This document shows positions 1-64,000 of a DNA stretch of 64,000 bases, piece after piece. How positions within the stretch are numbered: position 1 is the stretch's first letter; each line of letters opens with the position of its first letter. The position numbers and the translations under genes are program-made. Source of the DNA: Dehalococcoidia bacterium (GTDB lineage Bacteria > Chloroflexota > Dehalococcoidia > Lucifugimonadales > UBA3495); NCBI GenBank assembly GCA_022827095.1, contig JAJDTP010000025.1:62001-126000 (forward strand). The letters run 5' to 3'. A model generated the notes under the pieces. It was not told where the DNA came from and did not search any database. It saw only the letters and a list, made by a program, of their open reading frames with translations.

Positions 1-540
1 CGCGGCGGCGTTTCCAAGTGGGCCCCAGTCCGACGGGAGATTCTGAACTACCTGAAGCAGAGTCCGGACATTTACGTGACCACCATGGTCGACTATTCCG
101 GAATGCCGCAATCATGGCCCGGCCGACGGGAAGTCGCCGGGACACGAACCGTCGCCGAAAAAGCCAACCAAGTGAAGCAGGCCATGCTGACTTGTATCGT
201 CAGGGCGCTGGAAAACTTCCATCCCGTCCGCTTCATCCCCAATGTGATTATGCACGAGTTCGAGGGATTGCTCTTCAGCAACCCGGACGCTCTCGCTGGT
301 GCTATCGGCCGTCCCGATCTAGCACAACGGCTTCAGAGTATCGTAGACGAATGTGGATCCCCCGAGGAGATCAACTCCTCCTACGATACTTTCCCTTCTC
401 GGCGACTGAAAGGAGTAGACCCACGATACCAGAAGGTGCTCCACGGCACTGAAGCCGCTCGGCAAATCGGCCTGGCGACAATGCGTTCCCAATGTCCTTT
501 GTTCGACCAGTGGGTCAGCAAACTCGAACGTGCGGCGTGA
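1..540 (+). CDS. DUF4276 family protein (5' truncated by window)
   Basis: The reading frame is open from the first base, so this is the C-terminal part of a protein (about 179 residues visible). A GTG at 76 is internal to the family match, because the upstream residues GGVSKWAPVRREI are typical of DUF4276. Further features are VTTMVDYSGMP, an acidic HEFEGLLFS stretch and a C-terminal segment ending SQCPLFDQWVSKLE. DUF4276 proteins resemble the TOPRIM-like RloB group and often sit beside an SMC-like ATPase in defence or accessory islands; that partner would lie outside this window. The function is not established. The family call is from recognition of conserved segments. Confidence 0.75.
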   Translation, partial: RGGVSKWAPVRREILNYLKQSPDIYVTTMVDYSGMPQSWPGRREVAGTRTVAEKANQVKQAMLTCIVRALENFHPVRFIPNVIMHEFEGLLFSNPDALAGAIGRPDLAQRLQSIVDECGSPEEINSSYDTFPSRRLKGVDPRYQKVLHGTEAARQIGLATMRSQCPLFDQWVSKLERAA

Positions 541-611
541 TTCCACCCGCTGGATCCCATCGGAACCTCACTCCGCAAATCGGCCGTCGGCCGCTGCTTC
601 GGATGACGACA

Positions 612-1412
612 TTAACAAGCCTCATACCGGCTGACGATGCTGGTCACATGGGGATAGAGCGGCAGGCGCTCCCGGCCGTCCCACCAACGGAATGATTCCA
701 GCTCCCGGTCGTTGATCCTGGCGTTCCCACCCGCATGAACCAGCACCACCTTGTGGTCGTTGAAACTCCCCTCGTTGGTGTAGTCAAAGAGCCGCTCCGC
801 TTTATAGGCCTTCAACCCCAGCTCCTCGCCAACTTCCCGACACGCCGCAGTCAACGCCGCCTCGCCTCGTTCCATACCCCCTCCCGGCAGGGAGTATTTG
901 TCGTGACCCTTATCACGCACCAGCAAGTACCTGCCGTCCCTGATCACCAGCGCCGTGGCCTTCTGCCGCTTCCGAGAACTTGGCGACCTGCCGCTGTCAC
1001 CCCTCGACGAGTAATCCTTCTCCGGCCTGGCCCGGCCATTCTTGATGTCCGCCCAGAGCCGCAGCGCCTTCCTGTCGCCTCCGAAAGCCAGGTCCTCCGG
1101 CCGGATCCGGTCCGGATCACGCCAGCGCACGTCCAGGCATTCCTTGCGCTGGAACCGGAGCTTGCCTCCCACCCTCTGACCGACGAACACCTTGATGGGC
1201 CGGGCGTTGCCAGTGTAAAGCCTATGGGTGACCTTAACGACGATGCCTGTCTCCTCTCTGGTCTCCCGGTAGGCGGCGTGGCGACTGCTTTCACCGCGAT
1301 CAACCAGGCCTCCCGGCAACGACCACTTGCCCTTGCGATTGCCGTAGGCCCGCTGGACGAAGAGAATCTCTCCCCTGTCGTTCTCCACCAAACAGAATGC
1401 CACGTCTCTCAT
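612..1412 (-). CDS. Tandem double-Nudix hydrolase
   Basis: The 266-residue protein contains two complete Nudix domains. The first Nudix box lies at about residues 34-57 (PGG then REtrEETGI) and the second at about 177-200 (PGGG then REvgEELGL). Both match the GX5EX7REUXEEXGU pattern with the metal-binding glutamates present. Between them is a low-complexity basic linker rich in R, S and G (about 125-152). Nudix enzymes hydrolyse nucleoside diphosphates linked to another moiety; the substrate cannot be read from sequence. The ATG at 1412 follows, by one base, the stop codon of an upstream frame that appears to have been split by the IS21 insertion. Confidence 0.85.
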   Translation of the reverse strand: MRDVAFCLVENDRGEILFVQRAYGNRKGKWSLPGGLVDRGESSRHAAYRETREETGIVVKVTHRLYTGNARPIKVFVGQRVGGKLRFQRKECLDVRWRDPDRIRPEDLAFGGDRKALRLWADIKNGRARPEKDYSSRGDSGRSPSSRKRQKATALVIRDGRYLLVRDKGHDKYSLPGGGMERGEAALTAACREVGEELGLKAYKAERLFDYTNEGSFNDHKVVLVHAGGNARINDRELESFRWWDGRERLPLYPHVTSIVSRYEAC

Positions 1413-1484
1413 ATCAATAGACCCCGCCTTCTCCGATTATTCCAAATGCCACATAAGCACGAAGAGGCGCCGCCGAATCATAAA

Positions 1485-1564
1485 TGTCAATTTTCACCGA
1501 CTTTGATCATCTAAATCGCGAAATGTTCACGGTCTTTGACCGAGATTTTCATGGTCATTGACCA
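1485..1564 (+). repeat. IS21 left end with three subterminal repeats
   Basis: Three related about 20-bp units lie at 1485-1508, 1521-1541 and 1544-1564. They share the core TTTTCAnnGTCnTTGACC. They are inverted relative to the right-end units and probably bind the IstA transposase. Confidence 0.75.
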
Positions 1565-1617
1565 CCTTGGGAGCCAGATCGGCGACCATTGCCGCACTTC
1601 GATGTTGAGGTGCAGCG

Positions 1618-3190
1618 ATGGCGTACCGGGAGGTTTCCAGGATGGAGATAAAAGAGATCATCCGCCGCTGGCAGGCGGGGGATGCCCCAGGGCGGATTGC
1701 CTTTGGGACCGGGCTGTCTCGCAACACGGTACGGAAGTACTTGGCGGCGGGCGCAGGCTGAGGGCATCGCCCAGGAAGGACCGCCGCCAAGCGAGGAGCA
1801 GTTAGTCCGGCTGGCGACGATCAGCCTGTCGGGACTGCGGCAGGCGGCGACGCCACGGCAGGACCAGTTGGAGCCGTGGGCTGACCAGATCTACCAGTGG
1901 CTCACCAAAGACCGGCTGCAGATGACCCGCATCCACGAGTTGCTGGCCATGCGGGGCTGCCAGTTGTCGTACCCGTCGCTGCGGCGTTTCATCGTGAACC
2001 GCAACTGGCGGCGACGCAGCAAGACCACAGTGCGGATGGCGGACACGCCGCCCGGTGAAGTGGCCGAGGCCGACTTCGGCCGATTGGGCATGATCACCGA
2101 CCCAGCCACCGGGAAGCGCAAGGCGGTGTGGGCCATGGTCATCGTGATGTGCCACTCTCGCCACTGCTTCGTCTGGCCCATGATGCAACAGAAGCTGGCG
2201 GACGTGATCGCCGGCTTGGAGGCAGCGTGGGCTTTCTTCGACGGCATGCCCAAATACCTGGTCATCGATAATTTCCCCGCCGCAGTGGTGGGCACGGATC
2301 CGCTCAATCCCATTCTCACCAGGGGCTTCCTGGAATATGCCCAGCACCGGGGTTTCATACCCGATCCCGCCCGCAAGGGACATCCTCAGGACAAGCCCAA
2401 AGTCGAACGCAAGGTGCCCTACGCTCGGGAACGCTTCTTCAAGGGCGCCGATTTCGACGACTTCACCCACGTCCGCGCCGCCGCGCCCAAATGGTGCCTG
2501 GAGGTGGCCGGTATGCGCATTCACGGTACCACGCGGAAGAAACCGCTGGTGGTCTTCCAGGATGAGGAGCGTCACGCCTTGATCCCCTGGGACGGCATCC
2601 CCTACGAGATCGCCAACTGGCGCACTAACACCGTCCATCAGGACTTTCACATCAAGTGCCTGGATGCACTCTACTCGGTGCCATCCCACCTCTGCCGGCC
2701 AGGCCGGAAGGTGGAAGTCAGAGTCGACAGCAAGCTGGTCCGCATCTACCACCGCGGCCAGCTGATCAAGACCCATGAGCGCCAGCCCAAAGGCGGCCGC
2801 TCCACCGACGTCGCCGACTATCCCCCCAAGGTCGCCCCCTACACCACCAGGGCTCCGGATGGGCTCAAGCGTGAGGCCGCCAAGCTGGGAACCGCAGTCG
2901 GCGAATTCGCCGAACGCCTCTTCGAAGGCAACCATCCCTGGTCCAAGATCAGGCAGGGACATAAGCTGCTGCGCCTGGGCGAGCGCTACACCGCCCAGCG
3001 CCTGGACGCCGCCTGTCAGCGGGCCCTGGACGTCGACCTCATCGACGTCTACCGCGTGGAGAACATCCTGGTCCAAGCTTTGGAAGAGGAAACCACGCCC
3101 CAACTGCCTCTGCCCCTGCTAACCGGTCGCTTCGCTCGGCCCGGGTCCGTCTTCGCCCAAAGCGACCCGTACCGCCGGAAGTCAGCCTGA
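1618..3190 (+). pseudogene. istA: IS21 transposase IstA, single-base frameshift
   Basis: An ATG at 1618 opens a frame with the N-terminal helix-turn-helix (VSRMEIKEIIRRWQAG, then TGLSRNTVRKYLAA) that stops at TGA 1759-1761. The rest of the protein continues in the +1 frame to 3190. Removing one G from the G run at 1749-1751 restores KYLAAAQAEGIAQEG, so the disruption is a single extra base. The downstream part carries the rve/DDE core: EADFGRLG supplies the first Asp, VIDNFPAAVVG the second and KPKVER the Glu. The frame that starts at 1682 lacks the HTH and is not the native start. It precedes istB by 13 nt. Whether the extra base is mutation, programmed frameshift or sequencing error cannot be told here. 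Confidence 0.85.
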
Positions 3191-3203
3191 GGAGATTATA
3201 CCC

Positions 3204-3971
3204 ATGACACGCGTATCTGAACTCACTCCTCTGCTCAAGAACCTCAAGCTGGGCGCCATGGCTACCACTCTGCCCGAGCGCATTGCCCTGGCCCGTCGTG
3301 AACAGCTGGACTATGCCTCCTTCCTGGAGATCATTCTCAGCGACGAGGTCAACCGCCGCGCCCACCGGCGCATCGAAGTGCGGCTCAATGGCGCCGGTTT
3401 CGAGGAGACCTGCCGGCTGGAGGACTTCGACTGGTCGGCGTCGATCACCCTGGACCGCCGCCTGCTGGACGCCGTCTTCTCCCTGGAATTTCTCGACAAG
3501 CACGAGCACGTGCTGCTGGTGGGACCGGCTGGCGTCGGGAAAAGCTTTCTCGCCCAGGCCCTGGGCTACTCCGCCATCCGCGCCGGACACACCGTACGCT
3601 TCAGCCATGCCGACGGCTTTTTCAGGGCCATGGCACAGGCCAGAGTGGACAACTCCGTCGACCGCGCCTTTCGATCCTTCATCACCCCTGACTTGCTCAT
3701 CCTCGATGACCTGGGGCTCCACCGGCTCACCGCCCAACAGTCCGCCGATCTTTACGAACTCATCCTCAACCGGCACCGGTCCTCCAGCTTCGTCATCACC
3801 AGCAACCGAGCCGTCGAAGAATGGCTCAGCCTCTTCGATGATCCCATTCTCGGCAACAGCGCCCTGGACCGCCTGGCCAACGCCAGCTACCAGATCGTCA
3901 TCGAGGGCACCAGCTACCGGGAACGGCTGTCCCCACACCGCGCTCTACTCAGCAACCAGGGAGGTGATTGA
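3204..3971 (+). CDS. istB: IS21 helper ATPase IstB
   Basis: The 255-residue AAA+ ATPase has a Walker A GPAGVGKSFLAQALG (about residue 107) and a Walker B LLILDDLGL (about 170), followed by ITSNRAVEEW as sensor region. IstB stimulates transposition by IstA and helps choose the target. The length is typical of the family (about 250). The ATG lies 13 nt after the istA stop, behind GAGGAGATTATACCC. The frame is intact, so IstB could still be produced although IstA is broken. Confidence 0.93.
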   Translation: MTRVSELTPLLKNLKLGAMATTLPERIALARREQLDYASFLEIILSDEVNRRAHRRIEVRLNGAGFEETCRLEDFDWSASITLDRRLLDAVFSLEFLDKHEHVLLVGPAGVGKSFLAQALGYSAIRAGHTVRFSHADGFFRAMAQARVDNSVDRAFRSFITPDLLILDDLGLHRLTAQQSADLYELILNRHRSSSFVITSNRAVEEWLSLFDDPILGNSALDRLANASYQIVIEGTSYRERLSPHRALLSNQGGD

Positions 3972-4019
3972 CCGGCCAACGACAACCTGATATTTGTCTA
4001 ATCGCTCTGCTCCCAAGGT

Positions 4020-4065
4020 GGTCAATGACCGTGAAAATCTCGGTCAATGACGATGAAAATTCACA
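4020..4065 (-). repeat. IS21 right end with two subterminal repeats
   Basis: Two units lie at 4020-4039 and 4042-4065. Each reads GGTCAATGACnnTGAAAAT and is the inverse of the left-end units. The terminal ACA at 4063-4065 is followed directly by the TAAA duplication. Confidence 0.75.
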
Positions 4066-4292
4066 TAAACCCCGTTCTCAAAACGGATCAATTTGAAGCC
4101 ATAGGCGCTTCTTGCGATGGATAGCAGCAGGACCACAATCCACCGCGCATTGGCCGGATGATCGAAAAGGAGCCTCCGGAGCGCGCATCTCAGGTTTTCG
4201 CGGCTGTCCGTGACTCCGACTATCATGAACCACACACGAGACTTCCAATCCGGGTGTATCGAACCATGCGATCCCAACCGTGATTCGTGCAA
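4066..4292 (-). pseudogene. Probable small gene split by IS21 insertion
   Basis: A minus-strand frame beginning at ATG 4292 reads toward the IS right end. If the IS and one TAAA copy are removed, the frame joins in phase at 1484. It then continues through 1414 and stops at TGA 1416-1414, one base before the Nudix ATG. The rebuilt product is about 97 residues, with a hydrophobic stretch ARWIVVLLLSIARSAYGF. I do not recognise the family, and the reconstruction could be a chance open frame. The in-phase rejoining and tight spacing to the next gene are the support. Confidence 0.35.
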
Positions 4293-4616
4293 CAGCCGTT
4301 ACGTGAACCTGCTCACACCGGGATTCTCCAAGATGCCCGGGGAACGCCGAGCTCGCAGCCTTGCCGCTTCCCCGCCAACGCCGCCTGGCTGGCGGTCCGG
4401 TTCATCGCCCATAACCTGGCTCGCTGGACCACGCGCCTCGGTATGGGAGAGCCGGTGGCAACCACCAAGACTCTCCGACGACGCTTCTTCTCCCTGGCCG
4501 GACGACTCACCCGCAAAGCCCGTCGTCTCACCCTGCATCTTCCCTAGGGCTGGCCCTGGCAGGACCAGTTCGCCGGTGCCCTGACGAGACTGCGTGTCCT
4601 GCTCCTTCCTTCCTGA
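4287..4616 (+). pseudogene. IS1380-family transposase C-terminal remnant
   Basis: The frame from about 4287 translates to a segment typical of the IS1380 (DDE_Tnp_1) C-terminus: CRFPANAAWLAVRFIAHNLA, RWTTRLGMGEPVATTKTLRR and RKARRLTLHLP. It then has an in-frame TAG at 4545-4547. Translation beyond that stop continues the family sequence (GWPWQDQFAGALTRLR) to TGA at 4614-4616, so the stop is a nonsense change. The N-terminal two thirds and catalytic residues are missing. This is a decayed fragment of a second insertion sequence next to the IS21. Confidence 0.75.
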
Positions 4617-4973
4617 CGACGCCCTCGGCGTTTGACCTGTTCACCATGCCATCACACGCCTGGCCGATCAGCGCCCAGGTTGGGCACCTGACCGCCTCCC
4701 CCAGCGATTCGCACTGATGATCGCTCCCAACGCCGCTGCCACGGGCCGTCAACATCCCCCTGGCGTGGCGTCCACATCCCGCATCGTCCATTTCATCGGC
4801 ATCAGGTCCTCTCCAGCCCGTTCACTGACCCTTCATCCCTCGTCCGATTACCGCCGACGTTTCCCTTCGGTGGATTCGAGCTTGGGCGCCAGTGTTTTTC
4901 AGCGGGACCGTGGACCCGGCAAATTCTCCTCATCAGCTCCGACCAGTTACCTGTTACGGCTTACGGCTTTTTG
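4617..4973. other. Intergenic, no gene recognised
   Basis: About 360 bp between the IS1380 remnant and the promoter of the DUF1800 gene. No frame has a convincing product. It may include decayed insertion-sequence tail, but no matching inverted repeat was found. Confidence 0.5.
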
Positions 4974-5002
4974 TTGACATTCGACTTGCCCAATCCTAAT
5001 AT
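4974..5002 (+). promoter_or_regulatory. Sigma-70-like promoter for DUF1800 gene
   Basis: TTGACA (4974-4979), a 17-bp spacer and TAATAT (4997-5002). It lies about 55 nt before the chosen ATG and excludes the more upstream start at 4971. Confidence 0.6.
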
Positions 5003-5057
5003 GTTGCGAAACGGCGCCTGGCTTAGTGTTCTGGGTTCGATAAACGGAGAGGCGGTA

Positions 5058-6473
5058 ATGCCCCACCAGGAAGACATTCGCTTGATGGCCCATTTAATGA
5101 GACGGGCCGGCTTCGGTGATGCCCGTGAGGAACTGGAGGAGCGTGTCTCCCAAGGCTACGAAGCCGTGGTCGAGGAGCTTCTGTATCCAGAGCGGCAGCC
5201 GGCCATAGACGACGAACTGCTGTACCGGATATTCCCGGGTTATGAGGGGGCCGGGGCGCTGCCAATAAATCAGGCCGATTGGGTGTTCCGGATGATCAAC
5301 ACCAAACGGCCTCTGGAAGAGAAGATGGCCCTCTTCTGGCATCAGTTGTTCGCCACCAGCAACTCCAAGGTGGACAATCCACTGGAGCTGACTCACCAGA
5401 TTGCCATCTTCCGTGAATACGGATTGGGTACCTACAGCGACCTGCTGGTAGAGGTTGCAAAGTCGCCAGCCATGATCTTCTGGTTGGACAACCAGGGAAA
5501 TCGTGACGGTGCCATAAATGAAAACTGGGGGCGGGAACTGTTGGAGCTTTTCTCCCTCGGTGTCGGAAACTATTCAGAGGATGATATTAGGGAAGCAGCC
5601 AGGGCCTTTACCGGATGGACGATTGCCCCAAAGATTCCCCGTAATCCTTACGGTCGTTTCCACTGGCTATTCGACTACAAACCTGAGGACCACGACGATC
5701 GGGAGAAGACCTTCCTGGGGCATACCGGGAACTTCAATGGCGAAGACATCGTGGACATTATTGCGGATCAACCGGCTACGGCCCGGTTTCTGGCCCGTCA
5801 CCTCTACAGATTCTTCGTCGCCGACGAGCCCCATGTCGCCAGTTGGAACATTACACCGCCAGTTGACCCTGAAGCCATCGAGTTGTTGGCGGATGCCTAC
5901 AATGAATCCAGTGGCGACATCCGGTCTATTTTACGGACGTTGTTCAACTCAGAGTTCTTCAAGAATGCCCGCTTCGCCCGGGTGAAAAGCCCGGCTGAAT
6001 TGATCGTTGGCACTGTGCGCATGGCGGGCAACTATGAAGGCTTCAAGCCAGGACTCAACAATCTGGCGTTGGAGTGCGGTTGGCAGGGACAGGGTCTGCT
6101 CAATCCTCCCAGCGTGGAGGGTTGGCACACAGGCTCAGAATGGATCGACCCCGGCGTTTTGATGCGCCGGGTGAACTTTGCCGCTAGGATATTTGGAGAC
6201 GTCTCACTACCCGGCGTGCAGGCTATCGTCAAACGGGTGTTGGTGAATGTGCATGTGCATGGGGATCATTCCCCCCAGGCGATAGTGGCAGCTTGTCTCG
6301 ATGCGATGGGACCGTTGGAAGTCAGTAAGACGACCCACTCTGAATTGATTGCCCATGCCGAAAAATGTGGCGATCTAGCCTGGAGCACCCCCGAAGAATT
6401 CAGGGCCACATTGCGCAATGTGAGCAGGATCTTGACCTTGATTGCCGCCTCACGAGAATATCAGTTTGCCTAG
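5058..6473 (+). CDS. DUF1800 domain-containing protein
   Basis: The 471-residue protein has the DUF1800 signatures: an N-terminal LMRRAGFGDAREELEE, KMALFWHQLFATSNSKV, ENWGRELLELFSLGVGNYSE with REAARAFTGWTI, and a C-terminal LNPPSVEGWHTGSEW. Members usually occur next to a DUF1501 gene, as here, 35 nt downstream; the pair is thought to act on exported or surface material, but the reaction is unknown. ATG 5058 follows GAGAGGCGGTA and lies downstream of a good promoter; a longer frame from 4971 would start inside that promoter. No signal peptide is evident. Base composition looks more AT-rich than the neighbouring core genes. Confidence 0.88.
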   Translation: MPHQEDIRLMAHLMRRAGFGDAREELEERVSQGYEAVVEELLYPERQPAIDDELLYRIFPGYEGAGALPINQADWVFRMINTKRPLEEKMALFWHQLFATSNSKVDNPLELTHQIAIFREYGLGTYSDLLVEVAKSPAMIFWLDNQGNRDGAINENWGRELLELFSLGVGNYSEDDIREAARAFTGWTIAPKIPRNPYGRFHWLFDYKPEDHDDREKTFLGHTGNFNGEDIVDIIADQPATARFLARHLYRFFVADEPHVASWNITPPVDPEAIELLADAYNESSGDIRSILRTLFNSEFFKNARFARVKSPAELIVGTVRMAGNYEGFKPGLNNLALECGWQGQGLLNPPSVEGWHTGSEWIDPGVLMRRVNFAARIFGDVSLPGVQAIVKRVLVNVHVHGDHSPQAIVAACLDAMGPLEVSKTTHSELIAHAEKCGDLAWSTPEEFRATLRNVSRILTLIAASREYQFA

Positions 6474-6508
6474 GCCAGCGCCTGCAACTGATGTAGAAGG
6501 ATCTGAAA

Positions 6509-7645
6509 ATGGCATCAACCCATAAAGACCCCGTGCTGGTCGTGCTGGAGCTGACTGGGGCCAACGACTATCTCAATACGATTGTTCCTTATAGCGATCC
6601 CCTGTATTGGGATAACCGGCCCAAGGTCCATATCCCTGAAGACCAATTGCTGCCCATAAATGACCAACTGGCATTCCGGGCTGACTCGGAGCCGTTGAAA
6701 GAATTCTACGACCAGGGCAACTTGGCAATCATTCACGGAATCGGGTTTGAAAATTCACCCCGTTCGCACTTTCGTGCAATGGACATCTGGCATACCTGCG
6801 AGCCGGATTCCATCGGTATTGACGGCTGGCTCGCCAAGGTCGTCCGGGACTTGGACCCTGCCGGCGAGAACGTGCTGAAGGGAGTTAACTTGGGCCAGGG
6901 CCTGCCTCGGGCACTGGCCATGAAAGGGGTTCCTGTTACTTCTGTTAACCACCTTCCTTCGTACGGCGTACTCTCATCAAATCCGGGGATCTCCTCCGAG
7001 CAAGATCGGATCCAATTGTTGGAGACCTTTGCCCGCATGTACTCTCCCACCATCGGCGCCGGACCGACCATGGACTATCTGGGACAGGCAGGACGGGATG
7101 CGTTGCGAGGAGCCGACATCATCCGGGTTGCTCCCGAAACCTATTCTTCAAACGTAGAGTACGCCAATAATGCCATCGCTAGGCGACTCAGAGACGTCGC
7201 CCAGGTGCATCTGGCCGGCCTGGGCACCCAGGTCTTTTACACCTCCCACGGGCCCTTCGACACCCATTATGACCAGCTGGGACCACATGAAAAGCTGTGG
7301 ACGGAGATTTCCGTTGCCATCCGCGACTTCTTCGCCGACCTGCGTGAGCACGACGCCTCAGACGAGGTGGTTATCATGTTGTTCAGCGAGTTTGGGCGCC
7401 GCGTCCGCGATAATGGCACTGGCACCGACCACGGAGCGGCCGGGGTAGCGTTCGCCATTGGCGACCGGGTGAATGGTGGAATGTACGGGACCTATCCGTC
7501 GCTGAAACCAGGGGACCTCACTCAGGGAGACCTGGCGCCCAACTATGATTTCCGTGGCTTCTACTCCACTTTGGCGGAAAAATGGCTGGGACTCGACCCG
7601 GTACCTATCGTCGGTGGACACTTCGAGCAAATGTCCTTCGTGTAG
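6509..7645 (+). CDS. DUF1501 domain-containing protein
   Basis: The 378-residue protein is of the DUF1501 (alkaline-phosphatase-fold, sulfatase-like) group. It shows VVLELTGANDYLNTIVPY at the N-terminus, NLAIIHGIGFENSPRSHFRA, then GPFDTHYDQLGPHEKLW and FSEFGRRVRDNGTGTDHGAA near residues 285-315. The latter two blocks hold the metal-binding Asp/His residues conserved in the family. No Tat signal peptide is visible, although many family members carry one. It follows the DUF1800 gene by 35 nt and precedes an NHL gene by 36 nt, suggesting a three-gene operon. Confidence 0.88.
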   Translation: MASTHKDPVLVVLELTGANDYLNTIVPYSDPLYWDNRPKVHIPEDQLLPINDQLAFRADSEPLKEFYDQGNLAIIHGIGFENSPRSHFRAMDIWHTCEPDSIGIDGWLAKVVRDLDPAGENVLKGVNLGQGLPRALAMKGVPVTSVNHLPSYGVLSSNPGISSEQDRIQLLETFARMYSPTIGAGPTMDYLGQAGRDALRGADIIRVAPETYSSNVEYANNAIARRLRDVAQVHLAGLGTQVFYTSHGPFDTHYDQLGPHEKLWTEISVAIRDFFADLREHDASDEVVIMLFSEFGRRVRDNGTGTDHGAAGVAFAIGDRVNGGMYGTYPSLKPGDLTQGDLAPNYDFRGFYSTLAEKWLGLDPVPIVGGHFEQMSFV

Positions 7646-7681
7646 CTTTGGGACCCCAAAATAGTTCGCGGGAGAGGGGAT

Positions 7682-8680
7682 ATGCTGACCACCGTCGCTG
7701 CCGGCAGGGTGTATGACTACAGCTACTGCATAGGCATGTACAGTCAGGCCGGCTGGGGATTTTGGGCTCCCCAGGATTTCGTCCTGGGATCGAACGGTCG
7801 AATTTATGTGTTGAGCCGCGGTGTGGAACAATTGGGGCAGCGTGTCACCAAGATCAACTTTGATCACGATTTTCAAGGACAGTTCGGCTCCGTCGGCGAG
7901 GAAGACGGGCGCTTCATTTGGCCCCGGTCGATTGATTTGGACCGTACCGGCCGAGTGTTCGTTTCGGACGAGTATCTCAACCGGGTAACCATTTACAGTG
8001 AAGAGGGTAGTTATCGATATCACTGGGGCAGATCCGGCAGCGGAGACGGGCAGCTAAACGGTCCGTCAGGAATTGCTTTCGACTCCCGGGGAACCGTTTG
8101 GGTGGTGGACAGCCTGAATCACCGGGTGCAGAGTTTCAACCAGATCGGTGAGTTTCAGTCCAAATTCGGGAAGCAAGGTGGCAGTGACGGAGATCTGGAG
8201 ATGCCATGGGGCATCTGCATCGACCGTGAGGACAACATCTACGTCGCGGATTGGGGAAATAACCGGGTGCAAAAATTCGCCCCTACTGGAGAGTTGCTCG
8301 TTAAGTTCGAAGGCTCCAGCACCGGGATGGGTTCGCTCAAAGGGCCATCCGGTGTAGCTGTGGACTCAGATGGAGATGTATACGTAACTGACTGGGGGAA
8401 CCACCGAGTCCAGATCTACGCCGCCGACGGCCAATATATCACGGCGCTGGTCGGTGACGCCCAAGAGCCTTCGCCATGGGCCCAGACCTACATCGATGCC
8501 AATCCGGATATCATCAAAGCCAGGCGGCGGACAGATCTGGAGCCTGAATGGCGGTTCCGGCGACCGGTGGCTGTCAACGTTGACGCAGACGACCGGATCA
8601 TAGTTTTGGAGTCCTACCATCACCGGCTTCAAATCTACAACAAGCTAAAGGATTACGAGGAACCCTCAATAAACTTGTAG
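7682..8680 (+). CDS. NHL-repeat beta-propeller protein
   Basis: The 332-residue protein is made of five to six NHL repeats with recurring phrases such as LNGPSGIAFDSRGTVWVVDS, NHRVQSFNQIGEFQSKFG, MPWGICIDREDNIYVADWGN and GPSGVAVDSDGDVYVTDWGN. Such propellers bind proteins, nucleic acids or sugars, or act as lyases; no catalytic signature was identified. ATG 7682 follows GGGAGAGGGGAT. It is third in the DUF1800-DUF1501-NHL set. No signal peptide was seen. Confidence 0.85.
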   Translation: MLTTVAAGRVYDYSYCIGMYSQAGWGFWAPQDFVLGSNGRIYVLSRGVEQLGQRVTKINFDHDFQGQFGSVGEEDGRFIWPRSIDLDRTGRVFVSDEYLNRVTIYSEEGSYRYHWGRSGSGDGQLNGPSGIAFDSRGTVWVVDSLNHRVQSFNQIGEFQSKFGKQGGSDGDLEMPWGICIDREDNIYVADWGNNRVQKFAPTGELLVKFEGSSTGMGSLKGPSGVAVDSDGDVYVTDWGNHRVQIYAADGQYITALVGDAQEPSPWAQTYIDANPDIIKARRRTDLEPEWRFRRPVAVNVDADDRIIVLESYHHRLQIYNKLKDYEEPSINL

Positions 8681-8743
8681 GCGCCTGACCGTCTCCACAT
8701 ATTTACCCGTTGCCGGTCACTTTCCCGGTCCAGCCCACCTAAG

Positions 8744-9139
8744 AGGGTGTGTGACAAATAGGCTCAGGTGGGTTGGAGCATCAGGTTAACCATGGCGACA
8801 TGGCCCCAGGCTTCGCTGCTCTCGGTCCGTTCCTCTTGGCTGTCAATGATCGCGGCGCTGGGGGTGGCCTCTCGTCCCGCCGCTTCCTTGACCCGGGCCC
8901 GCAGGGCTTCCTCCACCCGTTCCCACGTCCCGTCATCCCGCCACTTTCGAAAGTACCACCAGACCGTGCCCCAGGGCGGCAGGTTCATGGGGCATCATCC
9001 GCCAGGGTATCCCGCCACGCAGTACGTACAGGACACCGTTGACCACCGCACGCAGGTCCGTGGTCCGGGGATGGCCCCGAACGGTGTCCGGCGGCAACAG
9101 GGAAGACAGTTCCTCCCACTGGGCATCGCTCAAATCGCT
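8744..9139 (-). mobile_element. IS5-family element, internally deleted remnant
   Basis: This spans a transposase remnant and a terminal GAGGGTGTGTGACAAATA at 8744, which resembles IS5-family ends. The product reads from the normal N-terminus to AAIIDSQ and then jumps to a C-terminal segment SSEAWGHVAMVNLML that resembles the usual last residues (TSEA.IY.AMI.LML). The catalytic middle has been deleted, as in MITE-like derivatives. The right boundary abuts the integrase fragment and is approximate. Confidence 0.6.
8764..9133 (-). pseudogene. IS5-family transposase, frameshifted and deleted
   Basis: The first frame (from 9133) gives LSDAQWEELSSLLPPD, GHPRTTDLRAVVNGVLYVLR and GGIPWRMMPHE. A second frame continues with PPWGTVWWYFRKWRDDGTWE and EALRARVKEAAGR. 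One extra A near 8984-8985 (CATGAACC instead of CATGACC) accounts for the frame change and would restore MPHDLPPWGTV. After AAIIDSQ the DDE core is absent. It cannot be active by itself. Confidence 0.8.
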
Positions 9140-9423
9140 TGGGCGGCATGCTTCGAGTTGGACCAGGTCGGTTGCCGCATGTCGATTACTGTTGCGGCCG
9201 CTTCGGCAAATGTCGGCGTCGGTGGTCTCTGGCGAGCCGCGATCGCTGCGCTCTTCCCTGCCAAAGGGTCCCGGCCCTCTCGGATCATCCGGGTATTGAG
9301 CAAAGCTGCCTTGCGGGCTTCCGCCAACGAAACAATGGGATAGTCACCGAGGCCCAGATTGCGCCGCTTCCGGTCTATGGTAACCCGTTGAAACCAATAC
9401 TTGGCCCCGGATTTCGTGGGACT
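9130..9423 (-). pseudogene. Tyrosine integrase N-terminal fragment
   Basis: The open frame on the minus strand encodes KYWFQRVTIDRKRRNLGLGD, YPIVSLAEARKAALLNTRMI, EGRDPL and PTFAEAAATVIDM, then PTWSNSKHAAQ. This is the Arm-DNA-binding plus SAM-like N-terminal part of P4/prophage-type tyrosine integrases. It stops at the junction with the IS5 remnant; the catalytic domain is missing. A stop codon at 9426-9424 marks the upstream limit, and no clear start remains. It lies about 80 nt past the 3' end of tRNA-Ser on the same strand, the usual position for an island integrase. Confidence 0.75.
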
Positions 9424-9504
9424 TCACTGGAAATGAAAATGGACGTTTTCCACTCAAATCAAGCAGGAAACGGCCGGTTCTGCCGGGGTTTTACGATGTT
9501 AATA

Positions 9505-9595
9505 TGGCGGAGAGAGCGGGATTCGAACCCGCGATACCCCAGAGGGGTATACCGGTTTTCGAGACCGGCGCCTTCAACCACTCGGCCACCTCTCC
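9505..9595 (-). tRNA. tRNA-Ser (anticodon CGA)
   Basis: A cloverleaf folds on the minus strand: acceptor GGAGAGG (9595-9589) pairs with TCTCTCC. The anticodon stem is CCGGT/ACCGG with loop CTCGAAA, giving anticodon CGA. There is a long class II variable arm with stem ACCCC/GGGGT, and the T arm is GCGGG-TTCGAAT-CCCGC. The discriminator is G (9508) and CCA is encoded (9507-9505). It reads the Ser codon UCG. It flanks an integrase remnant and so marks a probable island attachment site. Confidence 0.96.
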
Positions 9596-9741
9596 GTATC
9601 GCGCGGGGCGTGCCGAAACACCTGTGGTCGAACACCATCGGCGAGGCCCGTCAAGCAGCGTTGGTTGATGCTCATTTATTGTATCAGACATCTCTCTCGC
9701 TCCACCCCGGGCTCCGGGCGGTCGCGTTGTCATGCGTTCAG

Positions 9742-9770
9742 ATGACTTTCTTCCGGGCGGCCCATATAAT
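9742..9770 (+). promoter_or_regulatory. Putative promoter of VOC gene
   Basis: ATGACT (9742-9747), a 17-bp spacer and a perfect TATAAT (9765-9770). It lies about 49 nt upstream of the ATG. Confidence 0.5.
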
Positions 9771-9818
9771 GCAGCCACATCTTTAGTTGAAACCGTCACC
9801 CCCCTCAGGAGGCCCAGC

Positions 9819-10256
9819 ATGGCAACCGCAACCAGGTTCGAACGCATCACCCAGCCCCTGGTCAAAATCACGGAAATGGACCACATCGTCCTGCGCACCA
9901 GGGACGTGGAGGAATCCCTCCGCTTTTACACCGAGGTCCTCGGGCTCCAGGCCGAACGCGTCGAGCAGTGGCGCGCCGGTGAGGTGCGCTTCCCCTCGGC
10001 CCGGATCAACGCCGACACCATCATCGACTTCTTCGCGTCCGATGAGATGCCCAACGGCCGCGATGATGTCCGCAACCAGGACCACTTCTGCATGGTCATC
10101 GACGAAACCGACATGGATGCCCTCAAGACTCGCTTCGAAGACGCTGGCATCGACATCCAGGCTGGTCCCGGCAAGCGCTGGGGTTCCCACGGTGACGGCA
10201 TCTCCCTCTACATCTACGATCCGGACGACAACGTCGTCGAACTGCGCCACTACTGA
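9819..10256 (+). CDS. VOC family (glyoxalase-like) protein
   Basis: The 145-residue protein has one vicinal-oxygen-chelate domain: ITEMDHIVLRTRDVEESLRF at the start, where His 22 is a likely metal ligand, then YTEVLGL, DHFCMVIDETD and a C-terminal GISLYIYDPDDNVVELRHY supplying the Glu ligand. VOC proteins include glyoxalases, dioxygenases and resistance proteins; the exact reaction is not deducible. The ATG at 9819 follows TCAGGAGGCCCAGC, a strong ribosome site, and overrides an upstream in-frame start at 9732. The stop is 6 nt before the pcrA ATG. Confidence 0.9.
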   Translation: MATATRFERITQPLVKITEMDHIVLRTRDVEESLRFYTEVLGLQAERVEQWRAGEVRFPSARINADTIIDFFASDEMPNGRDDVRNQDHFCMVIDETDMDALKTRFEDAGIDIQAGPGKRWGSHGDGISLYIYDPDDNVVELRHY

Positions 10257-10262
10257 TCGTCC

Positions 10263-12803
10263 ATGTCGCTCCAGCCCAGTTTCTCTGAAACCACGCCGGC
10301 CCGTCATGATGGGCCGGCGTCGTCTCCTTATTGGGAGGAACCGGCGTCGTCGCCGTACTGGGATGCGCCGGAACTGGCCGACCTGGACGTCGGAACAACC
10401 CAACCACAACCTCCGGCCGGTGTCGCTCCGGTCATCCTTCAGGGTCTGAACGAACCGCAACAGCAGGCTGTCATTACCACGGACGGCCCGCTCTTGATCG
10501 TAGCCGGTCCCGGTTCGGGTAAAACGCGGGTCATTACTCATCGCATTGCGTATCTGGTCGGGGAGTGTGGTGTCCACCCTTGGCAGATCCTGGCGGTGAC
10601 CTTCACCAACAAGGCCGCCCGCGAGATGCGCGAACGCCTCGACCGACTGCTACTCAGCCGAAGCGCGGACGTGACCATGGGCACCTTCCACGCCGTTTGC
10701 GCGCGTATCCTGCGGCGTCATGGCGAGCGGGTGGGTCTGGACCGAAATTTCACCATCTACGACCAGGACGACCAGATCGACGCGCTCAAATCGGCCATGC
10801 AACTGGCCGACGTGGACAGCAAGCGGTACAACCCACGGGCCGTGCTGTCGCGCATCTCGGCGGCGAAGAGTGTCCTGCAGGACTCGCACGCCATGGCCCG
10901 CGCCGCTCACGACAGTGATAACGAGTACGGCGCGCACTGGATAGACACCTGCGCCCGCGTCTATCGCTACTACGAGGAGGCGTTGACCCGGCAGAATGCC
11001 CTGGATTTCGACGACCTGCTGGTGCGAACCACGCACCTTTTGCATCAGGACCCGGAGGTGCAGGAGCAATACCACCGGCGCTACCGTTATCTCCTGATCG
11101 ACGAGTTCCAGGACACCAACGTCGCCCAATATCGCCTGGTGCAACTCCTGACCGGGCCACATCAGAATTTGTGTGTCGTTGGTGACCCTGACCAGAGCAT
11201 CTACGCCTGGCGCAACGCCGACATCGGCAACATCCTCAGCTTCCAGAGCGATTTCCCCAGCGCTACGGTTATCAGCCTGGGTGAAAACTATCGCTCCACC
11301 AAGAACATTCTGCGGGCTGCGGACGGCGTCATCGCCAACAACGCCGAGCGGATCGATCGCGAACTGTTCACCAGCAATCCCACTGGCGACCCCGTCACGC
11401 TCCACGAGGCTTTCAGCGAAGAGGACGAGGCCCTGTGGGCCGTGGACGAGGTGTCCCGGCTCAGCCGCACCGGCCGATACCGCAATGGCGACTGTGCCAT
11501 CATGTACCGCATCAACGCCCAGAGCCGCGCCTTCGAGGACCAGTGCATGCGGCAGGGCGTTCCCTACCGGCTGGTCGGCGGCGTGCGCTTCTACCACCGC
11601 AAGGAGATCAAGGACACCGTCTGCTACCTGCGCGTCATCTTCAACCCCGATGACGAGGTCAGCCTACAGCGCGTGATCAACCAGCCACCCCGGGGTCTGG
11701 GCGCGAAGTCCGTCCAGCAACTCACCGCCTTCGCCGCCCAGCGGGGCCTGACCAGTCGCCAAGCCATGCGCGAGGTCGCTGCCGCCCGCGCTGAAAGGCT
11801 GCCGTGCCCCATCGACGTCACCGCCCGCGCCGCCCGCGCCATGGCCGACCTGTCCGTCACATTGGACCGGCTCACCGAGGCATCCCGCGAGCTTGGCGTC
11901 GCTGATCTGCTCGACCGCACCCTGGACATGTCCGGCCTGGCCAAGCACATCCATGCCCAGGACGATGGCGATGAGCGTTGGGAGAACATCCTCGAGCTCC
12001 GCGGTCTTGCCGAAGATTACGGTCCTTCGGGCAACGACACGCCCGACGGCCTCGGCGCATTCCTGGAACGGGTCTCGCTGGTATCCGATGTCGATGCCTA
12101 CGAACAGTCAGACGACTCGCTCACCCTGATCACCCTTCACCAGGCCAAAGGTCTCGAGTTCCCGGTCGTAATGATGGCCGGCATGGAGGAGGGCCTGCTG
12201 CCCCACAGCCGGTCCATGGACACGCTGGCCGAGATCGAAGAGGAGCGTCGCCTGTGCTACGTGGGCATGACCAGGGCCAAGGAACGCCTTTATCTCCTCC
12301 GTGCCTTCCGCCGGCGCTACCCGTCGTCGGGCGGTGTATCCCTGCCCTCACGTTTTCTTGAAGAACTGCCCGACGAGGTCATGGCGACCCCGGCCAACGA
12401 CCGGCCGCCCGGCACTCGCGCCGAGGCCCACGGGCTCAACCCCTCCCGCTCGTCGCGCAGCGGCGATGTCGTCATCGGCGGCTCCTACGCACAGGAGCGG
12501 CGCGCTTCCCGCACCCGGATTGGAGATGGTTCCGGAACCGGCGGAGAGGCCACGCGGGGACGACTGCGCGGCAACATCGACGGGCGTCTTACCGAGTGGA
12601 CTTCCAGCCGCCGCCCGCAGTCCGAATCGGGACCGGAGCGCGTGCCCCTGGCGGTGGGCGAAATCGTCCGCCATCCCACCTTCGGCGAGGGGGTCGTCCA
12701 AGAAGTGGACGGCAGCGGCGACACGGAACAGGCCACTGTCAACTTCCCGGGCGCCGGCATGAAGCGCCTCCTGGTGAACCTCGCCCGCTTGGAACGCGGC
12801 TAG
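10263..12803 (+). CDS. pcrA: ATP-dependent DNA helicase PcrA/UvrD
   Basis: The 846-residue superfamily 1A helicase unwinds DNA 3' to 5' in repair and in displacing RecA or stalled complexes. Seen in order: Q motif LNEPQQQAV (about 60), Walker A VAGPGSGKTRVITHR (about 80), DEFQDTN (about 280), GDPDQSIYAWRNADI, LGENYRST, LHQAKGLEFPVVMMAGMEEG (about 625) and YVGMTRAKERLYLLRAF. The C-terminal VGEIVRHPTFGEGVVQEVDG is the Tudor-like RNA polymerase-binding domain of PcrA. The N-terminus has an extra about 55 residues including a duplicated SSPYW. No clear Shine-Dalgarno precedes ATG 10263, which follows the VOC stop by 6 nt. Confidence 0.95.
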   Translation: MSLQPSFSETTPARHDGPASSPYWEEPASSPYWDAPELADLDVGTTQPQPPAGVAPVILQGLNEPQQQAVITTDGPLLIVAGPGSGKTRVITHRIAYLVGECGVHPWQILAVTFTNKAAREMRERLDRLLLSRSADVTMGTFHAVCARILRRHGERVGLDRNFTIYDQDDQIDALKSAMQLADVDSKRYNPRAVLSRISAAKSVLQDSHAMARAAHDSDNEYGAHWIDTCARVYRYYEEALTRQNALDFDDLLVRTTHLLHQDPEVQEQYHRRYRYLLIDEFQDTNVAQYRLVQLLTGPHQNLCVVGDPDQSIYAWRNADIGNILSFQSDFPSATVISLGENYRSTKNILRAADGVIANNAERIDRELFTSNPTGDPVTLHEAFSEEDEALWAVDEVSRLSRTGRYRNGDCAIMYRINAQSRAFEDQCMRQGVPYRLVGGVRFYHRKEIKDTVCYLRVIFNPDDEVSLQRVINQPPRGLGAKSVQQLTAFAAQRGLTSRQAMREVAAARAERLPCPIDVTARAARAMADLSVTLDRLTEASRELGVADLLDRTLDMSGLAKHIHAQDDGDERWENILELRGLAEDYGPSGNDTPDGLGAFLERVSLVSDVDAYEQSDDSLTLITLHQAKGLEFPVVMMAGMEEGLLPHSRSMDTLAEIEEERRLCYVGMTRAKERLYLLRAFRRRYPSSGGVSLPSRFLEELPDEVMATPANDRPPGTRAEAHGLNPSRSSRSGDVVIGGSYAQERRASRTRIGDGSGTGGEATRGRLRGNIDGRLTEWTSSRRPQSESGPERVPLAVGEIVRHPTFGEGVVQEVDGSGDTEQATVNFPGAGMKRLLVNLARLERG
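10293..10320 (+). promoter_or_regulatory. Perfect 10-bp hairpin inside pcrA 5' coding end
   Basis: ACGCCGGCCC and GGGCCGGCGT are separated by GTCATGAT. It lies 30 nt into pcrA and could act as attenuator or terminator for the VOC transcript. There is no U-tract. Confidence 0.4.
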
Positions 12804-12833
12804 TCTTTACTGGCTCAGCGACCTTTTTTCTTT

Positions 12834-12860
12834 GCGTTCGCCCTTTTGGGCAACGCTTTT
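12834..12860 (+). terminator. Rho-independent terminator after pcrA
   Basis: The stem GCGTT/AACGC plus GCCC/GGGC, with one bulged C and a TTTT loop, is followed by TTTT at 12857-12860. It is 30 nt past the pcrA stop. Confidence 0.65.
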
Positions 12861-12910
12861 GCGTGCCCGTTTGTCCATGTCGTTCCTGTGGCCGGCATAA
12901 AATTGCGGAT

Positions 12911-13029
12911 ACGGTCATTACGTATTTCGTGATAATAATGCGATGGTATTATCAAAATCGTTGCAGCTGTCCCGAGCACGTACTATTCGATCAGATCGTA
13001 GTGCAATCGCCAATCCATTCGAATATAAT
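12911..13029 (+). promoter_or_regulatory. Promoter region of first peptide ABC operon
   Basis: This AT-rich gap contains a perfect TATAAT (13024-13029), 17 bp from a weak GTGCAA (13001-13006). Upstream are an inverted repeat GATAATA-N9-TATTATC (12931-12953) and an ACGGTCATTAC (12911-12921) resembling a motif before the second operon. These are candidate operators. The rest of 12861-13115 shows no gene. Confidence 0.4.
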
Positions 13030-13115
13030 GCGGCACTGTGTCCCGCCCGGACAGGCACGCGGAAACCGTAGGCCGCAACACGCACTGTGGCGGGTAGCAC
13101 TCCTCAGGAGGGATT

Positions 13116-14960
13116 ATGGTGCTGAAACCAACGATTGCTCTGACCGTCGCTGCCTCGCTTCTCCTGATAGTGGGCATAGCCTGCGGCGGCGCTGCCGAGG
13201 AACCCGCTCCCGCCGCGCCGGCCGCTCCTGCTGCCACCACCGCTCCGGCCTCACAGCAACAGGGCGCCGCTCCTGCTGCCACGACGGCCCCGGCCGCGCA
13301 ACCGCAACAACAGGCTGCCGCCGCGACCGCTGTTCCCACCATCGTAGCCACCGCCACGCCGCGGCCGACCAACACGCCGTCTGCCGCTCAGCAGTCCCAA
13401 ACTGTCGGTGGACGCCTCAAGATTGCGGTGACCCCACCGGTCCAGGAACTGGTCCGAGGATGGCTGGGTACCACCACGTCAGCCAACGCTCAGGTGCGCC
13501 ATTTTGCCGAACCGCTGGTGCATACCGACCGCTTCGACGGCTCCCTGCAGCCTGGCCTGGCCACGGAATGGGAAATCTCCAAGGCCGACGGCACCCAGTG
13601 GGTGTTCCGCCTCCGGGAGGGGATACCATTCCACGGTGATTGGGGCGAGTTCACCGCGAACGACGTTCCCCACTCCGCCGCCTTGATTATCGGTGAAGAG
13701 GCGATTGCCACCGACACCGGGCTGTTCCGCGGATTGTTCGGGCAGACCGCTGACGAACTTTTCGAGAACATCAAGGTTATCGATGACTACACGGTGGAGT
13801 TCAACCTGCTGCGCCCCGAAGCTGCAATGGATTTCGTCGTCTCTGCACAACAGGGCAACTACTTCATATATAGCAAGGACCAATGGGACGCGGAAGGCGA
13901 GCCCGGATACATCGAGGGTGCGGTTGGCACCGGTCCCTGGCGGTACGAAAGCCGTCAGCTTGGTGTTGGCGGAAATCTCCTGTACTCCCGAGTAGAGGAT
14001 CACTGGCGCCAGACCCCGCACTGGTCCGAAATGGAGCAGATCAACACGCCGGAGCCGGCCACCCGCCTGGCCAATCTGCTGACCGGTCAGGTACAGATCG
14101 CCGAGGTAAACCGGGACCTCCATCCGGAGGCCAAGGAAGGCGGAATGATCATCGTGGAGAGCGAACTGCCCTCCATCCAGGTCGCTTTCGTCATGGGCGG
14201 TATCTACTCCCCGCACAGCCCCTATCATGACCCGTCGGACCCGCACCTGGACATCCGGGTTCGAGAGGCAATCAACCGAGCCATCAATCGTGAGGAGATC
14301 AACGAGACGCTGTTCAGCGGATTCGGGTCCCCTCATCCCGTATGGGGCTTCCACCCCAGCCTGCCCGGTTGGAATGACCGCTGGTCCCGGGAGTTCGATG
14401 AGAAGTATGGCTTCGATCCCGACCGCGCCCGCGAGCTCATCAAGGAATCGGGACACGAGGGCTACCCGCTGAAGCTCATCATCACCCAGCTTTCCGGCGT
14501 GCCCGAAATGATCCCCATGGCCGAGGCCGCCTTCACCTACCTCGCCGATATCGGGATCGAAGTGGAAGCGGAGGAGATGGAGTGGGCCCGCTTCCGCGCC
14601 GATTTCTACCGCCCCGGCAAGACCCATGGCACCATCGCGCCCATCCGCGGCACGATGCGCCCCGCCGAGGTGACCCTGCGCTTCTACAACGTGAGCGGAC
14701 CTGAAGGGTTCCAGCGGATCGTACCGGACCCTGCGCTTGACGCGCTGTACGCCGAAGCGATTACCGCGGTCAATCCTGAGGTCAAGGCGAACGCCCTGCG
14801 CGCCGCTGGCGACATCAAGTTCGACCTGTACGCCGAGGTGCCCATCGTCTGGATCCCCAGCCAGATCGCCATCAACCCCAACGAGGTCGGCGAGTTCATC
14901 TGGCCCGGCAACATCAACACCGCCATCACCCACATGGAGTACATCACCACCGCCCAGTAG
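13116..14960 (+). CDS. ABC transporter substrate-binding lipoprotein (family 5)
   Basis: The 614-residue protein is of the SBP_bac_5 (peptide/nickel) type. It has a lipoprotein signal with lipobox IVGIAC (Cys about 26), then an Ala/Pro/Gln/Thr-rich linker to about residue 95. The binding domain starts at GGRLKIAVTPPVQEL. Family features include LVHTDRFDGSLQPGLATEWE, WVFRLREGIPFHGDWGEF and DIRVREAINRAINREEINE. It should capture oligopeptides or related solutes outside the membrane and deliver them to the adjacent DppB/DppC-like permeases. ATG 13116 follows CAGGAGGGATT. It is a paralogue of the gene at 17363; they share many identical blocks. Confidence 0.92.
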   Translation: MVLKPTIALTVAASLLLIVGIACGGAAEEPAPAAPAAPAATTAPASQQQGAAPAATTAPAAQPQQQAAAATAVPTIVATATPRPTNTPSAAQQSQTVGGRLKIAVTPPVQELVRGWLGTTTSANAQVRHFAEPLVHTDRFDGSLQPGLATEWEISKADGTQWVFRLREGIPFHGDWGEFTANDVPHSAALIIGEEAIATDTGLFRGLFGQTADELFENIKVIDDYTVEFNLLRPEAAMDFVVSAQQGNYFIYSKDQWDAEGEPGYIEGAVGTGPWRYESRQLGVGGNLLYSRVEDHWRQTPHWSEMEQINTPEPATRLANLLTGQVQIAEVNRDLHPEAKEGGMIIVESELPSIQVAFVMGGIYSPHSPYHDPSDPHLDIRVREAINRAINREEINETLFSGFGSPHPVWGFHPSLPGWNDRWSREFDEKYGFDPDRARELIKESGHEGYPLKLIITQLSGVPEMIPMAEAAFTYLADIGIEVEAEEMEWARFRADFYRPGKTHGTIAPIRGTMRPAEVTLRFYNVSGPEGFQRIVPDPALDALYAEAITAVNPEVKANALRAAGDIKFDLYAEVPIVWIPSQIAINPNEVGEFIWPGNINTAITHMEYITTAQ

Positions 14961-14988
14961 CGCACCGCCATATCTTCCGCGCATCCCG

Positions 14989-15012
14989 AGGGGCGAATTT
15001 GCATTCGCCCCT
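14989..15012 (+). promoter_or_regulatory. Hairpin between binding protein and permease (operon 1)
   Basis: A perfect 10-bp stem AGGGGCGAAT/ATTCGCCCCT with loop TTGC, 28 nt after the stop and 24 nt before the permease start. It probably protects the binding-protein mRNA or attenuates read-through. Confidence 0.6.
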
Positions 15013-15035
15013 GACCACCCATAAGGCGACCGATC

Positions 15036-15956
15036 GTGCAACGCTACATCCTGATACGCATCGTCCAGTCCATACTCGCCCTGCTGGTGCTGACCGTGAT
15101 CGTGTTCAGCCTCGCCCGCATCGCCGGGGATCCGCTGGACGTCCTGCTTCCGCTGGAAGCCACGGTGGAGGACGCCGAGCGCGTCCGGGCCGCCTGGGGC
15201 CTGGACAAGCCGGTCTACGTCCAGTATTTCAAATTCCTGGGCAACGCCTTGAAGGGAGACTTTGGCGAATCCATCAAGCACCGTGACCAGCAGGCCATCA
15301 ACCTGGTGTTTGATCGCTTGCCGGCCACGGCCCAACTGGCCGGTCTGGCGTTGTTGGTGGCCACGCTCATCGCCGTGCCGGTGGGCGTCCTATCGGCGGT
15401 CAAGAAGGACACCATCTTCGACTATGCCGGGAAAGTCCTGGCCCTTACCGGCCAATCCCTACCGGCTTTTTGGTTGGGATTGGTCCTGATGTGGATTTTC
15501 GCGGTCAACTTTGAGCTGGTGCCCACGTCGGGCAAATCGGGCATCAGGTCTTTCATCCTGCCGGCTATCGCCATCGGCTGGTTCCAGGTAGCTGCCCTGA
15601 TGCGCCTGGTGCGATCGTCGATGCTGGACGTGCTTGACACCGAGTACGTCAAGCTGGCCCGCATCAAAGGTGTCTCGGAGCGGAAGGTGGTCTGGAAGCA
15701 CTGCCTGCGCAATGCGGCCATCGCCCCTTTCACCTACTTCGCGCTGATCCTGGGCTCCCTGATGGTGGGCAGCGTCAGCATCGAGTTCGTGTTCGCCTGG
15801 CCCGGCGTCGGATTGCTGGCTGTGGACAGCACCATCGCCCGCGACTTCCCGGTGATCCAGGCGGTGGTCATAGTTTTCTGTCTGGTCTACATCACGGCGA
15901 ACCTGCTGGTAGACATCGCCTACGCCTACGTCGACCCGCGCATCCGCTATAGCTAG
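15036..15956 (+). CDS. ABC transporter permease, DppB-like
   Basis: The 306-residue inner-membrane permease has six predicted hydrophobic segments. The N-terminal RYILIRIVQSILALLVLTVI is the classic DppB/OppB start, and the mid-protein loop RIKGVSERKVVWKHCLRNA is the EAA-type loop that contacts the ATPase. The C-terminus LLVDIAYAYVDPRIRYS is also typical. It forms the import channel with the DppC-like protein that follows. Start is GTG 15036. No ATPase gene is nearby, so a shared ATPase must be encoded elsewhere. Confidence 0.93.
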   Translation: MQRYILIRIVQSILALLVLTVIVFSLARIAGDPLDVLLPLEATVEDAERVRAAWGLDKPVYVQYFKFLGNALKGDFGESIKHRDQQAINLVFDRLPATAQLAGLALLVATLIAVPVGVLSAVKKDTIFDYAGKVLALTGQSLPAFWLGLVLMWIFAVNFELVPTSGKSGIRSFILPAIAIGWFQVAALMRLVRSSMLDVLDTEYVKLARIKGVSERKVVWKHCLRNAAIAPFTYFALILGSLMVGSVSIEFVFAWPGVGLLAVDSTIARDFPVIQAVVIVFCLVYITANLLVDIAYAYVDPRIRYS

Positions 15957-16021
15957 CTCGGCTCGAGGCTGTTCCCTTTTCATCGCCGGCCGCCGGCATC
16001 ACTTGAGGAGTCCGTTCCCTT

Positions 16022-16960
16022 ATGGCCGCTGAAGAACGTGCCAGCACGACCCCGGCCGCCTCCGACGAAGTTGTCGAGGGCGCGAGGACCGAGGGCCGCT
16101 CCCGCGTCACCGGTTACCTCGCGGAAGTCCGGCGTCTCCCCCTGTTCCCTATCGCCATCCTTCTGGTGGTGTTGGTCATTCCGGCCATCTTCGCCAATCA
16201 GATCGCCCCACACGACCCCACCCGGGGCAGCCTGGGCAACCGTCTGGCGCCTCCCGTCTGGCAGGAAGGCGGCAGCGCCGAGCACATCCTCGGCACCGAC
16301 AAGGTTGGCCGTGACATCCTGAGCCGCATCCTTTACGGCAGTCGTATCTCCGTGGTCATCGCCATGATCGCCATTGTGGTCAGCGGCATCATCGGCACCG
16401 CTCTGGGGATCACGGCTGGATACTGGGGCGGATGGGTTGACGCGCTGATCATGCGCCTGGTGGACATTTCGTTATCCATCCCGATCATTCTCCTTGGGTT
16501 GGTGCTGGTGGCGGCGCTGGGCCCCAGGACCAGTACCGTTATCGGAGTCATCGTCGTGCTCCTGTGGTCTCGCTACGCCCGACTGGCTCGAGGCGAGACC
16601 CTGGCCGTGCGCGTGCAGGACTTCGTCTCCCGCGCCCAGGTGGCCGGCTCCAGCCATGTGCGCATCATGTCCAAGCACATCCTGCCCAACGTGTTCAACA
16701 GCCTGGTGGTGCTGGCGACGCTACAAGTGGGGTTCGTCATCATCCTCGAAAGCACCCTGAGCTTCCTGGGAGCCGGCGTCCCGCGACCCAATCCGGCGTG
16801 GGGCCTGATGGTGGCCGATGGCCGTGAGCTGGTGGCATCCGAAAAAGGCTGGTGGGTCTCGCTGCTGCCGGGCCTGGCCATCATGTTGGTTGTGCTCAGC
16901 ATGAACCTGCTGGGCGACTGGCTCCGCGACCGCCTCGACCCCAAGCAGCGGCAGGTTTAG
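16022..16960 (+). CDS. ABC transporter permease, DppC-like
   Basis: The 312-residue permease has a cytoplasmic N-terminal extension of about 35 residues, then a first hydrophobic segment [18 protein letters not shown]. Family blocks are [35 protein letters not shown] and the EAA loop around [20 protein letters not shown]. The C-terminus is [16 protein letters not shown]. It partners the DppB-like protein 65 nt upstream. ATG 16022 follows TTGAGGAGTCCGTTCCCTT. Confidence 0.93.
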
Positions 16961-17246
16961 CCCTCGCCGTCCGTCGCAAGATTTTCCTTCGTCCGGGCCA
17001 TTCCCAAGGCTTGGGCGATTTCGGTTGTCGGCCCTGCTTGGGGGTCGTCGAACCGTGCGGTCGTGTTCCTCGGCCGCTCAAACTGTCCGGGTCTGCTCCC
17101 GGATTTAGACTGCCCATTCACAATTTGCGGGGTTTTGCCGGAATTGTCGTCGTCTAGTCGTTAAACCCAGACGGCGTTAAACCGTGCCCTATGATCTTGG
17201 TTCGCGTATTTTGACTGCCTTACGGTTTACGAATAACGTAACAACC
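16961..17246. other. Intergenic between the two ABC operons
   Basis: No gene is seen. The 3' half becomes AT-rich and carries AAACCGT (17179-17185) and ACGGTTT (17222-17228) as an inverted pair, upstream of the next promoter. Confidence 0.5.
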
Positions 17247-17303
17247 ACGGTCAATATTACCGTTTATCATACTTTTGACCTGATGGTATTCGATCCATAT
17301 ACT
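17247..17303 (+). promoter_or_regulatory. Strong promoter and candidate operator of second ABC operon
   Basis: TTGACC (17275-17280), a 17-bp spacer and TATACT (17298-17303). Just upstream is a perfect inverted repeat ACGGT-N7-ACCGT (17247-17263), a candidate regulator site. The leader to the TTG start is about 50 nt. Confidence 0.65.
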
Positions 17304-17362
17304 TGCCACCCGCCGCTGCATCGGCAGCGTCAATACGAATATTGTCTCTCGGAGGGAATAAA

Positions 17363-19216
17363 TTGGTTAGACCCAAGATCGTTTTCGCCGTCGCGGCAGC
17401 AATGCTGCTCGTAATCGGCATCGCCTGCGGCGCCAGCGAGACCCCGGCGGCCCCCGCCGCTCCGGCTTCTCAGCCGTCATCCGAGCAGCAGCAGACGCAA
17501 CCGGGCCAACCGCAGGCCCCCGCCGCTGAACAACCCACGGCCTCCGAGCCGCCGACAGCGATACCTACGGTTGTCGCTACGGCTACGCCCAGTCCGACCA
17601 ATACGCCTACCGCGGCCCAGGAAACCACGACCCTGGGCGGCCGCCTGCGCATCGCCACCATCCCACCGGTGCAACAGCTCACGGGCAGCTGGCTGGGCAC
17701 CACGACCTCGGCCAACACCCAGGTTCGGCCTTTCACCGACCCGCTGGTTCATACTGACCGTTTCGACGGCTCCCTGGTGCCCGGCCTGGCCACCAGCTGG
17801 GAGGCCAACGAGGATGGCACGCAGTGGACCTTCCAATTGCGTGACGACGTGAACTTCCACGGCGATTGGGGGGCTTTCACTGCCCACGACGTTCCGGTCA
17901 GCGCCGGGTTCATCGTCCGTGAGGATGCCATCGCCACCGACACGGGCCTCTTCCGTGGCCTCTTCGGCGACAATGAAGAGGAACTTGCGACCAACATCGT
18001 GGCCCTGGACGACAACACCATCCAGTTCAACCTCAAAACCCCCAACTCCCTGATGGACTTCTTCGCCGGAGCCCAGCAGGGCAACCTCTTCGTTTACTCC
18101 AAGGCCCAATACGAGGCGGAGGGCATCGAGCAATTGCAACTCAAGCCCGCCGGCGTCGGCCCCTGGGTTTTCGAGGAACGCACCGTCGACGTCAACATCC
18201 TCTACTCCCGCAATGGCGACCACTACCGTCGGTCCCCCTTCTTTGAGGAGATGGAGTACGTCCTGATCCCCGAGGAAACCACCCGCCTGGCCCAGCTCCA
18301 GACCGGACAGGTCCAGATTGGCGAGATCAGCCGCGAGCTGCACCTGGACGCGCAGGGCTCCGGCCTGGAAGTGCTCCAGAGCGAGTTGCCTTCCATCCAG
18401 GTCGCCTTCATCATCGGCGGCGTTTACAACCCTGAGGAAGCCGGGCCCTGCCTTACCGAAGGGTTCGAAAACTGTTTCTACCAGGCCGATGAGCCTCACC
18501 TCGACCCCAAGGTCCGCGAGGCCATCAATCGCGCCATCAACCGCGAGGAGATCAACCGCGAGCTGTTCGGCGGCATCGGCCGCCAGCACACCGTGTGGGG
18601 ATACCACCCCGCTCTGCCGGGCTACAACCCGCGCTGGACCGAGGAGTTTGACGACAAGTACGGCTACGATCCCGAACTGGCCGCTCAGCTCCTGGAGGAG
18701 TCCGGCCACAAAGATTACAAGCTTACGCTGCTTCTCACCGAGCTTCCCGGCGTTCCCGAAATGATCCCCATGGGCGAGGCTGCCTTCACTTACCTCACGC
18801 AGATCGGCATCGACGTGGAAACCGAGGCCATCAAGTGGTCCGACTATCGCGCCAAGTACTACCGCCCCGGCAAGACCCATGGCACTCTCGCCGCCACCCG
18901 TGGCACCTATCGCCCGGCTGACATCACACTCCGCTTCTACAACCGCAGCGGCAACGCCGGCTTCTGGCGCACGTCCGTGGATCCCATGACCGACGTCCTC
19001 TACGACACGGCCACCCAGAGCGTCGATCCCGAGGTCAAGGCACAGGCCCTCCGCGACCTTGGCGACCTCAAGTTCGACCTCTACTCCGAAGTGCCCATCG
19101 TGTGGCTGCCTGCGCAGATCGTGGTCAACCCGGCCGAAATTGGCGAGATGGTGTGGCCCGGCAACATCAACGCCAGCTTCACGCACACCGAGTACATTAC
19201 TCCGGCCTCCAACTAG
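17363..19216 (+). CDS. ABC transporter substrate-binding lipoprotein (family 5), paralogue
   Basis: The 617-residue SBP_bac_5 lipoprotein has signal VFAVAAAMLLVIGIAC with the lipid Cys about 22, then a Pro/Ala/Gln/Thr linker and the binding domain from GGRLRIATIPPVQQL. It shares long near-identical blocks with the 13116 gene (LVHTDRFDGSL, EAINRAINREEIN, YYRPGKTHGT, EVPIVWLP), so the two operons arose by duplication. TTG 17363 is chosen because GGAGGG lies at 17351-17356, six bases upstream, and it gives a compact signal peptide. A longer start at 17303 would fall on the -10 box. Confidence 0.92.
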   Translation: MVRPKIVFAVAAAMLLVIGIACGASETPAAPAAPASQPSSEQQQTQPGQPQAPAAEQPTASEPPTAIPTVVATATPSPTNTPTAAQETTTLGGRLRIATIPPVQQLTGSWLGTTTSANTQVRPFTDPLVHTDRFDGSLVPGLATSWEANEDGTQWTFQLRDDVNFHGDWGAFTAHDVPVSAGFIVREDAIATDTGLFRGLFGDNEEELATNIVALDDNTIQFNLKTPNSLMDFFAGAQQGNLFVYSKAQYEAEGIEQLQLKPAGVGPWVFEERTVDVNILYSRNGDHYRRSPFFEEMEYVLIPEETTRLAQLQTGQVQIGEISRELHLDAQGSGLEVLQSELPSIQVAFIIGGVYNPEEAGPCLTEGFENCFYQADEPHLDPKVREAINRAINREEINRELFGGIGRQHTVWGYHPALPGYNPRWTEEFDDKYGYDPELAAQLLEESGHKDYKLTLLLTELPGVPEMIPMGEAAFTYLTQIGIDVETEAIKWSDYRAKYYRPGKTHGTLAATRGTYRPADITLRFYNRSGNAGFWRTSVDPMTDVLYDTATQSVDPEVKAQALRDLGDLKFDLYSEVPIVWLPAQIVVNPAEIGEMVWPGNINASFTHTEYITPASN

Positions 19217-19243
19217 GCCGTTCGCAACTGCTGGTACAATTTT

Positions 19244-19270
19244 GTAGGGGCTGCTCGCGGTAGCCCCTAC
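19244..19270 (+). promoter_or_regulatory. Hairpin between binding protein and permease (operon 2)
   Basis: The stem GTAGGGGCT/AGCCCCTAC has a 9-nt loop. It lies 27 nt after the binding-protein stop and 24 nt before the permease GTG, the same placement as in operon 1. Confidence 0.6.
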
Positions 19271-19293
19271 GTCCGGTAACAAGGTATCCGACC

Positions 19294-20217
19294 GTGCAGC
19301 GTTATATTCTGTTCCGCATCGGCCAGTCGATCCTCACCCTTCTGGTGTTGACCGTCATCGTGTTCTCGCTGGCCCGTCTTTCCGGTGACCCGCTGGATGT
19401 GCTGCTTCCGTTGGAAGCCACCAACGAGGACGCTGAGCGCCTGCGCGCCGCCTGGGGTCTCGACAAGCCGGTACACATCCAGTACTTCACCTTCCTCGGA
19501 AACGCCCTCACCGGCGATTTCGGCGACTCCCTTCGCGTCCGCGGCCGCACGGCCATGAGCCTCGTCCTGGAGCGGCTGCCCAATACCGCCGCTCTGGCCG
19601 GCGTCGCGATCATCGTGGCCATCGTAATCGCCGTGCCCATCGGAGTGCTGTCCGCCGTCAAAAAGGACACTCCTTTTGACTACGTGGGCAAGGTGATCGC
19701 CCTGTTCGGGCAGTCCCTCCCGGCGTTCTGGCTCGGCCTCATGCTGATGTGGGTGTTTGCGGCCCAATTGGGCTGGTTCCCGGTGTCCGGCAAGGACCAG
19801 GGAGCCTTGTCGTACATCCTGCCCGCCGTTGCCATCGGCTGGTTCCAGGTTGCGGCCCTGATGCGCCTGGTGCGCTCATCCATGCTCGATGTGCTGGACA
19901 CTGAATACGTCAAGCTGGCCCGTATCAAGGGCGTCGTCGAGTGGAAGGTGATCTGGAAGCACTGCCTGCGGAACGCCGCCATCGCTCCCTTCACCTATTT
20001 CGCCCTGATCATCGGGTCATTGATGGTCGGCTCCGTTTCCATCGAGTTCGTATTCGCATGGCCCGGCGTGGGCCGGTTGGCGGTTGACGCCGCGGTGACC
20101 AAGGACTTCCCCGTGGTGCAGGCGGTGGTAATCACCTTCTGCATGGTTTACATCGTGGCCAACCTGCTGGTGGACATCGCCTACGCCTACGTTGACCCCA
20201 GGATCCGCTTCAGCTAG
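19294..20217 (+). CDS. ABC transporter permease, DppB-like, paralogue
   Basis: The 307-residue permease closely parallels the 15036 gene: RYILFRIGQSILTLLVLTVI at the start, GDPLDVLLPLEATNEDAERL, the EAA loop around RIKGVVEWKVIWKHCLRNA, and LVDIAYAYVDPRIRFS at the end. It should form the channel with the DppC-like product 12 nt downstream. GTG 19294 is the start, with GGTAACAAGGTATCCGACC upstream. Confidence 0.93.
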   Translation: MQRYILFRIGQSILTLLVLTVIVFSLARLSGDPLDVLLPLEATNEDAERLRAAWGLDKPVHIQYFTFLGNALTGDFGDSLRVRGRTAMSLVLERLPNTAALAGVAIIVAIVIAVPIGVLSAVKKDTPFDYVGKVIALFGQSLPAFWLGLMLMWVFAAQLGWFPVSGKDQGALSYILPAVAIGWFQVAALMRLVRSSMLDVLDTEYVKLARIKGVVEWKVIWKHCLRNAAIAPFTYFALIIGSLMVGSVSIEFVFAWPGVGRLAVDAAVTKDFPVVQAVVITFCMVYIVANLLVDIAYAYVDPRIRFS

Positions 20218-20229
20218 GAGAAGTTCCGT

Positions 20230-21162
20230 ATGGCTGCCGAAAACCCCGTCGCCAGCCCACAAATCGCCGATTCGCCCGACTACGGCGCGGTCTCGCAGCC
20301 CGGACGTCTGGGCAGGATCTTGCGCGAGGCCCGGCGCTACCCACTGTTCCCCATCGCCCTGCTCCTAATCGTCATGGTGATCCCGGCCATCGGCGCCGAC
20401 TGGATCGCTCCCCACGACCCCAAGCTGGGCAGCCTGTCCTCCAAGCTGCAACCGCCGGCGTGGATGGAAGGGGGTTCCGCGGAGCATCTGCTCGGAACCG
20501 ATCGCGTTGGCCGTGACATCCTGTCGCGCATCATGCACGGCGCCAGAGTATCCGTGGTCATCGCCGCCATTGCCATATGCATCGCCGGCGTCCTGGGCAC
20601 GTCGCTGGGCATCGCCGCCGGATACTGGGGAGGTTGGGTTGACGCCGTGGTGATGCGCCTGGTGGATATATCGTTGTCCATCCCCATCATCCTGCTGGCG
20701 CTCGTCATTGTTGCTGCGACCAAGCCCAGCATGGCCACGGTGATAACCGTGCTCGTGCTGTTGATGTGGTCCCGCTATGCCCGCCTCGTCCGCGGCGAGA
20801 CCCTGGCCGTTCGTGTCCAGGACTTCATCGCCCGTGCCCGAGTCTCCGGCGCTTCCCACCGGCGGATAATGTTCCGTCATGTGTTTCCCAACGTCTTCAA
20901 CAGTGTCATCGTGCTGGCGACTCTGAACGTGGGCTTCGTCATCATCCTCGAAGCCACCCTGAGCTTTCTCGGCGCCGGCATCCCGCCGCCACAGCCCGCC
21001 TGGGGTCTGATGGTCGCCGACGGTCGCGTGCTCATCGCCTCGGCCCAGGGCTGGTGGGTCTCCCTCTTCCCCGGCCTCGCCATAATGCTGGTGGTGCTCA
21101 GCATGAACCTGCTGGGCGACTGGCTCCGGGACCGCCTGGACCCGAAGCAAAGGCAGGTGTAG
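20230..21162 (+). CDS. ABC transporter permease, DppC-like, paralogue
   Basis: The 310-residue permease is a paralogue of the 16022 gene. Landmarks are [40 protein letters not shown], the EAA loop around [20 protein letters not shown] and [19 protein letters not shown] 20230 follows TAGGAGAAGTTCCGT, and the ribosome site overlaps the upstream stop. It is the last gene of operon 2; a perfect hairpin 40 nt later probably ends the transcript. Confidence 0.93.
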
Positions 21163-21202
21163 CGCAGACCTGGCCAGTCCGTGTCGCCGCTGTCGATGAT
21201 GA

Positions 21203-21233
21203 TGTGGGGCGAGGTGTACTACCTCGCCCCACA
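21203..21233 (+). terminator. Hairpin terminator after second ABC operon
   Basis: A perfect 13-bp stem TGTGGGGCGAGGT/ACCTCGCCCCACA with loop GTACT, 40 nt past the dppC-like stop. No T tract follows. Confidence 0.65.
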
Positions 21234-21398
21234 GTGCGGTTACCATATCCTAGAAATCCCGGTCCACTGGACCGACGTCCCCGACTTCCGAGTCTGCATC
21301 ATCCACGCCGCGTGGGAGTACTTGTATGGGCCTGCGCGCCGGCAACGGAAGGGCCTCGGAAAGTTCCAGGGGCGCGAATTTCTATACGGCGTCCCGGG

Positions 21399-21638
21399 CT
21401 AGACTATGGCCCCCAGCTTGTTGCCGAGATCACGCCCGGACGTGGGCGGTGGCAGTGCTTTGCCGTCTGTCCGGTATAGCTCAATCGCCTCATCAACGAC
21501 CTGGCAAAGTTCTTCGAATACTTGGAGTTCGTCGGCGCCGTGGCAACCTCCGTATATCAGACCCGGCGCGCTCCCCACGTAACACCGGTCCTCCTCGGAC
21601 CACTCGACGATCTTGACGTAACGGGCGCTGTCCTTCAT
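21399..21638 (-). CDS. hicB: HicB-family antitoxin
   Basis: The 79-residue protein has the partial RNase H-like HicB fold: YVKIVEWSEEDRCYVGSAPG, then a helix with LCQVVDEAIELYRTDGKALP. HicB binds and neutralises HicA mRNA interferase and often represses the operon. There is no added C-terminal DNA-binding domain, so autoregulation would depend on other contacts. It overlaps the hicA stop by 4 nt (ATGA), in toxin-first order, which is usual for hicAB. Confidence 0.85.
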   Translation of the reverse strand: MKDSARYVKIVEWSEEDRCYVGSAPGLIYGGCHGADELQVFEELCQVVDEAIELYRTDGKALPPPTSGRDLGNKLGAIV

Positions 21639-21829
21639 TGCCTGGATTCCTCAATCGCATTTCTCACGGCGCGAACTTGGTAGACTTTAGCGTCATCGCC
21701 CAGATTGCCCGATATGGTAACAGGCCTAGTAACGCTTGGATGTACGAAGTTCCGGTGGTTTCCCCGGCCTCCGCGGTTAACAAACCCGGCCCGAACCAAA
21801 TCAGCAACCAATTCACGGATTTTCGGCAT
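21635..21829 (-). CDS. hicA: HicA-family mRNA interferase toxin
   Basis: The 64-residue protein has the dsRBD-like HicA fold: KIRELVADLVRAGFVNRGGR, the catalytic-His block GNHRNFVHP, and VTISGNLGDDAKVYQVRAVR. HicA cleaves mRNA when not bound by HicB. It lies first in a two-gene operon. The catalytic His is present and both frames are intact, so this module may be functional. Confidence 0.85.
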   Translation of the reverse strand: MPKIRELVADLVRAGFVNRGGRGNHRNFVHPSVTRPVTISGNLGDDAKVYQVRAVRNAIEESRQ

Positions 21830-22025
21830 ACGCTAGGGCGTGGCAGTTGGATGGCACAGCCGCAAATGCATGGTAACCATCGACAACAAATTTGGCTACT
21901 GTACTCCGAATATCCAGCCCTCATATCCAAGCCAGGCATCTTACTACTGGACTAATCCCAAGCGTTAGTCCATTCTATCGGGGTACGCGACCAAGGAACC
22001 GCGACTAACTTAAGGAGCCATCACC

Positions 22026-22892
22026 ATGCAACTCGGAGCCATCTTCCCTCAGACCGAAATCGGCGCCGACCCCATCGCCGTAAAGGACTTCGCCCAGGCC
22101 GCCGAGGCCCTGGGCTATGAGCATCTGCTGGTCTTCGACCACGTCCTGGGCGCAGATCATACCCAGCGCGCCGAGTGGAACCGTCCCTACAACAAGGACG
22201 ATATGTTCCACGAACCCTTCGTGATGTTCGGGTACCTGGCCGCCTTGACCGAAAAGATCGAGTTCTGCACCGGCATCATCATCCTGCCGCAGCGGCAGAC
22301 CGCGCTGGTCGCCAAACAGACGGCGGAGGTCGACGTCCTCACCAACGGCCGCTTGCGGCTGGGCATCGGCGTGGGCTGGAACGAGGTAGAGTTCGAAGCC
22401 CTGGGCGAGAATTGGGAGAACCGCGGCCGCCGCTCCGCCGAGCAGGTCGAAGTCATGCGAATGCTCTGGACGCAGGAAGTGGTGAACTACGAGGGCCGCT
22501 ACCACAAGATCACCCACGCCGGAATCAACCCCCTGCCGGTGCAGCAGCCCATCCCGGTCTGGTTCGGCGGCGGCGCGCCCCAAGTAGTGAGACGCATCGC
22601 CCGCATGGGCGACGGCTGGTTCCCGCAGTTCCAGCCCGACGGCGCGGGCCGCGAACGTCTGGAGGAGATGCGCGAGTTGGCCCGTGGCTACGGTCGGGAT
22701 CCGTCCCAGATCGGCGTCGAGGGCCGGGCTTCCCTGGCCGACAGCAACAACCCCGACGACTGGAACCGGTTGGCATCCGACTGGAGCGACGCTGGCGCCA
22801 CCCACTTCTCGGTCAACACCATGAGGGCCGGCCTCAAGGGCCCGGACCAGCACATCGAGGCGATACGGCGGTTCAAGGAAGCGATGGGCTGA
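22026..22892 (+). CDS. LLM class F420-dependent oxidoreductase
   Basis: The 288-residue luciferase-like (TIM barrel) protein starts MQLGAIFPQTEIG and shows FAQAAEALGYEHLLVFDHVL, TALVAKQTAEVDVLTNGRLR and LGIGVGWNEVEFEALG, the last typical of F420-binding members, plus IPVWFGGGAPQVVRRIARMG. Such enzymes reduce or hydroxylate organic substrates using F420 or FMN; the substrate is unknown. ATG 22026 follows TTAAGGAGCCATCACC. A fragment of a similar gene lies at 23812. Confidence 0.9.
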   Translation: MQLGAIFPQTEIGADPIAVKDFAQAAEALGYEHLLVFDHVLGADHTQRAEWNRPYNKDDMFHEPFVMFGYLAALTEKIEFCTGIIILPQRQTALVAKQTAEVDVLTNGRLRLGIGVGWNEVEFEALGENWENRGRRSAEQVEVMRMLWTQEVVNYEGRYHKITHAGINPLPVQQPIPVWFGGGAPQVVRRIARMGDGWFPQFQPDGAGRERLEEMRELARGYGRDPSQIGVEGRASLADSNNPDDWNRLASDWSDAGATHFSVNTMRAGLKGPDQHIEAIRRFKEAMG

Positions 22893-22920
22893 CCCAGCGT
22901 CGTACCAGCGCTCCCGCCCT

Positions 22921-23069
22921 CTCACTCGTACCCAGTTTGTCACCGCGAGACGCGCAGCGACGTGGTGATCTCGTTCCCGCGGCGGCGTCGGTCGCCCTGA
23001 CGGGATTGCCGCCCCCGTATCAAGTGCGGGGGCGCAATGACGGTTCCAGCGAAACCGGGTACGCGTGAG
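22921..23069. repeat. Dispersed palindromic repeat, copy A
   Basis: It begins CTCACTCGTACCCAGTTTGT and ends with GAAACCGGGTACGCGTGAG, near-inverted arms. The middle contains GCCCTGACGGGATTGCCG and GCGCAATGAC, shared with copies C, E and F. It fills the gap between the LLM and Uma2 genes. Confidence 0.75.
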
Positions 23070-23100
23070 CTCCCGCCCTGCTCCGAGGAGGTATCCGTCC

Positions 23101-23808
23101 ATGACCACCACAGCGCGGCAACCGGCCGGCGTCCCCTTGTTGCCCGGCGAAGACCCGAACGTGGTCTATCCCGAAGAGGAAAAGGTGCCCGAATCCGAAC
23201 TACAGGGCAACGCCCGCCGTTACGTGCAAAGCGCACTGTCGATACGCTACCAGGACCAGCCCGGCGTCTATGTTGCCGGCGACTTGTTCGTGTTCTACCG
23301 GATGAATGACGCCGAAGCGCGGCTGGCTCCGGATATTATGGTTGTGTTCGGCGCGGCGGAAAGTCCACCCCGGCCGTCCTGGCGAGTGTGGCGAGAAGGA
23401 GGACTAACGCCGGACTTTGTGCTGGAAATCGCTTCGGAGGGAACCGTTGCGGATGACGCGGGATGGAAGCGGGACCGCTATGCCGCCATGGCGGTGAAAG
23501 AATACTGGCGGTTTGATCCGCAGGGCGGGGAGCTGATACCCGAGTTGTTGGTGGGCGAAGTCCTGGACGCGACAGGAGAATACCAGCCGTTGCCGGTGGC
23601 CCGGGACGCCGCTGGCATACTGCGGGGCCACAGCGAGTTGCTGGGGCTGGATCTGTGCGTGGTGGGCAGCGAACTGCGGCTGTATGATCCGGTAGCGGGT
23701 GAATGGCTGCGCAGCCATGCCGAATCCGAGGCCGCCAGATCTGCCGCTGAAGCCCGTGTCGCACAACTGGAGGCCCGCCTGCGCGCCGCCGGCATTGACC
23801 CGGCTTGA
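23101..23808 (+). CDS. Uma2 family restriction endonuclease-fold protein
   Basis: The 235-residue protein belongs to the Uma2/DUF820 (PD-(D/E)XK fold) family. Core residues are in RLAPDIMVVFG (Asp) and PDFVLEIASEGTV (Glu-x-Ala), then YAAMAVKEYWRFDPQGGELI. The C-terminus is a short coiled-coil-like segment SEAARSAAEARVAQLEARL. The cellular role of the family is unknown despite the nuclease fold; it is expanded in cyanobacteria and Chloroflexota. ATG 23101 follows GAGGAGGTATCCGTCC. A similar protein of equal length lies at 52624. Confidence 0.88.
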   Translation: MTTTARQPAGVPLLPGEDPNVVYPEEEKVPESELQGNARRYVQSALSIRYQDQPGVYVAGDLFVFYRMNDAEARLAPDIMVVFGAAESPPRPSWRVWREGGLTPDFVLEIASEGTVADDAGWKRDRYAAMAVKEYWRFDPQGGELIPELLVGEVLDATGEYQPLPVARDAAGILRGHSELLGLDLCVVGSELRLYDPVAGEWLRSHAESEAARSAAEARVAQLEARLRAAGIDPA

Positions 23809-23811
23809 CGA

Positions 23812-23911
23812 TATGGCCTCTCACCCGTCCTTCAGTGCCATGTGTGCGGGACTGAGGGAGCCGGACCTGCGCATTGAGGCGATACGGCGGTTCAGGGAGG
23901 CGGTGGGCTAG
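23812..23911 (+). pseudogene. 3' fragment of an LLM oxidoreductase gene
   Basis: The frame gives SHPSFSAMCAGLREPDLRIE then AIRRFREAVG and a stop. It aligns with the last about 32 residues of the 22026 protein (THFSVNTMRAGLKGPDQHIE, AIRRFKEAMG). GCGATACGGCGGTTCA is identical in both. It is a decayed tail of a second copy, directly after the Uma2 stop, so the Uma2 gene and repeat A appear to sit between an intact LLM gene and a leftover LLM 3' end. Confidence 0.7.
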
Positions 23912-23962
23912 TCTCTTTACCTGCGGACGCTGCCGGCGATCATTGAGGCCATGCGCCGAAGG

Positions 23963-24160
23963 TCAATCCGCCGGCATCGTGAACGTCGCCGCTCCATCGC
24001 TGTCGTGGCGGTGATTCGCCAGGGCAGTTACGACCTGCGTAAGCCGACCAACCCGGTTGTTCAGGTCATCAACGCGACGTATCAGCATTATCATCGGCGG
24101 CATGAATACTGCGATGAGCGTCGCCCCGACGCCGATGATTGCGATGGTTTGAGCGTTCAT
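23963..24160 (-). CDS. Small membrane protein with coiled-coil tail
   Basis: The 65-residue product starts MNAQTIAIIGVGATLIAVFM with one transmembrane segment to about residue 24. A basic/heptad region RRVDDLNNRVGRLTQVVTAL and a polar tail follow. ATG 24160 is preceded by GGAAAGGCCCGGC. I do not recognise a named family. The segment arrangement and ribosome site support a real gene, but it is short. Confidence 0.55.
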   Translation of the reverse strand: MNAQTIAIIGVGATLIAVFMPPMIMLIRRVDDLNNRVGRLTQVVTALANHRHDSDGAATFTMPAD

Positions 24161-24221
24161 GCCGGGCCTTTCCGTGGCGGTTCTACCCACATTTTAGCAA
24201 GGGCCGACGCAGGGCAGCAGA

Positions 24222-25154
24222 CTACACTCTACCCACCAAATCTTTCAGCGCAGCGTAGGTGCGAAGGCCGGTCTCGCTGTCGCCTTCGCCCGCGAAGATG
24301 TTGGCCATGAAGTCCGTGGCGCCGCCGGCGGCGAAATCCTCCAGTTGGCGGCGCAGCGAGTCCTCGTTGCCTATTACGCACACCTCGGATGGGCCTTCCA
24401 CGCCCTCGATGTCCAGCACGCGGCGGTAGTTCACCAGTTGGCCGTACCGCTCGTAGGCCTCGGCTGCCTGCCGCCGGCCCGCGCCTTCTTCGTCGCACAC
24501 CGACGTCGGCAGGCCGACGCAGACCCGCGGAGCCTCCCGTCCGCTGGCCTCGGCAGACCGCGCAATCCTCGGCGTGATGTGTTCCCGGATTGTCTTGGGC
24601 CCAGCCATCCACGTAATGGTCCCATCGGCCAACTCGCCGGCCAGCCGCAGCATACGGGGCGCCAGCGCCGAGATCAGCACCGGGCATTTGGGACGGTCCA
24701 GCACGTCCAACTCCGCGTTGACGTTGTAGAACTCACCCGAGAACTGCACGCGCCCCTCGTTCATCAGCGGGCGCAGTACCGACAGATATTCCCGCGTGTG
24801 CAGCGCCGGCCGGTCGTAAGACAGCCCGAAACTCCCCTCGATGCCCGGCCGGTGGGACGGGCCGAGCCCCAGCAGAAACCGTTCGCTGGTCGCCGCTGCG
24901 GTGGTCAACGCGTGTTGCGCCATCGCCACCGGGTGTCTCGGGTAAGTGGGCACGACGCCCACGCCAAGCTCGATGCGGTTGGTTTGCGCCCCTGCCAGCG
25001 CCAACACCGTCAGTGCGTCGTATCCACGCGCCGAGATGTGCGGCACCCAGAAGCTGTCGAACCCGTCCTCTTCCGCCTGCTTGATTCGCCCGATCAGTTC
25101 GTCCAGGCTCATCAGGTCGGCCGTCGACGCCCCAACAAATACTCCGATACGCAT
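24222..25154 (-). CDS. LLM class flavin/F420-dependent oxidoreductase
   Basis: The 310-residue TIM-barrel protein begins MRIGVFVGAS and has GFDSFWVPHISARGYDALTV, IELGVGVVPTYPRHPVAMAQ, RFLLGLGPSHRPGIEG and a C-terminal GGATDFMANIF. It resembles F420-dependent LLM proteins common in actinobacteria and SAR202. It is transcribed away from the LLM gene at 22026 and is separate in sequence. The substrate is unknown. Confidence 0.9.
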   Translation of the reverse strand: MRIGVFVGASTADLMSLDELIGRIKQAEEDGFDSFWVPHISARGYDALTVLALAGAQTNRIELGVGVVPTYPRHPVAMAQHALTTAAATSERFLLGLGPSHRPGIEGSFGLSYDRPALHTREYLSVLRPLMNEGRVQFSGEFYNVNAELDVLDRPKCPVLISALAPRMLRLAGELADGTITWMAGPKTIREHITPRIARSAEASGREAPRVCVGLPTSVCDEEGAGRRQAAEAYERYGQLVNYRRVLDIEGVEGPSEVCVIGNEDSLRRQLEDFAAGGATDFMANIFAGEGDSETGLRTYAALKDLVGRV

Positions 25155-25205
25155 TGTCGTCCTCCATGTACCGGTCGGCGAGGCGAGCCAACCTTGGTGC
25201 TTTGG

Positions 25206-26828
25206 TCACGCGGCCAGTATCTTCTCCGCGACTTCGCGCGCCTCATCCCGGTTACTGACAAAACGGTCTGCCGGCACCCGGTGCAGCGTGTTCAGCGCCC
25301 GCAGGTTACGCTCCACGGGTCCCGAAAGCCCCATGACGATGGGTTCCGTATCCTCGTCCAGTGCCACGTCGATCATCTGCTCCACCACCATGGCCGCGCT
25401 GTCGTCCATGTAGGCGGTCTCTGTGAAGTCGAATATCACCACCTCGTGCTCCTGGATGTCCTGGCCAATGGTGCTCACCAGGTTGCTGGACGAGGCCACC
25501 GAGAAACGACCCCGCATCGACACCAGACCGACCCGGGCGGAGAACGCGTCATCTTTGTCGGCGTCCAATTCCGGAGACAGGAAGGTCTGGTCAAGCAACG
25601 GCACGGACACCACGCTGTCCAGTTCCTGGCGCTCCAGGAGACGGGCGCTGGCCATGCCCGCCGCGATCAGCCCGATGGCGATGGCGGTCACCAGGTCGAG
25701 GAACACCGTCAGCACGAAGGTCATCAGCATGACCACAAGGTGCTCGCGCGGCATCTGGTGGAGGCGCGTCACGAACCGCCAGTCCATGATGTCCCAGCCC
25801 ACCTTCATGAGGATGCCGGCCAGGACGGCGTGGGGTATCGCCTCTACATACCGGCCGAGGCCGAGAACCAGCGCGAGCAGCACGCCGGCGCGGATCGCTC
25901 CGGAAAGTTGCGTGTTCCCACCGGACCGGATGTTCACCACAGTCCCCAGCGTCGCGCCGGCGCCCGGGAGGCCGCCGATGAAACCGGCGATCATGTTGCC
26001 GATGCCCTGCCCGATCAGCTCGCGGTTGGGATTGTGCCGGGTCCGCGTCAGCGAGTCCGCGATGAGCGAGGTCAGCAGGCTGTCGATGGAACCGAGCAGC
26101 GCCAGCACCAGCGCCGGCTCCAGGGCGCCCAGGATGAACCCCACGGAGAACACCGGGATCTGCAGGTCCGGCAGACCGGTGGGCACGTCGCCGATGATCG
26201 GGAGGTCGTTCAGCCACAGGATGCCCAGCGCGCAGCCGACGATCATTGCCGCCAGGGGCGCCGGCAGGTACCTGCGGAAGGGCCGGGGCCACAGGATACC
26301 CACCACGAGCGTGACGGCGGCCACCGCCAGGGCGTGTAAGTTCACGCTGGTGAACGTTTCCTGCAGGGAGTTAACCGCGCCGATGACTCCGCCCACCGCT
26401 ACTGGAGATCCCAGGAAGGGCGCGATCTGCACGATCATGATGATCACGCCGATCCCGGTCATGAATCCCGAAATCACCGAGTACGGCGTGTAGGCTACGA
26501 AACGCCCGATCCGCGCCAGTCCCAGCGCTGCCTGGATGAACCCGGCTAGCACTACTATGGTGAACGCTTCCGCCAGGGTGTTGGCGTGGGCGGTCACGAT
26601 CACCGCCATGGCGATGGACATCGGCCCCGTTGGGCCCGATATCTGCGAGCGTGTCCCGCCGAACACCGCCGCGAAGAACCCGACGGCGATGGCGCCGTAC
26701 ATGCCGGCAGTCGGACCCAGGCCAGAGGCTACGCCGAATGCCAAAGCCACCGGCAGGCCCACCACCGAACAGGTCAGGCCGCCGAAGATGTCGCCGCGGA
26801 GTTGGCTGAGGCTGTAGTCGAACTTCAC
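25206..26828 (-). CDS. SulP family anion transporter with STAS domain
   Basis: The 540-residue membrane protein has the SLC26/SulP transport domain (residues about 1-400). It starts FDYSLSQLRGDIFGGLTCSV and contains GISGPTGPMSI-like anion-site residues (SQISGPTGPMSIAMAVIVTA), then IGNMIAGFIGGLPGAGATLG. The C-terminal about 415-530 is a cytoplasmic STAS domain (VIFDFTETAYMDDSAAMVVE). SulP proteins move sulfate, bicarbonate or other anions. The GTG start overlaps the coaBC stop (GTGA), suggesting co-transcription with coaX-coaBC. Confidence 0.92.
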   Translation of the reverse strand: MKFDYSLSQLRGDIFGGLTCSVVGLPVALAFGVASGLGPTAGMYGAIAVGFFAAVFGGTRSQISGPTGPMSIAMAVIVTAHANTLAEAFTIVVLAGFIQAALGLARIGRFVAYTPYSVISGFMTGIGVIIMIVQIAPFLGSPVAVGGVIGAVNSLQETFTSVNLHALAVAAVTLVVGILWPRPFRRYLPAPLAAMIVGCALGILWLNDLPIIGDVPTGLPDLQIPVFSVGFILGALEPALVLALLGSIDSLLTSLIADSLTRTRHNPNRELIGQGIGNMIAGFIGGLPGAGATLGTVVNIRSGGNTQLSGAIRAGVLLALVLGLGRYVEAIPHAVLAGILMKVGWDIMDWRFVTRLHQMPREHLVVMLMTFVLTVFLDLVTAIAIGLIAAGMASARLLERQELDSVVSVPLLDQTFLSPELDADKDDAFSARVGLVSMRGRFSVASSSNLVSTIGQDIQEHEVVIFDFTETAYMDDSAAMVVEQMIDVALDEDTEPIVMGLSGPVERNLRALNTLHRVPADRFVSNRDEAREVAEKILAA

Positions 26829-28024
26829 GGTCTTAGCAGCGTCGCAACGCGGTCCAGTATCCTGTGGCCCACCTCGTACTTGGTGAGCAGTGGCAGCCTT
26901 TCGACCTCCAGCTCGCGGTCAATCAGCACCACCCGGTTCGTGTCCACGCCAAATCCGCTGCCTTCTTCCGTAATATCGTTGGCCACTATGAGGTCCAACT
27001 CTTTGCGCCGCACTTTATCCGCGGCGTTCGCCTCCAGGTTCTCGCTTTCGGCCGAGAACCCAACGCGCACGAAACTCCCTCTCGCGGTCGCCAGGATGTC
27101 CGTTGTCTTCTCCAGGTCTATGGACATCTCGTCCGCGGCCGTTTTCTTGATCTTCTGCTCTGCCATTACCGCTGGCCGGTAGTCCGCTACTGCCGCCGCC
27201 ATGATGAGCGCATCCGACGTAACCATCTCGGCCAACACCGCGTCGCACATACCCTGCGCCGACATGACGCGCACCGTCCGCACCAGCGCCGGGTCCGCCA
27301 ACGCGGTCGGGGCCGTGACCAGCACCACCTCCGCCCCCCGGTCCCGGGCTGCTTCGGCAACTGCATAGCCCATCCGACCCGACGAGTGGTTCGTAATCAC
27401 CCGCACCGGGTCGATGGCCTCCTGCGTTCCGCCCGCGCTTACCACCACCTTGCGACCCGCGAAGTCGCCGTCATTCCCCAGCGCCGCTGCTATATGCCCC
27501 AGGAGGTCGGCCGGCTCCACCAGGCGACCCATGCCCATCAGCCCAGACGCCAGCCGGCCTGGCGCGGGGCCGGCCAGGAACACGCCCCGGTTGCGCAGTC
27601 GGGCGATGTTCTCCTGTGTCGCCGGATGGTCGAACATGTTGGCGTCCATGGCCGGCGCCACCAGCAGTGGGGCCTCTGTCGCGACCACTGTCGTCGTCAG
27701 CGGGTCGTCGGCGAGACCCCCGGCCAGCTTGGCAATGCAATGCACCGTTGCCGGCGCAATCACCACGATGTCGGCCCACCGCGCCAGCGCGACATGCTCC
27801 ACGCTGTGCTCGGAATCTGCGTCGAAGGTGTCGGTGACCACCGCCCGGTGGGTCAGGCTGCGGAAAGCCAGTGGGGTGACGAACTGGGTCGCACCGTAGC
27901 TGAGGATAGTTTCGACGTTCGCGCCGGCCTGGACCAGCTTGCTGGCGAGGTCCAACGCTTTGTAGCAGGCGATGCTCCCCGTGACACCCAGCACGATATT
28001 CTTGCCGGCCAGCGCGGATTCCAT
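26825..28024 (-). CDS. coaBC: Bifunctional PPC decarboxylase / PPC synthetase CoaBC
   Basis: The 399-residue coenzyme A enzyme joins phosphopantothenate with cysteine (CoaB) and decarboxylates the product (CoaC). The N-terminal flavoprotein half shows KNIVLGVTGSIACYKALDLA, catalytic His near SLTHRAVVTDTF, and APAMDANMF. The C-terminal synthetase half shows VVSAGGTQEAIDPVRVITNH, SSGRMGYAVAEAARDRGAEV, AAAVADYRP and KIKK. Both domains are complete. It lies directly after coaX (1-nt gap), so two steps of CoA synthesis are together. Confidence 0.96.
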   Translation of the reverse strand: MESALAGKNIVLGVTGSIACYKALDLASKLVQAGANVETILSYGATQFVTPLAFRSLTHRAVVTDTFDADSEHSVEHVALARWADIVVIAPATVHCIAKLAGGLADDPLTTTVVATEAPLLVAPAMDANMFDHPATQENIARLRNRGVFLAGPAPGRLASGLMGMGRLVEPADLLGHIAAALGNDGDFAGRKVVVSAGGTQEAIDPVRVITNHSSGRMGYAVAEAARDRGAEVVLVTAPTALADPALVRTVRVMSAQGMCDAVLAEMVTSDALIMAAAVADYRPAVMAEQKIKKTAADEMSIDLEKTTDILATARGSFVRVGFSAESENLEANAADKVRRKELDLIVANDITEEGSGFGVDTNRVVLIDRELEVERLPLLTKYEVGHRILDRVATLLRP

Positions 28025-28025
28025 T

Positions 28026-28880
28026 TCAACTCACCCGGCTCCGTCTTTCGGCGCTGCTCGACCCGGGAGCCCCGGCGGCATTCTTTCGATAGATGATGTC
28101 CAGCCCGACGAGCGTCAGTTCCTGGTTGATGTCATCGAACACTGGGGCGTGGTCCGCGATAATGGTCACCAGCCCGCCAGTGCCCACGACCTTGGAGTCC
28201 TCGCCGATCTCCGCTTTAAACCGCTCCACCATTGCCGTGACCAGTCCGGCGTAGCCCAGGACAATACCGGACTGCAATGATGTGGTCGTGTTCCGTCCCA
28301 CCGCTTCTGACGGCGCAACCAGCTCCACGCGCCGCAACTGGGAGGTGTTGTAGTAGAGTGCGTCGGCAGACAGGTTAATCCCCGGCGCGATGGCCCCGCC
28401 CAAGTATTCCCGGTCACGTGACACCGCATCGAACACCGTCGCTGTGCCCAGGTCCACCACGATCATTGGCGCGCCGTACAACTCCACCGCTGCCACCGCG
28501 TCTACGACTCGGTCCGCGCCAACGTCCCGGGGGTTGTCGTACCGCACGGGCATCCCCAGATCGATTTGGGACGTTACCTGCAAAGGCGTTACCCCGAAGA
28601 ACCGGCGGCACAGGTCCTCGAACATGCCGGTCAGGGGCGGCACTACGGAGCAGATGCAAGCGGCGGTGATGTCCGCCGTCGTGATCCCCCGAAACTCCAG
28701 GAGGTTTTTCAGGAGGATGCCGTATTCGTCAGCCAGGCGACGGGAGTCGGTGGCCACGCGCAGGGTTGTCACCAGCCGCTCCACCGGATTGGCTCCGTTT
28801 CCTGTCCCCTCGGTGGCGCTCCCGTCCCGAAACACCCCGATGGTTACGGCCGTGTTGCCGATGTCGATTGTCAGCAGCAT
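28026..28880 (-). CDS. coaX: Type III pantothenate kinase CoaX
   Basis: The 284-residue ASKHA-fold kinase phosphorylates pantothenate, the first committed step to CoA. Seen: phosphate-1 motif LLTIDIGNTAVTIGVF, YDNPRDVGADRVVDAVAAVE and VVDLGTATVFDAVS, GGAIAPGI, and VVGTGGLVTIIADH. It has an insert of acidic/Gly residues (SATEGTGNGANPVERL) after strand two. It is the first gene of coaX-coaBC-sulP. Confidence 0.95.
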   Translation of the reverse strand: MLLTIDIGNTAVTIGVFRDGSATEGTGNGANPVERLVTTLRVATDSRRLADEYGILLKNLLEFRGITTADITAACICSVVPPLTGMFEDLCRRFFGVTPLQVTSQIDLGMPVRYDNPRDVGADRVVDAVAAVELYGAPMIVVDLGTATVFDAVSRDREYLGGAIAPGINLSADALYYNTSQLRRVELVAPSEAVGRNTTTSLQSGIVLGYAGLVTAMVERFKAEIGEDSKVVGTGGLVTIIADHAPVFDDINQELTLVGLDIIYRKNAAGAPGSSSAERRSRVS

Positions 28881-29036
28881 GTCAACCTAGTTATCCAATG
28901 AGATGCGATAATTTATCCCATCTGCGGCATTATAAGTGTCAACACGATTCGCCGCAAACCATTTTCAGCTCCAGTTCCCACTCCCAGGTGGATCGTTGGG
29001 AACGAATTGTCGCATTCGCCGGATCGGCGCGTTTGA

Positions 29037-29531
29037 TTATTGCTCTGGTCCGGAGATGCCCACCTGAACGATACGTGCCTTATCGACGCCGGCTACGCCA
29101 ACATACTGGAACGACTTGCCGTCGGCCTCGCGGGGTTGCATGCCCTGGGTCACCACCTGCTGGTTTCCCAGCAGCAGGTCCGCGAAGGGCGCTGCCTGGG
29201 TGCCGGCGTCCGGGTCAGTGGGGAAGGTGAAGTCCAGGCCTGACACGTTGGTGAACTCGACTCGACCGGTCTCGTCGCTGACCCAGAACTCCGTGATGAT
29301 GCTGGTGTCGGCGATTTCCTTCAGCGTGGCGTTGATTTCATCCGGAGACTGTCCTGCCTCCAGCGCGGCCGCGATGTAATGGGCGGTCAATTTCGCCTGG
29401 GCGACCAAGTGCGCGGTTTCGTTTGCGTTAGTTGGCTCGGCCTCGTGATCGGACGCGCATCCCGCCGCCAGAACCATTGCCATCGCTGCTATCGCCAGTG
29501 CGTAAAATGCTCGCATTTCACTCTTCTCCAT
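29037..29531 (-). CDS. Lipoprotein with Cache-like sensory domain
   Basis: The 164-residue protein has a signal ALAIAAMAMVLAAGC with lipobox LAAGC and a single extracytoplasmic domain of the small Cache type: LTAHYIAAALEAGQSPDEIN, ITEFWVSDETGRVEFTNVSG and a closing VAGVDKARIVQVGIS. Cache domains bind small ligands. Without kinase or receptor parts it may be a free-standing sensor or scavenger. ATG 29531 follows GAGGTG; ATG 29516 (after GGAG) is an alternative that still keeps the signal. It is divergent from the pentapeptide/TIR gene with an 85-nt gap. Confidence 0.75.
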   Translation of the reverse strand: MEKSEMRAFYALAIAAMAMVLAAGCASDHEAEPTNANETAHLVAQAKLTAHYIAAALEAGQSPDEINATLKEIADTSIITEFWVSDETGRVEFTNVSGLDFTFPTDPDAGTQAAPFADLLLGNQQVVTQGMQPREADGKSFQYVGVAGVDKARIVQVGISGPEQ

Positions 29532-29616
29532 CGCTGGTGACACCTCGATCCAGGGCCTTATGCGGTGCAATTTTATGCTAAAATCGCCGCTGAATCCCTC
29601 ACGGAGACGTGTAAAA

Positions 29617-30900
29617 ATGGCCGACATCGCACTGGTTCAGATCGTCAAGCAGGGGCGCGACGCCGTTGCCGCCTGGCGCGAAGAGCACTCCAACCAAACC
29701 ATGGACCTCAACGCCTGCTACATGAGCCACGCCCGGATCCCCATGGTCAATTTGCGGGGCGCCGACATGCGCGGCGGCGATTTCATGGGCGCGATGGTCC
29801 GCCGCGCTGACCTTTCGAACAGCTACCTGAACGACGCGCATTTCTACCGCGCGGACCTCCGCGAGACCAACCTCAGCCGCGCGATCGCCCCGGGAGCCAA
29901 CTTGCGGGGAGCCGACCTGCGCAACGCGAACCTGTCGGGCGCCAACTTCGACCGCGCCACGCTCTCCGAGGCAAACCTGTCCGGTGCCGACCTCACCAAC
30001 GTCAACCTGGACCGGGCCAACCTGGACCGCGCCAATTTCACCGGCGCCAACCTCACCGGAGCCAGCTTCAACGGTGCCAACCTGTCCCGCACCAACCTGT
30101 CGTCCTGCAACCTCAACGAGGCCGACTTCTACGAAGCCGTGCTCAACGACGTGGTCACCGGCGAGGCCGATTTCAGCAACTGTATTATCGGCTACACCGT
30201 GTTCCAGAACTGCGCCCTGGATAACGCTGTCGGGCTGGAGGAGGTTCGCCACGATGCCCCCAGCACCATCGGGCTGGACACCCTGCTGCGCTCCCGCGGA
30301 GCGCTGCCGCAGTCCTTTATCCTGGGATCCGGAGTGCCGGTGGCAGTGGCCGGATTGCAGGACAGCGTTGCCGACGCCCCAGTAACCACCCTGGAAGTCC
30401 ACATATCCTGCGCTAACGGCGACGTGCCGTTTGCCCGGCAGCTTGAAGCGAACCTTCGCGCCAAGGGCGTGCGCACTTGGGTCTTCGCCGAGGGTTTCCG
30501 GGGCAATCCATTGGTTGACCGGCGCGCCACCTCCGGCGAGGAGGAAATCGAGCGCTGGGTACGCCACTACGACCGGCTGATTGTGGTGTGCACCGCGGCG
30601 GGCCTGGACAGCGAAACCGTCCGCAACGACATCACCGCCGCGCAGGAAGCGCAGCGAACGACGGATAGCTGGACCATGTTCCTTGTTGACGCCGATGGCG
30701 TCATGGGCGGCGGCCGCAACCGCGCCGCCCGCCTCATGACTGAGGAATACCGGTTCTTTGATCTCACCGGTCAGTCCGACAACTCCGACGAGTACCAGGC
30801 AGCGTTGGATGACCTGATCACCAACCTCAGAGAGGAGCATCCCGCCAGCGCGGCCGCTCCCCCGCGCCGGGAGATCGATCCCCGCACGCTCCAGCTGTAG
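29617..30900 (+). CDS. Pentapeptide-repeat protein fused to TIR-like domain
   Basis: The 427-residue protein has a cytoplasmic N-terminal helix, a right-handed pentapeptide helix of A(D/N)Lxx units at about residues 43-200 (for example ANLRGADLRNANLSGANFDR), a linker with DTLLRSRGALPQSFILGSGV and a TIR-like domain at about 257-405. The TIR part shows LEVHISCANGDVPFARQLEA, RTWVFAEGF and DRLIVVCTAAGLDSETVRND. The position that carries catalytic Glu in NADase TIRs appears to be Asp (residue 338), so NADase activity is doubtful. ATG 29617 is preceded by GGAGACGTGTAAAA. A perfect hairpin follows the stop. Confidence 0.85.
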   Translation: MADIALVQIVKQGRDAVAAWREEHSNQTMDLNACYMSHARIPMVNLRGADMRGGDFMGAMVRRADLSNSYLNDAHFYRADLRETNLSRAIAPGANLRGADLRNANLSGANFDRATLSEANLSGADLTNVNLDRANLDRANFTGANLTGASFNGANLSRTNLSSCNLNEADFYEAVLNDVVTGEADFSNCIIGYTVFQNCALDNAVGLEEVRHDAPSTIGLDTLLRSRGALPQSFILGSGVPVAVAGLQDSVADAPVTTLEVHISCANGDVPFARQLEANLRAKGVRTWVFAEGFRGNPLVDRRATSGEEEIERWVRHYDRLIVVCTAAGLDSETVRNDITAAQEAQRTTDSWTMFLVDADGVMGGGRNRAARLMTEEYRFFDLTGQSDNSDEYQAALDDLITNLREEHPASAAAPPRREIDPRTLQL

Positions 30901-30926
30901 CCGCCCTAGCCGTCAGTCAACCCAGA

Positions 30927-30952
30927 GAGGGGCGACCAACCGGTCGCCCCTC
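30927..30952 (+). terminator. Bidirectional hairpin terminator
   Basis: A perfect 11-bp stem GAGGGGCGACC/GGTCGCCCCTC with loop AACC. It lies between two convergent genes ending at 30900 and 30995. Confidence 0.7.
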
Positions 30953-30994
30953 CTGCTATTTCTGCCCCACGGGCATGCGACACCGTCCGGTCGC

Positions 30995-32152
30995 TTACCG
31001 GAATGGTGGTGCGTAGATCTGTCCGCCTTTTGGACAGTTCTGGCACGGCGCGTCGGCCCACAGCGCGTTGCGGCTGCCCGACGGGCGCGGCACGCCCAGC
31101 CCGCCAGATCCGAAATGGCGGTCATAGACCTCTCCGTAGTTGCCCAGTTCGCGGACCACATCCTGCGCCACGGTCTGGCTGAGACCCAGGGTGTCCTGGC
31201 CCCAGGAGCCCTCCAGGCCGAAGAGACGATCAACCGAGGTGCTGCCGGTGCTGGCGGTGGGCACGTTGCCGGAGTTGATGTCGTTGGCCTCGGCGTGGAT
31301 CAGGATGCCGATAACTGACTTGACGATGTCGAACCACTGGTCATCGCCGTGAGGCACGGCCAGGCTGATCGGCTCCTCGGAGATTGTCTCCGGGAGGATT
31401 ATGTGCTCGTCCTCGGCTCCGCCGGCGGCGACGATTTCATCCTTCAGGAAGGTGCGGTCGGTGGTGTACGAGTCACACTGGCCGGCCACGTAGGCAGCGA
31501 TGGACGCCTCGAACGTCTCGAAGGTGACCACGTTCATGTCCAGTTGGTACTGACGGTTGAAGTCCTCGAGGTTCAACTCGCTTGTGGTCCCCTGAGCCAC
31601 GCATACCGACGCGCCTTTCAGGTCGTACGCGCTGCCGATGCCCAGGGCGGTCGGCACGGCGAATCCCTGGCCATCGTAGAGCGTGGTATGGACGAAGTTG
31701 CCGCCCCACGTGGCGTCGCGGCTGCTGCTCCAGGTGTTTACCCAGGCCAGGATATCGAGTTCTCCAGATGCCAACGAGGGACCACGCTCTGCAGCCGACC
31801 CGATGATGTGGAACTCCACCGCGTTGCGATCGCCGAGCACGGCTACTGCGACTGCCCGGCACAGGTCGATCTCGAACCCGTCGTTGCCTCCGTCGTTGTC
31901 AAGATAGCCGTACCCCACCACGTCATTGGTGGTCCCGCAGACGACATGTCCTTGGTTCCTGACCTGGCCGAGCCGTCCTCCGTCCTGGTTGGCAACGCTG
32001 GTGTTCTCGGTATGGATTCCGGGAACTGCTGCGCTCTCGCTGAGCGCCTGTCCTGGGGTGGAGTTCACCGGCGCTGCGGGACTGCAAGCCGCAACGGCCA
32101 GGATAGCTGCCGATACAATGACTATTGCAGGTAGATTGAGGATAGATGTCAT
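30995..32152 (-). CDS. Amino-acid ABC transporter binding lipoprotein (AapJ-like)
   Basis: The 385-residue periplasmic-type binding protein (SBP_bac_3) has lipobox LAVAAC (Cys about 23), a Ser/Pro-rich linker, then VRNQGHVVCGTTNDVVGYGY, DGFEIDLCRAVAVAVLGD, VEFHIIGSAAERGPSLASGE and DLKGASVCVAQGTTSELNLE. These match the AapJ/BztA general amino-acid group. Paired Cys residues (VCGTT with DLCRA; VCVAQ with QCDSY) are typical of this subfamily. No permease or ATPase genes are adjacent. Confidence 0.92.
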   Translation of the reverse strand: MTSILNLPAIVIVSAAILAVAACSPAAPVNSTPGQALSESAAVPGIHTENTSVANQDGGRLGQVRNQGHVVCGTTNDVVGYGYLDNDGGNDGFEIDLCRAVAVAVLGDRNAVEFHIIGSAAERGPSLASGELDILAWVNTWSSSRDATWGGNFVHTTLYDGQGFAVPTALGIGSAYDLKGASVCVAQGTTSELNLEDFNRQYQLDMNVVTFETFEASIAAYVAGQCDSYTTDRTFLKDEIVAAGGAEDEHIILPETISEEPISLAVPHGDDQWFDIVKSVIGILIHAEANDINSGNVPTASTGSTSVDRLFGLEGSWGQDTLGLSQTVAQDVVRELGNYGEVYDRHFGSGGLGVPRPSGSRNALWADAPCQNCPKGGQIYAPPFR

Positions 32153-32219
32153 GTTGGTTCCCCGATTAGCATTTTGCTGGCGACAAGTTAGATTGTGGGG
32201 ACGCGCTACACACGTAAAC

Positions 32220-32245
32220 GGGGGGAGGGCAATCGCCCTCCCCCC
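32220..32245 (-). terminator. Hairpin terminator after RDH-like gene
   Basis: A perfect 11-bp stem GGGGGGAGGGC/GCCCTCCCCCC with loop AATC. It lies 49 nt beyond the RDH-like stop and upstream of the AapJ-like start on the same strand. Confidence 0.65.
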
Positions 32246-32293
32246 TGTTTGGACCGTTCCGAAGAACCGACCTATTTGGATGGCTACATCGAA

Positions 32294-33568
32294 TTAGATG
32301 TAGTCTTCCTCCTCGTACATCATGTCGACGTTGTCGGTGCTCTGGTTGAGGCCGCGGATCACCTGGTTCCGGAACTCGTTGAGCATATCATCGGTGATCT
32401 CGTTGCCGTTGGCGCGGGCGGCGTCCTTCAACGAGTCGAAGGCCCATTCGCCGGTGTCGCCGTGAGGCATGTCGAAGAAGCCGGGCTCGAAGACCGGAAG
32501 CTCGCCGGGGCCGAAGTAGCCCTTGCCCTCGATGTTGTAACCTTCGAGGTCGTGGGTGCCCTTGCCGAGGACCTGACCGGTGGCAGCGTAGTGCTCCATG
32601 GTGGCCTTCATGCCGTACTTCTGGATCGGGCAGACCTTCATGCACACGCCACAGCCGAGGTAGCGAGCCATGACCGGGCGACAGCGCTTGAAGTAGAGCT
32701 TGTTCTTCTCGATTCCACGCCACCAGATCTTGTCGCGCATGAGGGCGCGGCCGGGGCAGCGGTTCACGCAGACCTGGCACACCTGGCAGAAGGCGTGGAT
32801 GCCGTAGTCGACGGGCGCGTCATAGGTGACGTTGGCGTCGGTGGTGATCATCATGATGCGGCAGCGGGAGCCGACGTGGGGGGTCAGCAGGTAGCCGCAA
32901 GCGCCCAGCTGGCCGAGGCCGGCGGCGACGAACATCGGGATGTAGGGGCCGGTGTTGTCGTTGGGGCTGTGGACCTGGGCGCGATAGCCGAGGCCGCGGA
33001 TGAAGTTGCCGAGTTCCAGCCCGGCAGCGCCTTCCGTCCGGTACGTGCTGGAGTGCACGATCTCGGCGTCGATGCTGGGGATGGTCTGGGTGGGCTCGAA
33101 GTCCTGCTCGTAGGCCAGGCAGATGACATGGGGGAACTGGACCCAAGCCTTCTTGCTCTGGTACACGTAACGGATGTCAAAGGCGGTGATACCGACTTCG
33201 ACGAAACCGAGTTCGCGGGCCTTCTGCTTGATGGCTTCAGTTACGTCCTCGCCGGTGGCGTCGGACGTGGGCTCGAGTTCACCAGTCAGGCGGGCGGCCA
33301 TGACCAGGTTGCGATTGAGCTTGTCGTGCTCCTTGCGGATCTCACGCATCTCGGCGTGCTGGTCGCGCAGGGTGTTGGCCCAGTCGCGGGAGGCGCGCTC
33401 GGTGATGTTCATGGTCTCGACGGGGTATTCCCGGGAGTACCAGTCGACCTCGCGCTGGTTCATGGGGATGCCGGGAGTGGTCTCCAGCTCCTCGGGCACC
33501 GGGATTGTTACAGGAGCGTCGCCCAGATACTTACCGGGTCGGCGAACCTCGTGACCGATCGTTAGCAT
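32294..33568 (-). CDS. Reductive-dehalogenase-like 4Fe-4S protein
   Basis: The 424-residue protein resembles the catalytic region of cobalamin-dependent reductive dehalogenases and QueG. It has AGLGQLGACGYLLTPHVGSR at about 216-235, a first cluster motif with Cys 261, 264, 267 and 271 (CQVCQVCVNRCP) and a second with Cys 296, 306, 309 and 313. There is no Tat signal or lipobox, so it should be cytoplasmic, unlike respiratory RDases. No RdhB membrane anchor is nearby. It may reduce organohalides or other substrates, or have another B12/FeS role; the substrate is not predictable. ATG 33568 follows AAGGAGGAGGAT. Confidence 0.83.
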   Translation of the reverse strand: MLTIGHEVRRPGKYLGDAPVTIPVPEELETTPGIPMNQREVDWYSREYPVETMNITERASRDWANTLRDQHAEMREIRKEHDKLNRNLVMAARLTGELEPTSDATGEDVTEAIKQKARELGFVEVGITAFDIRYVYQSKKAWVQFPHVICLAYEQDFEPTQTIPSIDAEIVHSSTYRTEGAAGLELGNFIRGLGYRAQVHSPNDNTGPYIPMFVAAGLGQLGACGYLLTPHVGSRCRIMMITTDANVTYDAPVDYGIHAFCQVCQVCVNRCPGRALMRDKIWWRGIEKNKLYFKRCRPVMARYLGCGVCMKVCPIQKYGMKATMEHYAATGQVLGKGTHDLEGYNIEGKGYFGPGELPVFEPGFFDMPHGDTGEWAFDSLKDAARANGNEITDDMLNEFRNQVIRGLNQSTDNVDMMYEEEDYI

Positions 33569-33615
33569 ATCCTCCTCCTTGGTTGGACTGCGTAGATACG
33601 CCTAATTTGCCGGGA

Positions 33616-33644
33616 AGGGTACTTGCCCGGTTCAATAATGTCAA
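33616..33644 (-). promoter_or_regulatory. Putative promoter of RDH-like gene
   Basis: On the minus strand, a perfect TTGACA (33644-33639), a 17-bp spacer and TACCCT (33621-33616). An imperfect inverted repeat CCGGG/CCCGG overlaps the -10 and could be an operator. The surrounding 33569-33849 shows no recognisable gene. Confidence 0.45.
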
Positions 33645-33849
33645 TACTCGGGCCTCAAAATCATCATATTCCGTTGCTTGATGATAATTATTTTCAGCAG
33701 CCCGTACCTTTTCCAAATAGTTGACCAAATCATCGCGCCGAAGGTTCAGCCACGAGGAATTGCGGTTTATTTCACCGGCTGTAAGCGACGGTGATACACC
33801 GTGCTCTGACCCGAACAATAGGAACTGCCTGGAGGCCAATGAGCCGGCG

Positions 33850-36800
33850 CTAATCCGCCACTCCAACCTGCGCATCGGCGCCCAGAGAGTCCCGCAAGTA
33901 TCGGCCGGTGTGGCTCCGCTCGACCTGAGCCAGGGCCTCGGGCGTGCCGCACGCCAGCAGGTTGCCGCCCAGGTGACCTGCCCCGGGGCCCAGGTCGATG
34001 ACCCAGTCGGCGTTTTTGATGAGGTCCAGGTTGTGTTCGATGAGGAGCACCGAGTTGCCCTGGTCGACCAGCCGGTGCAATACGCGCAGCAGGGCGGCAC
34101 AGTCCTCGAAGGAGAGACCGGTGGTAGGTTCGTCCAGGAGGTACAGCGTGCGGCCGGTGGCGCGGCGGGATAGTTCCGTCGCCAGCTTGACCCGTTGGGC
34201 TTCTCCGCCCGATAGCGTGGTGGCCGGCTGGCCGAGGCGAATGTAACCCAGGCCGACGTCCCGCAGAGTTTGCAGCCTGCTGCGGATGCGAGAGTAGTTC
34301 CAGAAGAAGTCCAGCGCCGTCTCGACGGTCATGGCGAGCACGTCGGCGATGGACTGGTCGCGCAGCGTTACCTCAAGGGCCTCTCGGTTGTAACGGCGGC
34401 CCTGGCAGATTTCGCAGGGCACGGTGACGTCCGGCAGGAATTGCATTTCGATTTGGATGTAGCCTTCGCCCTGGCAGGCCTCGCAACGGCCTCCTTTCAC
34501 GTTGAAGGAGAAGCGGCCCGGCTTGTAACCGCGGATGCGGGCCTCGGGCAGGGTGGCGAACAACTCACGGATGGGGGTGAACGCGCCGGTGTAGGTGGCC
34601 GGGTTGCTGCGCGGGGTGCGCCCGATGGGGGACTGGTCGATGTTCACGACCTTGTCGATGTGCTCGATGCCGGTGACGTCGTCGTGGTCGCCGGGACGGT
34701 CACGGCCCTGGGCGACGGCCTGGGCCAGACGTTTGTAGAGGATGTCGTACACCAGGGTGCTCTTGCCGCTGCCGGACACGCCGGTGACGCACCCCAACAG
34801 CCCCAGCGGGAACTCCACGTCGATGCCCTTGAGATTGTTCTCCCGCGCCCCCACGACGGCGATGGATTTGCCGTTGCCCTCGCGCCGCTCTTCAGGGATG
34901 GGTATCCGCTTGCGGCCGCTGAGGTAGGCGCCGGTCAGCGACGCTTCGTTGGCCATCACCTCGGCCACGTCGCCGGTGGCCACGATGTGGCCGCCGTGCT
35001 CGCCCGCGCCGGGCCCCAGGTCGACGATGTGGTCGGCGGCGCGCATCATGGCGTCGTCGTGCTCGACCACGATCACCGTGTTGCCCATGTCGCGCAGGCG
35101 GGTCAGCGTCCCGATGAGACGGTGGTCATCGTGGGGATGCAGGCCGACCGTGGGCTCGTCGCACACGTACAGTACGCCGGTGAGCCCGCTGCCGATCTGG
35201 GTGGCCAACCTGACCCGCTGGGCCTCTCCACCCGAAAGCGTGCGGGCAGTGCGGCCCATCGTCACGTAGTCCAGCCCGATACTGTCCAGGAAGTGCAGAC
35301 GGCCCTCGATCTCCTTGAGGATCTGATCGGCGATGACCATTTCGCGTGGAGTCAGGTGGCTCGGCGCGTCGGGAACCGGGGAACGGCGGCCGTTGCGACG
35401 AGTGCGCCGGCCCTTCCCGTTGGCACCGTTGCCAGAGGGTTGGGCCTCACTATCGCCGAGCGTTTCCAGAGCGTGATGACCGTTGTTGCTACCGTTGACG
35501 GGGGATTGGTCCGGCGAGTCTGCCACCGGCTTGATGCTGCGAACCCAGTTCAGCCCCTCTCCGATGGTCAGGCCGGTGACCTCAATGATGTTTCGACCGC
35601 AGATCAGCACGCCCAGGGCCTCCGGGCGCAGGCGCGCGCCGCTGCAGGACCGACAGGCCCGCTGGGCCATGTATCGTTCGATCTCACCTCGGGTGTGGTC
35701 GGACTCGGTGTCCCGGTAGCGGCGTTGCAGGTTGGGGATCACGCCTTCGTAGGTGGTGTTCCACGAGTAAGTCCGGCCTCGGCCGGTGCGGTGACGCACC
35801 TGCACCTGCTTCTTCCCGGCGCCGTAGAGCACGATGTTGAGGTGTTCTTCGGTAAGCTCGCGCACCGGAGCATTGGGCGAGAAGTCGAACTCGCGGGCCA
35901 CCGCCTCCATCATGCTGGCGTACCAGGCGTTGGCGGCCCCGGAGCGGGCCCAGGGCACGATGGCGCCTTCCAGCAGGGATAGCGAACGGTTCTGGATCAC
36001 CAACGACGGATCAACCTCGAGCTGATAGCCCAACCCGGTACAGGTTGAGCAGGCGCCGTGGGGACTGTTGAAGCTGAAGGTACGCGGTTCGATTTCGGGC
36101 AGGCTGATGCCGCAGGCGACGCAGGCGAACTGCTCGCTGAACACCAGGTCGTCACCGTCCTCGCGGCCCACGGTGAGCACGCCTTCGCCCTCGCGCAGGG
36201 CGGTTTCTACCGACTCGGTGACGCGGCTGGATTCCGTGTCGCTGCGGATGATGAGGCGGTCAACCACGATGTCGATGTAGTGCCACTTCTGCTTGTCCAG
36301 CGCCAGTGCGTCGGTGTCCTCCACCAGCATGACCTCGCCGTTGACGCGGACCCGGACGAACCCGCCCCGGCGAGCGGCCTCGAACACCTCCCGGTGCTCG
36401 CCCTTCTTGCGGCGTATTTTGGGCGCCAGCAGGGTGATGCGGGACGCCTCGGGCAACCCCAGGATGGCATCGACGATCTGCTGGACCGTCTGGCGGGCTA
36501 CCGGGTTGCCGCACTTGGGGCAGTGGGGTTTGCCCACCCGGGCAAACAGGAGACGCAGGTAGTCGTAAATCTCCGTGACGGTTCCCACCGTGGAGCGGGG
36601 GTTGTGGGACACGCCCTTCTGGTCGATTGAAATGGCCGGGGACAGGCCCTCGATGTAATCGACGTCGGGCTTGTCCATGCGCCCCAGGAACTGGCGGGCG
36701 TAGGCGGAAAGCGACTCCACGTAGCGGCGTTGGCCCTCGGCGTAGATGGTGTCGAAAGCCAGGCTGCTCTTGCCGGACCCGGACACGCCGGTGATCACGA

Positions 36801-36885
36801 CGAGCCGGTCCCGGGGGATCGTCACGTCCACGTTCTTCAGGTTGTGCTCGCGAGCGCCCTTGATGAAGATGACTTCCTGCGGCAT
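33850..36885 (-). CDS. uvrA: Excinuclease ABC subunit UvrA
   Basis: The 1011-residue double ABC-ATPase of nucleotide excision repair recognises damaged DNA and loads UvrB. Seen: Walker [15 protein letters not shown] near the start, [20 protein letters not shown], zinc-type CPKCGNPV and [13 protein letters not shown], signature [19 protein letters not shown], then a second Walker [26 protein letters not shown] and [16 protein letters not shown]. It is longer than the usual about 940, mainly through a Gly/Asn/Arg-rich insert between [12 protein letters not shown] and [13 protein letters not shown]. Start is ATG 36885. Confidence 0.96.
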
Positions 36886-36895
36886 AAAAGCTTTC

Positions 36896-37307
36896 TCACA
36901 TAAGAATGGTGAACCCAGCCTGTGTGAAGTGGTGGTCGTTGGTCAAGGCTTCCCGGATGTTCCGTCTAGCCATCAGCTGGAAACTGGCACAATCTACGAG
37001 GCCCCATTCTTGGTCAGGGCGGGAGTGGTAGAAAATCGACAGTATCCCAGAATCGTACGTCCGATAAGATGACAACTTCCACGTCAGGGCTATCGTGAAG
37101 TTCTCGGGCCAATGCAACGGCGGCACGTCGTTTGTGCGGACCCAACTCTGCGAAGAAATTCAGAACCTCGCCAAGCACGAGTTCACTCGTCACGATGCGA
37201 CCGGGATCGACAGTTTCCGAAAGTAGCAAAGCTATCTCATGGAGAGCATCCCGTTTGTTCAACCGCGCGATCCAGAAGCAGGCGTCGGCAAAGACGTCCG
37301 CCATCAA
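36896..37307 (-). pseudogene. PIN-domain toxin gene, single-base frameshift
   Basis: The first frame (from 37307) gives ADVFADACFWIARLNKRDAL, SELVLGEVLNFFAE and ILSDVRFWDTVDF. The rest continues in another frame as YHSRPDQEWGLVDCASFQLM and EALTNDHHFTQAGFTIL. Deleting one T from the T run (A run 37032-37035 on the plus strand) rejoins VDFYHSRPDQEWG. PIN catalytic acids are all visible (Asp in ADAC, Glu in LGEV, Asp in LVDC and TNDHHF). PIN toxins are RNases. Its start overlaps the preceding gene by 4 nt. A real lesion or an assembly error are both possible. Confidence 0.75.
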
Positions 37308-37714
37308 TCGTCCACCTTGGCGCGCCCGTACAGGTAATGATGAAAATTCTTTGCACCGTCAGTGGGCACGTCCGACCAATCCACGGACTTGCCGATTTCC
37401 GAAATTCTGTGCCATAGCGTGGGCATCTCGGGATCCTGCGGAGGAACCACACGACGCGTCTTGGTGAGGTCAATGCTGACGATCTTTCGCAGTTGCCCGT
37501 CGGCATAATCGCCCTCCCCGACTATCTTCACGCTGTACTTTCCATGGTTGTGCATACTCTCAACGTATGACCATTGGGAAGATGTGAAGTCGGCAAGGAT
37601 CGTTGAACCGTCCTCCAGTTGCAGCTTGTATGAGCCGTTGTGGTCAAGGTCCAGCTCCATGGACTTGACCTCGGCGATTACTTCGACGGGATGGCGGCCG
37701 TTTTTCTCAGTCAT
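37304..37714 (-). CDS. Uncharacterised partner of PIN toxin (putative antitoxin)
   Basis: The 136-residue protein is predicted to start at ATG 37714 (MTEKNGRHPVEVIAEVKSME). A start at 37744, overlapping the biotin carrier stop as ATGA, is possible. It contains a beta-rich segment SYKLQLEDGSTILADFTSSQ and ends FHHYLYGRAKVDD. I do not recognise a named family. Its overlap with the PIN gene (ATGA at 37307-37304) suggests it is the antitoxin or a chaperone of that module. Confidence 0.6.
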   Translation of the reverse strand: MTEKNGRHPVEVIAEVKSMELDLDHNGSYKLQLEDGSTILADFTSSQWSYVESMHNHGKYSVKIVGEGDYADGQLRKIVSIDLTKTRRVVPPQDPEMPTLWHRISEIGKSVDWSDVPTDGAKNFHHYLYGRAKVDD

Positions 37715-37740
37715 GGCGGGCCGTCCTGGGGGGCTAAAGG

Positions 37741-38175
37741 TCATTCCAATTCTACCAAAGGGTCGTTGGCGTTGACGGAATCGAGGGGTTGAACGAACAC
37801 GGTTTTAACCACGCCATCGCGGTGGGCGAGGATGCTCTGCTCCATCTTCATCGCCTCGACCACGCATACCTCGTCGCCGGCGCTGACCGTGTCGCCGGGA
37901 CGAACCATGACCGACATCACCCGGCCGGGCATGGGTGAGCGCAGCACGTCATCGTCGACAGGCGCGCCGGATGACGCCGCCGGCCCGGCGGGAGCGTCCG
38001 GCACCGACAGGCCGCCGGCGGGTCGTCCCCGGCGCGGCGGCGAAGGAGCAGCGGCGAGGTCGATGTCGACGTCGAAGGTCTCTCCGTCAACGGTGACCTG
38101 AACGGGAGACCGGGTCAGGTCGCCAACCTCTACGGTGTACCAATGGTCACCGACGCGTACTCTGATGGTGGTCAA
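37741..38175 (-). CDS. Biotin carboxyl carrier protein
   Basis: The product, about 144 residues from a TTG at 38175, starts LTTIRVRVGDHWYTVEVGDL. It has a Pro/Ala-rich linker, then the biotinyl domain: SPMPGRVMSVMVRPGDTVSA and VVEAMKMEQ with the biotinylated Lys in the AMKM motif. It supplies carboxybiotin for an acyl-CoA carboxylase. The TTG start is 1 nt after the biotin carboxylase stop and is preferred over an open frame from 38301 that would overlap it by 125 nt. GTG 38190 is an alternative. Confidence 0.82.
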   Translation of the reverse strand: MTTIRVRVGDHWYTVEVGDLTRSPVQVTVDGETFDVDIDLAAAPSPPRRGRPAGGLSVPDAPAGPAASSGAPVDDDVLRSPMPGRVMSVMVRPGDTVSAGDEVCVVEAMKMEQSILAHRDGVVKTVFVQPLDSVNANDPLVELE

Positions 38176-38176
38176 T

Positions 38177-39757
38177 CTACCAGGATCCACTGCCGAGCCG
38201 AGAACGGAAGAGCTCCCGGCGGCCCTGGGTGCGCCAACGGGAGCCGCCGTCGCCGGCCGACGCTCCCGGTCCCTGAGCCGCGTACACCGCAGCGACGCCA
38301 ATGGCCGCCGCCAACGCGCGGGGATCCATGTCCGACGTCGACGTTTCAGGGGTCATGCCGTTGGTTCCCGTGCTCACGTTGCGGTGCCCGTTGGATTTGG
38401 TGCCTTGATTTCGCAGCCGCCGCTCAAGAATGGTTGCGAGGGTTCCGGTATGGTATCCGCCCGAATTGAACTCCGGGCTGGCCAGCACGTCCCGCAGCAG
38501 CGGGATGTTGGTTTTGACGCCTTCCAGCCGGAAATCCGCCAGGGCCCAGTCCAGGGTCGCGATTGCCGCGTCCCGGTCGGGCCCCCAAGCCATCACCTTG
38601 GCGAGCAGCGGTTCGTAGTGTAGCGAAACCTCGTACCCAACGTAAAGCGCGGTATCCACGCGAACGTTGTCGCCTTGCGGCAGATGCACGTCGGTCACCA
38701 CTCCGACGTTGGGCAGGCAGGTGTCGGGGTCCTCGGGGTACACGCGCGCCTCTATGGCGTGGCCGGTGGCGTGGATGTCGCGTTGACTCAGAGCAAACGG
38801 TACGCCGGCTGCGGATTGTAACTGGAGCTCGACGATGTCCCGCCCGGTCAGGAGCTCGGATACTCCATGCTCCACCTGCAACCTCGGGTTCATTTCCAGG
38901 AAGTAGAAGTGGCCGTCCGGGGTGACGAGGAATTCCACGGTTCCGGCGTTGGTGTAACCGACCTCTCGGCCCAGTTGGCGGGACAAACGGCCGATCTGCT
39001 GCCGGACCTCTCCGGGTAGCTTGGCCGACGCCGGCGTTTCCTCAATCAGCTTCTGGTTGCGGCGCTGGATGGAACAGTCTCGTTCGTGCAGGTGAAGCAC
39101 ATTGCCGTACTGATCGGCAATCAACTGTACCTCGATGTGGGATGCTCCCTCCAGGTACCGCTCGTAAAACAGGCTGGAGTCGGCGAAGGCTGCTTGGGCT
39201 GTTTTGCGGGTCCGATCGATGATCGGTTCCAGCTCGGCCATCGAATGGACAACATGGATGCCGATGCCGCCGCCGCCCGCGGTGGCCTTCACCATCATTG
39301 GGAACCCCAGTTCCCACGCCTTCGAAATGGCCTCGTCATCGCTGACGGGCTCCTCGGTGCCTGGCATGATCGGCAGGCCGGATTTGCGGGCAACACGACG
39401 GGCGGAGAGCTTGTCACCCATCTGGTTGAGGACTTCTTCGCCAGGGCCGATGAAGATCACGTCCTCTGTTTTGCACCGCCGGGACAGCTCACTGTTTTCG
39501 GAAAGGAACCCATAGCCTGGGTGGATCGCCTGGGCGCCGGTGCTGTGGCAGGCATCCAGCACCGCATCGACGTTCAGGTACGAATCCCTTGCCGCGGCAC
39601 CCCCGATGCACACCGATTGGTCGGCCATGCGGGTGTGCATGGCGCCAGTGTCGGCTTCGGAATATACCGCCACGGTCGCGATGCCCATGCGCTGGCACGT
39701 GCGGATGATGCGAGCGGCTATCTCGCCGCGATTTGCCACCAATACCTTGTCAAACAT
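38177..39757 (-). CDS. Biotin carboxylase subunit of acyl-CoA carboxylase
   Basis: The 526-residue ATP-grasp enzyme carboxylates biotin using bicarbonate and ATP. The start MFDKVLVANRGEIAARIIRT is invariant in the family. It also has IHPGYGFLSENSELSRRC, MVKATAGGGGIGIHVVHS, the ERDCSIQRRNQKLIEETPA block, FLEMNPRLQVEHGVSELLTG and ARVYPEDPDTCLPNVG. After about residue 450 is a low-complexity linker and a short Arg/Ser-rich tail (GGSRWRTQGRRELFRSRLGS). The carboxyltransferase subunit is not in this window. Confidence 0.94.
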   Translation of the reverse strand: MFDKVLVANRGEIAARIIRTCQRMGIATVAVYSEADTGAMHTRMADQSVCIGGAAARDSYLNVDAVLDACHSTGAQAIHPGYGFLSENSELSRRCKTEDVIFIGPGEEVLNQMGDKLSARRVARKSGLPIMPGTEEPVSDDEAISKAWELGFPMMVKATAGGGGIGIHVVHSMAELEPIIDRTRKTAQAAFADSSLFYERYLEGASHIEVQLIADQYGNVLHLHERDCSIQRRNQKLIEETPASAKLPGEVRQQIGRLSRQLGREVGYTNAGTVEFLVTPDGHFYFLEMNPRLQVEHGVSELLTGRDIVELQLQSAAGVPFALSQRDIHATGHAIEARVYPEDPDTCLPNVGVVTDVHLPQGDNVRVDTALYVGYEVSLHYEPLLAKVMAWGPDRDAAIATLDWALADFRLEGVKTNIPLLRDVLASPEFNSGGYHTGTLATILERRLRNQGTKSNGHRNVSTGTNGMTPETSTSDMDPRALAAAIGVAAVYAAQGPGASAGDGGSRWRTQGRRELFRSRLGSGSW

Positions 39758-40011
39758 ATATGCACCCCTGAAACACTCCCATCGCGCCTTGCCGGCGCAC
39801 GAAGCCCGTCATCGCGAGCATTGATGATTATTTTCGGTCGACCCAATTTTGGGCTGATGACCAAAGAAACAGGTTCAAACAGACGCCGCCTGAATTTCAG
39901 CGGCTGCTGGTTTATGCGACCGTTCTATAAGAGTAACGATTTTGATAGCCTGTATGTGTCGGTCTTTTACGCCATTGTCCATTATCAGGTCAATACCAGA
40001 CTGAAACAAAT

Positions 40012-40773
40012 TCAGGCGAATTTTGCAATTTCTAAGAATTCCTGGGATCGCACCCTACGGTCAAGCCAATACTGCAAGGTTACGTTCAGCGTCTCCCGCA
40101 CCTCGCGTTCCAGCGGCGGCGGAACCGCCAATTCGGGCAAGGCTCCAACAGTTTCAGTACGATGCAGCAGCCGCAGCAGTTTCAGCGCCGGCAATGACAG
40201 GGGCCGCACCATCACGTCAGGCGGGCCGCAATCGGGGCAAAGCGCGCCGCCGGCTCCTACCGCGAACCGGTGGCGATCGGGCTCCAGATCAACACCGCAC
40301 TCCACGCAGTTGTATAGTTCCGGCATGAAACCGGATAGCCGGAGCAACTGCAGGTCGAAGTAGCGCAGGGTGAGATCGGCACTCCTGGCGGTGCCCAGCG
40401 CTTCCAGAGTCTCAACCGCGAGACTGAACAATTCTGCGTTGGCGACGGACAGCGCGCTGAAACCATCGACGAGTTCGGCGACATACAAGCCGCGGGCGGA
40501 GTTCTCGTAGCCGTTCTTTACGGCGGGAAAGGCGTCGACCACCTCGGCCTCGGTGACCTGATCCATGGAACGGCCTCGGGCCACGGACACGCGCACTAGG
40601 GTCAGCGGTTCAAGGTGGCCCATCAGCTTGCTGGTCAGGCGCTGTGCGCCACGGGCCAGCAGTTCCAATTTGCCGTGCTCGCGGGTGTATATCACGGAGA
40701 GCAGGTCGGCCTCACGCGCGGGCGCACGGCGCAGGGTCAGGCCCAGGGCGCGGTAGGTTCGGGTCGAGGTCAT
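40012..40773 (-). CDS. recO: DNA repair protein RecO
   Basis: The 253-residue protein of the RecFOR pathway promotes strand annealing and RecA loading on gaps. The N-terminal OB-fold is seen in TYRALGLTLRRAPAREADLL and HGKLELLARGAQRLTSKLMG. A zinc-binding CVECGVDLEPD with CPDC follows. The gene lies 16 nt after recR on the same strand, a functional link because RecO and RecR form a complex. Confidence 0.93.
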   Translation of the reverse strand: MTSTRTYRALGLTLRRAPAREADLLSVIYTREHGKLELLARGAQRLTSKLMGHLEPLTLVRVSVARGRSMDQVTEAEVVDAFPAVKNGYENSARGLYVAELVDGFSALSVANAELFSLAVETLEALGTARSADLTLRYFDLQLLRLSGFMPELYNCVECGVDLEPDRHRFAVGAGGALCPDCGPPDVMVRPLSLPALKLLRLLHRTETVGALPELAVPPPLEREVRETLNVTLQYWLDRRVRSQEFLEIAKFA

Positions 40774-40789
40774 TGCTCGGTCCGCCGCG

Positions 40790-41413
40790 CTAATCCAGGG
40801 CGCTGCGGCCGGCCAGGGCGCGGCTCAGCGTGGTCTCGTCGGCGAACTCCAGCGAGCCGCCGACGGGTAGCCCGCGGGCGAGCCGGGTGATCCGTATGCC
40901 GGAACCGGCCAGCCTGCGGTTGATGAAGTCGGCGGTGGCATCGCCTTCCAGGGTCGGGTTTGTGGCGACAATCAGCTCCTGGAAGGGGCTGTCGGAGTCA
41001 CGCAGGCGGTCGAACAGCTGCGGCAGGTGGATGTCCTCGGGGCCGACACCATTGAGTGGCGAAAGCACGCCGTGGAGCACATGATAGAGGCCCCGGTAGG
41101 AGCGGGTCCGCTCCAGTGCCACCAGGTCGCGACGCTCTTCGACCACGCAGATCTGGTCCTGGTTGCGCTGAGGGTTGGAGCAGATATCGCAGGGAGAGGC
41201 ATCGGTGAGGTTACGGCACGGGTCGCAAAACACGAGGCTGTCCCGGGCTTCCAGGATTGCGTCGGCCAGCGACCGGGCCTCTTCGCCGGGCAGGCGGATG
41301 ACGTGGTCGGCGATGCGTTGCGCGCTCTTGGGGCCGATGCCGGGCAGCCGGTTGAGCTCGTCAATGAGCCGGCTGAGGGACCTGGCAGTGCCGGGATTGT
41401 ATTCGCTGACCAT
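40790..41413 (-). CDS. recR: Recombination protein RecR
   Basis: The 207-residue protein has N-terminal HhH LSRLIDELNRLPGIGPKSAQ, a four-cysteine zinc finger (CDPCRNLTDASPCDIC) and a Toprim domain VVEERRDLVALERTRSYRGL with YHVLHGVLSPLNGVGPEDI. It clamps DNA and partners RecO/RecF. ATG 41413 gives the normal N-terminus; a longer frame from 41560 runs through the repeat region and is not used. Confidence 0.95.
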   Translation of the reverse strand: MVSEYNPGTARSLSRLIDELNRLPGIGPKSAQRIADHVIRLPGEEARSLADAILEARDSLVFCDPCRNLTDASPCDICSNPQRNQDQICVVEERRDLVALERTRSYRGLYHVLHGVLSPLNGVGPEDIHLPQLFDRLRDSDSPFQELIVATNPTLEGDATADFINRRLAGSGIRITRLARGLPVGGSLEFADETTLSRALAGRSALD

Positions 41414-41469
41414 GATGAGGGCGATTGCCGCGACTGACTCCCAACTACCTGCGAGATTCCTCACACCAT

Positions 41470-41565
41470 GCCATTCTGAGCGAGGCGGGACGATCCGCTC
41501 TGCTCCGGTGCAGATCGTCGTCACGCGAGCGAGATTGCCGAGTCGCTGCGCTCCTCGCAATGACA
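41470..41565. repeat. Dispersed palindromic repeat, copy B (partial)
   Basis: It contains GCGAGCGAGATTGCCGAGTC and CTGCGCTCCTCGCAATGACA, the core shared by the intergenic repeat family. Directly beyond it, the segment from CAATGACAGGAGCGTT is duplicated with a 28-bp period (41558 and 41586), and the second unit overlaps the ybaB stop. Confidence 0.65.
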
Positions 41566-41599
41566 GGAGCGTTGAACAGGCCGGTCAATGACAGGAGCG

Positions 41600-41902
41600 T
41601 TAGAACAGGCCGGGGATGTTCAGTCCGCCGGTGACCGCTCCCATCTTTTGGGCGGCGAGTTCCTGGGTCCGGTTGAAGGCGTCGTTGACTGCGGCGACCA
41701 CGAGGTCCTGCAACAGGTCGATGTCTTCCGCCGCTTCGGGTTCGATGACCACCTCGGTGACTTCCTGCTTGCCGGTCATGGTGATGCGTACCACCCCCCC
41801 GCCGGCGGAGCCTTCGACGGTCATCTCTTCCAGTTCCTGCTGGGCCTTGGCCAACCGGTTCTGCAGTTGCTGGGCCTGGCGCATCATCTTGCGGTTCATC
41901 AT
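41600..41902 (-). CDS. YbaB/EbfC nucleoid-associated protein
   Basis: The 100-residue DNA-binding protein is of the YbaB family: MMRQAQQLQNRLAKAQQELE helix, VEGSAGGGVVRITMTGKQEV and DIDLLQDLVVAAVNDAF. It sits between dnaX and recR, the usual bacterial arrangement. It is likely a nucleoid-organising protein. The stop lies inside a 28-bp duplicated segment. Confidence 0.94.
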   Translation of the reverse strand: MMNRKMMRQAQQLQNRLAKAQQELEEMTVEGSAGGGVVRITMTGKQEVTEVVIEPEAAEDIDLLQDLVVAAVNDAFNRTQELAAQKMGAVTGGLNIPGLF

Positions 41903-41922
41903 GATATGTACGGAGCCTCCTG

Positions 41923-43572
41923 CTAGTTTTCCTCGATTGGACGCGCTCCCAAGCCGATGGCGGTGCGATATAGAGGGCTATCCTGCATGGGGTTGCGTGC
42001 CGGGCGGTCGCCCTCACCGTTGGCGCCGGCCAGGGTGACCGTGAACGGGTGGCGTTCCCCGAAGAACTGTTCTATAGCCTGCTCAATGGTATCACGAACC
42101 CTGGGATCGTTGAGTTCTTCCTGCATTCGGTCCAGGTTGGCGGAGTTGGTGAAGGGCAACACCAGTGTCGTGGCGTCATCCGACAGGTGAACGCTGTTCG
42201 GGCGGCAATCGCGCAGCAGGGCGCCGAGATTGTACTTGCTGCCTTTGACGCGACCCAGCTGCCGGACCGCCTGTTCCCAGCGCCCCTGGAGGCTGTCGGC
42301 GGACGCGGCTGGCGCATTCGACCGGGCCGGAGTCTCGGGACTGGCCGAAGGCGACGGCCGCGCTGGTGTCGCGGGAGCGGGTCGGGAATCACGTGCCGGT
42401 GGGCTGGAAGGCGGAGCGTCGCGTCGCGGCGTGCGTGGAGCTGGCGGCGTCGGTGGGGCGGGTGCAGTAGGTGGCGGCGTTGCGATGCTGACGTCTTTCC
42501 GGCAGATCTCCGCCGCGGCGATTTCAAGGGGCAGCGTGGACGGAGCGTCATAGCGCAGGTTGGCTTCGCCCCAGACCCGGACGGCGCGCAATATGGTCGG
42601 AGCGTCGTGTTTCTGGGCCTCGGCCCGGAGACTGGCCAATAGGTCCGGCGGGAGGTCCAGGGTCTCGCCTGCGTCCCACGACAAAAGCAGTATGGAGCGT
42701 AGGATGTCCAGGGTCTGGCGGTGCAGTTGGCGTGGCTCTCCGCCTTCCCACACCACGTCGTTGATGGTCTCCAGCGAGCCGGACGTGTCGCCGGCCAGCA
42801 TCTTCTGCGCCAGGATGAGGTAGGCGTCGCTGCGCACCAGGCCCAGGGCCTCTTCGACGTCGCGGAGGGTGATTTCCTGGTCGGCGGATACGGCCAGTTG
42901 CTCCAGCATATTCAGCGCGTCGCGCATGGAGCCGCCGGCGTTGCGCGCTACCATGCGGAGCGCGTCGGGCTGGATGGCCACGCCTTCCTGGTCAGTGATG
43001 TAGGCCAGGCGGTCGTAGATGGTCTGGCCGGGCAGGCGACGGAAATCGTACCGTTGGCAGCGCGAGAGGATGGTGGGCAGGATGCGGTCGGCTTCGGTGG
43101 TGCAGAGGATGAAAATGACGTGGGCGGGAGGTTCTTCCAGGGTCTTGAGGAAGGCGTTGGAAGCCTCACGGGTGAGCATGTGGGCTTCGTCGATGATGTA
43201 GACTTTGCGCCGGTTCTGGGCCGGCTGGAAATGGACCTTGTCGCGGATCTCGCGGATCTCCTCCACGCCGCGATTGCTGGCGGCATCCAGCTCGATGATG
43301 TCCAGGTTGCGGCCCTCGTTGATGGACACGCAGATGGCGCACTGATCGCAGGGGTCGCCGTCCTGCGGGTCCAGGCAGTTGACGGCTTTGGACAGTACCC
43401 GGGCGGTGGTGGTCTTGCCGCTGCCGCGGGTGCCGCAGAATAGGTAGCTATGGCTGACTCGGCCCTGCATCACAGCTTGGCGGAGCGTGTTGCCCACGTG
43501 CTCCTGGCCGGCCAGGTCGGAGAAAGTGCCTGGCCGCCACTTGCGGTAATAGACTTGGGTTGAGGTCGTCAT
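41923..43572 (-). CDS. dnaX: DNA polymerase III subunit gamma/tau
   Basis: The 549-residue clamp-loader ATPase has the start YYRKWRPGTFSDLAGQEHVG, Walker A FCGTRGSGKTTTARVLSK, zinc-binding Cys in CLDPQDGDPCDQCAICVS, DIIELDAASNRGVEEIR and Walker B VYIIDEAHMLTREASNAFLK. A Pro/Ala/Thr-rich linker (about 385-445) precedes the C-terminal delta/alpha-binding part. ATG 43572 is preferred over 43590. It is first in dnaX-ybaB-recR-recO. Confidence 0.95.
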   Translation of the reverse strand: MTTSTQVYYRKWRPGTFSDLAGQEHVGNTLRQAVMQGRVSHSYLFCGTRGSGKTTTARVLSKAVNCLDPQDGDPCDQCAICVSINEGRNLDIIELDAASNRGVEEIREIRDKVHFQPAQNRRKVYIIDEAHMLTREASNAFLKTLEEPPAHVIFILCTTEADRILPTILSRCQRYDFRRLPGQTIYDRLAYITDQEGVAIQPDALRMVARNAGGSMRDALNMLEQLAVSADQEITLRDVEEALGLVRSDAYLILAQKMLAGDTSGSLETINDVVWEGGEPRQLHRQTLDILRSILLLSWDAGETLDLPPDLLASLRAEAQKHDAPTILRAVRVWGEANLRYDAPSTLPLEIAAAEICRKDVSIATPPPTAPAPPTPPAPRTPRRDAPPSSPPARDSRPAPATPARPSPSASPETPARSNAPAASADSLQGRWEQAVRQLGRVKGSKYNLGALLRDCRPNSVHLSDDATTLVLPFTNSANLDRMQEELNDPRVRDTIEQAIEQFFGERHPFTVTLAGANGEGDRPARNPMQDSPLYRTAIGLGARPIEEN

Positions 43573-43757
43573 AGTTGCCGCCGGCAGCATCCGCAGACAG
43601 GCGCGCCAGGTGGGTCCGGGCGTAGGTTAAATATAACGTCAACGGCCTCGCCGATGCCATAGCGGGGTCGTTGTCAATTGGGGTGGCTTTTGAGCGTCGG
43701 CCGGTTGACCTAATCGGCGGCGGGAGTTTCTGTCTCGGTGGATCGAGTTAATTCCTC
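43573..43757. other. Intergenic between dnaX and M20 gene, no gene seen
   Basis: This divergent spacer was examined for the small SRP RNA that often neighbours dnaX. No GGAAGG/AGCAG core was found on either strand. The remainder of the gap is repeat copy C and the M20 promoter. Confidence 0.5.
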
Positions 43758-43834
43758 CGGCGGCGTCCGTTACCCTGACGGGATTGCCACGCTTCGCTTG
43801 CAATGACAGGTTCCGGTAGGCGGGTACGCGTGAG
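43758..43834. repeat. Dispersed palindromic repeat, copy C (right half)
   Basis: CCCTGACGGGATTGCCACGC, CTTGCAATGACAGGTTCCGG and CGGGTACGCGTGAG match the right half of copies A and F. Confidence 0.7.
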
Positions 43835-43847
43835 TGAATGACCTGGA

Positions 43848-43876
43848 TTGACACCCGCCGGCCCCCTGCATACACT
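43848..43876 (+). promoter_or_regulatory. Promoter of the catabolic operon starting with M20 gene
   Basis: A perfect TTGACA (43848-43853), a 17-bp spacer and TACACT (43871-43876), about 53 nt before the ATG. Confidence 0.6.
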
Positions 43877-43928
43877 CACGGCGATGCGCCAGGAGCCCTC
43901 GAAGGGGCATGGCGAGGAGGAACCGGCG

Positions 43929-45287
43929 ATGCCCGACCTAACTGACCTTTTCCGCCAGGTTGACCAAGCCGAAAACGACATCGTCGCCCTCGAACAGGCG
44001 CTGGTGCGCATCCCATCGGTGAACACGGGTTTCATGCCCACCGGGGATGAGACGCCGGTCTGCGAGTTGGCCCGCGACTTCCTGGCCGAGGATGGGATCG
44101 AGTCCGAGATTTTGGAGTCGGCGCCCAACCGGGGCAACCTCATAGCACGCCTGGAGGGACGGTCGGGCGACGCCGGGCTGATGTTCATGTCGCACACCGA
44201 CGTCGTCCCGGTGGAGGACGAGTCGAAATGGCGGTTCCCGCCCTTCAGCGCGACGATAGCGGAAGGGCGCATATTCGGCCGCGGCGCGACGGACTGCAAG
44301 GGGCTGCTCACGGCGCAGCTGATGGCCGTCCGCATCCTGAAACGCAACGGCATCGAGCTGGAGGATGGGCTGATCCTGGCGGCCGGGGCGGACGAGGAAC
44401 ACGGCGGCCGCTACGGGTTCGGCTGGCTGGCCGACAACTATCCGGAAAAGCTGGCGGCGCCCTTTGCCGTCAACGAGGGCGGAGGTACCCCCATCGAGGC
44501 GGCGGGCGCGCTGACCTACGTGCTGGGCGTGGGCGAAAAAGGCCGCCTGCAGGTGGAGATCGATGTCAAGGGGACCAGTTCCCACGCCTCGGTGCCGTGG
44601 CAGGGGACCAACGCGCTGTACCGGCTGAGCCGGGCGCTGTCCTCCATCGAGGGCTTTGAGGCGGATCGGGACACTTCCGGCGCAATTTTCGACCACCTCT
44701 CAACCTTTGCCATTGAGCACAAGCCGTCGGCTGAGAACGTGGACGACATCATCGCGGAGATTGAGACTGACAACCCGCGCTTCGCGTCCATGCTACGGGC
44801 CCTGTCGCGCATGACGCTGACGCCCACCATGGTGCGGGGCGGCATCAAGTCCAACAGCGTGCCGGAATCGATCCGCCTGACCTGCGACGTGCGCACGTTG
44901 CCCCACCAGGACGACGATTACGTGAGGCAGCAGTTGGACGAAGTGCTGGCAGACGTCCCGGGGGTTTCATACGAGATCGACTACATGGCGAGGCCAAACT
45001 CTTCGCCCTTCGAGTCGCCGCTTTCTGACAGCATTCGACGCGTCACTGGTCAGGCCCTGCAGCGGGACAACATCCAGTGGGTGCCGGCGATCAGCAACGG
45101 GTTTACCGATTCGCGGTTCACCCGGCCCCTGGGCACAGTGACCTACGGTTTCTCCGGTTCCCACCCGGACGACGACCCGATGCTTAACTACACCCACGGG
45201 ACCAACGAATCGGCGGGTATCAAGAGCCTGGTGAGCGGCACCAAGATCATGCTGGGCCTGGCGTGCGACATGCTGGCGGTGAAATAG
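43929..45287 (+). CDS. M20 family metallopeptidase/deacylase
   Basis: The 452-residue protein is of the ArgE/DapE/carboxypeptidase G2 group. Metal-site motifs are MFMSHTDVVPVEDESKWRFP (His/Asp), GRGATDCKGLLTAQL (Asp), GADEEHGGRYG (catalytic and metal Glu) and a C-terminal Asn-Tyr-Thr-His block (MLNYTHGTNESAG). The dimerisation domain has ASVPWQGTNALYRLSRA. It hydrolyses an amide or peptide bond, substrate unknown. ATG 43929 follows GAGGAGGAACCGGCG; the next gene begins 2 nt after the stop. Confidence 0.9.
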   Translation: MPDLTDLFRQVDQAENDIVALEQALVRIPSVNTGFMPTGDETPVCELARDFLAEDGIESEILESAPNRGNLIARLEGRSGDAGLMFMSHTDVVPVEDESKWRFPPFSATIAEGRIFGRGATDCKGLLTAQLMAVRILKRNGIELEDGLILAAGADEEHGGRYGFGWLADNYPEKLAAPFAVNEGGGTPIEAAGALTYVLGVGEKGRLQVEIDVKGTSSHASVPWQGTNALYRLSRALSSIEGFEADRDTSGAIFDHLSTFAIEHKPSAENVDDIIAEIETDNPRFASMLRALSRMTLTPTMVRGGIKSNSVPESIRLTCDVRTLPHQDDDYVRQQLDEVLADVPGVSYEIDYMARPNSSPFESPLSDSIRRVTGQALQRDNIQWVPAISNGFTDSRFTRPLGTVTYGFSGSHPDDDPMLNYTHGTNESAGIKSLVSGTKIMLGLACDMLAVK

Positions 45288-45288
45288 C

Positions 45289-46086
45289 ATGGGGTACGAC
45301 AACCTGCGTGTCGACCATGACGGCCAGATCGCGCTGGTTACGCTGAACCGGCCCGAAAAGCTCAACGCCATCGACCGGAACCTGCACCACGATATGATGG
45401 CGGCGTGTGAGGAACTGCGGGACGACGACGGTGTGCGGGTTGTCGTCTTCACTGGGGAGGGTCGCGGGTTCTGCTCCGGCGCCGATCTGACGGGGACCCG
45501 TCCCAGCGACGAAGATGCTGGTCGTGGCGAGCGGCTGGACGAGTACAACTGGGTCGGCCGGCAGGCCCTAATGGTCTACCGGGACCTGAATAAGCCGACC
45601 ATCGCCGCGGTGAACGGGGTTGCCGCCGGGGCGGGCATGGGCTTGGCACTGGCCTGCGACATGCGGGTGGGCTGCGAGAACACCCGGTTCAAGACGGTGT
45701 TCATCGAGCGCAGCCTGAGCCCCGATTCCGGCCTGTCCTACTTCCTGCCCCGCATCGTGGGGTCGAGCCGGGCGTTCGACCTGGTGTTCACCAGCCGCAC
45801 GGTGGACGCGCAAGAGTCATACCGGCTTGGGTTGCTGGACCGGCTGACCACATCGGAGAACCTGTTGGGCGAAGCTATGGGGCTAGCGAAACAGATCGCG
45901 ATGTGGCCGCCGGTCGCCATGCAGATGTCGAAAAGGGCCATGCAGCGCAGCCTGGACACTACGCTGGACGACCAACTCCAGTACGAAACGCACAGCATCG
46001 TGTTCGCGCGCCGCGCGCCGAACGACGTGGCCGAGGCGGCGGCATCGTTCCGCGAACGGAGGCCGCCGGTTTTCACGGGCGAATAA
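45289..46086 (+). CDS. Enoyl-CoA hydratase/isomerase family protein
   Basis: The 265-residue crotonase-fold protein has VTLNRPEKLNAIDRNLHHDM, the oxyanion block GEGRGFCSGADLTGTR and AAVNGVAAGAGMGLALACDM, then SPDSGLSYFLPRIVGSSRAF. The Ser/Asp pair near SPDSG resembles the PaaG-like branch rather than a classic double-Glu hydratase. It likely adds water to or isomerises an acyl-CoA double bond in ring or fatty-acid breakdown. ATG 45289 is translationally linked to the M20 gene. Confidence 0.9.
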   Translation: MGYDNLRVDHDGQIALVTLNRPEKLNAIDRNLHHDMMAACEELRDDDGVRVVVFTGEGRGFCSGADLTGTRPSDEDAGRGERLDEYNWVGRQALMVYRDLNKPTIAAVNGVAAGAGMGLALACDMRVGCENTRFKTVFIERSLSPDSGLSYFLPRIVGSSRAFDLVFTSRTVDAQESYRLGLLDRLTTSENLLGEAMGLAKQIAMWPPVAMQMSKRAMQRSLDTTLDDQLQYETHSIVFARRAPNDVAEAAASFRERRPPVFTGE

Positions 46087-46088
46087 CG

Positions 46089-46967
46089 ATGACCACTCCC
46101 ATTGTCGATATAACGCAAGCCGCACCCGGCCACGCGGGGCCGGACGCCAGGGCATTGCGCGTCGCCCAGGCCCTCCGTGACGCCATCGACGCCGAGTGCG
46201 TTATCCTGTTTGGCTCGCGGGCGCGGGCTGACTGGACTGACCGCTCCGACATCGACCTGATGATTATTGAGCCGGAGTTTCTCGACCTGGACCGGCAGAT
46301 GAGGGACATTCAGCAGACTGCCAGGGAACTGGCTCGCCTGGCCTATCAGGACGATGTTGGCATTGACTTCGTTTATCTGTCGCGGGCCGAATACGAGCGG
46401 AAAAGCCGACACGCCCTGAACCACGTCGCGCGGTTTGCCCGGCGGGAAGGCATCGCAATGCCCCGTAACCCGGACGATTTCCCCGGCGACGACGCGCCCG
46501 ACGACCCCGACCACTGTGACGAACCTATGGAACGCCAACTCCGCATCGCCGACGCCAACACGTACTACCGCGCCATGCACGTCATGCTGGATGCCGGGGT
46601 GACCGACAGAGTTACCGCGTACAACGGGCATCAGGCGTTGGAACACGCGATGAAGGCCCTGATTTCGGCGCAGGGGTACGAATACCTCCACGTTCACGAA
46701 CTTGACCGGCTGCTGGCGCAGATACGCGCCAACGACGCCAACTTACGATGGCAGCCCGTCAGCGACCTGGGCCAGCTTAACAACTTCGCCGGGGGCACAC
46801 GTTACGGCCCGCTGCTCACTCCCATCTCCGACTATACTGACATGGCCAACCGGGTCACCGACGACTTGAACCGCATTTACGGAGAAATAGCGCGGCTGAC
46901 CGGCGAAGACCCCTGGACCGTGCCGCCGGAAGGCAGCGACGACCCAATCGAGCCACGCCACCGATAG
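46089..46967 (+). CDS. Fused MNT nucleotidyltransferase-HEPN protein
   Basis: The 292-residue protein joins a minimal nucleotidyltransferase (about 20-115) to a HEPN domain (about 145-280). The NTase motif is VILFGSRARADWTDRSDIDL, containing GSRAR and the DxD pair, with a third acid in VGIDFVY. HEPN shows YNGHQALEHAMKALISAQGY and LHVHELDRLL, while the RNase RX4-6H motif is not obvious. In most genomes these are two genes forming an MNT-HEPN toxin-antitoxin pair where MNT modifies the toxin. ATG 46089 is 2 nt after the crotonase stop. SD is weak, so translation may be coupled. Confidence 0.85.
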   Translation: MTTPIVDITQAAPGHAGPDARALRVAQALRDAIDAECVILFGSRARADWTDRSDIDLMIIEPEFLDLDRQMRDIQQTARELARLAYQDDVGIDFVYLSRAEYERKSRHALNHVARFARREGIAMPRNPDDFPGDDAPDDPDHCDEPMERQLRIADANTYYRAMHVMLDAGVTDRVTAYNGHQALEHAMKALISAQGYEYLHVHELDRLLAQIRANDANLRWQPVSDLGQLNNFAGGTRYGPLLTPISDYTDMANRVTDDLNRIYGEIARLTGEDPWTVPPEGSDDPIEPRHR

Positions 46968-46994
46968 GATGATACCGCCAAAAGGAGCCCAACC

Positions 46995-48143
46995 ATGACC
47001 ACCGTCGATTGGGGAAACATCTACAAGGAACTGGGAGCGGTGCCGGTGATCAACGCCACCGGCAGTGTCACCATGCTGGGCGGTTCCACACCGATCCCGG
47101 AGGTGCGGGAGGCCATGGCGCAGGCCGACGGGGCGTACATCCCGCTCATGGAGTTGCAGGAGGCGGCGGGCGCGGCCATAGCGCGCATGACCAACGTGCC
47201 GGCGGCTTACATAACGTCGGGCGCGGGTTCGGCCCTGATGCTGGCCACCGCTGCGGCCATGGCCGGCGACGACGATGATCGTATCCAGCAGTTGCCCAAC
47301 ACCGACGGGATGAAGAACGAGATCCTCATCCAGACGCGGCAACGGTACTGGTACGACCGGTGCCTCGAGTTGGCCGGCGCCAGGCTGGTCATGTTCGGCT
47401 CGGAAGAGCAGACCACCGCCGAAGACCTGGAAAAGGCCATCGGGCCCAACACGGCGGCGGTGCACTACTACGCCGTGGAGCAGGAGTACGATCCCGACGC
47501 GCTGTCCCTGGAAGACACCATCGCCATCGCCCACGCCCACGACGTGCTGGTCACGGTGGACGCGGCGGGCCAGATCTATCCCCTGGAGAATTTCGGCAAG
47601 TACGTGCGGATGGGCGCGGATTTCCAGTGCATCGCGGCCAAGTACATGGGCGCGCCGCAATCGACCGGTCTGGCGCTGGGTTCCGAGGAGATGATACGGA
47701 AGATCGGGCTCCAGGCCTTCGCCAGCTACGAAGGCCGGCGGGTGCGCGGCGTGGGACGGCCCCAGAAGGTCGACCGGCAGGAGATGATGGGCGCGGTGGC
47801 GGCGGTGCAGGTCTGGATGACCATGAACCACGAGGACCGGCTGGCCGACGCGGAACGGCGGACCCGGGTCATTTTCAGCGCTATCGACGGCGTAGCGGGA
47901 TTGAACGCCGAGATGATAGACAATGTCATCGGCCACCAACCCTATGGGCTGAACATCCGGGTGGACGCGGATGTGGCCGGCTTCGACATTTACGATCTGC
48001 GGGACCGGCTCAAGGAGGGCGACCCGCCGATCTGGACGCGGGTGCGGGACGGAGAGGACTGCATCACCATCCACATGTTCGGGCTGAACGAGGGAGAGGA
48101 CCATATCGTTGGGGAGCGGATCGCGGCCCTGTTTGCCAAGTAA
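46995..48143 (+). CDS. PLP-dependent SelA-like aminotransferase-fold enzyme
   Basis: The 382-residue protein resembles L-seryl-tRNA(Sec) selenium transferase-like and D-glucosaminate-6-phosphate ammonia-lyase-type PLP enzymes. Landmarks are GAVPVINATGSVTMLGGSTP, AAYITSGAGSALMLATAAAM, VTVDAAGQIYPLENF with the PLP Asp, and FQCIAAKYMGAPQSTG with the probable Schiff-base Lys. It is unlikely to make selenocysteine; no selB or tRNA-Sec is here. Position directly before hyuA suggests a role in amino acid or hydantoin-related catabolism. ATG 46995 follows AAAGGAGCCCAACC. Confidence 0.85.
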   Translation: MTTVDWGNIYKELGAVPVINATGSVTMLGGSTPIPEVREAMAQADGAYIPLMELQEAAGAAIARMTNVPAAYITSGAGSALMLATAAAMAGDDDDRIQQLPNTDGMKNEILIQTRQRYWYDRCLELAGARLVMFGSEEQTTAEDLEKAIGPNTAAVHYYAVEQEYDPDALSLEDTIAIAHAHDVLVTVDAAGQIYPLENFGKYVRMGADFQCIAAKYMGAPQSTGLALGSEEMIRKIGLQAFASYEGRRVRGVGRPQKVDRQEMMGAVAAVQVWMTMNHEDRLADAERRTRVIFSAIDGVAGLNAEMIDNVIGHQPYGLNIRVDADVAGFDIYDLRDRLKEGDPPIWTRVRDGEDCITIHMFGLNEGEDHIVGERIAALFAK

Positions 48144-48161
48144 GCGGGCGGCGAGAGGATC

Positions 48162-50222
48162 ATGCCTTCGTATTCGGTAGCAGTCGATGTCGGTGGGACT
48201 TTCACCGACATCGTTCTTTGTGACACGGCCTCCAACGCCCAGTGGGTCCATAAAACCCCGTCAACGCCCGGCGACCCGTCGGTCGGGTTCATGACGGGGA
48301 TCAGCGAAATCCTGGCGGCCCACGGCGTGAGCGCCGGTGATGTGGATCACATCTTCCACGGCACGACCATCGCCACCAATTCTGTGCTGGAGAACCGGGG
48401 CGCGCCGGTGGGACTGCTGGTCACCGAGGGCTTCAGGTACGTGCTGGAAATAGCGCGGCACGGGACGCCCCGACTGGCCAACCCGAACTCCTGGGTGAAA
48501 CCCGAGCGACCGGTTCGCCCTCGGGATTGTATTGAGGTGAACGAAAGAACCGCTTTTGACGGCGAAATCCTGGAGCCATTGGACGAGGACGGAGTGCGGC
48601 AGGCGGCCAGGCATTTCCAGCGCGAAGACGTGGCAGCCGTCGCGGTGGCGTTCCTCCATTCCTATGCCAACCCGGCCCACGAACGACGGGCGCGGGAAAT
48701 CCTCCGGGAAGAACTGCCGGGTTTGGCGGTCTCGCTGTCTTCTGAAGTCCTGCCGGTTTACCGGGAGTACGAGCGCGCCATCACCACGGTGCTGAACGCC
48801 TACGTCACTCCGCGGGTGAGCACCTACATCGAAAACCTGCAGGGTTCGCTGCGGGCGTTCGGCAGCGCGGCGTCGCTGTCGATCATGAAGTCCAACGGGG
48901 GCATAATCGGAGCGGACACGGCGGTTCAGCAGCCGGTGTACACGGCGCTGTCGGGGCCGGCGGCCGGCGTGATGGCTACGTTGCAGATTGCCGAGGCGAC
49001 CGGGGTCGCTAACTGCATATCCTTCGACATGGGCGGCACCAGCACCGACGTCTCCCTGATGCAGGACCGGCAGCCGGGCCTGACCCTGAACGGCCGGCTG
49101 GGGAACTGGCCGGTGCAGTTGCCCATGCTGGACATCGCGACCATCGGTTGCGGCGGCGGCAGCATCGCCGAGGTTTCGCCCTACGGGAGCCTGACGGTGG
49201 GGCCGGCCAGCGCCGGAGCGGACCCCGGGCCGGCCTGCTACGGCCGAGGCTCGAACCTGCCCACCGTGACCGACGCCAATCTGGTCCTGGGGCGAGTCAG
49301 TCCCAGCATCGCCGGTGGTCAACTCACGCTGGATGCTGAAGCCGCGGCCAGCGCCATCGGGGATGCGGTAGCCGCGCGGTTGGGGATGGATGTGGCCGGC
49401 GCGGCCAGCGGCATCCTGCAGATCGCCAACAACGCCATGGTCGGGGCAATCCGCAACATCAGCGTGGAGCGCGGCTACGATCCGAGGGAATTCGCGCTGG
49501 TAGCCTACGGTGGGGCCGGGCCGATGCACGCCATCGAGGTGGCGAATCTTTTGGGCGTGACGACGGTGGTGGTGCCGCCACACCCGGGGATTGCGTCCGC
49601 GTACGGGTTGCTGGTGGCGGAGTTCAAGAACGACTACGCCCGGACGTCGTTGCAACAGCCGCCGGACTACGATTTGCAGGCTATGGCCGAGATTTTCGGC
49701 GGGTTGGAGCGGGAAGGGCAACAGTGGCTGGAAACGGAAGGCGTCGCCAGTTCAGGCCGGCTGCTGTCATGGTCGGCCGACCTGCGCTACGAGCACCAGG
49801 GTTCGGAGCTGACCATCCCCTACGAAGGCACACGGATTGACCGGCCCGGGTTGGACGGGTTGATCGAAGAGTTTCATCGCCGTCATTCCCAGCTCTACGG
49901 ATTTTCGCTGGACCAATCGGTGGAGATCGTGACGCTGCGGGTGACGGCGTCGGGCCACCTGGGTGACGTCGCCATGCCCATGCTGCCGGCGGCGGGAAGC
50001 GATCCAGCGGATGCCGTTGTCGATCGGCGGCAGGTGTACTTCGAAGAGTCCCGGGATTTCGTCGAGTGCCCCATCTACCGCAGGGAGCGATTGTCCCCGG
50101 AGTCCAGCATCGTCGGGCCGGCCATCCTGGAAGGGATGGACTCCACGGTGGTGATCAACCCGGGATGGGAAACCCGTATCGACCGATACGGGAACTGCAT
50201 TATGCGCGCCACCGGAGAGTGA
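48162..50222 (+). CDS. hyuA: Hydantoinase/oxoprolinase subunit A
   Basis: The 686-residue ASKHA-fold subunit performs ATP-dependent ring opening of hydantoins or 5-oxoproline together with HyuB. Seen: AVDVGGTFTDIVLCD at the N-terminus, HGTTIATNSVLENRGAPVGL, AALSGPAAG-type phosphate loop (TALSGPAAGVMATLQIAEAT), SFDMGGTSTDVSLMQDRQPG and VAYGGAGPMHAIEVANLLG. The length is typical of HyuA. It ends 1 nt before the HyuB ATG. Confidence 0.94.
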   Translation: MPSYSVAVDVGGTFTDIVLCDTASNAQWVHKTPSTPGDPSVGFMTGISEILAAHGVSAGDVDHIFHGTTIATNSVLENRGAPVGLLVTEGFRYVLEIARHGTPRLANPNSWVKPERPVRPRDCIEVNERTAFDGEILEPLDEDGVRQAARHFQREDVAAVAVAFLHSYANPAHERRAREILREELPGLAVSLSSEVLPVYREYERAITTVLNAYVTPRVSTYIENLQGSLRAFGSAASLSIMKSNGGIIGADTAVQQPVYTALSGPAAGVMATLQIAEATGVANCISFDMGGTSTDVSLMQDRQPGLTLNGRLGNWPVQLPMLDIATIGCGGGSIAEVSPYGSLTVGPASAGADPGPACYGRGSNLPTVTDANLVLGRVSPSIAGGQLTLDAEAAASAIGDAVAARLGMDVAGAASGILQIANNAMVGAIRNISVERGYDPREFALVAYGGAGPMHAIEVANLLGVTTVVVPPHPGIASAYGLLVAEFKNDYARTSLQQPPDYDLQAMAEIFGGLEREGQQWLETEGVASSGRLLSWSADLRYEHQGSELTIPYEGTRIDRPGLDGLIEEFHRRHSQLYGFSLDQSVEIVTLRVTASGHLGDVAMPMLPAAGSDPADAVVDRRQVYFEESRDFVECPIYRRERLSPESSIVGPAILEGMDSTVVINPGWETRIDRYGNCIMRATGE

Positions 50223-50223
50223 C

Positions 50224-52086
50224 ATGACTATCACCGAACGCCCCACCGACGTTCTCTCGAATCAATCCGACAAGGCCCAGCCGGTCAACCCGGTGACCCG
50301 GCAGTTGATTCGCGGTTCGCTGCGGGCCGCGCGGTTGGAGTGCGAGCTGATCATCGAGCGCACCGCCATGTCGGCCTTCATCAGAGAGAAGAAGGACTAC
50401 ACCGTCAGCTTCCTGGACGCTGGTGGACGTGAAATCTACGGCGACACCATGGGCAGCGACATTTTGGGCTGCGTGTGGGACTACTATCCGGTGGAGCAGA
50501 TGAAGCCCGGCGACCTGTACTGGTACAACGACCCGTACCTGTCCCAGGGCAGCATCACGCACACGCCGGACATGGTGTTCATCGCGCCGGTGTTCTTCCA
50601 CGGAGAGGTGGTGGCCTACTGTCATTCCTTCGCCCATTTCTGGGACCTGGGCGGTTCTCGGCCCGGGAGCATCGGGCCGGCGAACACGGAGATCTTCCAC
50701 GACGGGACGCTGGTGCCGCCGATCAAGATCATCGACGCCGGCAGGTTGAACGAAGAGGCCTACCGCATTATCCTGCGCAACTCCAGGTACCCTGACCTGC
50801 TGGAGGGCGACTCGCGGGCGCTGATGTCGGCGGCCAACCGCGCGCAGGAACGGCTGCTGGAGATGTTCGAGCGTTACGGGCGGGACACAATGGTGGCGGC
50901 GATTGCGGAGGACCAGGCCGACACGGGCCGGCTGGTGCGGGACAAGACGCTGGAGATGATCCCGGAGGGCGAGTATTCGGTGCGCGACTACATGGACCAC
51001 GGCGGGGTCGGCGAGCACTGGCACTCCTTCCACATCAAGCTGATCCGGCGCGGTGATGAGATACTGCTGGACGCCACCGACAGCGATGACCAGGCGGACG
51101 GTTCCATCAATTTGATCGCCAGCGACGGGGCGCTGAAGGCCTATTTCGGCCAGTATTTCCACCAGTTCGACACCTCGCTCATGGCCAACCACGGGCTGCT
51201 GGCGGGGATTGACGACGTGCAGTTGAGACAGGGCAGCATCCTGCGGCCGGAATGGCCGGCGGCGTTGGGGTGTCGCGCGCATACATTCACCAAGCTGAAG
51301 AGCGCGGTGCGGGCGGTGGTGGCGCAGGCCACGGAGGGCAGGGTCATGGCGGCGGCGGCGGTGTACGTGATTGCCTACTGGCGGATGAAGGAGAGCGGGT
51401 CCGGGAACTGGCTGCTGTGTACCGACGGGATCGCGGTGGGACACGGGGCGCGTCCCTTTGGCGACGGGCTGGACGCGATTTACCAGCGGCACAACGAAAA
51501 CTATCCCGGCGAGTTCATGGAGATGGAGTACCCGTTGCGGTTGGAACGGTACGCCATCGCCACCGATTCGGGCGGGCCGGGAAAGTACCGGGGCGGCTGC
51601 GGAGTAATCCGGGACGTGCGACTGCTGGCGGACGAAGGTACCTTCGGGCTGCGTGTGGAGAACAACCGGTTCCCGGCCTGGGGCGTGGCCGGCGGCAAGG
51701 GCGGCGGACTGTCAAGGGTGATCCTCAATCCGGGGACACCCGAAGAACGCGAGATTCGTGCCTTTTCCGACGACAACCACTGGAAGTGCGGCGACCTGGT
51801 GCGGATCTGCACGGCCGGCGGTGGTGGGTGGGGTGACCCCTTGGAGCGTGAGCCCGAGTTGGTGCTGGACGACGTGAAGGACGGTTTCGTTTCGCTCGCA
51901 TCGGCGCTGGACGATTACGGCGTCGTGATTGACACGGGCGCGATGACCGTGAACGCGGCGGCAACCGACGCCAAGCGGGCAGAAATACGCAGCGCCAGGG
52001 GCAAGACCGGACTGTTCCACCGCTTCGGTTACTTCGACTCGGAGGCGGAGGAACTGGAGTGGGTCAACCGGAATATTCCGCGCTGA
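50224..52086 (+). CDS. hyuB: Hydantoinase/oxoprolinase subunit B
   Basis: The 620-residue partner of HyuA starts with PVTRQLIRGSLRAARLECEL and has WYNDPYLSQGSITHTPDMVF, CHSFAHFWDLGGSRPGSIG, SGGPGKYRGGCGVIRDVRLL, NRFPAWGVAGGKGG and GGGGWGDPLEREPE. Subunit B carries metal-binding residues in the hydantoinase_B domain and completes the enzyme. ATG 50224 begins 1 nt after the hyuA stop; the pair is one transcription unit. The actual cyclic amide substrate is not predictable. Confidence 0.94.
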   Translation: MTITERPTDVLSNQSDKAQPVNPVTRQLIRGSLRAARLECELIIERTAMSAFIREKKDYTVSFLDAGGREIYGDTMGSDILGCVWDYYPVEQMKPGDLYWYNDPYLSQGSITHTPDMVFIAPVFFHGEVVAYCHSFAHFWDLGGSRPGSIGPANTEIFHDGTLVPPIKIIDAGRLNEEAYRIILRNSRYPDLLEGDSRALMSAANRAQERLLEMFERYGRDTMVAAIAEDQADTGRLVRDKTLEMIPEGEYSVRDYMDHGGVGEHWHSFHIKLIRRGDEILLDATDSDDQADGSINLIASDGALKAYFGQYFHQFDTSLMANHGLLAGIDDVQLRQGSILRPEWPAALGCRAHTFTKLKSAVRAVVAQATEGRVMAAAAVYVIAYWRMKESGSGNWLLCTDGIAVGHGARPFGDGLDAIYQRHNENYPGEFMEMEYPLRLERYAIATDSGGPGKYRGGCGVIRDVRLLADEGTFGLRVENNRFPAWGVAGGKGGGLSRVILNPGTPEEREIRAFSDDNHWKCGDLVRICTAGGGGWGDPLEREPELVLDDVKDGFVSLASALDDYGVVIDTGAMTVNAAATDAKRAEIRSARGKTGLFHRFGYFDSEAEELEWVNRNIPR

Positions 52087-52119
52087 CCCAACTGCTGCAA
52101 TAGCGATGTCCTCTGCGAC

Positions 52120-52566
52120 CTAGCGCCGGCGGTCGCGGGGCGGGTCCTCGGAGTAGTCCCACGAACGGATGCGGACCGGGGTGACCCTGATGTACGCCGC
52201 GCCCGGCCGGGGCTCGGTGGGCAGGTCGGTTTCGGGGACACCGCGACGCTTGGCTGCTTCTCGGGAGTAGTGCAGTATCTCGTCGGGTTCGGTGTGGACT
52301 GTGGCCGTGCCCTGCACCATCAGCCCCTTGATGTCCTGCATGGTGCTTCCGGTTTCCAGCAGCAGGCTGACGTTGGGGTTGTGCTGAATGTTGTGCTGCT
52401 TGTGCGTGTTGGCGCGCACACCCATCAATATCTCGTCTCCCAGGCGAAAGTAGCCGAGAGGAACGGAGTGCGGGAAGCCGTCGGGGTCCAGGCTGGTCAG
52501 TACGATCCAGCCGGGTTTGCTGTCCAGAAATTCGTGGGCTTCCTGGGTGGTCAATGGGCGGGGCAT
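52120..52566 (-). CDS. PPOX-class F420/FMN-dependent oxidoreductase
   Basis: The 148-residue split-barrel flavin protein begins MPRPLTTQEAHEFLDSKPGW and shows VLTSLDPDGFPHSVPLGYFR, MGVRANTHKQHNIQHNPNVS, and LLLETGSTMQDIKGLMVQGT. Members use F420 or FMN to reduce aromatic or other compounds. ATG 52566 follows CAGGAGTAACTGCC. It is convergent with hyuB, 33 nt apart. Confidence 0.88.
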   Translation of the reverse strand: MPRPLTTQEAHEFLDSKPGWIVLTSLDPDGFPHSVPLGYFRLGDEILMGVRANTHKQHNIQHNPNVSLLLETGSTMQDIKGLMVQGTATVHTEPDEILHYSREAAKRRGVPETDLPTEPRPGAAYIRVTPVRIRSWDYSEDPPRDRRR

Positions 52567-52623
52567 GGCAGTTACTCCTGGACGGTGGAACGAGCTGCGG
52601 CTAGGCTGACGGGGAGAGGGCAT

Positions 52624-53331
52624 TCATGCCTGTGATCGTTCGCCGCGCAGTTGGTGGAGCTGGCTTTCGAGTTCCTCGACCCTGGATTCGGCCCGGATGC
52701 GGGCTTCGCGTTCGGAGGACAGAGTGGTGATGTGCTGGCCGGTGGCAGGATCATGCCAACCCAGTAGTCCGTTTGTCCACCTCAGGTACAGGTTGAGCAC
52801 GGTGCTCCGGCCCTGAAGACTGCCGTCTGGCAATTCGTCAATCGGGACGGGCACATATTCGCCTTCCACCAGACGGTCCCCGGCCAGGCGGGCCCCGTGG
52901 GATCTCCCAGTTTCGTCAAACCGCCAGTACTCCGGTATGCCCAGCTGGGCGTAGATGATGCGCTTATCGATGGTGTCCCGCCGTCCGGTGGAGCGAGAGG
53001 CTACCTCCAGCACAAAGTCCGGAGGCTTCCCCTGCTCCGATATTACGTATCCGTTGCGGGCCACGTACGCGGTGGGGTCAGCGTCGAAGGCCACCATAAG
53101 ATCAGGGTAGGGCACGTCGGTCATGTCTGCCAGTTCAGCAGGTGCAACCGACGTAATGTACAAGTCGCCGCCGATGATGGTGGTTTCGGGATTGCCCAAG
53201 TGTTGAGCCAGGAAGTGAGCGCTGCCGGTGATGGACAGGTGGCGGGAGGCGGTCATTCTTTCGTCCGGAGTCTTGGGCGGTTCCGGTAGCTGGTATGCAG
53301 ATGGGGATTTTGGCGTTTTGGCGGTGGTCAT
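52624..53331 (-). CDS. Uma2 family restriction endonuclease-fold protein
   Basis: The 235-residue Uma2/DUF820 protein has ITSVAPAELADMTDVPYPDL, PDLMVAFDADPTAY with the core Asp, PPDFVLEVASRSTGRRDTID with the Glu, and YAQLGIPEYWRFDETGRSHG. The C-terminal SSEREARIRAESRVEELESQ is coiled-coil-like. It is the same length as the 23101 protein. ATG 53331 follows GAGGTTCAGC, so the longer frame from 53616 is not used. Function in cells is unknown. Confidence 0.86.
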   Translation of the reverse strand: MTTAKTPKSPSAYQLPEPPKTPDERMTASRHLSITGSAHFLAQHLGNPETTIIGGDLYITSVAPAELADMTDVPYPDLMVAFDADPTAYVARNGYVISEQGKPPDFVLEVASRSTGRRDTIDKRIIYAQLGIPEYWRFDETGRSHGARLAGDRLVEGEYVPVPIDELPDGSLQGRSTVLNLYLRWTNGLLGWHDPATGQHITTLSSEREARIRAESRVEELESQLHQLRGERSQA

Positions 53332-53602
53332 GCTGAACCTCGCCGGGGCGGGCCGGCGTCGTATCTCGGGGCGCGGATGTAGATCTGCTGGATTATACCT
53401 GTTGCGGGTCCGGCCGCGTGAGATGTTCATGACGACCAATCGGATGTCGGTGGTGAAGCGCCACAGTGCATGGACCAACATGGATGTCCGCAGCAATTTG
53501 CCTGGGCTTGTTATCGTGACGGCGAGTTCGCCGCCCGCTGGCCCGCTAGTGGTATATTCGTGCTCACGGAAAGGAGCGATTTCCCGCGCAAGGAGGACTG
53601 AC

Positions 53603-54598
53603 ATGGCCGGAACCAAGAGAATCTACGTGGGAATGCACGACGGAGTATGCACCGTGTCCAGCGACGACGGTGGCAAGACCTGGAAACAGGGACCAGTGAC
53701 GGCTTTGGAGCACGCGGCGGCGCGCCTCAGCGCCAGCCCGGTGGCGCCGTCGCGGGCGTACCTGGCCGCCTACGAGGCGGGGGTGTACCGGACGGACGAC
53801 GGCGGAATGACGTGGGAACACCTGGGTGCGTACCCGACCGATTACGCGCACAGTGTGCTGGCCCATCCCGATGACGCCGACTCCGTGTATGTCGGCAGCG
53901 AGCCGGCGGAGATCTGGCGTTCGGCCGACTGTGGGGCGACCTGGGACGAGTTCGACGCATTCCGCGCGGTGCCTGAGGCAACCCAATGGGGGTTCCATGC
54001 GCCGACACGTGATTCGCATGTGCGCGACCTGCGGGCGGCGCCGGGTTCGGTGAACGACCTTTACGCCGGTATCGAGGTGGGAGGAATGGTGCGTTCGGGG
54101 GACGGCGGCTCCAGCTGGAAGCAGTTGTCCGGCCTGAACGATGACATCCACTGCGTCAACCTGAGCGCGGACCGGGCCGACCGGCTCTACGTGGCGACGG
54201 CGGTGGCGCCCTATCGCTCGGATGACGGGGGCGAGACCTGGGAGATGATCAATGACGGTCTGGACCGGCGGTACACTTTGCACATCTCGGCCGCGCCCGA
54301 CGACGCGGACCTGGTGCTGGTGACCGTTTCCGAGAACGCGCGGCGCGGGAGTCCCAAGTTCTACCGATCGACCGACGCTGGGCGTAGCTGGGAACTGGTC
54401 CAGGGGGTCGGCGAGGGTGACGAGCCGACTGACATGATGGTGGCTTTTGAGTGGGACCCGCAGGAGCCGAACACGGTTTACGGCGGGACCGACGGCGGAA
54501 AGCTGTACCGCAGCGGCGACCGGGGCGTCACCTGGGAGCCGTTGCCCATTGAGGTGGGCACCGTGGCCGTCGGCGCGCTGGCGGTGGCGAACGCATAA
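53603..54598 (+). CDS. Sortilin/BNR-type beta-propeller protein
   Basis: The 331-residue protein is made of Asp-box (BNR) repeats: VSSDDGGKTWKQGPVTALE, RTDDGGMTWEHLGAYPTD, RSADCGATWDEFD, RSGDGGSSWKQLSGLNDD, RSDDGGETWEMINDG and RSTDAGRSWELVQG. This is a seven-bladed propeller as in sortilin/VPS10-like and sialidase-like proteins. No signal peptide or catalytic site is apparent, so it may be a binding protein. ATG 53603 follows CAAGGAGGACTGAC. Confidence 0.88.
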   Translation: MAGTKRIYVGMHDGVCTVSSDDGGKTWKQGPVTALEHAAARLSASPVAPSRAYLAAYEAGVYRTDDGGMTWEHLGAYPTDYAHSVLAHPDDADSVYVGSEPAEIWRSADCGATWDEFDAFRAVPEATQWGFHAPTRDSHVRDLRAAPGSVNDLYAGIEVGGMVRSGDGGSSWKQLSGLNDDIHCVNLSADRADRLYVATAVAPYRSDDGGETWEMINDGLDRRYTLHISAAPDDADLVLVTVSENARRGSPKFYRSTDAGRSWELVQGVGEGDEPTDMMVAFEWDPQEPNTVYGGTDGGKLYRSGDRGVTWEPLPIEVGTVAVGALAVANA

Positions 54599-54612
54599 TC
54601 CGGAGGCGGACA

Positions 54613-54635
54613 CGGGCCGTGTTATCATCGGCCCG
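54613..54635 (+). terminator. Hairpin after propeller gene
   Basis: A 7-bp stem CGGGCCG/CGGCCCG with a 9-nt loop, 15 nt past the stop. A modest candidate. Confidence 0.4.
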
Positions 54636-54675
54636 ATAACCCCCGAACGAGTAACGGTTTAGAGTTGCGGGAAGT

Positions 54676-54784
54676 GTCATTGCGAGCGAAGCGCGGCAAT
54701 CCCGTTGGCGCAAGGGAGTCCTTTAGGGCAGACGTTGCTGCTACGGTGGCGAGATTGCCACGGCGCAAGCGCCTCGCAATGACA
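54676..54784. repeat. Dispersed palindromic repeat, copy D
   Basis: GTCATTGCGAGCGAAGCGCG at one end and CAAGCGCCTCGCAATGAC at the other form inverted arms. The middle has GCGAGATTGCCACGG. Confidence 0.75.
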
Positions 54785-54838
54785 GCCTCCTGAATTGTGA
54801 ACAGTTACCCGAACGACACCGGAGCCGGAGGTAAGATC

Positions 54839-55855
54839 ATGCCGCCGAGTGGCAACGAATGGCTGGCCCTGACGACGGAACCCATACTGGAACCCGAACT
54901 CCCAATCTGCGACCCGCACCATCATTTCTGGGTGCAGCGTCCAGAGCCGGTGGACTACCAGCAATATCTGCTGCCGGACCTGGCAGCCGACATCAACAGC
55001 GGACACAACGTGCGGTCCACGGTGTTCGTGGAGGCGCGCTCCGAGTACCGGACCGACGGGCCTGAAGAGATGCGCCCCGTGGGCGAGGTGGAATTCGTCC
55101 AGGCTATTGCCGACGAGAGTGCGACCGGTGCCCACGGTGAAGGCCGGGCGGCCGCGGCGATCATCGGGCGGGCCGACCTGAAGATGGGCGAGGGTGTCCG
55201 GCCGGTACTGGAAGCGCTACAGGCGGCGAGCCCGAACCGCTTCCGCGGTATCAGGCACTCGGTGGGTTGGGATCCCCATCCGGACGTGGAGAACCGGGAG
55301 GTGGAGGGTCTGCTGCACCGCGACGACTATCTGGCCGGCGCGCGGGTCCTGCAGGACATGGGACTGATCCTCGAGACCTCGGTCTACTTCCCTCAATTGC
55401 CGGAACTGGCCGACTTTGCTCGCCGCGTCCCTGAGCTGACCATCGTGCTCAACCACATCGGCGGCATGATGCGCACCGGGCCCTTCGCCAACCGGGACTA
55501 CGAGGTCATCCCCCAATGGCGCAGCGGCATCGAAGCGGTGGGCGCGGAACCCAACATCATCATGAAGCTGGGCGGGATCGGGATGCCGCGCATCGGCTTT
55601 GACTGGCACACCCGGGAGACGCCCGTGGGTTCCGAAGAAATCGCGGATTCCGTGGGTGACTGGATGCGACACTGCCTGGACAGTTTCGGACCGGATCGCT
55701 GCATGTTCGAGAGCAATTTCCCGGTGGACAAGGTGTCGTTCTCGTACCACGTGATGTACAACGGCTTCAAGCGGCTGTCCGAAGGATATTCGGCCTCGGA
55801 GCGCGCGGCGGCGTTCCACGACACCGCGGTGCGGGTCTACCGGATCGAGGCGTAG
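54839..55855 (+). CDS. Amidohydrolase family protein (PDC-hydrolase-like)
   Basis: The 338-residue TIM-barrel metal hydrolase belongs to the Amidohydro_2 group that includes 2-pyrone-4,6-dicarboxylate lactonase. It shows PICDPHHHFWVQ at the N-terminus, GIRHSVGWDPHPDVENREVE, ELTIVLNHIGG (metal His) and a C-terminal DRCMFESNFPVDKV with the catalytic-type Asp. It likely opens a lactone or hydrolyses an amide from an aromatic-type pathway. ATG 54839 follows CCGGAGGTAAGATC. Confidence 0.88.
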   Translation: MPPSGNEWLALTTEPILEPELPICDPHHHFWVQRPEPVDYQQYLLPDLAADINSGHNVRSTVFVEARSEYRTDGPEEMRPVGEVEFVQAIADESATGAHGEGRAAAAIIGRADLKMGEGVRPVLEALQAASPNRFRGIRHSVGWDPHPDVENREVEGLLHRDDYLAGARVLQDMGLILETSVYFPQLPELADFARRVPELTIVLNHIGGMMRTGPFANRDYEVIPQWRSGIEAVGAEPNIIMKLGGIGMPRIGFDWHTRETPVGSEEIADSVGDWMRHCLDSFGPDRCMFESNFPVDKVSFSYHVMYNGFKRLSEGYSASERAAAFHDTAVRVYRIEA

Positions 55856-55936
55856 GCGCGACTTCCGCGATCGATCATTGTCAAACAGGGGCGTCCACCA
55901 TGGGCGCCCCAACTCAAAACCGAAAGGAGGCTTGCC

Positions 55937-57085
55937 ATGGAGCCCTTTGAAATTGCGATCAGCGACGAGGTGCTGGAGGATCTGCGCCGGCGCCTGCAAC
56001 ACACCAGGTGGCCGGACGAGATGCCCGGCTCGGGGTGGGAGTACGGCTCCAATCTGGATTACATCAAGGAACTGGTGGAGTATTGGCGCACGGATTTCGA
56101 CTGGCGCGCCCAGGAGAAGAAGCTCAACGAGTTCCACCACTACAAGTCGGAAGTGGACGGACTGAGCATCCACTTCATCAAGGAGAACGGCACCGGGCCG
56201 AACCCGATGCCGCTGGTGATCACCCACGGCTGGCCGAGCACGTTTTTCGAGATGACGAAGATCATCCCCTTGCTGGCGGACCCGGGCGGACACGGCGGCG
56301 ATCCGGCCGACTCCTTTGACGTGGTGGCGCCGTCGCTGCCGGGGTTCGGGTTCTCGCAGGCGTCCCAGGAACCGGGGATGCAGGTGCAGAAGGTAGCCGA
56401 CCTGTGGGCCAAGCTGATGACGGAGAACCTGGGCTACCCGAAGTTCGCCGCGCAGGGCGGGGACATCGGCGCGGGCGTCACGTCGCGGCTGGGATACGCC
56501 CACTCGGACAAGATGATCGGCGTGCACCTGACCTCCATCACGCGGCCGACGCCGTATCTCGGGCCGGGGTCCGCGCCGCTGACCGAGGCCGAGCAGGCGC
56601 ACTCGGACCAGCGAGAGCGATGGCAGCAAAGCGAGGGCGGGTACAGCCACATCCAGGGCACCAAGCCGCAGACGTTGTCCTACGGACTCAACGACTCCCC
56701 GGCCGGCCTGGCCGCCTGGATCGTGGAGAAGTACCGGACGTGGAGCGACTGCAACGGCGACGTGGAAAGCACTTACACCAAGGACGAGTTGCTGACCACG
56801 GTGACCATCTACTGGGTGACCAACACCATTGGGTCGTCGGTGCGGATGTACAAGGAAAACCAGAGTTCAGTGTGGGAGATGGCGGAAGGGGAGATAGTAC
56901 CCACGCCGGCGGGGATGGCGATGTTCCCGCAGGAGATCGCCAGGCCGCCCCGGGAGTGGGCTGAGCGATCATGGGACCTGCGCCGCTGGGTGGAGATGCC
57001 CCGGGGCGGCCACTTTGCCGCATTGGAGGAGCCGGAACTGCTGGCCCACGAGGTGCGGGAGTTCTTCCGCCCTTTCCGAGGCTAG
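55937..57085 (+). CDS. Epoxide hydrolase family protein
   Basis: The 382-residue alpha/beta-hydrolase has an N-terminal EHN domain (EVLEDLRRRLQHTRWPDEMP, then SGWEYGSNLDYIKELVEYW), oxyanion motif VITHGWPSTFFEMTKIIPLL, nucleophile Asp in AAQGGDIGAGVTSRLG, and the catalytic His in PRGGHFAALEEPE. It should hydrolyse an epoxide to a diol; related proteins act on juvenile-hormone-like or microbial epoxides. ATG 55937 follows AAAGGAGGCTTGCC. A hairpin follows the gene. Confidence 0.92.
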   Translation: MEPFEIAISDEVLEDLRRRLQHTRWPDEMPGSGWEYGSNLDYIKELVEYWRTDFDWRAQEKKLNEFHHYKSEVDGLSIHFIKENGTGPNPMPLVITHGWPSTFFEMTKIIPLLADPGGHGGDPADSFDVVAPSLPGFGFSQASQEPGMQVQKVADLWAKLMTENLGYPKFAAQGGDIGAGVTSRLGYAHSDKMIGVHLTSITRPTPYLGPGSAPLTEAEQAHSDQRERWQQSEGGYSHIQGTKPQTLSYGLNDSPAGLAAWIVEKYRTWSDCNGDVESTYTKDELLTTVTIYWVTNTIGSSVRMYKENQSSVWEMAEGEIVPTPAGMAMFPQEIARPPREWAERSWDLRRWVEMPRGGHFAALEEPELLAHEVREFFRPFRG

Positions 57086-57115
57086 CCACGGAGCAGAATA
57101 TCTGGTGACAAAGTG

Positions 57116-57137
57116 GGGGCGGATGTTCATCCGCCCC
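57116..57137 (+). terminator. Hairpin terminator after epoxide hydrolase
   Basis: A 9-bp perfect stem GGGGCGGAT/ATCCGCCCC with loop GTTC, 31 nt past the stop. Confidence 0.6.
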
Positions 57138-57174
57138 AAGGAATTCGCACCGACGGGCTTTGGAGTCTCTACGT

Positions 57175-57280
57175 TGGCGGCGAGATTGCCACGCTGTGCT
57201 CGCAATGACAGACGCTGTGCGGTGGCGGTTCCAGCGGCGGGATTGCCGCACCCGCATCAAGTGCTGGGTCGCAATGACAG
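57175..57280. repeat. Dispersed palindromic repeat, copy E
   Basis: Two related half units: GCGAGATTGCCACGCTGTGC with CTCGCAATGACA (to about 57210), and GCGGGATTGCCGCACCCGCA with TCGCAATGACAG (to 57280). Confidence 0.7.
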
Positions 57281-57295
57281 GTGGCTGGGCCGGAT

Positions 57296-58171
57296 TCAGC
57301 GGGTCAGGAACCTGATGATCTTGGGGTTGACCTCTTCGGGCCGTTCCTGGTGCATGAAGTGTCCGGTGCCGGGAATGATCACCTTTTCCAGACCGGCGGA
57401 GAAGTAGGAGTACATGCCGGAGCTGAGGAAGGACTCCAGCCGCCTGGGTCGGTCGCGAGTGCCGTGGAGAGCCAGGGTAGGAACGCGGATGGGGCCGGCC
57501 GAGATGACCGCCTGGTCGGCGCGCACCTGATCGTCCACCTGGGAGGCGTCGTAGCGGGCGCGATAGTAGCCCAGGGCGGCCTGGACGACGCCGGGCTTGC
57601 GGAAGGTCGCCCGGATGCTCTCCAAAGACTCGGCGGGAATGTCCCACTCTGGCGATGCCCAGCGCCACCACTCTTCCACGAAGGCGTAGTCGTTATGGGC
57701 AACGGCCTCCTCAGCATCGGGCCTCTGGAAGAAGAACCCGTGCCACGTGCCCTGGAGATACTGGAAATCCAGGCTGAGTTCGCGGTCCACGCGACCGGAG
57801 GCGATGGTCACCAGCTTGATGACTTTTTCGGGCGCGAGGGCGGTTGCTCCGACTACGGCGCCGGCTCCCCAGTCGTTGCCGATCAGGTAGGCGCGATCGG
57901 CTCCCAGCGCACCGATAAGCTCGACGGCATCGCGGGCCATCAGGGCGGAATGGTAGCGGCCGTCGGCTGGGGCCTCGGTGGGAGCATAGCCGCGCATGAA
58001 CGGGGCCACGGCGCGGAACCCGGCGGCCGCCAGGTCGGGCAGGAGGTGGCGGAAGGAGTAGGCGTGGTCGGGGAACCCGTGGAGGCAGATGGCCAGGGGG
58101 CCGTCGCCCATCTCAAGGTAGTGGAAGTTGATGCCGTTGGCGCGTACGCTGCCAGTGTTGAAGTCAGCCAT
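57296..58171 (-). CDS. Alpha/beta hydrolase, haloalkane-dehalogenase/epoxide-hydrolase-like
   Basis: The 291-residue hydrolase has oxyanion block LHGFPDHAYSFRHLLPDLAA, nucleophile elbow LIGNDWGAGAV with Asp as nucleophile, and catalytic His in IIPGTGHFMHQERPEEVN. An Asp nucleophile, rather than Ser, points to haloalkane/haloacetate dehalogenase or epoxide hydrolase chemistry. The C-terminal frame is complete. It is on the opposite strand to the epoxide hydrolase at 55937 and upstream of nothing else in its unit but follows an LLM gene by 33 nt. Confidence 0.9.
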   Translation of the reverse strand: MADFNTGSVRANGINFHYLEMGDGPLAICLHGFPDHAYSFRHLLPDLAAAGFRAVAPFMRGYAPTEAPADGRYHSALMARDAVELIGALGADRAYLIGNDWGAGAVVGATALAPEKVIKLVTIASGRVDRELSLDFQYLQGTWHGFFFQRPDAEEAVAHNDYAFVEEWWRWASPEWDIPAESLESIRATFRKPGVVQAALGYYRARYDASQVDDQVRADQAVISAGPIRVPTLALHGTRDRPRRLESFLSSGMYSYFSAGLEKVIIPGTGHFMHQERPEEVNPKIIRFLTR

Positions 58172-58204
58172 GATGCCTCATCGTTGGATAAAAATTCGTG
58201 CTGG

Positions 58205-59404
58205 TCAGAATTCGTGGATGCGGGGCAGGACCTCGCGGCCGAAGAGTTCGATTTCGGCCATCACGTCCTGGTGGTTGAGACCGGGTTGCTGGAAGGCGAG
58301 ATCGACGACGCCTACGCCGCACCGTTCGTGGTAGGCGCGGAGTTGTTCCGCGACGGTGTCGGGGCTGCCGATGAAGTTGAGCTGGGTCCGTGGGGCGCCG
58401 CCGGACGGCGGGGCAAACGCCGGCGCGTCGGGCGTCGGTGATAATCGTCCGGAGCGGGCGGCTTGCACCGCCTGGGCGAGGGAGCGGCCGATGTTCATCC
58501 CGCGGCCGCCGCCGGCGGCGTGCACCCGGTCGCGCAGGGCGTGGGCTTGTTCGTCGGTCTCGGCCAGGCAGATGCCGCCGCGATAGACGACGTCATCGGA
58601 GGTGGGCTGCCAGCCGGCTTCGTTGGACCAATGCCGGTAATCATCGACGACGCTGGCCATATCGTCGGGGCGCTCGTATGAGATGCCCAGCCCGAGGCGG
58701 CGGGACGCGGCAAACTGGACGGTGTCGGCGCTGCGGGTGGCCACGAGCAGCGGCGGCAGCGGGCGTTGCACCGGCCACGGCCAGACGGACACAGTGCGGT
58801 ACTGGTAGTAGCGGCCCTCCCAGGAGAAGGGCTCCGGCTCGGTGAGGGCCTTGAGGACGAGGTCCATGGCCTCGGTCAGACGTTCCCGGCCCTCCGATGG
58901 GTTGAGATCGTAAACCTGGTCCTCGCTGGGGGTGCCGCGCATGAACGCTGCCACCAGGCGGCCACCGGTGAGATTGTCCAGCATTCCGATTTCCTCGGCG
59001 ACGCGGACGGGGTTGTTGATGGGGAGCAGCTGGCCCAGCAGGGCGATCTTCGCAGTGCGGCAATGCTCGGCGACGGCGGCGGCCATCACCGCTGGATTTG
59101 GCGTGGTTCGGTTTCCAGAGTAGTGGTGCTCCGACAGGCTGATCCAGTCAAAGCCGAGGTCTTCAGCGAGTTCGCATTCTTCCATGCCTTCCTGGTAGGA
59201 ACGCAGGGAAACTTCGGGGTCGTGGAAGGCCGGGGGCACCGGCCAACCGGCCGGAAACCGGTCCCGCTCGGCGTAGCCCATGCAGCCGAAATACGAAGCT
59301 TTCACGTCGTTCCTGGAGTAGACGGGGAGTGTCTGGTGTCCGATTGCGGCGATGGTAGGCGGACGCACTGGGGTTGTCAACGCAGGGGGCTCATGCGTAT
59401 CCAC
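58205..59404 (-). CDS. LLM class flavin-dependent oxidoreductase
   Basis: The 399-residue luciferase-like monooxygenase shows GFDWISLSEHHYSGNRTTPN (the EHH block typical of FMN-dependent members), IALLGQLLPINNPVRVAEEI, GGRLVAAFMRGTPSEDQVYD and PLLVATRSADTVQFAASRRL. Extra N-terminal residues precede the barrel. The substrate is unknown. It is the first gene of a minus-strand pair with the alpha/beta hydrolase, suggesting oxidation followed by hydrolysis. Confidence 0.9.
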   Translation of the reverse strand: MDTHEPPALTTPVRPPTIAAIGHQTLPVYSRNDVKASYFGCMGYAERDRFPAGWPVPPAFHDPEVSLRSYQEGMEECELAEDLGFDWISLSEHHYSGNRTTPNPAVMAAAVAEHCRTAKIALLGQLLPINNPVRVAEEIGMLDNLTGGRLVAAFMRGTPSEDQVYDLNPSEGRERLTEAMDLVLKALTEPEPFSWEGRYYQYRTVSVWPWPVQRPLPPLLVATRSADTVQFAASRRLGLGISYERPDDMASVVDDYRHWSNEAGWQPTSDDVVYRGGICLAETDEQAHALRDRVHAAGGGRGMNIGRSLAQAVQAARSGRLSPTPDAPAFAPPSGGAPRTQLNFIGSPDTVAEQLRAYHERCGVGVVDLAFQQPGLNHQDVMAEIELFGREVLPRIHEF

Positions 59405-59484
59405 TTGAAACGGCGACCGGAGTGATTTTACATCGATGCACAGGATGTACAGGATTTGATTTTATTGTCAGCGTGCCGGATGCC

Positions 59485-59621
59485 CTCACGCCTACCCATT
59501 TTGTCATCGCGAGAAGCGCAGCGACGCGGCGATCTCGTTCAAGCGGGGGCATCCTTCGCCCTGACGGGATTGCCACGCTTCGCTCGCAATGACAAATCGG
59601 GCGAAACTGGGTACGCGTGAG
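59485..59621. repeat. Dispersed palindromic repeat, copy F
   Basis: The left arm CTCACGCCTACCCATTTTGT and right arm AAACTGGGTACGCGTGAG are near-inverted. Inside are GTCATCGCGAG and CTCGCAATGAC, plus CGCCCTGACGGGATTGCCAC shared with copies A and C. It is the best-preserved full-length copy. Confidence 0.8.
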
Positions 59622-59648
59622 CCTATTGACTGTGGTGGCGGGGTTCGC

Positions 59649-59676
59649 TTGACCGGGGTTTCTTCGGGGCTATACT
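59649..59676 (+). promoter_or_regulatory. Promoter of ThDP-enzyme gene
   Basis: TTGACC (59649-59654), a 16-bp spacer and TATACT (59671-59676). The predicted leader is about 140 nt. Confidence 0.55.
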
Positions 59677-59682
59677 GTCGCC

Positions 59683-59821
59683 AATCCGTCAGGCGAGATG
59701 GCAGGCGGTAGCAACAGGGACACGGATTGATGACCCTGACGCGTCCCAGGGAATCGTGTGAGCAGGGCAGGAATATCGGACGGCTTTACCGGTGTGAGCA
59801 CCGGCAACCAGGAGAGGCATT
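59683..59821 (+). promoter_or_regulatory. Long structured leader of ThDP-enzyme gene
   Basis: About 140 nt without a coding frame. A hairpin CCGGTG-TGAG-CACCGG (59789-59804) ends 6 nt before the ribosome site GGAGAGG (59811-59817). A second stem CAGGG/CCCTG lies earlier. No TPP, cobalamin or T-box signature was recognised. It could regulate translation. Confidence 0.35.
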
Positions 59822-61546
59822 ATGCAGACCAGAGAGATGACCGCCAGCGCGTCGCGCCTGATGGTCGAACAGATGGTGGCGTCGGGTGTCAAGTACGTTT
59901 TCAACAACTCGGGGTCGCGGGAAGCGCTGTTCTTCAATGAACTGCACGCGCGGTCGGACATCCACGGCATCCTCGGCCTGCACGAGGGCGCGGTGACGGC
60001 GATGGCTGGCGGATACACCCAGGCGAACCTGGCTCCCGGCGTGATGGTGGTCCACCTGGGCGCGGGGCTGGCGCAGGCGATGGGTCAGCTGATAAACGTG
60101 TGGACGGGCAGCCTGCCGGTGGTGGTGATCACCTTCGCAGGGGACACCGGCAGCTTCGCCGGCAAGATCAGCCTGGACGTGAGCCACAACGCCGGTCCGA
60201 CCGCAATCGCGGCGCCGATGATGAAGGCGAACTGGACGGTCATCGAGCCGGAGGGACTGCCGGCCGCCCTGGAACGGGCGTTGCGGGTGGCGATGACGCC
60301 GCCGGTGGGTCCGGTGCACCTGGCGGTGTACGACCGGCTGCTGGGGCCGGCCGAGCACACGGCGAACATAATCGACGGGCAGCTCCCCGAGATCCACGCC
60401 GGCTATCCGTCGGATGGCGACATTGAAGCGGTGGCGCGAGCGCTGCGGGACGCCCAGCGTCCGCTGCTGTACGTGGGCGACGGGGTATGGAAGAGCGGAG
60501 CTATCGCGGAGGTGACCGCATTGGCCGAGCGTTTCGGGGTGCCGGTGGTGGGCGACCCCAGGGCGGTCTCAATCAAGCACCCGCTGCACGCCGGCGGCCG
60601 TCGGTTGGAGCAGGCCCCGGACATCGACCCGGACCTGATCCTGTGCATTGGCGTGACACACAACGGCGCCGGCAACGCCAGCGACTACACCGCGTTCTTC
60701 GACGCCGAGCGGACCATCGCCATCGGCGCGGACGCCGAGAACCTGGAGAACATCCCTGGTCTGGACCTGGCAGTGCTCGCCGACGAGAAGCGGGCGGCGC
60801 AAGCCTTGCTGGATGCCACTGACGGTTCGTCCGACGATTTGTCCGACCGACGGAGCAGAGCCCGGGAAGAGGTGGCGGCGCTGCGGGCGCAGCGTCGGGA
60901 CGCCGCGTGGCGGGTGCCGGCGGAGCAGGGCAAGGTGAGAGCCGTTGCCCTGGGTGATGCGCTGGACCAGGCCTTGGAGAGCCGCGGCGGCGGGCTGGTG
61001 ACCATTGAGCAGTTTGCCGTGGCGCAGGATATTTTGGCAAACAACGACGAAGCGGGCCGGAACCAATACATCCGTCCGGCCGGCGGGTCGGAAGGATACG
61101 GCGTGGGCATGGCGATCGGGGCCAAGCTGGGCGCTCCGGACACGCCGGTGGTCGGCCTGGTGGGCGACGGATCGCTGTACTACTCCGATCATGCGCTGTG
61201 GACGGCGGCCAGCCACGGGGTACCGGTGCTTTACGTAATCTCCAACAACGGCGCTTACGGCATCGTCGCCAGCTCGTTTGCCAATGCCAACGCAAACATG
61301 CGCGAGACCGGAGAGTACCGGGGCGTGGTGCTGGACGGCATAGACCCGGTGAAACTGGCGGAGGGCTTTGGCGTCGAGGCGATGGACGCGACGGACGAGG
61401 CCAACATCGGCGACGCCATCGAGCACGGGCTGGGAGTCGTGGAGCGGGAGAAGCGGCCGTTCCTGCTGAACGTTCACCTGCCGCTGGGCCTGCCGGAGGG
61501 CGGGCGTCCCGGGGAGATTTACAACATGAGCGCGGGGCTTGGTTAG
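59822..61546 (+). CDS. Thiamine-diphosphate-dependent decarboxylase/lyase
   Basis: The 574-residue enzyme is in the acetolactate synthase/benzoylformate decarboxylase superfamily. It has an N-terminal ThDP pyrimidine domain with catalytic Glu in LGLHEGAVTAMAGGYTQA, a central domain, and the ThDP-binding motif GDGSLYYSDHALWTAASHGV followed by SNNGAYG. The N-terminus YVFNNSGSREALFFNELHAR resembles phosphonopyruvate/oxalyl-type members. It likely cleaves or carboligates a 2-oxo acid; the substrate is unknown. ATG 59822 follows GGAGAGGCATT. Confidence 0.9.
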   Translation: MQTREMTASASRLMVEQMVASGVKYVFNNSGSREALFFNELHARSDIHGILGLHEGAVTAMAGGYTQANLAPGVMVVHLGAGLAQAMGQLINVWTGSLPVVVITFAGDTGSFAGKISLDVSHNAGPTAIAAPMMKANWTVIEPEGLPAALERALRVAMTPPVGPVHLAVYDRLLGPAEHTANIIDGQLPEIHAGYPSDGDIEAVARALRDAQRPLLYVGDGVWKSGAIAEVTALAERFGVPVVGDPRAVSIKHPLHAGGRRLEQAPDIDPDLILCIGVTHNGAGNASDYTAFFDAERTIAIGADAENLENIPGLDLAVLADEKRAAQALLDATDGSSDDLSDRRSRAREEVAALRAQRRDAAWRVPAEQGKVRAVALGDALDQALESRGGGLVTIEQFAVAQDILANNDEAGRNQYIRPAGGSEGYGVGMAIGAKLGAPDTPVVGLVGDGSLYYSDHALWTAASHGVPVLYVISNNGAYGIVASSFANANANMRETGEYRGVVLDGIDPVKLAEGFGVEAMDATDEANIGDAIEHGLGVVEREKRPFLLNVHLPLGLPEGGRPGEIYNMSAGLG

Positions 61547-61554
61547 TCTGGAAA

Positions 61555-61584
61555 GACGGGCGGGACATCTCCCGCCCGTCGCCT
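61555..61584 (+). terminator. Rho-independent terminator after ThDP gene
   Basis: An 11-bp stem GACGGGCGGGA/TCCCGCCCGTC with loop CATC, followed by GCCTTTTG. Confidence 0.75.
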
Positions 61585-61671
61585 TTTGAACCGGAGCCGC
61601 GCCGTGGGCCGCGTGCGCTAAAATAGGCGCAATTTCAGGCTGAATTGATACGGCCAGAGCAGGTCGGGGTT

Positions 61672-62436
61672 ATGCCACACAATTTCTGGATGATCAATTG
61701 CAACGAGGAAAACTATAACGTTACGCGACGGCTGGGGTTCACCGGACAGGGGTTGAAGGCAGAGTATCGGCGCAAGGTGCAGCGGGTCGAGCCGGGGGAT
61801 CGGGTCATCTACTACGTGACCGGGTCGCGCGTGTTCACGGCGACGGCCACCGTCACGCAGGGGTACGAAGAGGTCGGTTCAGGCCCCTGGATCAAAGAGG
61901 GCAAGGCGACGTGGCCCTATCGCATCGGCATCAAACCGGACGTGGTACTGGAGAACGATCAATACATCAGCGCCGGTCTCATCGCCTACCGGTTGGAATA
62001 CGTGCGGAAGTGGGCGCCGGAAGACTGGTACATGGCGTTCCAGGGCAATTTGCACCTGCTTTCCAAGAGCGACTTTTTCCTGCTGGAAGGGGAGATGCTG
62101 AAGCTCCGGGACGGGAGGGAAAAGGCGTTGGAGCAGATCGACGCTGCGCTGGCCGCGGAGGAGGAACGCGTGAGCGCACAACGCGAGCGGCGGCGGCGAA
62201 ATGCGACCCGGAACAACGCCCGCCCGCAGCCGCCTCGTGTTCCGGCAGCGGCAGATGATCAGCCCGCTATGATCCAGTCTCCCGAACCGATTGTTGAAAC
62301 GGATGCTGAACCGACGGAATCGGAAACCTCTACTGACATGGGCCGCAATAACGGACGCGCGCGACGGAATCCGCGGAATCGCGGCAACAACCGACGGTCG
62401 GGTCCCAGGCAATCGCCGCGCTATGACAACGAATAG
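61672..62436 (+). CDS. EVE-domain protein with basic RG-rich tail
   Basis: The 254-residue protein starts MPHNFWMINCNEENYNVTRR; the EVE domain runs to about 150, with VEPGDRVIYYVTGSRVFTAT. EVE domains bind modified bases or nucleotides and are related to YTH/PUA. A long helix (REKALEQIDAALAAEEERVS) and a disordered tail rich in Arg, Asn and Gly (GRNNGRARRNPRNRGNNRRS) follow; the tail may bind nucleic acid. ATG 61672 is preferred over an upstream start at 61645. It ends 16 nt inside the convergent queG end. Confidence 0.8.
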   Translation: MPHNFWMINCNEENYNVTRRLGFTGQGLKAEYRRKVQRVEPGDRVIYYVTGSRVFTATATVTQGYEEVGSGPWIKEGKATWPYRIGIKPDVVLENDQYISAGLIAYRLEYVRKWAPEDWYMAFQGNLHLLSKSDFFLLEGEMLKLRDGREKALEQIDAALAAEEERVSAQRERRRRNATRNNARPQPPRVPAAADDQPAMIQSPEPIVETDAEPTESETSTDMGRNNGRARRNPRNRGNNRRSGPRQSPRYDNE

Positions 62437-63590
62437 GGGGCGTCGACGGCGTCCAGGGCCTGCCTGATTTCAGAGCGCACTTCGGCGTTCGTTTCGTGGA
62501 CCCACGCGCCGGCGAGGGAGCATCGGGCGTCGGCCCCGCCGATGCGGCCCAAAGCCCAGGCCGCGTGTGCTCGTACCAGGGGCGGCGCGGTCGTCAGTGC
62601 ACGAGTCAAACCGGGGACGGCGGAAGGGTCGCCGGAATTGCCCAAGGCGACGCAGGCGTTACGTTGCATACCCACATGCTTGGCGCGCATGATGGGGGTG
62701 CCGGCGAAACGCTGGCGGAATTGCTCTTCGGTCATGTCGAGGAGTTCCACCAGGTCGATTGAGGAAAGATCGGTGCGTCCGAAATTGGGATCCCCGGTGG
62801 ACATCGCCTTGCGGTTCACGGGGCACACCTCCTGGCAGATGTCGCAACCGAAGACCCAGTTGCCCATGGACGCGCGCAACTCGGTGGGGATGGCTCCTTT
62901 GTGCTCGATGGTCAGGTAGCTGATGCAACGGCGATTGTCGACGACGTAGGGGGCGACGATGGCGTCGGTGGGACACACTGGGATGCAGCGGGCGCACTGC
63001 CCGCAGGTCTTGGCGAGTGGCGGGTCGGCGACCAGCGGCAAGTCGGTGATTATCTGGCCGAGCAGGAGCCATGAGCCGTAGGTCGGGTTGAGGATGTTGC
63101 CGTTCTTGCCGAACCAGCCGAGGCCGGCGCGGGCGGCGGCGGCGCGGTCGAGCATCGGACCATCGTCGACGTACCAGCGGGCGGCAAACCGGTCGCCCAG
63201 CCGCTCGGTCAGCTCCAGCACCACGCGGCGCATGCGGCGTTTCATCATGCGATGGTAGTCGCGGCCGCGGGCATACCGCGCGATCAGGCCGTCGCGATCA
63301 TTTGCCGGCGGGTTTTCGGGCGGGTAGTAGTTCCAGCCCAGGGAGATGATCGAGCGGGCGCCGGTCAGGAGGGCTTCGGGGTCAGCGCCGCGTCGCACGC
63401 GTTGGGCGTTGAACCAGGGCAATCCGTCCATCAGGCCGTCGTCAATGCGGCGGAGGGCTTCCTCACGGTCGGAGGCAAACGTATCGGCGGAGGTGACGGC
63501 GACCAGGTCGAAACCCGCATCGCGCGCCGCCTGGTTGACCCATTGGCGCAGTTGCGCGGGTTCCACGGCAATTTCTGGGCCGGAGTTCAC
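62421..63590 (-). CDS. queG: Epoxyqueuosine reductase QueG
   Basis: The 389-residue cobalamin-dependent enzyme reduces epoxyqueuosine to queuosine in tRNA. Clusters are seen as CGQCARCIPVCPTDAI (Cys 196, 199, 202, 206) and Cys 222 with CDICQEVCPV (249, 252, 256). WYVDDGPMLDRAAAARAGLG (Asp 143 is likely the catalytic acid) and GWFGKNGNIL are family marks. A C-terminal HEAT-repeat part (LVRAHAAWALGRIGGADARC) follows. It overlaps the dUTPase-like stop by 4 nt, so the two genes are co-transcribed. Confidence 0.94.
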   Translation of the reverse strand: MNSGPEIAVEPAQLRQWVNQAARDAGFDLVAVTSADTFASDREEALRRIDDGLMDGLPWFNAQRVRRGADPEALLTGARSIISLGWNYYPPENPPANDRDGLIARYARGRDYHRMMKRRMRRVVLELTERLGDRFAARWYVDDGPMLDRAAAARAGLGWFGKNGNILNPTYGSWLLLGQIITDLPLVADPPLAKTCGQCARCIPVCPTDAIVAPYVVDNRRCISYLTIEHKGAIPTELRASMGNWVFGCDICQEVCPVNRKAMSTGDPNFGRTDLSSIDLVELLDMTEEQFRQRFAGTPIMRAKHVGMQRNACVALGNSGDPSAVPGLTRALTTAPPLVRAHAAWALGRIGGADARCSLAGAWVHETNAEVRSEIRQALDAVDAPYSLS

Positions 63591-64000
63591 AGGTTTTCAC
63601 GCTGGTAGCGTCCCTCGTATCCGCGATTATCGGGAGCGCTCAGAGGGAAGAAGACGAGTTGGGCGATGCGGGCGTCCCGCTGCAGGCGGAACCCGCCGGT
63701 GTTGTGTACAACGAGCAGCACCTGGGAGCGCCCGCTGTAGCCGGCGTCCCACACGGCGGTGTGCAGGGTGATGCCCATGCGCAGCAGGCTCGACCGCGGA
63801 CGACCCAGCGCCATGAGCCAATGCGGCAGGTTGACCACTTCGTTGAAGGTGACCAGGTAGTGTCCGGGATGCAAAAGTAGCCAACCGTCGCATCCGAAGT
63901 CGAGCTCGGTGGAACCGGGCAGCACGCGGTCAGCATCGGAGACGCCGATGGCACCGGCGCCCGTGTCCGGAGAATACGACGCGACTGAACGCACGGTGAC
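63587..64000 (-). CDS. dUTPase/dCTP deaminase-like protein (cut by window end)
   Basis: The frame stays open to the window edge; a GTG near 63994 is only a nominal start. The visible part carries the trimeric dUTPase/dCTP deaminase signatures ALGRPRSSLLRMGITLHTA, VWDAGYSGRSQVLLVVHNTG and QRDARIAQLVFFPLSAPD, ending RGYEGRYQREN. It would hydrolyse dUTP or deaminate dCTP, limiting uracil in DNA. It overlaps queG by 4 nt. The N-terminal part is probably beyond the window. Confidence 0.85.
   Translation of the reverse strand, partial: VTVRSVASYSPDTGAGAIGVSDADRVLPGSTELDFGCDGWLLLHPGHYLVTFNEVVNLPHWLMALGRPRSSLLRMGITLHTAVWDAGYSGRSQVLLVVHNTGGFRLQRDARIAQLVFFPLSAPDNRGYEGRYQRENL

Follow-up and report, generated by a model that had tools for sequence, protein, structure and literature searches.

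A cytoplasmic reductive-dehalogenase-like protein family of SAR202 bacteria that is also carried by phages

The window, the whole stretch of 64,000 nucleotides that was analysed, carries a gene for a reductive dehalogenase (RDase)-like protein on its minus strand (33568..32294). ORF reading and translation showed that the ORF is real, as had been predicted, and that it encodes 424 amino acids from an ATG at 33568. The nearest relatives, with identities of 94-98%, are found in assemblies of SAR202 and Dehalococcoidia, which identifies the source genome as SAR202/Dehalococcoidia. The neighbouring genes were called with a codon-scored gene caller; antisense ORFs in the GC-rich DNA had misled a simple ORF-based analysis. 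Directly downstream on the minus strand is a gene for a solute-binding protein (SBP_bac_3, PF00497; 30995..32152), and such a protein also adjoins the RDase-like gene at the loci L001, L003 and L007. A strong hairpin, GGGGGGAGGGC-AATC-GCCCTCCCCCC (32220-32245), separates the two genes. It has no T run and is absent from the output of the terminator scan. A conserved convergent neighbour on the plus strand (29617..30900) encodes a pentapeptide-repeat protein with a C-terminal TIR_2 domain. It is adjacent or near in about 30 SAR202 loci, and PADLOC gave no match for it.

No Tat motif with a hydrophobic stretch was found in the RDase-like protein, the peak hydropathy of the first 60 residues being 0.31 (15-residue window). 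Nor is there a membrane segment, the maximum hydropathy anywhere being 1.5 over 19 residues. An ORF scan of window positions 29000-37500 found no rdhB-like small multi-TM ORF. These scans bear out the original prediction, which had stated that both the Tat signal and rdhB are missing. In addition, all aligned family members begin alike at the N-terminus, without an export signal. As judged from its sequence, the protein is most likely cytoplasmic and non-respiratory. A respiratory RDase stripped of its export signal and anchor would share the core fold and motifs seen here, but such an origin is highly improbable given the missing Tat signal and rdhB, the common N-terminus of all aligned members and a clade that stands apart from the respiratory RDases in the tree described below.

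Upstream of the gene lies a sigma-70-type promoter (33616..33644, minus strand) that is conserved in homologues. It consists of TTGACA (33639-33644), a 17 nt spacer and TACCCT (33616-33621). The perfect TTGACA promoter had been noted earlier and it stands: the hexamer occurs in all 46 of the homologous regions compared, followed in nearly every case, some 17 nt further on, by a TAnnnT-like hexamer. These are regions of related homologues and not 46 independent events, and the intergenic bases around the motif do vary; the recurrence of TTGACA in every region is not due to chance. In L051, the most distant homologue, TTGACA is present at a different place. An inverted repeat, CCGGG-N11-CCCGG, covers the -10 region (33610..33630; arms 33610-33614 and 33626-33630). 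The repeat, also noted earlier, is intact in both the window and L001; the other homologues do not conserve it, and it is therefore probably incidental. As evidence of an operator it was rejected, since it is unconserved in the aligned homologues. No Rfam element was found upstream of the gene. In the genus-level homologues a second conserved element, AATATGATNATT, is seen upstream of TTGACA (window about 33640-33680).

The translation has two [4Fe-4S] motifs, both on the minus strand. The first is a CxxCxxCxxxCP motif (C261-x2-C264-x2-C267-x3-C271-P; 32756..32788) that is invariant in the family, in RDases and in QueG. The second is the conserved C296...C306-x2-C309-x3-C313-P (32630..32683). 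All eight cysteines are essentially invariant in an alignment of 82 sequences, so that both motifs are intact, as originally claimed. The protein scores below threshold with both models of the superfamily: 100.3 bits with the RDase model TIGR02486 (cut-off 160) and 44.5 bits with the QueG model TIGR00276 (cut-off 200). PF13486 was not reported in the domain annotation; a PF13486 search of the source genome gave no match, and since the control genomes gave none either, that search is uninformative. Among solved structures the best sequence matches are NpRdhA (3e-22), which is the top phmmer match, the tetrachloroethene RDase 8q4h (1e-21) and S. multivorans PceA (8e-15), with QueG far behind.

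The fold was modelled in two AlphaFold runs with 20 and 51 sequences, giving a mean pLDDT of 57-58 with no cofactor modelled. The low pLDDT is probably due to input sequences that are too alike. The model is weak over the Fe-S half, and its confident core matches B12 proteins, RDases first. Foldseek with this weak model (mean pLDDT 57-58) returned RDases for all of the top 36 matches, which concern the core. In a second fold comparison RDases reached Z scores of 14-16, QueG 13-14 and the B12 chaperones CblD and CblC 8-10. The cysteines and the fold matches together give the arrangement that defines the RDase/QueG superfamily, two [4Fe-4S] motifs following a cobalamin-binding nitroreductase-like fold. 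The presence of CblD and CblC among the fold matches raises the reading that this is a cobalamin-handling protein, carrying out reductive decyanation, dealkylation or B12 re-activation with no substrate reduction. One paralogue flanked by dimethylglycine-dehydrogenase-like and MTHFR-like genes would also suit such a role. RDases fit better, however, and over more of the protein, and the Fe-S ligands are conserved together with the Tyr-Arg pair described below; the reading is improbable.

A phylogeny of the kind that the original prediction called for was built from 82 sequences, among them 33 family members, four NpRdhA-type enzymes, six respiratory RDases and four QueG sequences. The 33 family members form a single clade (SH-aLRT 100) that is separate from the NpRdhA-type enzymes, the respiratory RDases and QueG, in a tree made by a quick method in which some long branches meet. 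The NpRdhA-type enzymes and the QueG sequences each form a separate, fully supported clade, and the RDase-like protein lies outside both. Placement in an unrelated Fe-S family with no B12 site, the outcome named beforehand as speaking against the prediction, did not occur.

The possibility of a second epoxyqueuosine reductase, a QueG-like tRNA enzyme, arises from the common superfamily and the 44 bits to TIGR00276, and like QueG the protein is cytoplasmic and has the Fe-S motifs. It falls under the cut-off of 200, though, and the same window holds a genuine QueG gene, used as a control outside the feature (62421..63590, minus strand; TIGR00276 350 bits, cut-off 200). With a QueG of its own in the genome and the QueG clade separate and fully supported, QueG was rejected as the identity of the protein, and the chance that it is a second such enzyme is very slight.

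A further difference from QueG lies in two residues. Tyr176 (codon 33041..33043, minus strand) aligns with the catalytic Tyr426 of NpRdhA and with Tyr246 of PceA, and Arg237 (codon 32858..32860, minus strand) with Lys488 of NpRdhA and Arg305 of PceA. In the PceA profile alignment Tyr176 and Tyr246 are paired in an ungapped stretch, and Arg237 is paired with Arg305. In the two RDases these residues are the proton donor and its partner. Among diverse family members the first position is Tyr in 30 of 33 and the second Arg in 32 of 33. QueG has His at the first and Phe or Leu at the second, so that the pair is missing from it. By sequence alignment, Tyr176 and Arg237 thus provide the pair of Tyr and Arg or Lys that serves as proton donor in RdhA proteins. 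Tyr with a basic residue has been described as a conserved Y-K/R dyad (PMC10463259). This supports an RDase-type proton delivery in the protein.

The fold, the Fe-S ligands, the Tyr-Arg pair and the tree together support a place on the RDase side of the RDase/QueG superfamily. The protein fits no named group and founds a clade of its own by sequence, because its score is under the RDase cut-off and the family clade is apart from the respiratory RDases, the NpRdhA type and QueG. The same four lines of evidence support the earlier proposal of a cytoplasmic RDase-like protein that may be a catabolic dehalogenase or a different B12 enzyme; its place in the tree is outside the catabolic clade of the NpRdhA type.

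Among the closest known systems, NpRdhA, BhbA and JtRdhA (from Nitratireductor, Comamonas and Jhaorihella) are likewise cytoplasmic and without Tat signal, with two [4Fe-4S] motifs, the cobalamin fold and the Tyr plus basic residue. They are about 1,000-1,070 amino acids long, whereas the RDase-like protein has 424, carries Arg in place of Lys and belongs to a separate clade. Catabolic RDases of the NpRdhA type have a duplicated cobalamin domain and a fused reductase module, and no Tat signal or RdhB (PMC10463259). The duplicated domain and the fused module are absent from the RDase-like protein, which has a single domain set. The respiratory RDases (PceA, TIGR02486) share the core fold, the Fe-S ligands and the Tyr246 and Arg305 equivalents; unlike them the RDase-like protein lacks Tat and RdhB, scores under the family cut-off and sits in another clade. 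The cytoplasmic RdhA of the DEH-C11 type, from marine sediment Dehalococcoidia, comes from the same bacterial class, also lacks a Tat signal and RdhB, and its clade has been described as sister to the NpRdhA type (PMC4959651). The present family is outside the clade holding the NpRdhA-type enzymes in the 82-sequence tree, which would set it apart from DEH-C11 as well.

A supply of B12 is plausible because the source genome carries CobN, CbiE, CobB and CobO-type genes and five cobalamin riboswitches. Around the RDase-like gene a recurrent gene order was found: rsmI, a TPP enzyme, one to several tandem RDase-like copies, then the opposite-strand pentapeptide-TIR gene, with pyrB and der further off. 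The TPP enzyme, whose nearest solved structures are 2-hydroxyacyl-CoA lyase and benzaldehyde lyase, adjoins the RDase-like gene across distant lineages and often precedes it, so that the two are linked in an operon-like way. It is present in 46 of 49 genomes of the taxonomic family; in the genome of the window it is on another contig. Some family members have neighbours of aromatic catabolism. The second copy in the source genome adjoins a thioredoxin-reductase-like flavoprotein, an MBL-fold hydrolase and two LigB-type ring-cleavage dioxygenases, and a distant family member (L180 7020-9373) overlaps the alpha-subunit gene of a Rieske ring-hydroxylating dioxygenase by a few bases. Paralogues from other lineages (L172 7082-11833 and L175 5330-10115) lie between dimethylglycine-dehydrogenase-like (DAO + GCV_T) and MTHFR-like genes, which hints at folate or C1 chemistry in that branch. 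A hotdog protein matching Pfam FlK (fluoroacetyl-CoA thioesterase family, a broad family name; 1.8e-33) is found near the locus at L054 3664-4017 and at 18 other loci.

The family is close to universal in its taxonomic family. A profile search matched 48 of 50 genomes, most of them at least twice, including all 18 with at least 90% completeness and at most 5% contamination. Across the order, matches of any strength occur in 109 of 197 genomes, and by our count 89 genomes contain a match below 1e-100; full-length members are sporadic outside the order. The source genome has at least one further copy, broken by two contig ends. Conservation was compared with that of the neighbours in matched locus pairs. 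Mean identity was 84.1% for the RDase-like protein against 60.6% for the pentapeptide-TIR protein (higher in 301 of 301 pairs), 82.1% against 63.2% for rsmI (higher in 159 of 159) and 77.7% against 66.0% for pyrB. The values were close for the TPP enzyme (80.7% against 78.3%) and, within the genus, for coaBC (94.6% against 91.1%). Thus on average the RDase-like protein is better conserved than each neighbour, and only the TPP enzyme and, in the genus, coaBC come near; the mean identity across loci is the same, 78%, for the RDase-like protein and the TPP enzyme. Within the genus the gene is under purifying selection, with a dN/dS of 0.07-0.10. Its codon adaptation of 0.751, measured against a ribosomal-protein reference set, is the highest of the 49 window genes (median 0.595) and exceeds that of most of the reference ribosomal proteins. 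From codon usage the gene is probably well expressed. A slowly evolving, multi-copy gene found throughout a SAR202 family, its link to the TPP enzyme and its carriage by phages all go beyond what had been predicted from the window.

Scans of IMG/VR found the RDase-like gene on three contigs: 3300030107_003392, 3300038825_001297 and 3300006332_000343. The copy on the last is truncated by the contig end; the other two are complete and intact, with all motif residues present. The family genes on tailed-phage contigs are at L208 6445-8883, L212 9935-12814 and L209 6801-7264. Viral hallmark genes lie on all three: 3300006332 encodes a portal and an exonuclease, 3300038825 an SU10-type major capsid protein, and 3300030107 a close relative of that capsid protein. 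Any one contig might be a chimeric assembly, but three that share a junction are unlikely to be. The two complete phage copies form one group within the family tree. They share 89-92% identity with the SAR202 genomes L015 and L017; the GC content of L017, about 40%, resembles that of the phage contigs. From the gene similarity and base composition we infer that the phage host is SAR202. The two complete copies differ at 67% of synonymous and 3% of nonsynonymous sites, a dN/dS of 0.02. An intact gene on contigs with viral hallmarks and under purifying selection is the pattern of an auxiliary metabolic gene. In both complete copies a solute-binding protein gene follows directly, and its product and the solute-binding protein of the window belong to one family, with 32% full-length identity; a pattern scan with the window protein found no viral relative, although the viral protein is such a 32% relative. 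In the sister contigs L217 and L215 the flanking gene is the same, but the solute-binding protein comes directly after it and the RDase-like gene is missing; the RDase-like gene is therefore accessory cargo. Among INPHARED phages only partial, QueG-like matches were found.

The protein is predicted to be a soluble, non-respiratory reductive enzyme dependent on cobalamin and two [4Fe-4S] clusters. A dehalogenase function is the likeliest reading, and we give it roughly an even chance. A soluble donor of low potential, which may be ferredoxin, flavodoxin or a separate flavoprotein, would reduce the Fe-S clusters, and these in turn would take the cobalt of a buried corrinoid from Co(II) to Co(I). 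This cobalt would then break the bond between carbon and a leaving group, with Tyr176 and Arg237 supplying the proton. The leaving group would most likely be the halide of a natural marine organohalide. The product would enter the aerobic carbon catabolism of the cell, in which the TPP lyase-like enzyme probably acts one step before or after, and the phage copy would act as an auxiliary metabolic gene that sustains flux during infection. Three points favour dehalogenation: the Tyr-Arg pair, the aromatic-ring dioxygenases encoded next to some members, and the organohalides that the sea supplies. The enzyme is thus probably, though not firmly, a catabolic dehalogenase.

The same cofactors and Co(I) chemistry could also serve the reductive cleavage of a non-halide substrate, for example an intermediate that is oxidised or epoxide-like. 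Such a step would belong to a core SAR202 pathway in which the TPP lyase-like enzyme also takes part. This is a serious alternative, given a smaller though considerable share of the probability, as is a reductive reaction other than dehalogenation in general. A near-universal, slowly evolving and probably well-expressed gene suggests a core step more than a specialised organohalide pathway and so weighs against dehalogenation. The presence in 48 of 50 genomes and in all 18 good ones, the conservation equal to that of the TPP enzyme and above the pentapeptide-TIR protein and rsmI in every pair, and the top codon adaptation all favour the non-halide reading. The TPP enzyme, adjoining the gene in distant lineages and nearest to the two lyases, points to central carbon chemistry. 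The folate and amine neighbours of other paralogues hint at other chemistry. The score under the RDase cut-off and the absence of PF13486 from the domain annotation likewise count against a dehalogenase. Against a non-halide substrate stand the Tyr-Arg pair, which is the proton donor of RDases and absent from QueG, the known non-dehalogenating relative, and the aromatic-ring dioxygenases beside some members. In its fullest form, that the family is a non-dehalogenating, B12-dependent reductive core step of SAR202 carbon metabolism working with the TPP lyase, and that phages of SAR202 help to maintain this flux during infection by bringing in the gene along with a solute-binding protein, the proposal is tentative and somewhat less likely again.

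SAR202 bacteria are abundant and uncultured in the ocean, and are thought to oxidise recalcitrant organic matter. Cytoplasmic RDases lacking Tat and RdhB are already known (PMC4959651, PMC10463259). One comparison found the marine cluster II without rdh genes except for a partial one (PMC7506110). A keyword search of SAR202 papers returned no description of such a gene, and the literature searched here contained no paper on this family or on an RDase-like gene in a marine phage. What is new is a separate clade that is near-universal in a SAR202 family and is carried by phages. Its near-universal presence, unusually slow evolution and phage carriage make an important role in SAR202 likely. The carriage of an RDase-like B12/Fe-S enzyme by SAR202 and by phages suggests a reductive step in ocean carbon chemistry. 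If the enzyme dehalogenates, these SAR202 bacteria would carry out reductive dehalogenation as a routine activity that is not part of organohalide respiration; otherwise the enzyme would represent a new reaction for the RDase fold.
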